The notes under the pieces: generated by a model
Databases searched by the model: none
What the model saw: only the letters and a program-made list of their open reading frames with translations
Told to the model about the DNA's origin: nothing
Source: a virus
DNA length: 34,155 nucleotides
Reading direction: 5' to 3' (one strand)
Virus record (IMG/VR): IMGVR_UViG_3300024048_000002
Coordinates: 1 to 34,155 of that record
Program-made: the position numbers and the translations under genes
In this document: piece by piece, positions 1-34,155 of the stretch
Position numbering within the stretch: position 1 is the first letter of the stretch
Layout: each line of letters begins with the position of its first letter

Positions 1-90
1 AGTAATCAATAGTAAGCAGCCAGTAATCAATAGTAAGCAGCCAGTAATCAATAGTAAGCAGCCAGTAATCAATAGTAAGCAGAGTAAGCC
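1..90 (+). repeat. Left copy of the iteron-like tandem repeat (duplicate of 34038-34127)
   Basis: Four 21-bp units (the first lacking its first two bases) followed by the degenerate octamer AGTAAGCC at 83-90. The stretch is identical to 34038-34127 and is the same genomic locus seen twice because the sequence is circular. The repeat lies in frame inside the initiator gene. Confidence 0.9.
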
Positions 91-505
91 TATAAAGATA
101 GAAGATGAAGATAAAGATATATTAAAACCATTGTCGAGCAAACTCGACGGAACAGTAAAAGATCTTTTCTCTTTCTGGCAAAAGACTCTCAAACATCCCA
201 AAGCAATCCTAAGTGCAGATCGCTTGAAAAAGATAAAAGCGCGGTTGAAGGAGGGATATCCGCCTGAGAGGATAAAATCCGCTATTCTCGGTATTGCCAA
301 TAGCCCGCACAATATGGGGATTAACGAACACGGCAAGAAATACGACGATATTGAACTTATCTGCCGCACAGGGTCAAACGTGGATAGGTTTGCAGATATG
401 GAGACAACCGAAGCTGTTGACGATTGGTGGCAGACTGACGAGGGCGGTAAGCCAATCTTCGGGATAGACGGCCAACTAATGCCTAGAGAGGATGACAGAC
501 CATGA
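1..505 (+). CDS. Replication initiator, C-terminal part (continues from 33625-34155 across the circle junction)
   Basis: This is the 3' part of a 305-aa gene that starts at 33625. The frame read from base 2 is open and matches the frame leaving the right end, so no independent start is needed; the TTG at 131 is not a real start. The first 118 bases duplicate 34038-34155. Residues after the linker contain HPKAILSADRLKKIKARLKEGY and then SPHNMGINE and YDDIELICR, the pattern of the C-terminal domain of phage replication proteins that recruit a helicase loader. The stop overlaps the ATG of the next gene (502), as lambda O and P abut. Role by family: binds the origin and recruits the loader and host helicase. 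Identification of the family is from memory of conserved motifs, not a search. Confidence 0.75.
   Translation, partial: VINSKQPVINSKQPVINSKQPVINSKQSKPIKIEDEDKDILKPLSSKLDGTVKDLFSFWQKTLKHPKAILSADRLKKIKARLKEGYPPERIKSAILGIANSPHNMGINEHGKKYDDIELICRTGSNVDRFADMETTEAVDDWWQTDEGGKPIFGIDGQLMPREDDRP
91..130 (+). other. AT-rich, purine-rich tract next to the iterons; candidate DNA unwinding element
   Basis: The 40 bases after the last iteron octamer are about 75-80% A+T and strongly purine-biased on this strand (GATAGAAGATGAAGATAAAG). Iteron origins such as lambda ori carry an AT-rich easily melted segment at one flank of the iterons. That this tract unwinds is an inference from position and composition. 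It also encodes an acidic linker (IEDEDKD) in the initiator. Confidence 0.45.
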
Positions 506-1170
506 TAAATTTTGGATATTTCAAAGAAGGTCTAGCGAAGGTAGCGGCAGCTTTCAATGTAAGCAACCAGCGAAAAGAGGCTTTAGAAAATACTTACCAC
601 GACATATTAAGTTCTAAGATAAGTGATGCCCAATTCACTAAAGCGGTAGAACACATATTACTAAATGCAGAACGATTCCCTACCATAAAAGCGTTCTTAG
701 ATGTGGCTAGGATATATCCAGACCCAAAGGGCAACATTACGAAAGAACCTTGCGTGGTTTGCGATAGCACAGGTTGTATCGTTGCTAGGAGAGAAGGCTA
801 TAGAACGCTATTCTCTTGCAGCGAGTGTCATAACTGCGAATATGATTATCCAGAATGGAGCGACGATTACAGAAAAATAGGATTTAAGCCAGAATTCAGG
901 GCAAGCGACTGGAATCCCAATGATGATGCCCAAATGCGGGGGCTGGCTATGATGGGAACAGGGAGCAAGGTGTGGAAAAAAGCGTCAAAAGATTGCCAGC
1001 AAGCAGCAATGAAGTTCGGAGCAAAACCTCATTCGGCTGGCTTAGAGGCAATCACAGGCAAGGCAGACCCACAAAAAGAAAGGCTCAGGAGACAGCGAGA
1101 GCGTCAAATTGAGACATTTGACATCTTAGGCAAGGTCAGAAACCTACACATAGAAGGGGAGGCAACATGA
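502..1170 (+). CDS. Helicase loader-like replication protein with zinc-binding cluster
   Basis: The 222-aa product starts with an ATG overlapping the initiator stop (ATGA), a sign of translational coupling. Residues 1-75 are helical with KAVEHILLNAERFPTIKAF, reminiscent of the N-terminal domain of phage helicase loader/inhibitor proteins (G39P/DnaI-like). Residues 84-112 hold six cysteines (C84, C87, C92, C106, C109, C112) that look like a zinc site. The C-terminal 40 residues are basic and Arg/Gln-rich. By position it corresponds to lambda P, loading the host replicative helicase. No P-loop is visible, so it is not an ATPase of the DnaC type. Function is inferred from context plus the N-terminal resemblance. 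Confidence 0.6.
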   Translation: MINFGYFKEGLAKVAAAFNVSNQRKEALENTYHDILSSKISDAQFTKAVEHILLNAERFPTIKAFLDVARIYPDPKGNITKEPCVVCDSTGCIVARREGYRTLFSCSECHNCEYDYPEWSDDYRKIGFKPEFRASDWNPNDDAQMRGLAMMGTGSKVWKKASKDCQQAAMKFGAKPHSAGLEAITGKADPQKERLRRQRERQIETFDILGKVRNLHIEGEAT

Positions 1171-1418
1171 CTGAGGACGGAACAAAATTAGTGTGCGCAC
1201 CACAGGACATAACAATTGAGTACGGCGAGAAGCTGTGCGACATCCACAATTCAGTAATCGCAGACAAAAGGATGACAGAGCCTGAGAGAATGGCTTGCTT
1301 GCACACTCTAGTTATGGGTTTTTTATCTCATTATGTAGACGATGACCCATATACGATGAAGCTTCTCTTGAACAGCATAGAAATGGGTGCGGTAGTAGAC
1401 AACGAAGTGCTTAGTTGA
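1167..1418 (+). CDS. Small acidic protein of unknown function
   Basis: The 83-aa product overlaps the preceding stop by ATGA and has GGGGAGG upstream of the start. It is acidic, all one compact helical-looking chain (residues 30-60, ERMACLHTLVMGFLSHYV), with no recognised motif. It sits in the replication operon, so an accessory early role is the only inference available. Confidence 0.7.
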   Translation: MTEDGTKLVCAPQDITIEYGEKLCDIHNSVIADKRMTEPERMACLHTLVMGFLSHYVDDDPYTMKLLLNSIEMGAVVDNEVLS

Positions 1419-1433
1419 AAAGGGAGGTGAGTG

Positions 1434-1667
1434 ATGATTAACAAAGACGGAGTAATCAATCGTGGTGGGGGAGAGATGTTCGGATTCGCTGGGAAATACG
1501 AGATGAGATGCAAAACTGTCAAAACAGTTGATGAGTGTGTTGATATGATGATCTGGCACTTAAAGATATGTGAAGAAGACGGCTGTCCTGCGTTCATTGA
1601 CCGCGTGATGAACGGAGTTGTTAGAATGTGGAAAGCAGCAGAAGGATATAAACCGTTAATGTGGTGA
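1434..1667 (+). CDS. Small protein of unknown function, last gene of the early rightward operon
   Basis: The 77-aa product is preceded by GGGAGG seven bases before ATG 1434; a GTG at 1431 is in frame but closer to the ribosome binding site than is usual. It has three cysteines, with KTVDECVDMMIWHLKICEEDG in the middle. No family is recognised. A promoter-like sequence begins eight bases after its stop, so it appears to close the early operon. Confidence 0.6.
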   Translation: MINKDGVINRGGGEMFGFAGKYEMRCKTVKTVDECVDMMIWHLKICEEDGCPAFIDRVMNGVVRMWKAAEGYKPLMW

Positions 1668-1674
1668 AAAGAAG

Positions 1675-1702
1675 TTGACCACGGACTAAATACTGTTAAA
1701 AT
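1675..1702 (+). promoter_or_regulatory. Sigma70-type promoter for the late (packaging/structural) operon
   Basis: TTGACC at 1675-1680, a 16-base spacer, and TAAAAT at 1697-1702. It lies in the 133-bp gap between the early rightward operon and the terminase genes and points into the late block. It is the best sigma70 match seen in the window. Promoter activity is inferred from consensus only. Confidence 0.5.
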
Positions 1703-1800
1703 CCCGACATCAACACGCTAACGACTGCGACGAGAGAGCATCAACAACACATATTATATCCAGGGTGCAGAAGTCGCGGTTAGTTTTTATCGGGGGATTG

Positions 1801-2253
1801 ATGGTTAAGAAGAAAGCAGCAAAGAATGTCAAGGCTCCTAATCCTGTCGGCCGCCCCACCAAATACAAACCAGAATACTGTCAGCAACTCATCGACTACA
1901 TGATAGAAGATGGAAAACCCATTACAAAACCAATGGTTGAAGATAAAGTCATTGTCGATCATCACATAGGGTATCTACCTCACTTCTTTGAAGGCTTTGC
2001 GGTGAAGATAGGCGTTTGTCACGAAACGTTAAGAGAGTGGCGAGGGGAACACCCTCAATTTTCTGCGGCCTATAAGAAAGCTAAGAACATTCAGCTCGAA
2101 AAGATGGCTAAAGGGGCTTTAGGAGGCACTTTAGTTCCATCGACAACAATCTTCGCACTCAAGAATATGTTTGGATGGAAGGACAAGAAGGAAGTGTCCA
2201 CCGATCCTGAGAATCCCTTAACAATCACGATAACCAAAACCTATGAAAGTTGA
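1801..2253 (+). CDS. terS: Terminase small subunit
   Basis: The 150-aa product is preceded by GGGGGATTG before ATG 1801; a GTG at 1765 is in frame but has no good ribosome binding site. It carries the GRPTKYKPEYC motif at residues 16-26, a helix-turn-helix-like segment (IGVCHETLREWRGEHPQF) and a KKAKNIQLEKMAKGAL helix, the usual layout of small terminases of this group, and it is followed at once by the large subunit with an 11-bp overlap. Role: recognises phage DNA and presents it to the motor. The exact subfamily is uncertain. Confidence 0.8.
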   Translation: MVKKKAAKNVKAPNPVGRPTKYKPEYCQQLIDYMIEDGKPITKPMVEDKVIVDHHIGYLPHFFEGFAVKIGVCHETLREWRGEHPQFSAAYKKAKNIQLEKMAKGALGGTLVPSTTIFALKNMFGWKDKKEVSTDPENPLTITITKTYES

Positions 2254-3631
2254 TCTAACGAAACGCCAGACGATTGCATGGGATTATCTAACGTCCATGC
2301 TCGACATTGACCTGTGCTATGGCGGCGCAAAAGGTGGCGGCAAGTCGTTCTTATTGTGTTTATGGGCGTTTACATGGGCTAAATGGTTGCAAGAGTTCTT
2401 TGGCATTAAAGCGAACGATCATCCCTTGCCAGTTGGATTCATCGGCAGGAAGCGAGCGAGTGACTTCTCAGACACGACATTTGAAACGTGGAAGAAGGTT
2501 ATTCCGTCCGAAGCCTACACAATACGCCAGATGGATAAAGAGATCGTGATTGATAACGCGGTCAAGATTATGTTCGGGGGCTTAGACGATCAAGCCAACA
2601 TTCAGAAGTTCAACTCCGCTGAGCTTGCTTTTATAGCCCTCGATCAAGCCGAGGAAACCAGCAAGGACGATATAAGCGTGTTGGAAGGTTCTTTGAGATT
2701 AACGCACAATGGTAAAGTCCCCCCATACAAGTCTTTGTACACCGCCAACCCAAGAGCAGGATGGCTGAAGGACGACTTTGTTAAGGGCAAGCGTGACGGG
2801 GCTATATTCGTAAAAGCCCTTCCTGCTGACAATCCCCATTTGCCAGACAGCTACGAGGAAAGGCTTAAAACAGTGTTTGGCTATAACTCAGCATTGTTAC
2901 AGGCTTATCTCTACGGTGAGTGGGATGTGTTTGAGGGAATGTATTTCGAGGAGTTCGACAGGAATTACCACGTTTATAATCCTCACGATGTAAAGATACT
3001 TCCTAGCTGGCCTAGAGTGAGGTCGGTTGATTGGGGGTATTCAAGCCCGATGTCGTGTAATTGGCACGCAATCGGCCCTGACCAGCATATTTATACTTAT
3101 CGAGAATACTACGAAACCAAGAAGCTCGACGTTATGGCGGCAAAGGAAGTAGCAAGCCTCACATCGGAATCGGAGAATGTTTTGTACACGGTTGGCGATC
3201 CCCAGAGTTTTCCAGTTAAGATTGAGCATTGGAAGCAAGGCAGGTCAGTTGCGGTCAAGCGTTCCGATGTGTGGGCTGAGAACGGTGTCCCGATGATTAT
3301 GGGCAATTCAGCACGAGTGGACGGCTGGTCAAGAATGAGGGAGTATCTACGGTTGCGAGAATATCAGGGTGGACAATCGGCATGGTGGCATATATCAAGC
3401 GAGTGTCCTAATTTAATACGAGAGGTCACTAGTGCTTATTACGACAAGAGAAACATTGAGGACATAGCTCCTGAGTGTTCTGACCATTCGCTAGAAAATT
3501 GCAGATTGTTTTTTATGTCACGACCGCCGCTTTGGAAGGACAAACCAGAAACGATGACAATGTTGGAAGCAGCGGAGAAACAAGCGGAGAGAGAAGAAGA
3601 ATCGAAACCCCATAGACTTGGGGCGTTCTGA
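2243..3631 (+). CDS. terL: Terminase large subunit (packaging ATPase and nuclease)
   Basis: The 462-aa product has a Walker A-like loop GGAKGGGKS (27-35), a Walker B segment FIALDQAEE (130-138), the coupling motif YTANP (166-170), and an RNase H-fold nuclease domain with acidic residues in VDWGY (D263), VGDPQ (D319) and SDHSLE (D414). Length is normal for TerL. It drives DNA into the prohead through the portal and cuts the DNA. Start ATG overlaps terS by 11 bases. Confidence 0.92.
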   Translation: MKVDLTKRQTIAWDYLTSMLDIDLCYGGAKGGGKSFLLCLWAFTWAKWLQEFFGIKANDHPLPVGFIGRKRASDFSDTTFETWKKVIPSEAYTIRQMDKEIVIDNAVKIMFGGLDDQANIQKFNSAELAFIALDQAEETSKDDISVLEGSLRLTHNGKVPPYKSLYTANPRAGWLKDDFVKGKRDGAIFVKALPADNPHLPDSYEERLKTVFGYNSALLQAYLYGEWDVFEGMYFEEFDRNYHVYNPHDVKILPSWPRVRSVDWGYSSPMSCNWHAIGPDQHIYTYREYYETKKLDVMAAKEVASLTSESENVLYTVGDPQSFPVKIEHWKQGRSVAVKRSDVWAENGVPMIMGNSARVDGWSRMREYLRLREYQGGQSAWWHISSECPNLIREVTSAYYDKRNIEDIAPECSDHSLENCRLFFMSRPPLWKDKPETMTMLEAAEKQAEREEESKPHRLGAF

Positions 3632-3648
3632 TCGGGGACATACTAGTT

Positions 3649-3676
3649 GGATGGGGGAACCCGACACCTCCCATCC
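3649..3676 (+). other. Inverted repeat in the gap after terL
   Basis: GGATGGG (3649-3655) pairs perfectly with CCCATCC (3670-3676) across a 14-base loop. No run of T follows, so a simple intrinsic terminator is not supported. It could be an RNA processing or stability hairpin. Confidence 0.35.
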
Positions 3677-3748
3677 CCCCGTTCAGAGCGAGCAAGCATG
3701 CACCTAGAGTGAAAGGTGAGCCGAATAAATTGGGAATAATGGTTTTCG

Positions 3749-3781
3749 TGCAGACACCCAAACCTTAGCTCTCGGTCTGCA
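3749..3781 (+). other. Second inverted repeat upstream of a zinc-ribbon gene
   Basis: TGCAGAC (3749-3755) and GTCTGCA (3775-3781) form a perfect 7-bp stem with a 19-base loop, ending 19 bases before ATG 3801. The ribosome binding site of the next gene (CGGAGG) lies just after the stem. A role in translation control is possible but unproven. Confidence 0.35.
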
Positions 3782-3800
3782 ATTATAGAACGGAGGCATT

Positions 3801-4049
3801 ATGCATGAGATGAAAACAGCAAATGAATACATAAGGGCCAATAGCGGCTTGATTGAGTGTCCCAAGTGCAAGGTTGGATTGTATTATGTGCGAAACTGGA
3901 GACGCATTAACGCGGAGTCAGTTATGGATCCAAAGGAACTCGTATCGCTAACAGACGACCCGTTGCCAGAGATAGGCGCTAGGATGCTTTGCCCTCTTTG
4001 TTCTGAGTTACTGTTTCACCTTTTTAGGAAGGGAGGCTCTAGTGCCTAA
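3801..4049 (+). CDS. Small zinc-ribbon protein
   Basis: The 82-aa product has CPKC near residue 20 and CPLC near residue 65, a four-cysteine zinc-ribbon arrangement. A strong site (CGGAGG) precedes ATG 3801, and the methionine at position 4 is an alternative start. It sits between terL and portal, where phages often carry small accessory proteins. No family assigned; structural zinc binding is inferred from the cysteines. Confidence 0.65.
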   Translation: MHEMKTANEYIRANSGLIECPKCKVGLYYVRNWRRINAESVMDPKELVSLTDDPLPEIGARMLCPLCSELLFHLFRKGGSSA

Positions 4050-4359
4050 TCAATGGAAGGGCGGTTGCGTAAACTGCGGTAAATTCAGATGGACACCAGA
4101 GGAACTTGCGGAAGGAGTTGACCTCGCAAGTCGAAACGTTCATATTATGCGCAAAGATGGCAACAAAACCATCGTGGGAATGTGTAAAGAGTGTTTCGAT
4201 CTGGACGATTACGACTTAGATAACATTAAGCAGAACTGGTACAACTCAGAGCTAGAGTGCTTGAACAGTAGAGTTAAGGGCAAAGAAGAACACGCTTTAA
4301 GATTGCCTTTAGTCGAAGGCATCAAAGACTTAGAGTTTGTTGGGTTTGTGAAGCCGTAG
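4042..4359 (+). CDS. Small zinc-binding protein starting with GTG
   Basis: The 105-aa product starts at GTG 4042, with GGGAGG five bases upstream and no ATG in a suitable place; it overlaps the preceding gene by 8 bases. It has CVNC near residue 9 and CKEC near residue 49, so, like its neighbour, it has two CxxC pairs. The two adjacent genes therefore encode two different four-cysteine proteins. Function unknown. Confidence 0.65.
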   Translation: MPNQWKGGCVNCGKFRWTPEELAEGVDLASRNVHIMRKDGNKTIVGMCKECFDLDDYDLDNIKQNWYNSELECLNSRVKGKEEHALRLPLVEGIKDLEFVGFVKP

Positions 4360-4360
4360 T

Positions 4361-4394
4361 CGGGAGAAAGTAAGTCAATCGGGTGGCGGTAGTT
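4361..4394 (+). promoter_or_regulatory. Leader element upstream of portal, similar to the one upstream of the capsid gene
   Basis: The sequence starting GTCGGGAGAAAGTAAG closely resembles 7060-7093, starting GTCGGGAGAAAGAAAG; both continue with a TCGGG block and end in a GTAG. Both precede a highly needed structural gene that lacks a good ribosome binding site near its ATG. Function unknown. Confidence 0.3.
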
Positions 4395-4432
4395 TTGTTA
4401 TCGCAAAGAAAACACAAAGAGAAACGCTGGAT

Positions 4433-6319
4433 ATGTGGAAAGCCCGCATATCGTTGGCTAAAGATGCCCGTGAGGAAGTATTAAAAGACGGGGACAAAGC
4501 CGTTGAGAACTACGAAGGCAAGATAGACGCAGCCACGGGCTGTAAGGACACATCGACGCTTAATCTCGTTTATGTGGATATGAAGCAATCTATCCCTGAG
4601 TATTATTCGCAGAACCCCAAGCTATTTGTAGACCCTGACGAGCCAGGAGCCGAGGAAGATGCGGAACGTGCTGAACTCGCTCTGAACATTCTATGGCCTA
4701 AACGCCAGATGAAGCCTCTAATGCGTGACGCGATTAAAAGCACCAAGTTCTACGGTGTTTGCGGGTTCAAGACTTATTTCAACTTCAAAAAAGGTGCTGT
4801 TAAAGACGAATGGAACGACCGTATAGAGAATGATGACGTTAGAACTGATCGAGTGCCGCGCAAGTTCTTGCTGAAAGACCCCAGCGCAACATGTTGGGAT
4901 ACTTCCTGCTGGATTGGTCACGAGATTATAGCTAAAGTCTCTGACATAGCCGAGCGATTCAACATCAAAGACAATAAAGATATCACGGTTACGAAGTCCG
5001 ACACAGGTTCGTCAGATTTGGACGGCTATGAGGACATTGAAGCTATTAAGGGTGATTTCCAATACGGTACTTATTACGAGATTGAAGATCGTAAGAAGGG
5101 TGAAGTATTTACGATTGTTGACGGTCTGGACAAATTCGCTAAGAAGCCAACGAAGAAATCTTACAAGTACGACTCGATGTGGGATTTCCTAGAGTACAAC
5201 GATATTCCCGACAGACCTAACACGAAGGGTGATTACTTCTTCTGGAGAGCGCAGCTAGAGGAAGTGGCTATCTTTCGCACCATGCTTATTAATCACGCCA
5301 AGAAGGGCAACGCTAAGTACGCTTGCTATGGCGATCTGTCTCCAGCGCAAAAGCTCCAGCTAAAATCAAACGAGGACTCCACTTGCGTTGATTTATCACC
5401 GACGCAGAAGGTTGACCCGATTGTTCACTCTGGCATTGACCAGCAAGTATTTATGGCTGACCAATCCGTGAGGGCAGATATTCAAGTTCTGTCTAAAGGC
5501 CCACGTCAGTCAGCGGGTAAAAAGACAGCCACCGAAGTCAACGCAACTGAAGCAGCAGCGCAACAGGTATCTGGTGAGAACCTTGAAAGACTAGAGGAAG
5601 TCATTGCATCCATCGCTAATAAATGGGTTAGCCTCATGCAAGATAACTACTCCAATACACGCACCGTAGCTCTTACGGGTATGCCTGACTATAAGTTCCA
5701 AGACTACCAAGACAGGTTGGGCGAGTCGATGGACGGTAGTTCAAAGCATCCTTTCCTTAAATTCACTAAGGGCGATATCGGCAAGAAGCTGAACGTCAGA
5801 ATTAAAGCCGGATCCACAACTCCTGACTCCGATCAAACCCGCATGGCTAAGTTTCAAGGGTTCATGAAGTTCGTATCCACAGGGAAGTTAATGGCTGGTG
5901 TTGATTTAGAGGAAGTGTTGAAGGAAGCCGTCGAAGTCTTTGATGTTCGCAACGATAACCTGACGATGGGCAAAGACAATCCGATGGAAGAATCCAGATT
6001 GTTAAACGCTGGTGCTTACATTGCTCCAAAGATAAACGAGCAGCACGACAAACATTTACAAATACATGAGATGGAATCCAACGGCAATAACGAGAACATT
6101 CTACATATTCTCGGCCACAAGATGTTTAAGGCTCAGATGGACGCAAACCAAATGGCAGAATCGGCAACAACTCCGCCGAAGATGCCCCAAACAGGTCAAT
6201 CCTTTGTAGGAGCAGACCAGCAACAACCTGTGGCGTTACCACCACAGGGTCAGCCAGTACAACAAGGCCCAAGTGGGCCACCACAAACCGCGCCAATAGG
6301 CGCAGGAGGCATTAGATGA
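4433..6319 (+). CDS. Portal protein
   Basis: The 628-aa product lies between terL and the scaffold gene, and has the length and sequence style of podovirus portals: an N-terminal helical part, the segment IPEYYSQNPKLFVDPDEPG near residues 53-71, a helical stem region rich in KKTATEVNATEAAAQQV near residue 363, and a Gln/Pro-rich tail over the last 40 residues. It forms the dodecameric ring at the capsid vertex that docks TerL and the tail. ATG 4433 is the only normal start in the frame after a TGA near 4347, yet no strong ribosome binding site precedes it. Its stop overlaps the next ATG. Confidence 0.82.
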   Translation: MWKARISLAKDAREEVLKDGDKAVENYEGKIDAATGCKDTSTLNLVYVDMKQSIPEYYSQNPKLFVDPDEPGAEEDAERAELALNILWPKRQMKPLMRDAIKSTKFYGVCGFKTYFNFKKGAVKDEWNDRIENDDVRTDRVPRKFLLKDPSATCWDTSCWIGHEIIAKVSDIAERFNIKDNKDITVTKSDTGSSDLDGYEDIEAIKGDFQYGTYYEIEDRKKGEVFTIVDGLDKFAKKPTKKSYKYDSMWDFLEYNDIPDRPNTKGDYFFWRAQLEEVAIFRTMLINHAKKGNAKYACYGDLSPAQKLQLKSNEDSTCVDLSPTQKVDPIVHSGIDQQVFMADQSVRADIQVLSKGPRQSAGKKTATEVNATEAAAQQVSGENLERLEEVIASIANKWVSLMQDNYSNTRTVALTGMPDYKFQDYQDRLGESMDGSSKHPFLKFTKGDIGKKLNVRIKAGSTTPDSDQTRMAKFQGFMKFVSTGKLMAGVDLEEVLKEAVEVFDVRNDNLTMGKDNPMEESRLLNAGAYIAPKINEQHDKHLQIHEMESNGNNENILHILGHKMFKAQMDANQMAESATTPPKMPQTGQSFVGADQQQPVALPPQGQPVQQGPSGPPQTAPIGAGGIR

Positions 6320-7050
6320 CAGACGAAAACACAGAGGTAGCCTCGTCAGCGACCGAAACACAGACGGAAGTAGTGACGGAACCAGTAGTTACCGAACAGG
6401 CATCGTCGGCAGCGACGGAAAATACTGCATCGCCTGACCCAGTACCTTACGAAAGGTTCTCGGAGGTAATCGAGCAGAAGAACGGTTACAAGACTCAGCT
6501 TGACGAACTCCAGATTCAGAACGAAGCCCTCAAGTTGGTGCAGCAGCAGAATCAGCAGCGTCAACCACAAGTTACTCAGCAAGATCATGACAACATGGTT
6601 GAGCAGTTTGGGCCAGAGGGTGCAGCAGCAATAAGGGCTGACATGGATGAGATTTTGAATAAGAATTTCATTCAGCCACAATTACATCAACAGTACGCTA
6701 ACGCTTATAAACAGCAATACGATATTGGCAAAGGCAAGTTTGGCGAGGACTGGAGCAAGTACGATTACAAAGACCCGCTAACGGGAGAGCTAAAAGGCAA
6801 TAAGGTTCTTGATCTTATGTCTAGCGCACCAACTCTCACACTAGAGAGCGCATGGAACGCTACTAACCCCGTTGACAAGGCAAAGATGGAGCAGGATATG
6901 AGAGACAAACTGACCGCTGAGTATAATGGTAAAGCAGAAAACACAGCAGCAGGAGCCTCCACTTCCACACCATCAGCCACGGGAACAGGCCACGCTATGA
7001 CTACGGAAGAAGCCTATGCACAAGCGGAAGCTGAATTAGGCGGCGGCTAA
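6316..7050 (+). CDS. Capsid scaffold protein
   Basis: The 244-aa product overlaps the portal stop by ATGA. Residues 1-45 are Thr/Val/Glu-rich low-complexity sequence, followed by VPYERFSEVIEQKNGYKTQL near residues 43-62, a coiled coil and a Gln-rich stretch, and a C-terminal Ala/Thr/Gly-rich region. This is the typical scaffold layout placed between portal and coat genes. It would guide prohead assembly and be absent from mature particles. Confidence 0.8.
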   Translation: MTDENTEVASSATETQTEVVTEPVVTEQASSAATENTASPDPVPYERFSEVIEQKNGYKTQLDELQIQNEALKLVQQQNQQRQPQVTQQDHDNMVEQFGPEGAAAIRADMDEILNKNFIQPQLHQQYANAYKQQYDIGKGKFGEDWSKYDYKDPLTGELKGNKVLDLMSSAPTLTLESAWNATNPVDKAKMEQDMRDKLTAEYNGKAENTAAGASTSTPSATGTGHAMTTEEAYAQAEAELGGG

Positions 7051-7059
7051 CCAACGATG

Positions 7060-7101
7060 TCGGGAGAAAGAAAGCTGCTCGGGCAGCAGTAGGCAGTAAT
7101 G
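7060..7101 (+). promoter_or_regulatory. Leader of the major capsid gene with a stable hairpin
   Basis: After the shared GTCGGGAGAAAG block, GCTGC and GCAGC form a 5-bp stem with a TCGG loop ending about 13 bases before ATG 7099. No strong Shine-Dalgarno lies in the usual place; the GGGAG is about 35 bases upstream. The hairpin could bring the upstream GGGAG closer to the start. This is inference. Confidence 0.3.
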
Positions 7102-8043
7102 CCAGGAAACACTAATTTTGATACAGTAGCATCAACGACTTTTAACAACTTGCAGAAGAAAATGGCGGATAATATCTCGGATAATATCCCCTTGTTTAAG
7201 TATCTGAAGATGAAGGGTTCTGTTGTAGTCAGCGGTGGTGACAAGATTGTCCGTCCAATGATCTACAAGATGGCAAACGCTCAGTCTTATTCTGGTCGCG
7301 ACTCCCTCGATCTTACCGATCCAGGCGGCATCACGGCGGCAGAGTATAACTGGAAGCAGACCATCGTTCCAGTAACAATCGACGGTATCACCAAAGCAAG
7401 GAACGCTGGTCGTGAGAAACAGATCAGCATCCTCGATACGTTGAAGCAGCAAGCTGAAATCTCGATGGCTGATAAAGTGTCTGAGATGATGTTTGGCGAC
7501 GGTACGGGCAACGGCGGTAAAGATATGCTCGGCCTTCAAGCGATTGTTGACCACGCTCCAACCACAGGCGTTCTCGGTGGAATAGATCGTGCGACAAACG
7601 CTTTCTGGCGCAACAAAACCAAGTCTATCGGTGCTTACGGTACATACCTCATGCCTTACTTGTCCACGTTGATTCGCGACCTCACCAGAGGCACGAACCG
7701 TCCAGACATCATTGTTATGAACAGCACCGATTACGGCTATCTTGAGACTCTTGCATGGGGCAAGGCGCAGTATCAGAACACGAAGCTAACCAGCCTCGGT
7801 TTTGAAGCTCTCAAGTATCAGGGAATCGACGTTATCCATGATGCCAATACACCTACTGGCAAGAACTATTGTCTCAACACGAAGCACTTGAAGCTCTATA
7901 TCAATAGTGCGGCAAACTTCACGATGGGCAAGTTCATTGAACCCGCTGATGGCGATTACCTCGCTGCCAAATACAAACTCTATGCTCAGTTGACAACCGA
8001 CAGAGCCGAGTCTGCTGGCGTGTTCTATGGCGTAACAACGTAA
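7099..8043 (+). CDS. Major capsid protein
   Basis: The 314-aa product follows the scaffold gene, and its length and lack of signal sequence fit a coat protein. It begins PGNTNFDTVASTTFNNLQKK, and has the segment RPDIIVMNSTDYGYLETLAW near residues 202-221 and a C-terminal region with KLYINSAANFTMGKF, all in the style of HK97-fold capsid proteins of podoviruses. The start is weakly marked (no strong ribosome binding site). HK97 fold is inferred from family resemblance and position. Confidence 0.82.
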   Translation: MPGNTNFDTVASTTFNNLQKKMADNISDNIPLFKYLKMKGSVVVSGGDKIVRPMIYKMANAQSYSGRDSLDLTDPGGITAAEYNWKQTIVPVTIDGITKARNAGREKQISILDTLKQQAEISMADKVSEMMFGDGTGNGGKDMLGLQAIVDHAPTTGVLGGIDRATNAFWRNKTKSIGAYGTYLMPYLSTLIRDLTRGTNRPDIIVMNSTDYGYLETLAWGKAQYQNTKLTSLGFEALKYQGIDVIHDANTPTGKNYCLNTKHLKLYINSAANFTMGKFIEPADGDYLAAKYKLYAQLTTDRAESAGVFYGVTT

Positions 8044-8069
8044 CTTGAAACCTTGAAAGGAGGTCAGAA

Positions 8070-8849
8070 ATGACCATCGCAGCAAACACAATAGCTCAAT
8101 CATACGCTAACAAGCGCATGGGATGGGCAACGAAGCTAGACGAAGTTGGCTCAACAGCCAAAGAAGTATTGGGAGTTATCAGGGAAGATCAACACCCTGT
8201 TTTCGGCCCTCGTAAATTCCAGTATGTTTGTTTTTATCAGGCCAGCGGCGCAACGGTAGGACAGTTGCAGTCTTATGTTGACCCTGTTTCAGTTGCAAAC
8301 ATCACATCTGGAACCACAACCGTAATCACCACAAGTGGCCTTACGGCTGGCATCTATGACGGTGGACTTCTCGTCTGTATAGATGATGCTGGTGGTTCTG
8401 GTGCGGCTCCCGAAGGCGAAAGCGGTGTAATCGTTGAGAACACAACGACAACCATCACGATTGCCGCGGCTGACGCTTTTTCAGTAGCCCCTGCGGTTAA
8501 TGATGATTTCAACGTCCTGCTCCCTTGGGCCGTTGATGATTCCGCAGACGGTGACATGGCTCATCAGGTAGCTGGTGTTGTCATGGGTTCTCCTGACCAG
8601 TACGATTATGGCTGGGTGCAGTTTTTCGGTATCAATCCAAACACCAAAGCAGTTGCAGCAGGAACAGCCCTCATCGTGAATGAGTTGGTTGTTGCTGATA
8701 CCGCAACCGTGAATGATGGTGCTGGTGATGCTGATAATCTTTCAGTTGGTGTTCTTAAAGTCGGCCTCACGGCTGACACGGTAGCAAGAAATGCCGTTGT
8801 CGATCTGTTCTGTGGTCAGGCTCTTAAACTTGGAACCTCAACCGCATAG
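8070..8849 (+). CDS. Virion protein, first copy of a duplicated gene (candidate head decoration)
   Basis: The 259-aa product has AAAGGAGG before its ATG. It is beta-rich, Thr/Val/Ala/Gly-rich, and clearly paralogous to the gene at 9234-10010: shared blocks include GATVGQLQS/GCTVGQLQS near residues 60-68, an identical DDAGGSGAAPEGESGVI near 105-121, PWAV.DSADGD and VVDLFCG.ALKL at the C terminus. Its position just after the coat gene suggests a capsid decoration or head-fibre protein. Codons in the conserved block differ at many third positions, so the duplication is not recent. Confidence 0.7.
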   Translation: MTIAANTIAQSYANKRMGWATKLDEVGSTAKEVLGVIREDQHPVFGPRKFQYVCFYQASGATVGQLQSYVDPVSVANITSGTTTVITTSGLTAGIYDGGLLVCIDDAGGSGAAPEGESGVIVENTTTTITIAAADAFSVAPAVNDDFNVLLPWAVDDSADGDMAHQVAGVVMGSPDQYDYGWVQFFGINPNTKAVAAGTALIVNELVVADTATVNDGAGDADNLSVGVLKVGLTADTVARNAVVDLFCGQALKLGTSTA

Positions 8850-8866
8850 GTTGGTTTTTGATTTGG

Positions 8867-8895
8867 AGTGGGCTGCACCCCCAAAATGGCCCACT
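8867..8895 (+). terminator. Hairpin after the capsid/decoration genes; weak or partial terminator candidate
   Basis: AGTGGGC (8867-8873) pairs perfectly with GCCCACT (8889-8895) across a 15-base loop, followed by TCATTTCAT, which is only moderately T-rich. Located in the 88-bp gap after the first decoration gene. It may reduce read-through or protect the upstream message rather than stop transcription. Confidence 0.35.
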
Positions 8896-8937
8896 TCATT
8901 TCATAAGCCAATTAAAGGCAAACAAAGGAGATCCAAC

Positions 8938-9231
8938 ATGGGATATGACACGCCAGACTTTACGAAGAACCCGAAGAAAATAGAAATCATTCCTCCAGAG
9001 GGATGCGACTTTTACCGTCCTGCTGCTGCTAAGAAAGTAGCGGATCCAGTAAAAGATCCTGAAAAGGTTGTAGAAGTAGCAGCCAAAGTGTCAGGTGACG
9101 GAACAGCTAAAGGCGAAGCAGCCAAACACGCAAGCGAGATCGAGAAATTCCGCTGTAAAAAGTGTGGTTATGTTTGCGCCACCGAAAAGGGCATGAAGAT
9201 GCACTTTACTAAAGCACATAAAGGAGAATAA
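8938..9231 (+). CDS. Small protein with one C2H2 zinc finger
   Basis: The 97-aa product starts at ATG 8938 with AAAGGAG upstream; an in-frame extension to 8791 runs through the preceding gene and hairpin and is rejected. Residues 30-65 are Lys/Ala/Val-rich and likely flexible. Residues 71-97 form a classic finger, C73-x2-C76-x12-H89-x4-H94 (FRCKKCGYVC...MHFTKAHKGE). C2H2 fingers are uncommon in phage virion blocks. It sits exactly between the two paralogous genes. It may bind DNA or act as a small structural module; the role is not known. Confidence 0.75.
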   Translation: MGYDTPDFTKNPKKIEIIPPEGCDFYRPAAAKKVADPVKDPEKVVEVAAKVSGDGTAKGEAAKHASEIEKFRCKKCGYVCATEKGMKMHFTKAHKGE

Positions 9232-9233
9232 CA

Positions 9234-10010
9234 ATGACAATGACAGCCGCGAAACTTTTAGAAACAAACCTTCCTACGAGATTGGGTTGGGGCGCAGAGT
9301 TAGATTCAAGCTCGGCAACTGCTTTAGAACCTTACGGTGCTATCAGGTGGGATTTCAGCCCGTACTTTGGTTTTAGGCGGTTTCAGTATTTGCGTTGCGA
9401 TCAATCGGGCGGCTGTACTGTCGGTCAGTTGCAGAGCGTGACGGCAAACGAAAGCATAGCAAGCATCTCTGGCACTCACTCAACCACTACGATTGAGACT
9501 ACAGGTTTAACGGCTGACATTCATGTTGGCGGTATCTTGTATTGTTTAGACGACGCTGGCGGTTCAGGAGCAGCACCAGAGGGCGAGAGTGGAGTAATTA
9601 CAGCGAATAGCGCAACCATCGTAACAATCGGTGACGCTTTCTCGGTAGCTCCAGTTGATACAGACGCTTTCACAATTATATTCCCTTGGGCAGTTGTAGA
9701 TTCAGCCGATGGAGACTTTGCCTCAGAAGTTGCTGGCGTAGCGATGGCAGCTCACGATCAATACGACTGGGGTTGGTTCCAGTTTGAAGGAATAAATCCG
9801 CTAGTTGATGCGGTAGCCGCTGGAACGACTTTCCCAACAGGCGAGTCAGTAGTTGCTGGAACGGCTTGTGTAGATGACGGCGCGGGTGATGCAGCCGATC
9901 TAAGAATTGGCGTGATACAGCATGGCCTTACGACCGACACAGTAGTTAGAAAAGCCATTGTTGACCTCTTTTGTGGGTCAGCGTTAAAGCTCAATCAGTC
10001 AACATCATAG
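9234..10010 (+). CDS. Virion protein, second copy of the duplicated gene (candidate head decoration)
   Basis: The 258-aa product is a paralogue of 8070-8849 and of almost equal length; alignment by eye suggests roughly half of the residues are identical over the full length. N termini differ most. AAAGGAGAATAAC precedes the ATG (9234), with a second ATG two codons on (9240). The two genes probably make related surface proteins that either form a mixed assembly or occupy different sites on the head. Confidence 0.7.
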   Translation: MTMTAAKLLETNLPTRLGWGAELDSSSATALEPYGAIRWDFSPYFGFRRFQYLRCDQSGGCTVGQLQSVTANESIASISGTHSTTTIETTGLTADIHVGGILYCLDDAGGSGAAPEGESGVITANSATIVTIGDAFSVAPVDTDAFTIIFPWAVVDSADGDFASEVAGVAMAAHDQYDWGWFQFEGINPLVDAVAAGTTFPTGESVVAGTACVDDGAGDAADLRIGVIQHGLTTDTVVRKAIVDLFCGSALKLNQSTS

Positions 10011-10018
10011 GTGAATAA

Positions 10019-10975
10019 ATGAACACAGGCGAGATGGTAAAAAACGTGAACGCTGAGTGTCACCCGATAACGAATATCGACGCTATTATCATTCGTTGGC
10101 TTGATAGAGGTCAGAAGGTCGTGGGTTCAGCTTCGGGTAAAAAGCAGGGTTGGTCATGGCTTAGGCAATACGGGTATTCGTTTGCAACCGTTGACGCAAC
10201 CAAAGTCTACGCACTCAGCCCCCTTGTTGATACGTCTAAAATTATCACGATGTACAACGAGACAGACTCTCAATACATTGATTCGATCAGCGAGCAAGAA
10301 TTTAGGATGCACGACCCGGGAGCAGACTCATCGGGTACGTCGTATCTTTACAGGCTTGTTGGCTACGCTCCTGTGCAGCATCAGCCGACCGCAACGTCAG
10401 TGTTGACCTTTGTTTCCTCGGTAGCAGATACGGCAAACATAACTATCCAAGGGTTGAATACTGGCAGCGTTATGATTACGGAAACGATTACGCTAAACGG
10501 CACGACTGATGTTGTTTCAACGGGTTCATTCACAAAGGTAATGAGTTTGTCAAAGGACGATGAAACGGCTGGCTATGTTACTGTGACTTCGGACGCTGCG
10601 GCGGTTACGAATGTCGTGATAGCCCCGAAAGACCGCGCTGTCTCTCATCCGTTGGTAGCTCCGTATTCCGTTCCTTCGGCTGTGGACACGATCTATTACG
10701 ATTTCACGATGAAGCTGCAAACGCTATCAGCAACAACCGATATTTCTTTAATCCCTGAGAAGTATCACGACGTTCCTGAGTTGTACGCAATGGCTCGCTG
10801 TTACAAGCATTTGAACAACGCGGCAATGTTTCAAACTACTTATGGCGAGTTTCAATCACGAATTAAAGAAATGAAGGCAGACGATCAGCAGCCGTCAGGC
10901 GTTTGGTCAATGGATTCTGCTTCTAACGGATCGCTGCCAATAGCGCAGTTTCCGTCTAACTTTCCGAGGACGTAA
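10019..10975 (+). CDS. Head-tail adaptor-like protein with a beta-sandwich-like insertion
   Basis: The 318-aa product starts at ATG 10019 (GGTGAATAA upstream). The N- and C-terminal parts are helical (KYHDVPELYAMARCYKHLNN near residues 242-261; then FQSRIKEMKADDQ), as in podovirus adaptors that sit under the portal. Residues about 120-210 (TSVLTFVSSVADTANITIQG onward) are beta- and Thr-rich and look like an inserted Ig-like domain. The stop overlaps the next ATG (TAATGG). Assignment rests on position, length and the C-terminal helical motif. Confidence 0.6.
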   Translation: MNTGEMVKNVNAECHPITNIDAIIIRWLDRGQKVVGSASGKKQGWSWLRQYGYSFATVDATKVYALSPLVDTSKIITMYNETDSQYIDSISEQEFRMHDPGADSSGTSYLYRLVGYAPVQHQPTATSVLTFVSSVADTANITIQGLNTGSVMITETITLNGTTDVVSTGSFTKVMSLSKDDETAGYVTVTSDAAAVTNVVIAPKDRAVSHPLVAPYSVPSAVDTIYYDFTMKLQTLSATTDISLIPEKYHDVPELYAMARCYKHLNNAAMFQTTYGEFQSRIKEMKADDQQPSGVWSMDSASNGSLPIAQFPSNFPRT

Positions 10976-12564
10976 TGGGTCAAGAGAAAACTACAACTCC
11001 TGTGCGGATTAAGCGGTTTCTTGGCCTTAACACCAAGATTTCAGATACCGCTATTCACATGTGGGAGTCCTCTGGATTGCAGAACGTGAACATTACAGAA
11101 GAATCAGTTGAACAGCGTAAAGGCTCTACAAAGCTCAACACCGTTGCTTTCAAGGAGAAGTCCGATACAACAGCCAAAGGCATCGTGGGGCTGTACTCAG
11201 GCCGCTTAAACGGCACTAATTATCAGGTTGGTGTGGGTGGTGATTCGTTCAGACAATATACAGGCGGGGCGTTTGTTGATAAAACGGGCGCGGTTACTCT
11301 CACGGACAACGTGAACAAACTAGCGTCTTTCGCTACGTTCTACGATTCGGGGGCAACGAATGAAATCATCATCGCTTGTAAAGACGGTGACGCGCCGATT
11401 AAGTGGACAGGTACGGGCAATGCGGCAGCTTTGGGTGGTACACCTCCTACTAATTTTAAGTATCCCCTCGTTCATAAAAATAAACTATGGGTTGTCGTTG
11501 GTGACTTCGTTTACTTATCTGGCTTACGAGATGGCGAGAGTTGGGATTTAACCAACGACGTTTTAAGGTTCGCTGGCGGTGGTGGCGATATAACAGGAAT
11601 TAAAGTCTTTAGCGATCGAGTGATTGTATTCCAACCCGACGCTATCAGTGCTGTGTCTGGAACCGACCCGTTAAGCAATATGTATATCGAAACCATTGTA
11701 TCAGGCGAAGGTTGTGCATCTGCTTATTCTATCCAAGAGATTGAATCTAGGAGACATGGCAATATCCTTGCGTTTCTATCTACCGAGGGAACTGTTAAGG
11801 GATTCAACGGCTCAAAGAATCTCCTGCAGTTAAGTGACCCAGCAAAACCGTTATACGACCAAATGAATAGAAGCCGTCACGCTTATTGTTCATCTGCTAA
11901 TTGTCGAGCATTGAACCAATACTGGCTTACGATGTCTTTAGGCTCGGACACCACACATAGCCAGATATTGATTTATGATTACTTCAACGACAGATTCACG
12001 AATGACGAAACAGGCAAGCCCCTTTCATCGAATCTTTATCACACAGGCATAACAGCAAACGCTATGTCTATATTTTCTTCGTCTGCTGGTACTGAATATC
12101 TAGTTACAGGCGATTATAGCGGGTTTGCGCTGCATCAAGACATTGGTTTGTCGGACGAAGGCACGACGCTTATTGAAAGCAAATGGCAAACGGGCAAAAT
12201 GGACTTCGGTTCTCCGAGTCATGTTAAAATGCTCACAGATATGAATGTGCAGACAACTCAATCATCAGCAACGAATATGAGCGTTACAGCTACAACGCAG
12301 AGCACAGGCGGAACCGCTGCTCTAACAATAGCTTCCGCTGGTGGGTTGTGGGGAACGCTAGTATGGGGAACTGGCAATTGGTCATCCCCTTCTACCAAAT
12401 ACACAGCTTGCAAGATGATCCCGACAGTAGGAGAAAGTGCTGTGTTGGGTAGGTACATCCTAACGCAGTTAAGCCATAACGTAGCAGACGAAGCCATGAG
12501 GGTTGAAGAACTAATCATTGGGGTTACTGATCTAGGTATGCAGCCTGAATATACAGAGGACTAA
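10975..12564 (+). CDS. Tail nozzle/stabilisation-like protein (beta-propeller style)
   Basis: The 529-aa product follows the adaptor and begins PVRIKRFLGLNTKISDTAI, a 'go through the list of constants' beta-rich protein with repeated short strands (KNKLWVVVGDFVYLSGLRDG, FSDRVIVFQPDAISAVSG), the pattern of podovirus tail-hub or nozzle proteins and P22 gp10-type packaged DNA stabilisation proteins. It would close the portal channel and carry fibres. The stop overlaps the next ATG (TAATGAG). Confidence 0.65.
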   Translation: MGQEKTTTPVRIKRFLGLNTKISDTAIHMWESSGLQNVNITEESVEQRKGSTKLNTVAFKEKSDTTAKGIVGLYSGRLNGTNYQVGVGGDSFRQYTGGAFVDKTGAVTLTDNVNKLASFATFYDSGATNEIIIACKDGDAPIKWTGTGNAAALGGTPPTNFKYPLVHKNKLWVVVGDFVYLSGLRDGESWDLTNDVLRFAGGGGDITGIKVFSDRVIVFQPDAISAVSGTDPLSNMYIETIVSGEGCASAYSIQEIESRRHGNILAFLSTEGTVKGFNGSKNLLQLSDPAKPLYDQMNRSRHAYCSSANCRALNQYWLTMSLGSDTTHSQILIYDYFNDRFTNDETGKPLSSNLYHTGITANAMSIFSSSAGTEYLVTGDYSGFALHQDIGLSDEGTTLIESKWQTGKMDFGSPSHVKMLTDMNVQTTQSSATNMSVTATTQSTGGTAALTIASAGGLWGTLVWGTGNWSSPSTKYTACKMIPTVGESAVLGRYILTQLSHNVADEAMRVEELIIGVTDLGMQPEYTED

Positions 12565-13421
12565 TGAGCGACTTGCTACTACAGAAGCATAACCATGACG
12601 ATTTTAACCTAAACGATGAGTTCGGGCAGCTTTACAAGTGGTATAATAAAAGCCCGATGTCGCAAACAACGAGCATTACGGGAACAGGCTCTTTAACAGC
12701 ATTGAACGCTGGGGTTGTTTTGGGAGATACATCTAGCGGTGCTATTACAACGACTTTACCCACGGCGGCTGGCAATCTCGGCCTGACTTATACCTTGAAA
12801 CTTGTTGATGCCACAAACAATTGGACTATTTCAAGGACTGGAACCGATACGATAGACGGTGAATCTTCAAAGATTTTATCTGTGGATAACGAAACAATCA
12901 CCCTGAGATCAGACGGAGTTTCTAAATGGTACATTCTATATTCAAGTATTGATTTTGCAGAAATTGGGATGCCTAAAATGTATATGGGAACAACCGCACC
13001 GTCTGGTTATTTAATGTGTGACGGCTCTGCTAAATCCCGCACGAAATACGCGAGATTGTTTGCAATCATGGGTGAGGCTTGCGGAGAGGGTGACGGGTCA
13101 ACGACTTTCGACCTTCCCGATTGCAGAGGCAAGTTTTTCCGTGGCGTAGATCATGGCGAAGGTAATGACCCTGATGCTGCAAGTAGAACAGCAATGGCAA
13201 CGGGCGGTAACACGGGTGATAATGTCGGAACGGTTCAAGGGCATGAGATTGACGCGCATAAACACGACTACAAAGCCAACGCATATAACAATGCCGAAGG
13301 TGGATCAGCAGGATATTACAATGTCAGGGAAGATGCTGGCTTAACACAAAACACAAAAAGCTCTGGCGGCAACGAAACAAGACCAATAAACGTATATACG
13401 GAATATATAATTAAGTATTAG
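12564..13421 (+). CDS. Tail fibre protein with phage tail-collar domain
   Basis: The 285-aa product has a typical tail-collar domain around residues 148-205 with APSGYLMCDG, SRTKYARLFAIMG, GDGSTTFDLPDCRGKFFRG. The N-terminal 60 residues likely anchor it to the tail, and residues 35-130 are a beta-rich shaft. The C-terminal tail is His/Asn-rich (GHEIDAHKH) and ends ETRPINVYTEYIIKY, the usual closing motif of collar fibres, which are often receptor-binding. Confidence 0.85.
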   Translation: MSDLLLQKHNHDDFNLNDEFGQLYKWYNKSPMSQTTSITGTGSLTALNAGVVLGDTSSGAITTTLPTAAGNLGLTYTLKLVDATNNWTISRTGTDTIDGESSKILSVDNETITLRSDGVSKWYILYSSIDFAEIGMPKMYMGTTAPSGYLMCDGSAKSRTKYARLFAIMGEACGEGDGSTTFDLPDCRGKFFRGVDHGEGNDPDAASRTAMATGGNTGDNVGTVQGHEIDAHKHDYKANAYNNAEGGSAGYYNVREDAGLTQNTKSSGGNETRPINVYTEYIIKY

Positions 13422-13431
13422 GAGGTATTAC

Positions 13432-13971
13432 ATGTCTGTCCAAGTCGATCCATATACATTTACCAACGGCACAGTGGCCGATGCACTTGAAGTCAACGCA
13501 AGGATATCGCTGATCTATACTTTGCAGAACGGCGGCATTGACGCGGCTAATGTTGACCTGACAGATGATTACGCTTGGACGGGGACGCACTCATTTAATG
13601 GTGCTGTGTACGGGCAAAGACTAATGTTCACCCGTACTTTTATACTTCCTGAGTATATCCAAGACGAGGTTAACTTCGTTCCGATTCTTCCAGTTGAAAG
13701 CCTAGCGTTTCCATACGGTATTTTAATCACGAAGTTTGGAATTAAGACCGACGCAGATTCTAGCTATAGCGTTGTTTTAGAGGATTGGTCAGACCCGCAA
13801 ACTCATTCGGCAGACATTTCAACAGTTGCGACTTCTGCATCTGATGAGGCAGCGAGTGCGGCTTTAACCACTACGGTTGCAGCGGGTAACATCGTTGGAG
13901 TTGACTTACCAACAACTACGGGTGTTAAATCGCTTCAAGTTTGGATTGAATACACAATAAAGGCGAGCTAA
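13432..13971 (+). CDS. Tail fibre-associated structural protein
   Basis: The 179-aa product has a strong ribosome binding site (TTAGGAGG). The N-terminal part VDPYTFTNGTVADALEVNAR resembles the start of many fibre and collar proteins. The rest is a beta-rich Ala/Thr/Val sequence. It overlaps the following gene by the sequence TAATGG. Probably part of the fibre; exact role not known. Confidence 0.6.
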   Translation: MSVQVDPYTFTNGTVADALEVNARISLIYTLQNGGIDAANVDLTDDYAWTGTHSFNGAVYGQRLMFTRTFILPEYIQDEVNFVPILPVESLAFPYGILITKFGIKTDADSSYSVVLEDWSDPQTHSADISTVATSASDEAASAALTTTVAAGNIVGVDLPTTTGVKSLQVWIEYTIKAS

Positions 13972-14828
13972 TGGCAATAGCATATTATTATTTTAATGCA
14001 TATAGTAGTAGTGGGTGGAGTGACCCTGCTTATATGGTTGATGGTAATACATCAACTGGAGCATATCTATTTGCTACAACAAATGCTTACGCCACAGTAA
14101 CAAAAACTGAAAACCAGAGGTGTAGCGGGAACGAATGTGTTGGTACAAGTTTAGGCAGAATTACAAAAGTAGAAATGAGATACCGTTACGATATAGGCCG
14201 AACTCTATTTATTCAAAATCCCGTAGCTGGTAGAAACTATGTAAATACCACTCCTTATTTCAACGGTTCAGCAGGAACGCTACGCACTATGTTTGATGTT
14301 TCTGGCACAGCTGCGGTATCTGCAACGTGGACTGGTTGGTATGATATTACAAGTGATGCCAATCATCCAACATGGGGAACTGATTGGGATGATGTAAAAA
14401 ACATGGATATGAACGTATTTGGTTACGTTAGCTATACTGGAGAGGGATGGAGTACAAACTATGGTGGGCTAATCCAAAGTGGTTACGCTATTCAACTTGC
14501 TATCACCTATACCCCTTATGCAGCTTCAACAGGTTCAATTACGTCACCAACAGCAGCAGCTATTGCTTATAGGTCTGGAACTGGACTAGCAATAAATGGA
14601 ACAGCGGTCAATGCGGTTGGGGTAAACAAAGTACAATACAAAGTTGATGCTGGTTCGTGGGTTGATTGCACAGGAACAACGGCGTGGAGCGTAACCGTTC
14701 CGCAAAGCTCTTTAACGCTTGGCGCACATACTATTTATGTACAGGTTCAAGAGGTAGGTAGCGGAACATGGACGGCGGTTGATAATGTGGCTATTGTACA
14801 GTCACCCTTACCATCACAAATGATATGA
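13971..14828 (+). CDS. Fibre/adhesin-like protein with C-terminal Ig-like domain
   Basis: The 285-aa product is beta-rich and aromatic in its N-terminal 175 residues (YYYFNAYSSSGWSDPAYMVDG), and then has a C-terminal Ig-like or fibronectin-like module near residues 180-285 with VNKVQYKVDAGSWVDCTG and LGAHTIYVQVQEVGSGTW. Ig-like domains are common on phage surface proteins that bind glycans. Base composition is slightly more AT-rich than its neighbours, compatible with exchange of receptor-binding genes. It overlaps the next gene by four bases. Confidence 0.6.
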   Translation: MAIAYYYFNAYSSSGWSDPAYMVDGNTSTGAYLFATTNAYATVTKTENQRCSGNECVGTSLGRITKVEMRYRYDIGRTLFIQNPVAGRNYVNTTPYFNGSAGTLRTMFDVSGTAAVSATWTGWYDITSDANHPTWGTDWDDVKNMDMNVFGYVSYTGEGWSTNYGGLIQSGYAIQLAITYTPYAASTGSITSPTAAAIAYRSGTGLAINGTAVNAVGVNKVQYKVDAGSWVDCTGTTAWSVTVPQSSLTLGAHTIYVQVQEVGSGTWTAVDNVAIVQSPLPSQMI

Positions 14829-15103
14829 TTATTACGAATTTTACAGCGAAGTTGATAGTTAAGATGGCGGCTTGGATAACACCAGGCACTAAAGGTGTGA
14901 CTCTTTGGCCGTTCATATTTATTTCTCCGAAGTCGCAAGCACAGAACGGCAGACTTATAAGGCACGAACAGAAGCATTTAGAGCAGTACAAACGATACTG
15001 GATAGTTGGCTTTTTGCCACTCTATCTCTACCAATTTATCCGTTACGGATATTACAACGCCCCACTCGAAATTGAAGCAAGGGCAGCGGAGGGAAGCTAT
15101 TAA
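14825..15103 (+). CDS. Small HExxH metallopeptidase-like protein
   Basis: The 92-aa product contains RHEQKHLEQ (H47-E48-x-x-H51) and, about 30 residues on, NAPLEIEAR, which matches the zinc-ligand pattern HExxH plus a downstream Glu-x-Glu-Ala seen in a family of small phage and bacterial proteins. The segment between them (WIVGFLPLYLYQFIRYGYY) is hydrophobic. The start ATG overlaps the previous stop. Peptidase activity is not shown; only the metal-binding signature is seen. Confidence 0.6.
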   Translation: MIITNFTAKLIVKMAAWITPGTKGVTLWPFIFISPKSQAQNGRLIRHEQKHLEQYKRYWIVGFLPLYLYQFIRYGYYNAPLEIEARAAEGSY

Positions 15104-15648
15104 TGCGACTTTCTAACGACAACATAAGATTGCTACCGTTTGAGCCACAGTTTCACGCTCCCCATGTTTACAGGTGGAATCACTCAGGGGAATATCAAAT
15201 GTTTTTCGGCAATAGCGAGCCTGTCACAATGGCAAGGGCAACGGAGTTGAGAAACGCTTACATGATCGTAAACGCTCATAAACCCGATGAAGTTATCGGA
15301 TTGATAGTTTTGTCAGCCATCAAGGAGAGACATCGCAATTTAGAGATTCGCGGGCTTGTGGACAATGCACATCAGCGCAAAGGTATGTTTAACGAGGCTT
15401 TTATCCTAATGTGCAATTATGTGATGAACTCGATGAACTTTTACAAGATTATCGGCACACCGAGGGAAGATAACGAAAAATCAATCGGTTTGTTGGAAAA
15501 GGCTGGATTTAAGACTGAGGGCGTTATGGAAAACGAAATATATGTAGATGGGGAGTTCCACAACGTAAAGCGGTATGCTATAACCAAAGGCGCATTTAAT
15601 AAATTGCATAAAGCGGGGCTGTCGGCTCCTAAGTCGGAGGAAGTGTAG
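15103..15648 (+). CDS. GNAT-family acetyltransferase
   Basis: The 181-aa product has the GNAT order of motifs: a strand EVIGLIVLSAI, then IRGLVDNAHQRKGMFNEA with a Q/R-x-x-G-like acetyl-CoA loop (QRKG), and the C-terminal NEKSIGLLEKAGFKTEGVME, typical of RimJ/RimL-like proteins. The substrate is unknown. It sits inside the structural operon, overlapping the HExxH gene by the sequence TTAATG, so it is expressed late. It could modify a virion or host protein. Confidence 0.75.
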   Translation: MRLSNDNIRLLPFEPQFHAPHVYRWNHSGEYQMFFGNSEPVTMARATELRNAYMIVNAHKPDEVIGLIVLSAIKERHRNLEIRGLVDNAHQRKGMFNEAFILMCNYVMNSMNFYKIIGTPREDNEKSIGLLEKAGFKTEGVMENEIYVDGEFHNVKRYAITKGAFNKLHKAGLSAPKSEEV

Positions 15649-15654
15649 TAGGCT

Positions 15655-17079
15655 ATGATTTCAGCGGGGTTTTTGGGTGCGATAGGCGATTTCCTATTCG
15701 GCAGCGGAGGAAACGACGCAGAAGCGTTTAGAGGCCCAGGCTGGGAGCAGCAGGGCGAATTTCTCAACGATTACATGATGGGCCAGTTTCAGACTCCTGA
15801 GATGTTGGCGCAACAGCGACAGAGGGTCGCGCAGTTACAAGGGCAAGTTAATGATTGGGGGCCAACGGGCCAAGCTGGGCCTGATTATGGAAGCCCATTT
15901 GGTAACGCCTTATATGGACAACAAGGTCAAGGATATGCTGGAAGGAATCCTTGGAATCCTTACTCGGATGATCTTTCGGAAGCACAAAGCAGGCTGGCTC
16001 GCATGGAGGGCATGGAGCAGTTCATGGCTCCACAGTTCACCCCAGGCCAGGCCATATCAGGCCAGATGACATCGAATACTTCGCCCTTGCAACAGTACAC
16101 TCCCGAATTTCAACAGCGCGACCCTTACCAATACAGCAACCTTAATTTCCAAAACTACGACGCTAATAAAGCAGTCGGTGACGCTTTTAATCCTCAATTT
16201 GAGATGGCTAGGAGAGGTCTTGAGCGGTACGGGCAGGATGAACGTCAGGGCATAGCCGAGGACATGAACGCTAGAGGTATGTTGACCACGGGCGGCACAA
16301 CCGAAGCTATGATGAAGCAGCGCGAGACTCAGGGCAACAGGCTTGCAGATATTTCAAGTCAATTAGCCACTCAGCAAGGACAGCAACAATTACAATCACA
16401 GCAGTTTGGTGCAAACTTGAATACACAGCGTCAGGGGATGCAATTAGGCAGGGAGCAGGGACAGGCTCAAGAGTTGTTCCGTCAGCAGGGCGCGAGCGAT
16501 CAACAGGCTCAATTTCTAGCGCAGAACGCATTACAAAACAACCAGCAGCAGATGCAGAATCAAAATCAGGCATTTGGTCAAAATATGCAGGGCCGTCAAG
16601 CTGCATTGGGTGAGTATAGCGTGCAGCAGCAAGCCAGACAGCAGCCGATGAACGACCTGTTTAGGTTGTATCAGTTGTCAGCGGGCAGTCAGCCAGGAAA
16701 CCCAGCAACCCCAGGACTCATCGGTAGCGCAATGGGTGGGGCGGGTGCAGCGATTGGCGCAGTGCTCTGCTTACCGAAGGGGACTAAAATAGAAACAAAT
16801 GATGGGGCTGTTGATGTTGAGAACGTAAAACCGGGAGATGAAGTTGTGGGCGGTACGGTCACAGCTACGGTACGGATATTAAGACCAACAGATCATAAGT
16901 TCTACCGTCACAATTTCACAAATGGCGATGTAGTTATGAGCAAAGGCCATCCGTACTTTGACGATTTAGTTGGTATGGAAGCCGTAGAGAGCGATTCCGA
17001 TTGCACCTACGACGTTAAAACATCGGGTGGTTACTACTTTGTAAATGGAATCAAGCTAGGCTCAACAATAGGAGGTTGA
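15655..17079 (+). CDS. Gln-rich internal virion/ejection-like protein with C-terminal Hint (intein-like) domain
   Basis: The 474-aa product has a hydrophobic start (FLGAIGDFLFGSGG), a long Gln/Gly/Met-rich region (residues 30-340), and then a glycine-rich hydrophobic stretch (GLIGSAMGGAGAAIGAVL) leading straight into CLPKGTKIETNDG at C372. From there the sequence follows a Hint domain: VENVKPGDEV, SKGHPYF (H432), YDVKTSGGYYFVNG. The C terminus is GSTIGG. The Gln-rich body resembles podovirus proteins ejected with DNA. Hint domains can cut the chain at the N-terminal Cys, which here would release residues 1-371. Penultimate His of inteins is replaced by Val (V463 before N464), so full splicing is not expected. 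Confidence 0.7.
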   Translation: MISAGFLGAIGDFLFGSGGNDAEAFRGPGWEQQGEFLNDYMMGQFQTPEMLAQQRQRVAQLQGQVNDWGPTGQAGPDYGSPFGNALYGQQGQGYAGRNPWNPYSDDLSEAQSRLARMEGMEQFMAPQFTPGQAISGQMTSNTSPLQQYTPEFQQRDPYQYSNLNFQNYDANKAVGDAFNPQFEMARRGLERYGQDERQGIAEDMNARGMLTTGGTTEAMMKQRETQGNRLADISSQLATQQGQQQLQSQQFGANLNTQRQGMQLGREQGQAQELFRQQGASDQQAQFLAQNALQNNQQQMQNQNQAFGQNMQGRQAALGEYSVQQQARQQPMNDLFRLYQLSAGSQPGNPATPGLIGSAMGGAGAAIGAVLCLPKGTKIETNDGAVDVENVKPGDEVVGGTVTATVRILRPTDHKFYRHNFTNGDVVMSKGHPYFDDLVGMEAVESDSDCTYDVKTSGGYYFVNGIKLGSTIGG

Positions 17080-17080
17080 T

Positions 17081-17509
17081 ATGTCAAGCAGATGGGCAAA
17101 CATGGGAGCGCAAATGGGCGGGGGCGTTAGCAACGCTCTCGGCGGTTACGCTAGAAGAAAAAACATGGACAACGAACTTGCCAAGGTTAGCGGCATGTCA
17201 CCAGAAGATCAGAGCCTATATATGCAGCTAAAGTTGGGCGGTGGTGGTGCTGGTGGTGGAAATGAACTTGGAGGCATCGTTGCGGAGATGTTGAGAAGAA
17301 ACATGGGCGGCGGTGGTGCAAGACCTGACGTTGGAGGCGGTAGCGCTGCTGGTGCAGGCGGTGCGGGCGGTACAGGTACACCAAACGTACCAGAAGTGCC
17401 AATCGTTAGTCTTGGAACTTATATAAATCCTAAAACTGGAGAGAAATCGACTCCAAGCGATGCTGGCGATGTCACTTATCTAACGGGGCTTGGATTCGTA
17501 AAGCAATAG
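17081..17509 (+). CDS. Glycine-rich internal virion protein
   Basis: The 142-aa product follows the Hint protein by one base, with AGGAGG before the ATG. Residues 50-105 are strongly Gly/Ala-rich (GGGGAGGG, GGSAAGAGGAGGTG), with helical ends. The C-terminal part has GTYINPKTGEKSTPSDAGDV. Located in the ejection-protein block; glycine-rich flexibility would suit a protein threaded through the tail. No homology recognised. Confidence 0.6.
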   Translation: MSSRWANMGAQMGGGVSNALGGYARRKNMDNELAKVSGMSPEDQSLYMQLKLGGGGAGGGNELGGIVAEMLRRNMGGGGARPDVGGGSAAGAGGAGGTGTPNVPEVPIVSLGTYINPKTGEKSTPSDAGDVTYLTGLGFVKQ

Positions 17510-17527
17510 TCATAAGGGAGTTACAAC

Positions 17528-18583
17528 ATGGCAGAAGCTAATAAAATACCGAGGACGATATTGCCTAGTGAAAGAAGGCAGATGTCTGCTCCTACGCCAA
17601 AAACTATACTACCGAGCCAGCGTAGACAGCAACCACCATCCCCAATGGGCGGTGGTATGGTGAATACGAGCATCAACGCTGACGGGGTGAAGTTAGACAA
17701 CCCAGCGGCTCAAGCAAATATTGCTGGTCGTAAAGCTGCGGCTACGGCAGCGGCAAATGCTGCTGTTAAAAAGAGAATGGACGATAACCGCAGCAAAGCC
17801 GTTCAGAAGGCAATTAGTGAGACTCCAGGGAATACAGGGCTTCAAGAGATCGGCCCAAGCGGTGCGCCAGTTACCCCTGACAATCCAATGTCATACTCAG
17901 CGCAGAGATATATAAAACTAGCCAAAGGTGACATAGATTTAGCCAAGAAATATGCAGATCTCAATAAAGGCGTGGCTAATAGCGACAAAACAAAGATCGG
18001 GCTGCAAGGATTGATTAAAGTCCTTCCCGCTATATTGAGAGATATTGAGAAAATACCAGTTTCCAACTTTAGACCTCTCGGCCCAACTGCAATGCAGGGG
18101 ATGAACTATGTTAAGGGCAAGGTTGATTTGTTGCCAGAAATGACAATGGTTGACTCGACGCTTGAAAACATTGCTACCCCGTTTGCAAGGGCTTTAGGAG
18201 ATATGCGAGTTAGTGACGCAGATGCCAAACGTGCAACCGTTCTTTTAAGGAAAGCGGCTTTTTCTGGTGATGCTAAAGTCAGGGCTTCCAACATTGACAA
18301 GATGTTTTCGCTGCTTGAGGGCATTGGTGGCGTTAATATCCGAGGTTACATTAAAAGACGGCAGAAACAAAGCAAGCAAGGCAAGATGGGTGAAAAGGCT
18401 ATTAAGGGAGATGCCGAAGCTCTTGCGTGGGCGTTAGATAACTCCGAGGACGCAAGGGCAATCCCGATACTTGATAAACTAGGAATCTCGATAAACCCAA
18501 GATTTAATGTGCCAGCCTTTGAGGGAGAAGATAGCCCAGAGGCGATTGCAGAGGAATTAGAGGGGGATAATGGGGACATTTAA
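17528..18583 (+). CDS. Internal virion/ejection-like protein
   Basis: The 351-aa product has AAGGGAG upstream. Its N terminus has a repeated short motif (RTILPSERRQ and KTILPSQRRQ, residues 9-32), followed by an Ala/Lys-rich helical region and a C-terminal helical part (KRRQKQSKQGKMGEKAIKGD) ending in an acidic tail. Such repeated N-terminal tags recur in podovirus ejection proteins and may mark them for incorporation. It overlaps the next gene by 14 bases. Confidence 0.6.
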   Translation: MAEANKIPRTILPSERRQMSAPTPKTILPSQRRQQPPSPMGGGMVNTSINADGVKLDNPAAQANIAGRKAAATAAANAAVKKRMDDNRSKAVQKAISETPGNTGLQEIGPSGAPVTPDNPMSYSAQRYIKLAKGDIDLAKKYADLNKGVANSDKTKIGLQGLIKVLPAILRDIEKIPVSNFRPLGPTAMQGMNYVKGKVDLLPEMTMVDSTLENIATPFARALGDMRVSDADAKRATVLLRKAAFSGDAKVRASNIDKMFSLLEGIGGVNIRGYIKRRQKQSKQGKMGEKAIKGDAEALAWALDNSEDARAIPILDKLGISINPRFNVPAFEGEDSPEAIAEELEGDNGDI

Positions 18584-20306
18584 TCCTGACAAATTCTTAG
18601 ATGGTAGCGTAGCAAAGAAAACTAAGAAGTTCGACCCTGACGCTTTCATTGGCAAGCCAGAAGTTAAGGCTGCGCCAAATGAGGGGCCGTCTTTCGTTGA
18701 AAAGGCTTATAATCTTGCAAAACACCCAGCGGGGCCACTTGGAATCATAAACCCGCTGAGTACGGCTATAAGCGCAGCGGAGGGAGTGCAATCAGTAATG
18801 CGAGAACGCGCTGCTGGAAAGCCGACCGCAGGGCAGGGCGGGTATATAGATAGAGAGGTCTTGAGTGGTCAGTTACCGATGCAGGGGGCTATTCTGGGCG
18901 GTACGGCTCTCAATGTTCCTGGTGCTGTCATAGGTGGCGGTGTTGGTAAGATAGCGGAGAGGGTTGGCAGATACTACTCTGGATTAGACGAAGCACCTAA
19001 AAACATTGTGGAGCCAATCGTTGACGTAGGATTAGAAGCTGCGAAGCAAGGCGCGTATGCTTACGGAGGTCAAAAGGTTGGGAAGTATTACGGCAAGGCA
19101 TCGAAGTTTGTAAAAGACAATATAGCCTCTAGGCAGATACCAAACAGAGTCAGGGGCTTTTTTGAGGACATCCCCGCCGTGGGTGGTTTTTTGAAAGCTG
19201 GTAGGCTAACCAACGAAGCAAACGCACTTGCCTCGTTTAAAGCAGCAGAATCAACTAGGAAGGTCGCATATCAAGCTGCAAAAGCAGATGTTAAGTCAGA
19301 TATTAAGGGCATGGGCGCAAAGACTCGCGTTGACGCTGCGTCAGGACTCAAGGAAAGCGTACAGCAAGCCGATGACGCTATAAACGTAGAACTGAACAAG
19401 GCAAAGGGAGCCGTTAAGAAATACAACAATGAGCGAGTTTCCGTTGAACGAGTACGAAAGAAAATAGTTGATGAATTAGGCAAGCAGGGCGTTAAAACCG
19501 ATGCATCTGGTAACTTTATAGATGATGCTTTTGTTGATGCTATGCCGGCAGAAAAGAGGGCTTCTCAAAAGTATTTGCGTGAGGCGAGCAGACTGCTCCA
19601 ACAGAATCCAACTATTGAAAATCTGGACAGGGTGCGTACATCGTTTGGAGAAACTGCAAACTTTGATGGTATTAGCAGAAGTACTACCGATAAAGCCTAC
19701 GCTCGTGTTTATAGGGAATCTCGGCTTGCATTATTGGACGGGCTAGAGTCTAGCGCAAAGAGTGCTGGTGCAAAGGCAGATGTAGCAAGGTTTGCCAAAG
19801 CAAAAGCCAACTACGCTAAGAAATCAAAGATGGTTGGAGAACTCAGTAAAATAACAGATAATCCACCTGAAACAATCGCAGACAGGGCGAGGTCACAGCT
19901 TAAAGGGTCAAATATCAAAACATGGATAAAGACAGACCCAACTCTTAAAGAGCCGATTAAAGATGTTGTTGTGAACGATCTCATTAAGAGGTCAAGCAAC
20001 GCAAAACAATTTACCGAGTCAATCGACTATTATGGTCGGGACACGCTTAAAGGACTGATGCCAAAGAAAACATTTGACGCGTTGATGTCTTTAGAGAGTA
20101 GGCTTCAGCAGGCATCTAATCCATTCGTAGCAAATAAAATGCCGCAAAAGCCACTCGGTAAGTTTTGGGAAGCTATCAAGACTTCAGCAGGAAAGGGAGC
20201 CAAGATAGACCCCGAAAAGGCTAGGCTGTTTTTCCAAGCCGTAGGCAATACACTTGAAATCAAATCCACTAAAGACAGCAAGCGTAACAAGTGGGGGCCG
20301 ATTTAA
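18570..20306 (+). CDS. Large internal virion/ejection protein
   Basis: The 578-aa product starts at ATG 18570 with GAGGGGGATA upstream. Residues 3-28 have two copies of F(N/D)PD(K/A)F (FNPDKFLDG and FDPDAFIGK), a tag often found at the N terminus of ejection proteins. Residues 70-190 are glycine/alanine-rich with a hydrophobic patch (GGTALNVPGAVIGGGVG), then a long helical, Lys/Ala-rich region follows. It is the last of the four likely internal proteins and probably enters the host envelope with the DNA. No lytic or protease motif was seen. Confidence 0.65.
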   Translation: MGTFNPDKFLDGSVAKKTKKFDPDAFIGKPEVKAAPNEGPSFVEKAYNLAKHPAGPLGIINPLSTAISAAEGVQSVMRERAAGKPTAGQGGYIDREVLSGQLPMQGAILGGTALNVPGAVIGGGVGKIAERVGRYYSGLDEAPKNIVEPIVDVGLEAAKQGAYAYGGQKVGKYYGKASKFVKDNIASRQIPNRVRGFFEDIPAVGGFLKAGRLTNEANALASFKAAESTRKVAYQAAKADVKSDIKGMGAKTRVDAASGLKESVQQADDAINVELNKAKGAVKKYNNERVSVERVRKKIVDELGKQGVKTDASGNFIDDAFVDAMPAEKRASQKYLREASRLLQQNPTIENLDRVRTSFGETANFDGISRSTTDKAYARVYRESRLALLDGLESSAKSAGAKADVARFAKAKANYAKKSKMVGELSKITDNPPETIADRARSQLKGSNIKTWIKTDPTLKEPIKDVVVNDLIKRSSNAKQFTESIDYYGRDTLKGLMPKKTFDALMSLESRLQQASNPFVANKMPQKPLGKFWEAIKTSAGKGAKIDPEKARLFFQAVGNTLEIKSTKDSKRNKWGPI

Positions 20307-20354
20307 CTTCAGTCATACAATAACAACCGATCAAGTAGTGCAAGGAGGCTTAAA

Positions 20355-21716
20355 ATGGAAGATGCAATCAGGGTAACTAGAGCAGATGGACAAATAGCTG
20401 CGGCTGTGGACATTGGGCCAAGAACAGCAACCAACTTGCTTCAAATAAGCGCGGAAACGGTAACGCTTAGTGCTGGTGCGCAAGGAACTACTGGAACGGT
20501 TTGCCTAGACAAAGCCCCAGTTTTTAATGAGGTTGGCTCTCAAATAGGCGAACTTTCAGATACCTCGTTTGCTTTCGTCACGGGTACAGTTCTTACTACT
20601 GAGGAAGCATGGGATTACACCAAGCTAGACGCGGCGCAGATCGCTCTTCTGGATAACGGTGATTTCCGCATCGACTATCGAACAGGCAAGATGCTTTACT
20701 GTAAAGATACCGCTGCCACGACTGACACTTGCAATTATAAAACCCGTCAGACCAATATCGAACTTACCGCTGCTCCTACGACTCTTGGCTCGGTGAAGAT
20801 TGAGGACGGCACAACGGCAGCGAATAAGGCCGACATAAACGATGCCGACACGGCGAGAACCACAGCGACGCACGTTCTTGCAACACAGCCCATAGATGCA
20901 GCGGGTGCAGTATTATCGACGAGTGCGTTGGCAACGAGTGCAAAGCAATTAGCCGACGATCATAACGTAACCGTGTCAAATATGATCCCTGCGGTTGAAA
21001 CTGGCCTAGCGACAAGTGCCAAGCAACTAGCAGACGATCACAATGTTACAGTCAGCAACATGATTGCACCTGTGGAAACTGGCCTAGCAACAAGTATAAA
21101 ACAACTAGCAGATGGTCATGGTGTCGCGGTAGCAGACGGTGCAGATGTAACTCAAGGTGCTAAGGCAGACGATAAAAATTCCGCTACTGACACAACTGCA
21201 ATATCAATCATGGCGGTGTTAAAACAGCTTTCGTTTTCGATGCAAGCCAACGCTGGCAACACAGAAGTCATGGACGATTGGGATGAGGACAACAGATGTA
21301 AGTCCAACCCGATTGTTGGACAGGCTGGCGTAGCTGCAAACCGTGGCGTAGCAGATGCCCTTACTCAGAGAGTAGCCCAAGCGCGTGACCTCACAGTTAC
21401 CAACGCAACTGGCTCCGGAGCGATAGCAACCACAACCGCAGTAAGTGCAAACTGGAAGCTAGACCATATCACCATTCACTTGAGTGCGGCTCCCACTACA
21501 AGCCAAGACCTTTCAATCTCGATAGATGCCAATGACGGCGCTGCATACGACACGATTCTTTTGAAGCAAGACCTATCCGCTTCAAGCGCAACGGACATCG
21601 TTTATAAGAATCCTTTGGGTGATTTAATCCTCGAAAGCGGTGACGAAATTGCCGTCGCTTACACTAACACAGATGGCGTTACTTACGGACTTCGCGTTGT
21701 TGGCGAAAAGATATAG
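20355..21716 (+). CDS. Fibre-like structural protein with three 26-residue repeats
   Basis: The 453-aa product has AAGGAGGC before its ATG. Residues 1-165 are beta-rich, and residues 192-270 hold three tandem copies of a 26-aa unit beginning LATSAKQLADDHNVTVSN (the third diverged: LATSIKQLADGHGVAV). The C-terminal 130 residues (NWKLDHITIHLSAAPTTSQD) are beta-rich. It is followed by two more small beta-rich genes, so this block is likely a second set of tail or head fibres. Function unknown. Confidence 0.6.
   Translation: MEDAIRVTRADGQIAAAVDIGPRTATNLLQISAETVTLSAGAQGTTGTVCLDKAPVFNEVGSQIGELSDTSFAFVTGTVLTTEEAWDYTKLDAAQIALLDNGDFRIDYRTGKMLYCKDTAATTDTCNYKTRQTNIELTAAPTTLGSVKIEDGTTAANKADINDADTARTTATHVLATQPIDAAGAVLSTSALATSAKQLADDHNVTVSNMIPAVETGLATSAKQLADDHNVTVSNMIAPVETGLATSIKQLADGHGVAVADGADVTQGAKADDKNSATDTTAISIMAVLKQLSFSMQANAGNTEVMDDWDEDNRCKSNPIVGQAGVAANRGVADALTQRVAQARDLTVTNATGSGAIATTTAVSANWKLDHITIHLSAAPTTSQDLSISIDANDGAAYDTILLKQDLSASSATDIVYKNPLGDLILESGDEIAVAYTNTDGVTYGLRVVGEKI
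20928..21161 (+). repeat. Three tandem 78-bp in-frame repeats
   Basis: Units start at 20928, 21006 and 21084, each encoding LATS(A/I)KQLAD.H. and, in the first two, VTVSNMI and VETG. The units differ at many third positions, so they have diverged after duplication. They lie inside the fibre-like gene at 20355. Confidence 0.75.
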
Positions 21717-21725
21717 GAGGATTAA

Positions 21726-22049
21726 ATGGAATCCACGATAATTAACGGACGCTCAATAAGCGAGCAAAATAGAGTGCAGACAGTAGCGGCGGCTACGGGA
21801 ACGATACTTCAAGATATTGACGAAGTGCGTGTCGATTACACAACGACGGCTGCGGTGACGGATTTAGAATATCCCGATGCTCTAGTTGCTTCTCGTCAAA
21901 AGCGTATTTCAATTTACGATGTTGATGGGAACGCTGGAACGAATAACATCACAATCAAAACGACAGCCGATGCGGTTATCGCTGTCATAACCGAAGATTA
22001 TGGGGCTGTAACTCTGATGAGCGACGGCACAAACATCGACATCGTATAA
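21726..22049 (+). CDS. Small beta-rich structural protein
   Basis: The 107-aa product has AGGAGG upstream of ATG 21726. It is rich in Thr, Val, Ala and Ile (YTTTAAVTDLEYPDALVASR; GTNNITIKTTADAVIAVITE) and ends in short strands. It looks like a fibre shaft or decoration module, grouped with its neighbours. No homology recognised. Confidence 0.6.
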   Translation: MESTIINGRSISEQNRVQTVAAATGTILQDIDEVRVDYTTTAAVTDLEYPDALVASRQKRISIYDVDGNAGTNNITIKTTADAVIAVITEDYGAVTLMSDGTNIDIV

Positions 22050-22060
22050 GGAGAATTAAA

Positions 22061-23032
22061 ATGAGCAACATAAACCCGCAGAGTTTGGCAAGAATCAGCA
22101 TGGCGATAGCAGCAGACTCATTAGCCATTGGAGTTAAGAGTCCCTTTAGTATGTGGCTACCCGACGCTGCAAATCCGGGGAGTAGTTTTGAGAAAAAGAT
22201 TACTGCGCCAGCAGCTATCAATATGGACACTCACGCCTCAGAGAACTTCAATACAGGAAGCATGGGGCAGACAGTTGGAGTAGATTGGCTCTCGTCCTTT
22301 CCTTACTTTTGGTATTTCACTATATTAAGTGGGGTCGTGTATTGGGTTGGTTCTCGAAATAATGTGATGAAAGTCATGCCAGCGGCAACGCAGATAGGCG
22401 ATTTAGACACCGCGCCATCTGGAACACACGCGCAAGGTGATGTCTTTATAGCGGCGAGTATTACACCCGCTGACTTCGCAGGGCTTCCAGTTTGGGGGCC
22501 GATAGGTGGTATGCCGTTACAAAGAAACGCAGCTTCTACAATTCCGAAAGCAGTTGCGTTGACCGCAGGGCAAGACGGGTTCGGGTATCAGGATAAGATA
22601 TGCGCGACCGAGTGGATTTTCCCCAAACTCCAAAATGGAGCGCAACTTAACTACTTATCCCTATCGGGAGCAGGTACTACACTAGCCTTTGAAACGACTA
22701 CAGCTTCTTTAATGACATTCAGACAAGGGAATAATGGGAGATGTTATTTACGATTTGGAACGGGCACTCGTAGTGCAGCCGATGCTACTTCCACAGCTTT
22801 GTATATTCACTTACCTCTTGCTGTTTCGTCTACCGCTTCAATTAGCTCTACTTATGAATCTACCGCAAGTTTTCGTAAAGCAGGTGGCAATGTGGGAGTT
22901 GGCAATTTTGCCCCTTATCTTGGGACAACTTATATGAAAATACTCACATCGGTTGGCGAGGCTCTGGAATGTGGTAGTTTTGACGCTGGTGATTATATCA
23001 AAAACATAGCATTAAACTATCAAGCATTTTAA
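22061..23032 (+). CDS. Structural protein of unknown function
   Basis: The 323-aa product has AAGGAG upstream. It has an aromatic segment (VDWLSSFPYFWYFTILSG near residues 78-95) and a beta-rich C-terminal half (NYLSLSGAGTTLAFETTTAS). It is the last gene of the presumed structural block, before lysis. It could be a fibre tip or adhesin. Not recognised. Confidence 0.6.
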   Translation: MSNINPQSLARISMAIAADSLAIGVKSPFSMWLPDAANPGSSFEKKITAPAAINMDTHASENFNTGSMGQTVGVDWLSSFPYFWYFTILSGVVYWVGSRNNVMKVMPAATQIGDLDTAPSGTHAQGDVFIAASITPADFAGLPVWGPIGGMPLQRNAASTIPKAVALTAGQDGFGYQDKICATEWIFPKLQNGAQLNYLSLSGAGTTLAFETTTASLMTFRQGNNGRCYLRFGTGTRSAADATSTALYIHLPLAVSSTASISSTYESTASFRKAGGNVGVGNFAPYLGTTYMKILTSVGEALECGSFDAGDYIKNIALNYQAF

Positions 23033-23039
23033 GGATTAA

Positions 23040-23450
23040 ATGACAGACTTAATCTTATATATTGTCTGGAAACTTTCAGGCACGATGTGCGAGAGATACC
23101 CGCGAGGTTTTAGAAAGCCGTGGGGAAGTGCAGATAACTTCACGATGGAGGACGGAGTTTTCCATTTCAACCTGTATTTGGGCTTCGGTCTGCTAGTCGA
23201 TTGCTTTGTTCTCCTCGGCTGTATGTTCAGCAAGTGGGCGTTGTTCGGGCTGCTCATCCACTTAGGAATGATAGCTCAGATATTTTATCGTGAGTGTGTC
23301 GAGGATAAGCACCTAGCCCGCAGGAAAGCAGGAACGGAAACACCCGAACAATGGCTGGACTTCAAAGCTGACTTGATAACTCGTTTGAGTGGAATGATAG
23401 CACCCGTCGCAGTAGCAGTCATAGTAGTCATAGCGGTTTGTTTGAGGTAG
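23040..23450 (+). CDS. Membrane protein next to the lysis genes
   Basis: The 136-aa product has two hydrophobic segments: about residues 45-85 (LYLGFGLLVDCFVLLGCMF and WALFGLLIHLGMIAQIF, possibly two helices) and residues 117-136 (MIAPVAVAVIVVIAVCL). The N terminus is Arg/Trp-rich and likely cytoplasmic. AAGGATTAA precedes the ATG. It could be a holin, an antiholin or another envelope factor; context alone does not decide. Confidence 0.6.
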   Translation: MTDLILYIVWKLSGTMCERYPRGFRKPWGSADNFTMEDGVFHFNLYLGFGLLVDCFVLLGCMFSKWALFGLLIHLGMIAQIFYRECVEDKHLARRKAGTETPEQWLDFKADLITRLSGMIAPVAVAVIVVIAVCLR

Positions 23451-23453
23451 CTC

Positions 23454-23717
23454 ATGGTTGATGAAAAAAAGTTCTCAACGCACGATCTTGAAATTGCCGA
23501 GAAGCTAGGTGGTATATCAGCGTTGCAAGAGACTATTCTCAACCGACTTGACGAGTACATGACCGACAATAAAACACAACATAAAGCCCTGTGGGGCAGG
23601 ATAGACGGCCACAGCAAAAAGATAAACTGGATAATGGGTTGCGCGGCAACAGTCTCAGCTTGTGCTACTTACGCTGCACTTTGGCTGAAGCATAAATTTT
23701 GGAGTAGTGGGGGGTAG
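23454..23717 (+). CDS. Holin-like protein with one membrane segment
   Basis: The 87-aa product has an N-terminal helical, charged region (THDLEIAEKLGGISALQETI), then INWIMGCAATVSACATYAALWL near residues 56-77 as a single membrane helix, and a short basic tail. It ends two bases before the endolysin gene. This matches hemolysin XhlA-like or class III-style phage holins that precede endolysin. Family is inferred. Confidence 0.6.
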   Translation: MVDEKKFSTHDLEIAEKLGGISALQETILNRLDEYMTDNKTQHKALWGRIDGHSKKINWIMGCAATVSACATYAALWLKHKFWSSGG

Positions 23718-23719
23718 GC

Positions 23720-24091
23720 ATGAGTTGGTTTCCGTGGTCGAGTAAAAAAAGAGTTTCGTCCCTAGATGCGTTGGACAACGAATTTAGACCTTTAATCGAA
23801 GGCGTTTTGTCAGACATTAAATCAAGGGGCCTTAAATTCAAAGTATTTGAAACGTATAGAACGCCAGCCCGACAGAAAATGCTGTTAGCAACTGGGAAAA
23901 GCCGTAAAAAGGTAAGCAACCATTGCAAGGGGTTAGCCTGTGATATCGTACACCTTAGAAACGGTCGGTGGGATTGGTCAGATTTTAACGATTACCTTCC
24001 TTTGGGTGAAATTATTAAAAAGCACCCCAAACTCAGGTGGGGAGGTAGTTGGAGATATTTTAAGGATGGAGCACATATTGAACTGAGGTAG
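23720..24091 (+). CDS. Endolysin, M15 (D-Ala-D-Ala carboxypeptidase-like) family
   Basis: The 123-aa product has the M15/VanY motifs in order: ETYRTPARQ (E45, R47), SNHCKGLACDI (H68, D75) and LRWGG...DGAHIEL (H119). H68, D75 and H119 are the zinc ligands of the family. It would cleave peptide bonds in peptidoglycan. The length is normal for this type of endolysin. The start ATG 23720 is preceded by GGGGGGTAGGC. Confidence 0.9.
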   Translation: MSWFPWSSKKRVSSLDALDNEFRPLIEGVLSDIKSRGLKFKVFETYRTPARQKMLLATGKSRKKVSNHCKGLACDIVHLRNGRWDWSDFNDYLPLGEIIKKHPKLRWGGSWRYFKDGAHIELR

Positions 24092-24094
24092 ATC

Positions 24095-24268
24095 ATGAAG
24101 AAAGTAACGCTACAAGGTTTTAGGGAATGGCTAATTTTAGAACATGACTATGCCAAAGAAAAAGAAAAGTCAGTCCTAGAGAGAGTCTTTAAGAAGTTTT
24201 CCCAGGTTTTGAAAACATACGAAGTCGGTAACGGTTGCTCAATTAAAGAAGCAACTGACAAACAATGA
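24095..24268 (+). CDS. Small helical basic protein, lysis cassette
   Basis: The 57-aa product (MKKVTLQGFREWLILEHDYA... ending KEATDKQ) has GAGGTAGATC upstream of ATG 24095 and is tightly packed after the endolysin. It is Lys-rich and helical with no membrane segment. No family recognised. Confidence 0.6.
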   Translation: MKKVTLQGFREWLILEHDYAKEKEKSVLERVFKKFSQVLKTYEVGNGCSIKEATDKQ

Positions 24269-24281
24269 AAGGGGCAACACA

Positions 24282-24419
24282 ATGGAAAGCACAATTCTAA
24301 TCATCTTGGCAGCGGTAGTAGCAGTTTCGGAGGCTTTGGCTTTGATACCTGCACTCAAGTCTAACTCTGTACTTCAGTTAGTTAGCAACATTGCTAAGAA
24401 ACTTCTAGGCAGAAAATGA
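24282..24419 (+). CDS. Small membrane protein, possible holin or pinholin
   Basis: The 45-aa product starts at ATG 24282 (GAAAGGGGC upstream). Residues 4-24 (TILIILAAVVAVSEALALIP) form one membrane helix, with a basic C terminus (KKLLGRK). The stop overlaps the next ATG (AATGAG). A short protein of this type beside endolysin and spanin genes is a second holin candidate. Confidence 0.6.
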   Translation: MESTILIILAAVVAVSEALALIPALKSNSVLQLVSNIAKKLLGRK

Positions 24420-24670
24420 GCGGAGTAACCGTAACAATAGCTTTATTGATTGCGGCAGCGGGCGTGGTCGGTGTCATTATCTACATGATCTGGAAGCAAG
24501 GTAGTGACACCGCACGCTTGCGTTTAGAAAACGAGGCGCACCGTGACAGAGAGCGAATCGAAAAAGATGCAAAAGAGGCTTGGAATACGATTGATGACGA
24601 TACTCAGTCTAATCGTGCTGCTGCTCGCAACTTCTTGTCGAGGCTTATCAAGCCCAGCAAAGATAGCTGA
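24416..24670 (+). CDS. Rz: i-spanin (Rz-like)
   Basis: The 84-aa product has one N-terminal membrane helix (residues 4-26, VTVTIALLIAAAGVVGVIIYMIW) followed by a charged helical region (ARLRLENEAHRDRERIEKD) reaching into the periplasm, as in Rz-type inner-membrane spanins. The o-spanin gene overlaps it in another frame. Together they would join the inner and outer membranes at lysis, which implies a Gram-negative host. Confidence 0.7.
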   Translation: MSGVTVTIALLIAAAGVVGVIIYMIWKQGSDTARLRLENEAHRDRERIEKDAKEAWNTIDDDTQSNRAAARNFLSRLIKPSKDS

Positions 24671-24863
24671 GCCACCGAGTCCTTGTCCTAGAATCGTTGA
24701 TTTGATGGTTCCCCTAGCGGAGAGAGGTTTGCCCGATATACTCCCCAACTGTGCCGACGATCGAAGCCCACAAATGTGTTCTGTGGCTTTCGACTGCGCT
24801 GACAGAGAAGCTTGTTTACAAGGTTGGGTTAAGAAATATGGAAAAGTTGGAGTTTGGAAGTGA
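24594..24863 (+). CDS. Rz1: o-spanin (Rz1-like lipoprotein), overlapping Rz in another frame
   Basis: Starting at ATG 24594, the 89-aa product begins MTILSLIVLLLATSC, a lipoprotein signal with cleavage before Cys15, so the mature protein would be attached to the outer membrane. It then has a Pro-rich stretch (AEPPSPCPR), as in Rz1 proteins. The C-terminal 50 residues have four more cysteines and are longer than a usual Rz1. The gene lies partly inside Rz. An upstream in-frame GTG at 24543 would hide the signal peptide and is less likely. Confidence 0.65.
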   Translation: MTILSLIVLLLATSCRGLSSPAKIAEPPSPCPRIVDLMVPLAERGLPDILPNCADDRSPQMCSVAFDCADREACLQGWVKKYGKVGVWK

Positions 24864-25069
24864 ACGGGGAACCCCGAAACAATATCGAGCGAGAAGAACA
24901 CAAGCTATTAAGACAGCTTGAAGATGAGATCGGAACGAATTACAAAGCCAGAGTTACCGTCCAGAAAATAGTCAATTTGTATCATAGTGAGCTGGATGTG
25001 CTTCACTTTGAACTTATAGCCCTTGAAGCCACCCAGGAGCCGAGGCGAGGACACACAGGATGCCCGTAG
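24860..25069 (+). CDS. Small helical protein, last gene of the late operon
   Basis: The 69-aa product has GGAG seven bases before GTG 24860; a TTG at 24854 is in frame. It overlaps the o-spanin by four bases (GTGA). Sequence is charged and helical (EREEHKLLRQLEDEIGTNYK), with no membrane segment. No family recognised. It faces the leftward operon tail-to-tail across a 62-bp gap. Confidence 0.5.
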   Translation: MNGEPRNNIEREEHKLLRQLEDEIGTNYKARVTVQKIVNLYHSELDVLHFELIALEATQEPRRGHTGCP

Positions 25070-25131
25070 CTGGATTTTACTCCAAAAGACGGCCCACGGT
25101 CGCATGTATTGAGTTCGTTCGTTGTGGGGGC

Positions 25132-25569
25132 TTAAAACAGGGTTAAATTGTTCCTGCTCAGTATTTCGTCAGATACTTTCCGATGGCCCATTCTCATTGC
25201 TATTTCTGCACAAGCCCTACGTTCCTCTTTTATAGCTTCGTCAACTTTCGATATCTTTTTAGGCTTTGGCTTGGGCTTTGTCGGTAGATTCGCAGTCACG
25301 GCCCAGACAGTAACTTTATTTCCAGTGACCTTGCATATTCTCGTTACATCCAACTCCTCAATTACTCCTCGATCACGAAGCTCGCCAAGTCTTGAGGCGG
25401 TAGCGTTCCTATTTTCTACCCTACCGTTCTGCCTGATTATGTCGCACACTTCACCACCCGTAAGTGGGTCATGACACGATAAGATGTGATATACCTCAAA
25501 CTGCCGCTTACCTAGAAGCCCGCCGTCCCTTATCCTATAGTAAGCATCCCTGCTAGTTTGGCGTGTCAT
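25132..25569 (-). CDS. Winged-helix-like DNA-binding protein, last gene of the leftward operon
   Basis: The 145-aa product begins with TRQTSRDAYYRIRDGGLLG, then has KRQFEVYHILSCHDPLTGGEV and ENRNATASRLGELRDRGVIEE, the pattern of a winged helix (helices, a recognition helix and a wing with TGNKVTVWAV). A Lys/Pro linker (PTKPKPKPKK, near residues 96-105) leads to a helical tail. Similar proteins are common in phages near the end of early operons. A regulatory role is likely but the target is not known. Confidence 0.65.
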   Translation of the reverse strand: MTRQTSRDAYYRIRDGGLLGKRQFEVYHILSCHDPLTGGEVCDIIRQNGRVENRNATASRLGELRDRGVIEELDVTRICKVTGNKVTVWAVTANLPTKPKPKPKKISKVDEAIKEERRACAEIAMRMGHRKVSDEILSRNNLTLF

Positions 25570-25684
25570 TTATCCCCGTGATTCTGGCAAGACAGCGTTT
25601 GAGTTTCTCTATTTCAGCCACCAACTCCGCAATCATTTTGTCTTGGCGAGCGATTATCTTACTTAGCGTTGTCATTTCGCTCAT
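25553..25684 (-). CDS. Small coiled-coil protein (43 aa)
   Basis: An ORF from ATG 25684 to TAG 25553 encodes MSEMTTLSKIIARQDKMIAE and continues as VAEIEKLKRCLARITG, a short coiled coil. It overlaps the upstream gene by 26 bases and the downstream gene by 17, and covers what would otherwise be a gap in a tightly packed operon. Only packing and composition support it; no homology seen. Confidence 0.5.
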   Translation of the reverse strand: MSEMTTLSKIIARQDKMIAELVAEIEKLKRCLARITGINDTPN

Positions 25685-26444
25685 CGTTTGTATCTTTAAG
25701 GGTTTCTTTTTCACCGCATCCTCTCTTTCTGATTGCTGCTGCTATCGCTTCACGGCAATAATGTTGTTCTGTGCAGTTAGCTTTTTCACATTGCTTGTCA
25801 CCATCGGCTATCTTTGCACACGCTTCACGCTCCGCATCTGCAAGTCGTGCTTCTAATTCTTTGATACCCTTTGCAGATATTAGTTCTTCAATCCTTACCT
25901 CTAGCTTCTCGATATAGTCTATGCTTTCGCAGTATTCAGTTTGGATGGTTCCTGCATCTGCAAGTCGTGCCTCTAGCTTCTTGACTCTCTGTTTTAGTTC
26001 TTCATTTTCTGTTTCTATTGGGGTAACTTTCTCCCATTCCTCTCCACTCTCTGCATCATAAAACCCTTCGACAGTGACTGGATGCCCGCAATAACAGCAC
26101 TTTTCTATATCTTTCACTTCAGCATCGCTAACAAGACACTCATTTGTAACTTTCAACGCAGCATCAGCCACAGCCTCTAGCTTCTCGTTTTTCAACCTTA
26201 TACGCTTCACCACCTCCCACGGCGGTTCTAATTTATCATCATCTCTCTCACACGCTGGGATAGGTTTACACCCAAGCACCTCATATATTATTTTGCGATA
26301 ATCACTCTCTTGTTTCTCTAGCTTCTCGATAACTACCATCACGTTATCAACGATTGCCATCGCAAGTGTTGAATCCATCGTCTTGTTTTCATTCTCTTTA
26401 GTACACCATCCCTGCGCCACCGCTGCTATAATTTCATCTTTCAT
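25659..26444 (-). CDS. Coiled-coil protein with repeated LEARLADA segments and a zinc motif
   Basis: The 261-aa product has GAGGGTGAATAA before its ATG. It is mostly coiled coil with NEKLEAVADAA near residues 85-95 (shared with two other genes here), CCYCGHP in the middle, two copies of LEARLADA, and the C-terminal motif EREACAKIADG...AIAAAIRKRG, a common ending in phage early proteins. CCYCGHP plus other Cys could bind zinc. Function unknown; likely built by duplication and exchange of modules. Confidence 0.65.
   Translation of the reverse strand: MKDEIIAAVAQGWCTKENENKTMDSTLAMAIVDNVMVVIEKLEKQESDYRKIIYEVLGCKPIPACERDDDKLEPPWEVVKRIRLKNEKLEAVADAALKVTNECLVSDAEVKDIEKCCYCGHPVTVEGFYDAESGEEWEKVTPIETENEELKQRVKKLEARLADAGTIQTEYCESIDYIEKLEVRIEELISAKGIKELEARLADAEREACAKIADGDKQCEKANCTEQHYCREAIAAAIRKRGCGEKETLKDTNDERNDNAK
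26158..26186 (-). repeat. 29-bp dispersed repeat, copy 1 of 3
   Basis: The 29 bases GCAGCATCAGCCACAGCCTC... (ending TAGCTTCTC on the + strand) are identical at 26158-26186, 27013-27041 and 29040-29068. On the minus strand each copy encodes EKLEAVADAA in a different coiled-coil gene. Confidence 0.85.
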
Positions 26445-26717
26445 TTATTCACCCTCTTTCTTACTCAATAACTCGATTGCCTTTTTGTTTTTATACCTCA
26501 AATCCCTTACTGTTTTTATTAGTTCAAGATTAGTTTTATCCCATTCAACCCCGAACTTGTCATTGTGAGCAATCCAATCCATGAATAAATCTAATGGGAC
26601 TATCGCAAACTTTTCTTTATAAAAACAAATGCCACCTGTATCTAAATTGATTACCGAATTGATGGAATTTTCTACCGATTCTAGCAATGGCCCTTCCAGT
26701 TTTATATTCTTTTTCAT
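26445..26717 (-). CDS. Protein of unknown function (90 aa)
   Basis: The 90-aa product has GAGGGTGAGTA before ATG 26717 and its stop is directly adjacent to the start of the next gene. It has a mixed sequence (GGICFYKEKFAIVPLDLFMDW) ending in KKAIELLSKKEGE. No family recognised. Confidence 0.65.
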   Translation of the reverse strand: MKKNIKLEGPLLESVENSINSVINLDTGGICFYKEKFAIVPLDLFMDWIAHNDKFGVEWDKTNLELIKTVRDLRYKNKKAIELLSKKEGE

Positions 26718-26874
26718 TACTCACCCTCTTTCTGATTGCTGCTGCTACCTTCTCTGTATAAGCTGCTCTGGCTTCACGCATTGGGCTACGATATGCGTTC
26801 CAAAAGTGTTCCTCAACTACCTTTGCACACGCTTCTCTCTCCGCTTCCACAGCTTTATCAATATCTGATTGCAT
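26617..26874 (-). CDS. Phage early protein with EREACAK...AAAIRKR motif, overlapping its neighbour by 101 bp
   Basis: From ATG 26874 (GGGG seven bases upstream) the 85-aa product is MQSDIDKAVEAEREACAKVV...AAIRKR. A GTG at 26898 that overlaps the previous stop is an alternative start. The motif ending is shared with the 261-aa protein. Past AAIRKR the frame runs on for about 35 residues into the next gene, where its sequence (RAIARIGRKFHQFGNQFRYR) looks like out-of-frame reading. The original stop may have been lost. Confidence 0.5.
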   Translation of the reverse strand: MQSDIDKAVEAEREACAKVVEEHFWNAYRSPMREARAAYTEKVAAAIRKRVSNEKEYKTGRAIARIGRKFHQFGNQFRYRWHLFL

Positions 26875-26894
26875 ACATATACCCCATGCTTTCT

Positions 26895-27248
26895 TCACTT
26901 GAGTTTACCAGCTTCTTTGAGTGCTTCCATTACGTTACGAAATAAAGTCCACCCAATGATGAAGTCGGTTTCTTCTGGGTGTGATTGCTTCGCGTATTTT
27001 ATTATATCCCCAGCAGCATCAGCCACAGCCTCTAGCTTCTCAATCTGCTTCACGTGGCTATCTTCACGCCGTTCGTGTTTTGCTATTGTAGATTCCAGCT
27101 CCTCGATGCGTTGGTCTTTCTCTTCAAGTGTTTCAATCATATTATGTTTTATTTGAATATTCTGTTCCAGCCGACTTTTTAATTCCTCAGTATAGTCCTC
27201 ATTGAAAAGTTTATTGCCGTAAGCATCTCTAATGTATGGACAACTCAT
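26895..27248 (-). CDS. Coiled-coil protein sharing the EKLEAVADAA module
   Basis: The 117-aa product has GAGGGTGAATAA before its ATG. Residues 20-75 are a coiled coil (EEKDQRIEELESTIAKHERR), followed by IEKLEAVADAAGDI and the ending VMEALKEAGKLK. The last two elements are shared with the gene at 28934-29188, so the two are partial paralogues. Function unknown. Confidence 0.65.
   Translation of the reverse strand: MSCPYIRDAYGNKLFNEDYTEELKSRLEQNIQIKHNMIETLEEKDQRIEELESTIAKHERREDSHVKQIEKLEAVADAAGDIIKYAKQSHPEETDFIIGWTLFRNVMEALKEAGKLK
27013..27041 (-). repeat. 29-bp dispersed repeat, copy 2 of 3
   Basis: Identical to the copies at 26158 and 29040; lies in the 117-aa coiled-coil gene and encodes the same EKLEAVADAA module. 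Confidence 0.85.
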
Positions 27249-27252
27249 TTAT

Positions 27253-27516
27253 TCACCCTCTTTCTATCACCATGATTTCATTTATTTCAAAGTCACATTG
27301 CCCCGGACTTTCTGCGCTCCATAGATACTTGGAGACATATTTTTTATGTTTATTGATAGCCTTTAGGATAGCATCACTCCTAGTACAATATGAGTCACCT
27401 GAAATGTCACAAGGCCAACCACCCATGCTTGAATTAATTATAATTATTAAATCTGCGTTATCATCACTCTCCACCTCCCTTTCAGCGTTCTCTGTGTTGA
27501 ATTGTAGTGAGTTCAT
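27253..27516 (-). CDS. Protein of unknown function (87 aa)
   Basis: The 87-aa product starts with an ATG that overlaps the previous stop (TTATGA) and has GGTGGTG upstream. It is acidic at the N terminus, with NADLIIIINSSMGGWPCDIS and EINEIMVIERG as likely strands. No family recognised. Confidence 0.6.
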   Translation of the reverse strand: MNSLQFNTENAEREVESDDNADLIIIINSSMGGWPCDISGDSYCTRSDAILKAINKHKKYVSKYLWSAESPGQCDFEINEIMVIERG

Positions 27517-27665
27517 AACTTCACCACCTTTAGCTTTGCTTTAAGCTCCTTGACTTCCGCTTCCCGCTTCAACATCTGCTTCGCTAGCATCCCGCAAAGT
27601 TTTATGAGATGGGCTTTGTTCCGCATGATAAGCCCTCGCTGCCATGTCTCTCCGTATCGTTTCAT
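27513..27665 (-). CDS. Small basic helical protein (50 aa)
   Basis: An ORF from ATG 27665 to TGA 27513 encodes MKRYGETWQRGLIMRNKAHL and ends KELKAKLKVVKL. A strong AAGGAG lies eight bases upstream and the stop overlaps the next start. It fills the gap between the tRNA-like region and the 87-aa gene. Lys/Arg-rich, likely nucleic-acid or partner binding, but unproven. Confidence 0.6.
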   Translation of the reverse strand: MKRYGETWQRGLIMRNKAHLIKLCGMLAKQMLKREAEVKELKAKLKVVKL

Positions 27666-27684
27666 ATCATCTCCTTAAAACATC

Positions 27685-27794
27685 GGGCGGTGGCAGGAAT
27701 TGCACCCGCTCGGCAATTATGTTGCCGTTTGATGTTCGCGTGTCGTGTCTATAGCCACCTGACTAAATTCATCTCTGTCCACGCCGCACCGCCC
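27685..27794 (-). ncRNA. tRNA-like structured RNA candidate
   Basis: Read on the minus strand, the first 8 bases (GGGCGGTG) pair perfectly with the last 8 (CACCGCCC). Next to the 3' arm is a T-arm-like hairpin, GCGGG-TGCAATT-CCTGC (one G-T pair, 7-base loop resembling the T loop but with G in place of the usual second T), and before that CGGCAA-CATAA-TTGCCG, which could be a long variable arm or an anticodon-like hairpin. At 110 bases it is longer than normal tRNAs, and I cannot draw a standard D arm or anticodon. It is an unusual tRNA, a decayed one, or another structured RNA. Confidence 0.4.
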
Positions 27795-27798
27795 TTTG

Positions 27799-27903
27799 TT
27801 ATTTGCCTTTGCCCTTCGGTTTCGTAGTAGAGCATCCACCTCTACCCCTGTTACCACGCTTGCCCTTACCACTTCCGTCCTTCTTGGGTGTTCCTTTAGC
27901 CAT
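27799..27903 (-). CDS. Very small Lys/Gly-rich basic protein (34 aa)
   Basis: From ATG 27903 to TAA 27799 the sequence is MAKGTPKKDGSGKGKRGNRG, ending RGGCSTTKPKGKGK. A good AAGGAG lies upstream and the start overlaps the previous stop. Similar tiny MAKGTPKKDGSG-type proteins are recalled from other phages. High charge suggests nucleic-acid binding. Confidence 0.65.
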   Translation of the reverse strand: MAKGTPKKDGSGKGKRGNRGRGGCSTTKPKGKGK

Positions 27904-28084
27904 GATGTTTCTCCTTTGCTGTGAACTCAACAATCCTATACTCCGCTGCGTGTCTGCTGTCCTTGCTCTCTGCCTTTAGCTGCCTCATTTCAAACAGAGC
28001 ATCGTTCCGCATGAAGTGTGCCGACTTGTTGCGCCAATGTTTGCATAAATGTCTGCGAAACTGAATGACCCATATTCCCCTCAT
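27896..28084 (-). CDS. Small basic protein of unknown function (62 aa)
   Basis: The 62-aa product starts at ATG 28084, directly after a stop at 28085, with GAGGGGG upstream, and its stop overlaps the next start. It is Arg/His/Lys-rich (FRRHLCKHWRNKSAHFMRND). No family recognised. Confidence 0.5.
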   Translation of the reverse strand: MRGIWVIQFRRHLCKHWRNKSAHFMRNDALFEMRQLKAESKDSRHAAEYRIVEFTAKEKHHG

Positions 28085-28144
28085 TCATGCCCCCTCACTA
28101 AAGAATAAACACACCAACACAATCCCTAAAAACAGTATATACAT
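28085..28144 (-). CDS. Candidate 19-residue membrane peptide
   Basis: ATG 28144 to TGA 28085 encodes MYILFLGIVLVCLFFSEGA, one hydrophobic segment. A strong TAGGAGATAGC precedes it and both ends abut neighbouring genes exactly, which is how real genes are packed in this operon. Too short for homology; expression is unproven. Confidence 0.4.
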   Translation of the reverse strand: MYILFLGIVLVCLFFSEGA

Positions 28145-28147
28145 AAG

Positions 28148-28504
28148 CTATCTCCTAGATAACGGCTTAAAGTAATACCTGACTACCTCCTGAAACTCTC
28201 CGAGACTTCTGCAAATACTAACCATGTACCCACGCTCAATCATCTTGAGAATAATATCGTCTTGATGCTTCGTTGTTCTGCCCTTCGGTGATTTCATTTC
28301 AACCCAAAGCCCGTGATATTTATCCGTCGGTTCTGGAATAAATAAATCTGGAAGCCCTCGGAGCAATCCTTCCTTTTTCAATGTCACAGCTTGCCTGATA
28401 TTTACTCGCGCACCATTTTGTGACGCTGCGATCAGCTTCTTTGGATATTGCAGCTTGAACCACTCAACAGCGTTTTGTTGTATTTCACTTTCTGGGTGTT
28501 TCAT
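28148..28504 (-). CDS. VRR-NUC nuclease (PD-(D/E)XK fold)
   Basis: The 118-aa product matches phage VRR-NUC proteins: ESEIQQNAVEWFK (E7), GLLRGLPDLFIPEP (D53), LWVEMKSPKGR (E69, K71) and HQDDIILKMIERGY (Q81). These form the PD-(D/E)XK active site. Family members cut branched or structured DNA and may help phage recombination or replication. It overlaps the upstream gene by ATGA. Confidence 0.88.
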   Translation of the reverse strand: MKHPESEIQQNAVEWFKLQYPKKLIAASQNGARVNIRQAVTLKKEGLLRGLPDLFIPEPTDKYHGLWVEMKSPKGRTTKHQDDIILKMIERGYMVSICRSLGEFQEVVRYYFKPLSRR

Positions 28505-28761
28505 TCTTCCTCCACAGTTGCGTCAGGGCTTAACTCCGTGATGTCGTATCTCTGAGTTATCGACTCTTTGCCTAACGCTCTGTCAGATGGCCTAGCTTCC
28601 CCGTTTATCATTTTGTTTATTGTTCCTGTCGTGATGTTGACAATCTCTGCGTACTTAACCGACCCGCCAGCGTGATAGACTAAATCCTTTAGCCTGGTGC
28701 GGCGTTCTTCCATCTCTGCGATCTGTTCTGGTGACTTGTGGAAGTGTCTACGATTACCCAT
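28501..28761 (-). CDS. Cro-like helix-turn-helix protein
   Basis: The 86-aa product has a helix-turn-helix segment GGSVKYAEIVNITTGTINKM (residues 32-51), followed by INGEARPSDRALGK, as in Cro/CI-type or plasmid antitoxin-type regulators. AAAGGAA lies upstream of its ATG. A 172-bp gap with inverted repeats lies just before it, a plausible operator for itself. Confidence 0.65.
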   Translation of the reverse strand: MGNRRHFHKSPEQIAEMEERRTRLKDLVYHAGGSVKYAEIVNITTGTINKMINGEARPSDRALGKESITQRYDITELSPDATVEEE

Positions 28762-28782
28762 ATCAAAATTCCTTTCAATAAG

Positions 28783-28798
28783 GTTGACCCCCGAAGGG
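28783..28798 (-). terminator. Short GC hairpin upstream of the Cro-like gene
   Basis: On the minus strand TCCCCCTTCGGGGGTC forms a short stem with a TTCG-type loop, about 20 bases upstream of the Cro-like start. It is followed by CAACCTTATTG, only weakly T-rich. It may be an attenuator. Confidence 0.35.
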
Positions 28799-28839
28799 GG
28801 AGGCGGTCAGGCTTGATGCCCGACGCGCCCCCTATTCCC

Positions 28840-28897
28840 GCACACGACCAAGTGAGAAGGAAGTCCAATATTTGTGAGTGGTGTTCTGGTCGTGTGC
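28840..28897. promoter_or_regulatory. Eleven-bp inverted repeat, candidate operator
   Basis: GCACACGACCA (28840-28850) and its perfect complement TGGTCGTGTGC (28887-28897) are separated by 36 bases in the 172-bp gap (28762-28933) upstream of the Cro-like gene. TGGTCGTGTG occurs again at 33233-33242, next to the start of the leftward operon. Two half-sites at control points suggest binding by a phage regulator. Inference. Confidence 0.4.
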
Positions 28898-28933
28898 ATT
28901 TCTTAGTCCTAACATATTGAGAGTTAAATGCAA

Positions 28934-29188
28934 TCACAACTTGCCAGCTTCTTTGAGTGTTTCACATAAACGGTCTAGTGAAGATTCCCACTCGCTTCTG
29001 TCCGTTCCATACTTATAGAGCCGTGTGGCAGTCTCCTTCGCAGCATCAGCCACAGCCTCTAGCTTCTCGATGTAGTCGAGTAGTTTAGGCATTTCCTCAC
29101 CAGCCGCTTCTTGAAAATCAAAGATGAAATGTTCATCCGCTTTTGCGTTCGCTTCATACTCTCGTAGTCTTTTTATTGTCTCTTTCAT
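28934..29188 (-). CDS. Coiled-coil protein, partial paralogue of the gene at 26895
   Basis: From ATG 29188 (GGAGG seven bases upstream; a GTG at 29191 is in frame), the 84-aa product has IEKLEAVADAAKETA in the middle and ends LCETLKEAGKL. Both blocks recur in the gene at 26895, and the first also in the one at 25659. Function unknown. Confidence 0.65.
   Translation of the reverse strand: MKETIKRLREYEANAKADEHFIFDFQEAAGEEMPKLLDYIEKLEAVADAAKETATRLYKYGTDRSEWESSLDRLCETLKEAGKL
29040..29068 (-). repeat. 29-bp dispersed repeat, copy 3 of 3
   Basis: Identical to the copies at 26158 and 27013; lies in the 84-aa gene. This gene and the 117-aa gene also share a 16-bp block, CCAGCTTCTTTGAGTG (28944-28959 and 26908-26923), coding for the ending LKEAGKL. 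Confidence 0.85.
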
Positions 29189-29328
29189 CACTCACCCTCC
29201 GCTTTTCTTAAATCATGTTCTAATAATATCATAAGAAAGCCCCATGCCATCGCCCCCATATATTTTGAAGGCATCCTTTCAACATGCTTTATCCAATTAT
29301 CAACCGCTTTCTCTACTTGATGTTTCAT
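29188..29328 (-). CDS. Small helical protein (46 aa)
   Basis: ATG 29328 to TGA 29188 encodes MKHQVEKAVDNWIKHVERMP and then a Met/aromatic-rich helix (GAMAWGFLMILLEHDLRK). GGGAGGGG lies upstream, and the stop overlaps the next ATG (TGATG). No family recognised. Confidence 0.6.
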   Translation of the reverse strand: MKHQVEKAVDNWIKHVERMPSKYMGAMAWGFLMILLEHDLRKAEGE

Positions 29329-29339
29329 CACGCCCCTCC

Positions 29340-29681
29340 CTAGTTACAATACGTTGTATTACCGAGTTTCTGACAAGTCACTCCGTCCGAGCCGTATGTT
29401 GTGTTGCCGAGTCTTTGAACTGTGGAGCCGTTGGAGTTATAAAGCGTGTTGCCGTACTGAGTAGAAGTGGAGCCGTTTGAGTTGTAGGTTGTGTTGCCGT
29501 ATGTCCTCGCGCTCCCACCGTTTGAGTTATAGCGGGTGTTGCCGTATTGCTGATAAGTCTGCCCACCTGACCCGTAGGTTGTGTTACCGTACTGCTGATA
29601 AGTTCCCTTGCCCCCGTGAATGTATTGGGCTGACGCGGTTGATGCTACTAGCAAGATCGCTACGATTATAAGTGTTTTCAT
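29340..29681 (-). CDS. Secreted protein with 15-residue tandem repeats
   Basis: The 113-aa product has AAGGAGACAAA before its ATG and a clear signal peptide (MKTLIIVAILLVASTASA, cleavage after residue 18). The mature part is about five copies of a 15-residue unit (xxYGNTTYNSNGSTx), ending GVTCQKLGNTTYCN with two Cys that could form a disulfide. It has no Lys-rich or enzyme motifs. An exported repeat protein among early genes may act in the host envelope or outside the cell; function unknown. Confidence 0.75.
   Translation of the reverse strand: MKTLIIVAILLVASTASAQYIHGGKGTYQQYGNTTYGSGGQTYQQYGNTRYNSNGGSARTYGNTTYNSNGSTSTQYGNTLYNSNGSTVQRLGNTTYGSDGVTCQKLGNTTYCN
29341..29605 (-). repeat. 45-bp tandem repeats inside the secreted protein gene
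   Basis: About five and a half units of 45 bp, each with the codons for GNTxYxSxG. On the + strand the hallmark is GTGTTGCCGTA or a variant, recurring every 45 bases. Units differ from each other by several bases. Confidence 0.7.
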
Positions 29682-29690
29682 TTTGTCTCC

Positions 29691-29864
29691 TTAAAAGTTT
29701 GCAATTTCTTCTATCATTTCGATGGCTGCTTTAATGCGTTCCTTGAATTTAGGCACACAGTTTTTTATTTTTGCAGCACCCTCTAAATAATCCGCAGCAG
29801 TACCTAAGTGGCTAAGTGCGTATTCCAACTTGCTATACAATTCTTGCTTTTCTTTTATCTTCAT
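29691..29864 (-). CDS. Small helical protein (57 aa)
   Basis: ATG 29864 to TAA 29691 encodes [20 protein letters not shown] and ends AAIEMIEEIANF. It overlaps the upstream HNH gene by ATGA and has GAAAGGGG upstream. Helical and charged; no family recognised. Confidence 0.6.
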   Translation of the reverse strand: MKIKEKQELYSKLEYALSHLGTAADYLEGAAKIKNCVPKFKERIKAAIEMIEEIANF

Positions 29865-30145
29865 TTTAAACCCCTTTCCTCGTTGTATTCATCCCAAAGT
29901 TTATTTGCTTCCCTGTAAAAGATAGGCAATAGACTGCGTTCATCATTTGGGTTCTTGTGCATCTTCTGATGGCAATTTAGGCAAAGACATATTTGCAAAT
30001 CATCCCTGCTCCTACGTTGACCCCCTTCTGGATTAGGCAAGTGATGACCTGTCGTGTGAACCCTTCCGCACATCATGCACCGCTTGCCACGAATCCAGAT
30101 GCGATATTTCAAGTCCTTCACCTTTTTTGGCTTTAATATCATCAT
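29861..30145 (-). CDS. HNH-like nuclease or zinc protein
   Basis: The 94-aa product has [17 protein letters not shown] (C23, C26, H34, H35), then [17 protein letters not shown] with C58-H59 and H63, the order of residues in HNH nucleases (CxxC, HH, N, CxxCH, H). Such small HNH proteins are common in phage recombination blocks. It overlaps the upstream gene by ATGA. Activity is not certain. Confidence 0.7.
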
Positions 30146-30663
30146 TGGTCTAATTTCTCCTTAATACGCGGGAGCCGTCTATTGTTTGCCTGCTCTTTTT
30201 TCGTAGCCCATCGGCAATTGTTTTTCGAATAATCTCCGTTGTTGTCAATGCGGTCAATCGTCAACCCGTCAGGCTTATCGCCCATATCTCGATAAAACGA
30301 CTCAAAGCTATTTTCCCACTCTTTGCAAATTTTTATACCCCGCCCGCCATAATATTTGTAGGAGTCGCTTTTAGGATTAGCCGTTCTAGCTTTCATCCCC
30401 TCCCATGTGTGATATTCTGTTGATTGTGTTTTTCTATGCGTGGCGTTCTGTTTGCCAACGCTTTGCATGAAATCCTTTTTGTAGCACCCACAGCTTTTAG
30501 TATTCCCACTCTGTAAGTTGCCCCCTCTTGCTATAAATTCACAACCGCAATCGCATAGACATCGCCAATGCCTATAATAATATGGAGCACCATCCCCCCT
30601 ATGAAACTGGAGAACGACTACCTTACCATACCTTTCGCCAACACGGTTTTTTAGCTTTGTCAT
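30142..30663 (-). CDS. Free-standing HNH/AP2-type homing endonuclease-like protein
   Basis: From ATG 30663 (GGGAGACAAA upstream) the 173-aa product starts [20 protein letters not shown], and has a zinc-like part CLCDCGCEF and SCGCYK, then [28 protein letters not shown], and [20 protein letters not shown] followed by KEQANNRR. This matches AP2-domain HNH endonucleases found as mobile genes in phages. An upstream in-frame start at 30705 would overlap the neighbour by 25 bases and lacks a good ribosome binding site. It may be a homing insertion, though nothing here is interrupted. Confidence 0.8.
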
Positions 30664-30680
30664 TTTGTCTCCCATAAAGA

Positions 30681-31028
30681 TCAGTCCAATTTTTCGCGTA
30701 CCCACCCAATCATCATCTCCATCTTTTCACGATAGAACACCTCAAAGTCTCCTTCACCGCCCAACTGCTGCCAATAGCAAAATATCACGGCTCTCATCCT
30801 CTGCGATGGTGTCTTAGATTGCTTGAACTCAGGCGGCGGGGCATCAGGCACAAAGGTTTCAGTTGTTTCCTCTGACGCAAATATCAACCACCCGAAAGTC
30901 TGATTGAGCCTGATACACTCTGCTGCGGTATCTGCTGGCATCTCTTGACAATGAAACGTCACCTTTAAGGTTTTGTCCTTCAACGTGCTGATGCTGCTCA
31001 TCGTTGCTGGAACTGTGTATTTATTCAT
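30681..31028 (-). CDS. Phage protein of the recombination block, unknown function
   Basis: The 115-aa product overlaps the stop of the upstream gene (GAATGA) and has GGTGGAG upstream. It begins with a beta-rich part ([19 protein letters not shown]), then GWLIFASEE and a C-terminal helical part ([20 protein letters not shown]). Similar proteins sit beside annealing recombinases in other phages, from memory. No known activity. Confidence 0.65.
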
Positions 31029-31471
31029 TCTCCACCTTCGATCTGCACATAGGGTTTAGCTGGTGTAACTTCTTTGGCCTTGTCAAACTTGGCAAGTAGT
31101 TCTTCCCCTGCTCCCGCTGTGCCTGATAGCTTCTTCATCTCCCTAGCGTTTGGCTTGTACTCTCCGACTCTAAAATACTTCATAAAAGACCCGTCGCCAA
31201 CTTCCTCACGAATATCGTTCAACTGCTTCACATCCCATTTAACGTATTCCTTGAACGTAATCTTTACCGTGAAATTACTTCCCGCAACACGCTTGACCTT
31301 TGTATCGCTTTCAACTGTTGCCGCAAGTGCTGCTAATTCACATTCAAGGCTGTACCTAATCTCTCGTAGCTCGCCCTCGTGAGTCTTAACGGCTTTTAAC
31401 TGCGCGATAATCTCATCTATCTTGTCGCCGCTGTATTCTATGATCTCTCCGTTTTCGTCGATGTATTCCAT
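31025..31471 (-). CDS. Recombinase-associated protein of unknown function
   Basis: The 148-aa product overlaps the ERF stop (TAATGG) with GGAGGTG upstream. N-terminal part is helical and acidic (EIIAQLKAVKTHEGELREIR), then NFTVKITFKEYVKWDVKQL and YKPNAREMKKLSG. It sits directly after the ERF gene and may be its partner. No enzyme motif seen. Confidence 0.65.
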   Translation of the reverse strand: MEYIDENGEIIEYSGDKIDEIIAQLKAVKTHEGELREIRYSLECELAALAATVESDTKVKRVAGSNFTVKITFKEYVKWDVKQLNDIREEVGDGSFMKYFRVGEYKPNAREMKKLSGTAGAGEELLAKFDKAKEVTPAKPYVQIEGGE

Positions 31472-32181
31472 TAGAACACCTCCTTGAAGTCTTTTTCAAA
31501 GTCTGCTTGGGGTGGAGGCTGATCGTCAAACTGCTGGAAAGTCTCAACCAGATCGTCTGTATAAGCGTGTGACCATGTGCCAGTTTTCTCGTTCAGCTTA
31601 AATCCTGCGTCGGTTAAGAACTTGTCGGTAAACTTGCCACCTTCATTCTTTGTCAAGATATAGGCTTTACCCTTCCACTCGCTACACCACCAGCCGTTAC
31701 CCTTAGCCATGTCAAGCGGCGGGGCTTTGTTTACGGGCTTGGCTGCTTTAGCTGCTGGCTTGGCGTTGGCTTCTATGTCGTGGTTCTCTATATCGTCACC
31801 AGTTGAAACCATAAAGGTTTTTAGAATAAAATATTTGTAAGCTGAGGTCAGAGCCTTTGGTGCGCCTTTGTCTTGTGTGTCTGCACCCTGTCCAACACCA
31901 GTAGCAACAATCATTTCCTCGGTTTCGCAATCGCAGATGGAAAATTCTACATTGACTGTGGTTAGGCTGTCTACCCTGCAAGAATGAGTTACGGAAGGAA
32001 TTATAATGACTTTGTTTTTAATGCAGAGTTCTCGCAGAGCAGTCAATGCGTCCTGCTCTTGGACAAACTTATACTTGAAATGCTTATTATAGCCATTCTT
32101 AGGGACGTTCCCCATTTCGCCAATGATTTTAATCAGCTTCATTCTCAGGCCATTTGATTTAGTGTTTGTTTCCTTTGGCAT
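31471..32181 (-). CDS. erf: ERF-family single-strand annealing protein
   Basis: From ATG 32181 (GGAG seven bases upstream; a TTG at 32187 is too close), the 236-aa product contains the ERF core: GYNKHFKYKFVQEQDALTAL, then VEFSICDCETEEMIVATGVG, QGADTQDKGAPKALTSAYKY and FMVSTGDDIEN. The C-terminal half is a Lys/Ala-Pro linker (KPAAKAAKPVNKAPP) and a distinct small domain ending QADFEKDFKEVF, a terminus like those that bind host SSB. It would pair single strands during phage recombination. Confidence 0.9.
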   Translation of the reverse strand: MPKETNTKSNGLRMKLIKIIGEMGNVPKNGYNKHFKYKFVQEQDALTALRELCIKNKVIIIPSVTHSCRVDSLTTVNVEFSICDCETEEMIVATGVGQGADTQDKGAPKALTSAYKYFILKTFMVSTGDDIENHDIEANAKPAAKAAKPVNKAPPLDMAKGNGWWCSEWKGKAYILTKNEGGKFTDKFLTDAGFKLNEKTGTWSHAYTDDLVETFQQFDDQPPPQADFEKDFKEVF

Positions 32182-32359
32182 CGTCAATCTCCTTTATTTG
32201 ATTATACAAGTCGTTGCGTTCTAAAGCTAGTCTATCAAGTCTTTGTTCTGCCGCTGCTTGAATCCAACCATTTAACGAACTGTGGTCATGTCCAGCGGCT
32301 TCTTTCACTTCCTTGTGTAGCTCTGGGTCAATCCTAAGCATGACATTTACTTTCTTCAT
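32159..32359 (-). CDS. Ribbon-helix-helix DNA-binding protein
   Basis: The 66-aa product starts KKVNVMLRIDPELHKEVKEA, the beta-strand and first helix of ribbon-helix-helix proteins (Arc/HicB-like), then HSSLNGWIQAAAEQRL, the second helix, and a short helical tail. AAGGAG is upstream. It overlaps the ERF gene by 23 bases. Probably an early regulator. Confidence 0.8.
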   Translation of the reverse strand: MKKVNVMLRIDPELHKEVKEAAGHDHSSLNGWIQAAAEQRLDRLALERNDLYNQIKEIDDAKGNKH

Positions 32360-32368
32360 CTTTTCTCC

Positions 32369-32527
32369 TTAAATTGTGGTTATCAAAACCAATCCCGCCA
32401 TTATAATCGTTCCACATATTAACCCCGTTGCAATCCACATCAACCTGTCTGCGTTCCGTTCTCTCTCCGATTGTTTGGCGAGTAGATACTTCATAGCTGG
32501 CTTCCATCGTTCAATGACGTATTCCAT
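32369..32527 (-). CDS. Small membrane protein (52 aa)
   Basis: ATG 32527 to TAA 32369 encodes MEYVIERWKPAMKYLLAKQS, then a charged stretch, and a C-terminal membrane helix (LMWIATGLICGTIIMAGLVL). AGAGGGGTGAATA precedes the ATG. Its product would be a tail-anchored early membrane protein. Function unknown. Confidence 0.6.
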   Translation of the reverse strand: MEYVIERWKPAMKYLLAKQSERERNADRLMWIATGLICGTIIMAGLVLITTI

Positions 32528-32572
32528 TATTCACCCCTCTCTTGCTGACGGTGTTGTGAATCGGGGCAAGTC
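32528..32572 (-). pseudogene. Remnant of a duplicated zinc-protein gene end
   Basis: Reading the minus strand, a short open stretch ends TCPDSQHRQQERGE and a stop. The gene at 33001 ends DRQQERGE and has CPEHR further upstream. The DNA blocks TTGCCCCGA and CCGTCA-CAAGAG-GGGG-GAATAA match in both, but the copy here lacks about 50 bp between them. It looks like a decayed partial duplication that now supplies the ribosome binding site of the 52-aa gene. Confidence 0.35.
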
Positions 32573-32596
32573 ACGATTGCCCGTCATCGCAACAAG

Positions 32597-32704
32597 TCAA
32601 ACGGTTTCTGACTCTTTTCGCTTTTCTTCTAGTTGCGCTTTCTTAATGTTGTATTCGGTTTGCGTTGTCTCTGTAAATGAGGCTTCGGTCAATTGTTTAG
32701 CCAT
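32597..32704 (-). CDS. Possible small protein (35 aa)
   Basis: From ATG 32704 to TGA 32597 the product is MAKQLTEASFTETTQTEYNI and ends EEKRKESETV, a helical charged sequence. In-frame starts further upstream (32770, 32836) would overlap the preceding gene. GGTGAG lies directly before the ATG, a weak site. Reality uncertain. Confidence 0.35.
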   Translation of the reverse strand: MAKQLTEASFTETTQTEYNIKKAQLEEKRKESETV

Positions 32705-32723
32705 CTCACCACTAATAAACTCA

Positions 32724-32939
32724 TCATCTTGTAGTTCCGATCTTCTGTTCGTATTCGCTAACAGCGTCATACCATGCTTCTTGAAAATCGACAGTCCAGT
32801 TTTTGTTATACTTATCATCTGCGTATTCCGCTGCATTTCTCAAGTTTCCTTCACTCACGCAAATCGATTTATAATACGCATCGAAATGTTTGCCGTAACT
32901 TCTTTGCATTTCCTTTTTATAGTGATTTTGTTTTCTCAT
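32724..32939 (-). CDS. Protein of unknown function (71 aa)
   Basis: The 71-aa product has AAAGGCGG upstream of ATG 32939. Sequence is rich in Tyr, Trp and charged residues (YGKHFDAYYKSICVSEGN and NWTVDFQEAWYDAVSEYEQK), typical of a real small domain. No family recognised. Confidence 0.6.
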   Translation of the reverse strand: MRKQNHYKKEMQRSYGKHFDAYYKSICVSEGNLRNAAEYADDKYNKNWTVDFQEAWYDAVSEYEQKIGTTR

Positions 32940-33000
32940 TTTGTGCCGCCTTTCGGTTGACTGCGTTGACTATTCTGCTGTAATCTCGACAATGTTTTGT

Positions 33001-33222
33001 TTATTCGCCCCGCTCTTGTTGACGGTCGCTCTCTAATGATTCCATCTCCCATTCTTTCTCAACTGCTTTGCGATGTTCGGGGCAAAGATACTCACCGACA
33101 TCTGCAAACCATACGACTTCATCGTCATGGCCTCGGTCGCAATATTCGCAACTGTGATGATGATAGTCTCCGTTTGGATTGTCAGGCGTGATTGATACAT
33201 CGTAATTAGGTAGGTGTTCCAT
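33001..33222 (-). CDS. Small zinc-binding protein, first gene of the leftward operon
   Basis: The 73-aa product starts MEHLPNYDVSITPDNPNGDY and has HHHSCEYCDRGHDDE with CPEHRKAVEK further on, a Cys/His arrangement fit for zinc. AAAGGAGACAC precedes the ATG. It is closest to the divergent control region, so it is likely transcribed first. Function unknown. Confidence 0.65.
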   Translation of the reverse strand: MEHLPNYDVSITPDNPNGDYHHHSCEYCDRGHDDEVVWFADVGEYLCPEHRKAVEKEWEMESLESDRQQERGE

Positions 33223-33449
33223 GTGTCTCCTTTGGTCGTGTGACTGTTTGTTACCTTATGCAACTACTGTGCGCCCATTGAATACAGAGTGCAAGCATAA
33301 TCGGCATTAATTCGTATTTAGTTTTAATGGGGTCTAATAAGGCTTAGAGTGGGCCGTGGTCAAGGGGTTACAAATATTAACCGATTGGTGATAAAAAGGT
33401 TTACACCTTCATTGTATAAGTATAGAAAGGGCGATAGAAAGGGGCAATC
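33223..33449. promoter_or_regulatory. Divergent early control region
   Basis: This 227-bp gap separates the leftward and rightward early operons and is AT-rich. It contains TGGTCGTGTG (33233-33242), the inverted repeat GGTTA...TAACC (around 33366-33382) and the near-palindrome ACCGATTGGT (around 33380-33389), placed just before the rightward promoter candidate. No convincing leftward promoter was found. Confidence 0.5.
33400..33428 (+). promoter_or_regulatory. Candidate rightward early promoter
   Basis: TTTACA (33400-33405), a 17-base spacer, and TAGAAA (33423-33428), 22 bases before the first gene of the rightward early operon. The spacing is ideal but the -10 is weak, so activation or an alternative -10 (TATAAG at 33415-33420) is possible. 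Confidence 0.35.
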
Positions 33450-33644
33450 ATGAACGCAAGAGACTTGGAACAGAAGCTAGAAAAACGCAGGGAGTACATG
33501 CGCATAAGGCTTAAAAAACACTATAAGATAGCTAGGGAGATTGGCTTTTGCTCTCAAGAGGCGGCTATTCTGAGCCACCAGACGTTGAAAGTTATACATA
33601 GGATTGCGCTAGAAAGGGGGCTAAATGTACGGGAAACACTTTGA
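33450..33644 (+). CDS. Small basic protein, first gene of the rightward early operon
   Basis: The 64-aa product has GAAAGGGGC upstream of ATG 33450. It is helical and Arg/Lys-rich (KLEKRREYMRIRLKKHYKIA) and overlaps the initiator gene by 20 bases. A DNA-binding or regulatory role fits its place, but no family is recognised. Confidence 0.65.
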   Translation: MNARDLEQKLEKRREYMRIRLKKHYKIAREIGFCSQEAAILSHQTLKVIHRIALERGLNVRETL

Positions 33645-34155
33645 GTCAATGTATACGGGGTCTATGTTCGGGGCTGGGATGAATGTATTTGCTGTTTGGG
33701 GCTTTGCGATAGCAAATAAGGGTTCTGATGGTGTAGTTGAGATCAACCCCCCCTTTGTAGCTTCCGCGCTGGGCTGTGGAGTGGAGGATGTCACATCGGC
33801 AATCGAGTTCCTTTGTTCACCGGATGAAAATTCAAGAAGCGAGGACAAGGATGGCCGTAGGTTGTTAAAGGTCGGTTCTTTTACCTATGAGGTGGTTAAT
33901 CATGCGAAATATGTTGGTATGAAAAACGCAGAAGATAGACGCAGACAAGGAAGGGAATCGCAGGCCAGATTCAGAGAAAAGCACGGGGGAACCGTAGTAA
34001 GCAGTAGTAAGCAAATAGTAATCAATAGTAAGCAGCCAGTAATCAATAGTAAGCAGCCAGTAATCAATAGTAAGCAGCCAGTAATCAATAGTAAGCAGCC
34101 AGTAATCAATAGTAAGCAGAGTAAGCCTATAAAGATAGAAGATGAAGATAAAGAT
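33625..34155 (+). CDS. Replication initiator, N-terminal part with iteron-encoded linker (continues at 1-505)
   Basis: The gene starts at ATG 33625 with AAGGGGG upstream and runs off the right end in frame with 1-505, giving a 305-aa protein (177 codons here). Residues 1-95 (MYGKHFESMYTGSMFGAGMN, then VFAVWGFAIANK and GCGVEDVTSAIEFLCSPDEN) match the winged-helix-like N-terminal domain of a widespread phage replication protein. Residues 96-120 are Arg-rich. Residues 124-165 are repeats of VINSKQP, encoded by the iterons. By analogy with lambda O, the N-terminal domain would bind the repeats inside its own gene. Confidence 0.78.
   Translation, partial: MYGKHFESMYTGSMFGAGMNVFAVWGFAIANKGSDGVVEINPPFVASALGCGVEDVTSAIEFLCSPDENSRSEDKDGRRLLKVGSFTYEVVNHAKYVGMKNAEDRRRQGRESQARFREKHGGTVVSSSKQIVINSKQPVINSKQPVINSKQPVINSKQPVINSKQSKPIKIEDEDKD
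33996..34127 (+). repeat. Iteron-like array inside the initiator gene: candidate replication origin
   Basis: Twelve perfect AGTAAKCA octamers (starts 33996, 34006, 34017, 34027, 34038, 34048, 34059, 34069, 34080, 34090, 34101, 34111) and one degenerate AGTAAGCC (34120). From the third octamer on, AGTAATCA and AGTAAGCA alternate with spacings of 10 and 11 bp, forming 21-bp units. The mean of 10.5 bp places every octamer on the same face of the helix. The units are 7 codons long, so the reading frame is kept. Copy number in the real genome may differ because assemblers handle tandem repeats badly. Confidence 0.85.
34038..34155 (+). repeat. 118-bp terminal redundancy (identical to 1-118)
   Basis: The last 118 bases equal the first 118 exactly. 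Since the join makes one continuous open frame, the sequence represents a circle or a circularly permuted molecule of about 34,037 bp. The overlap most likely comes from assembly and not from natural phage ends, as it falls in a coding repeat. Confidence 0.95.

Follow-up and report, generated by a model that had tools for sequence, protein, structure and literature searches.

The closest described systems are the replication origins of lambdoid phages and of iteron plasmids. In lambda, repeats within gene O lie beside a 40-bp A+T-rich region, while the iterons of plasmids are about 17–22 bp long and, as a rule, are found outside the rep gene. Iterons annotated in the lambda record span 39034–39118 within O and are 20–24 bp apart from start to start. 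They are inverted repeats of 18–19 bp bound by dimers (PMC5043065), and lambdoid origins have four or six iterons, the number differing between relatives (PMC7466680). Plasmid iterons are direct repeats in helix phase, and an origin can lose its activity when this phasing is disturbed (PMC5043065; PMC4980987); cooperative binding of Rep is abolished by half-turn shifts (PMC4980987).

The window analysed here, a stretch of 34,155 nucleotides from a virus (IMG/VR record IMGVR_UViG_3300024048_000002), carries an array that joins the location seen in lambda with direct, phased sites like those of plasmids, at one site per turn. As at the lambda origin, the repeats lie within an initiator gene, between its N- and C-terminal domains and beside an AT-rich tract, but they are 8-bp direct sites at every 10–11 bp, and not iterons of 18–19 bp with a dyad. 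With the plasmid origins of RK2, P1, F and R6K the array shares direct, helix-phased repeats and an initiator of the winged-helix type, which in the window is a prediction; it differs from them in that its sites lie within the gene and number one per turn, and no sequence relation was found in plasmid records. From the sequence comparisons described below, it is considered highly probable that the array is the virus's own replication origin, situated in the linker-coding part of the initiator gene.

The initiator gene and its octamer array

The first 118 bases of the window are identical to the last 118, and it can therefore be read as a 34,037-bp circle. The initiator gene (plus strand) begins at 33625, runs to the contig end at 34155 and continues over the circle junction at 119–505, specifying a protein of 304 aa. 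In PHROG the protein matches a profile named 'replication initiation protein' with E 1.7e-21 and one named 'replication initiation O-like' with E 5.5e-12, while the full-length sequence had no match in Pfam or NCBIfam, and neither domain gave a meaningful match when its profile was searched against the sequences in PDB. Residues 1–123 (33625..33993, plus strand) form a putative DNA-binding domain that AlphaFold2 predicts to be a winged helix (pLDDT 85.7, pTM 0.72). Its fold matches are CRP-like winged helices, with Z up to 8.7, only slightly above the usual background, and include the winged-helix domain of RepA (1hkq, Z 7.2). The C-terminal domain (122..397, plus strand), which is common to initiators with other N-terminal domains, is modelled as helical with lower confidence than the N-terminal domain, and its structural match to lambda P (9oa1; Z 6.0, 4.1 Å, 84 residues) was set aside as too weak for a helical domain. 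Alignment by hhalign to a single lambda O sequence gave probabilities of 0.3% (N-terminal) and 0.15% (C-terminal). The description 'lambda O-like', used in an earlier note on this DNA, holds for the architecture, but no homology was detected, neither domain aligning with lambda O; the array is accordingly filed as working like a lambda-type origin and is not placed in the O family.

The array extends over 33996..34118 (plus strand) and consists of twelve AGTAAKCA octamers, which are putative iterons, starting at 33996, 34006, 34017, 34027, 34038, 34048, 34059, 34069, 34080, 34090, 34101 and 34111. As the earlier note had it, spacings of 10 and 11 bp alternate and the repeat is in frame within the linker, the 21-bp unit encoding VINSKQP (TRF: 5.9 copies, 95% matches). 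Two details required amendment: the first two octamers are both AGTAAGCA, so that strict alternation of T and G holds only from 34017 on, and the array ends at 34118 and not at 34127, since the remaining bases (34120..34127, plus strand) are a degenerate thirteenth octamer, AGTAAGCC, placed 9 bp on and forming the junction to the tract. No inverted repeats were found in the array region, and elsewhere on the circle AGTAAKCA occurs only four times on both strands together, at 1451 and 25539 (plus) and at 5230 and 11976 (minus). The right part of the array appears a second time at 1–81 through the contig overlap.

Next to the array lies an AT-rich, purine-rich tract (91..134, plus strand) of GAAGAT/AAAGAT hexamers, a putative duplex-unwinding element, of which 28 bases are duplicated at the contig end (34128–34155). 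The tract had been noted at 91–130 as following the array, and it does so as a continuation across the circle junction; its best 40-mer has 80% A+T, within the top 0.04% of the circle. The next gene (502..1170, plus strand; 222 aa) occupies the position of a helicase loader, an assignment by position only, for which no PHROG or Pfam match and no pairwise support was found. Upstream of the initiator, on the minus strand, is a leftward gene for an Erf-type single-strand annealing protein (31471–32187), an arrangement also seen in Vibrio phage D478, and the leftward gene block includes an HNH endonuclease ORF (30142–30705, minus strand; PHROG 2.7e-61). A GC-skew minimum had been expected at the array, and that of the circle is indeed near, at 33152; it carries no weight as evidence of an origin since it follows the gene strands.

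Copy number varies between close contigs. Over 6.9 kb, L008 and the window differ by no mismatches and by a single gap of 21 bp (10 versus 12 octamers), and L009 and L010, with flanks more diverged from the window than those of L008, have six octamers. The changes are by whole 21-bp units, each equal to two octamers, two helical turns and seven codons, so that helical phase and reading frame are both kept. A simple collapse of the repeat during assembly is unlikely because the longest exact internal self-match (82 bp) is shorter than the 118-bp end overlap. The first base of contig L011 is the T that precedes the last four units of the 10-octamer version, and the window's first base is the array base directly after the one that opens L011. 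Both contigs may thus begin where the versions with 10 and 12 copies branch apart, and the 118-bp overlap may reflect an assembly word of about 119; in that case both versions would have been present in the source samples.

Phased sites among relatives of the N-terminal domain

Relatives by the N-terminal domain comprise 39 dereplicated loci, the window included, from viral contigs and two MAGs, and they share 40–57% identity with the window. A search of genome contigs yielded only two such relatives, both in the MAGs, and tblastn with the domain gave no match in 50,697 phage and 72,556 plasmid records. Across the 39 loci, distances between GTMA pairs in the linker zone peak at 9–12, 19–23, 29–32 and 42 bp relative to dinucleotide shuffles. 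With the window excluded, 71 adjacent pairs of GTMA cores lie 9–12 bp apart in 30 genes, as against a mean of 8.0 and a maximum of 19 in synonymous-codon shuffles (n=1000); the mean spacing is 10.25 bp, and the pairs cluster between positions +300 and +500 of the gene. These spacings leave remainders of 1, 0 and 2 modulo 3 in 35, 30 and 6 cases, showing that the reading frame does not set the spacing of the sites. The motif was selected after the sequences had been read, so that shuffle z-scores are descriptive and more weight falls on the comparison with control loci, although this too relies on that motif: GTCA[AGT]C pairs at 9–12 bp number 27 in 15 of the 39 loci and one in 55 control loci, and GTAA[GTA]C pairs number five in four loci and one in 55 control loci.

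Since in the relatives single octamers recur at 9–12 bp without a fixed 21-bp pair, each is probably a full site, and the earlier suggestion that they are half-sites is not favoured. The junction between array and tract is conserved among the relatives, which have tracts of CAGAAG/GATAGA hexamers in a position equal to that of the tract in the window. Read by eye, the array terminates at many loci in GTCAGCCCATA, followed by the CAGAAG or GATAGA hexamers; the degenerate octamer is its counterpart in the window, where the corresponding sequence, also read by eye, is AGTAAGCCTATAAAGATAGAAGATGAAGAT. In L120 and L150 the next gene encodes a DnaB-like helicase.

The array is not universal. Homologues lacking linker repeats had been named as evidence that would count against an origin, and such relatives exist in part: about nine of the 39 have no phased array in the gene, most of them short one-domain proteins. 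Some of these carry sites upstream, and for several others a scan of the upstream region also found none. The plainest case is L142, a relative of 180 residues with no array inside its gene, upstream of which GTAAGCA, ATAATCC, GTAAGCA and GTAATCG follow one another at 10–11 bp in inverted orientation and are succeeded by AGAAGC repeats, with no ORF of at least 50 aa over these sites. Its strict count of GTMA pairs is not significant (p 0.10), and the case is made by the match of its sites to the octamers of the window. Upstream placement is less clear in L025 and L155, where GTAATCA with GTAAGCA or GTAATCC is likewise inverted (p 0.03 and 0.006) and ORFs overlap the sites. L128 and L130 have an initiator frame of just 123 residues, closed by a stop ahead of the site array and the tract; a sequencing frameshift may account for the early stop, and in L128 part of the sites and tract beyond it is covered by a second open frame. 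Protein and binding site, said in the earlier note to co-evolve in one stretch of DNA, need not share it, as the module of L142 is upstream, inverted and outside any ORF of 50 aa.

On the promoter side, either of the initiator or of the preceding gene, second clusters of sites of the GTCAAC type were also seen, at -400 to -200 in L120, L125, L127, L129 and L145, and at about -60 in L131, L138 and L153. A role in autoregulation is possible for these.

Linker repeats among relatives of the C-terminal domain

The C-terminal domain led to 55 dereplicated initiators with N-terminal domains that are mostly of other kinds. Linker repeats beyond those expected from synonymous shuffling are present in 35 of the 55, compared with none of 44 control genes, and the significant lags include 6, 7, 10, 11, 15 and 21 bp. 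The test is blunt and conservative, given that lambda O, a known case, reaches just p 0.065. PF09524 (Phg_2220_C) gave weak matches in 17 of 31 members (best 7.9e-4), with the sequence of the window below threshold, and the C-terminal domain of the window is homologous to those of Phg_2220_C-type phage initiators. In Marinomonas phage P12026 and Vibrio phages D478 and FGH, this domain is 39–53% identical to that of the window, and these initiators resemble it in having repeats in the linker and adjoining replication genes (in P12026, a gene for a P-like loader), but differ in their N-terminal domains and in the repeats themselves, the linker of D478 carrying a 10-bp AGCAAANNNT array.

Marine phage initiators (L016, L017, L014 and related) have 7-bp linker repeats, GGAACAG, TAACCAN and CCCAATA, of which three units make 21 bp. 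Many relatives, e.g., L102, L059 and L050, have 6-bp tracts of strong purine/pyrimidine bias directly ahead of the C-terminal domain, examples being (GATAAA)n, (CAGGAA)n and (TCTTCA)n.

Origin, operator or another site

The view of the earlier note, that this is a phage origin of the lambda type inside an initiator gene, has gained from comparison, through the profile matches, the phased sites across the family, the conserved junction and the DnaB- and P-like neighbours. That the module acts at the level of DNA is favoured by the excess of phased cores over synonymous shuffles, by spacing independent of codons with sites upstream of the gene in L142 and less clearly in L025 and L155, and by the different linker repeats of initiators that share only the C-terminal domain. 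The winged-helix N-terminal domain would bind each AGTAAKCA octamer, and as the octamers are 10–11 bp apart the bound initiators are proposed to share one face of the helix, where they could pack into a single ordered complex. Such a complex would strain and open the adjoining AT-rich purine tract, and the C-terminal domain would then help to bring the replicative helicase, probably via a loader.

An array of this type could instead be mainly an intragenic operator, by which the N-terminal domain represses or times its own operon, the origin lying elsewhere. The promoter-side clusters of the eight loci named above agree with such a role, as does the resemblance of the predicted fold to CRP, but the main array is 370–490 bp inside the gene and adjoins a conserved AT/purine tract in a layout typical of origins, and in the window no promoter-side operator sites upstream of the initiator gene scored above 5. 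This alternative is regarded as improbable. Less credible still is that the repeat is a feature of the protein, a flexible VINSKQP linker grown by slippage and without function as DNA. In its favour, the unit is seven codons long and near-identical genomes differ by whole units, but the relatives have kept the sites and not the peptide, the spacing is not tied to three, and the signal vanishes under synonymous shuffling; moreover, the sites of L142 are outside any 50-aa ORF and those of L128 and L130 are past the stop of the initiator frame. Recurrence of the same sites in distant relatives, once upstream of the gene, indicates that the octamers are most likely binding sites and not a quirk of the protein. 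It is just as hard to credit that the array is some other phage site, for packaging, recombination or partition, that lies in this gene by chance. Such sites are known inside phage genes, and tandem arrays are known at partition loci, but the terminase small-subunit gene (1765–2253) is 1.3 kb from the array, no partition gene is among the scanned ORFs of the window, and the motif tracks the N-terminal family of the initiator across contigs that are otherwise unlike.

Alongside the reading of the array as the origin of this virus, a broader proposal may be made, towards which we lean with less assurance. The initiators related through the N-terminal domain would be an undescribed winged-helix phage family, without a tblastn match in the phage and plasmid records searched, that recognises direct sites of a single turn (GTMANC, one per 10–11 bp). 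Together with the hexamer purine tract, these sites would make up a portable origin module, mostly placed in the linker and in other members upstream and inverted, with the number of sites set by whole units of two turns and seven codons. Searches of the open-access literature found neither this initiator family described nor any phage initiator gene with single-turn sites.

Linker repeats with a hexamer tract ahead of a conserved C-terminal domain may allow origins to be found by sequence in uncultured phages. The family also offers natural experiments on origins, with sites inside or outside the gene, GTAA or GTCA at equal helical spacing, and siblings that are one 21-bp unit apart, and it illustrates how a single stretch of DNA can meet the demands of binding phase and reading frame together.
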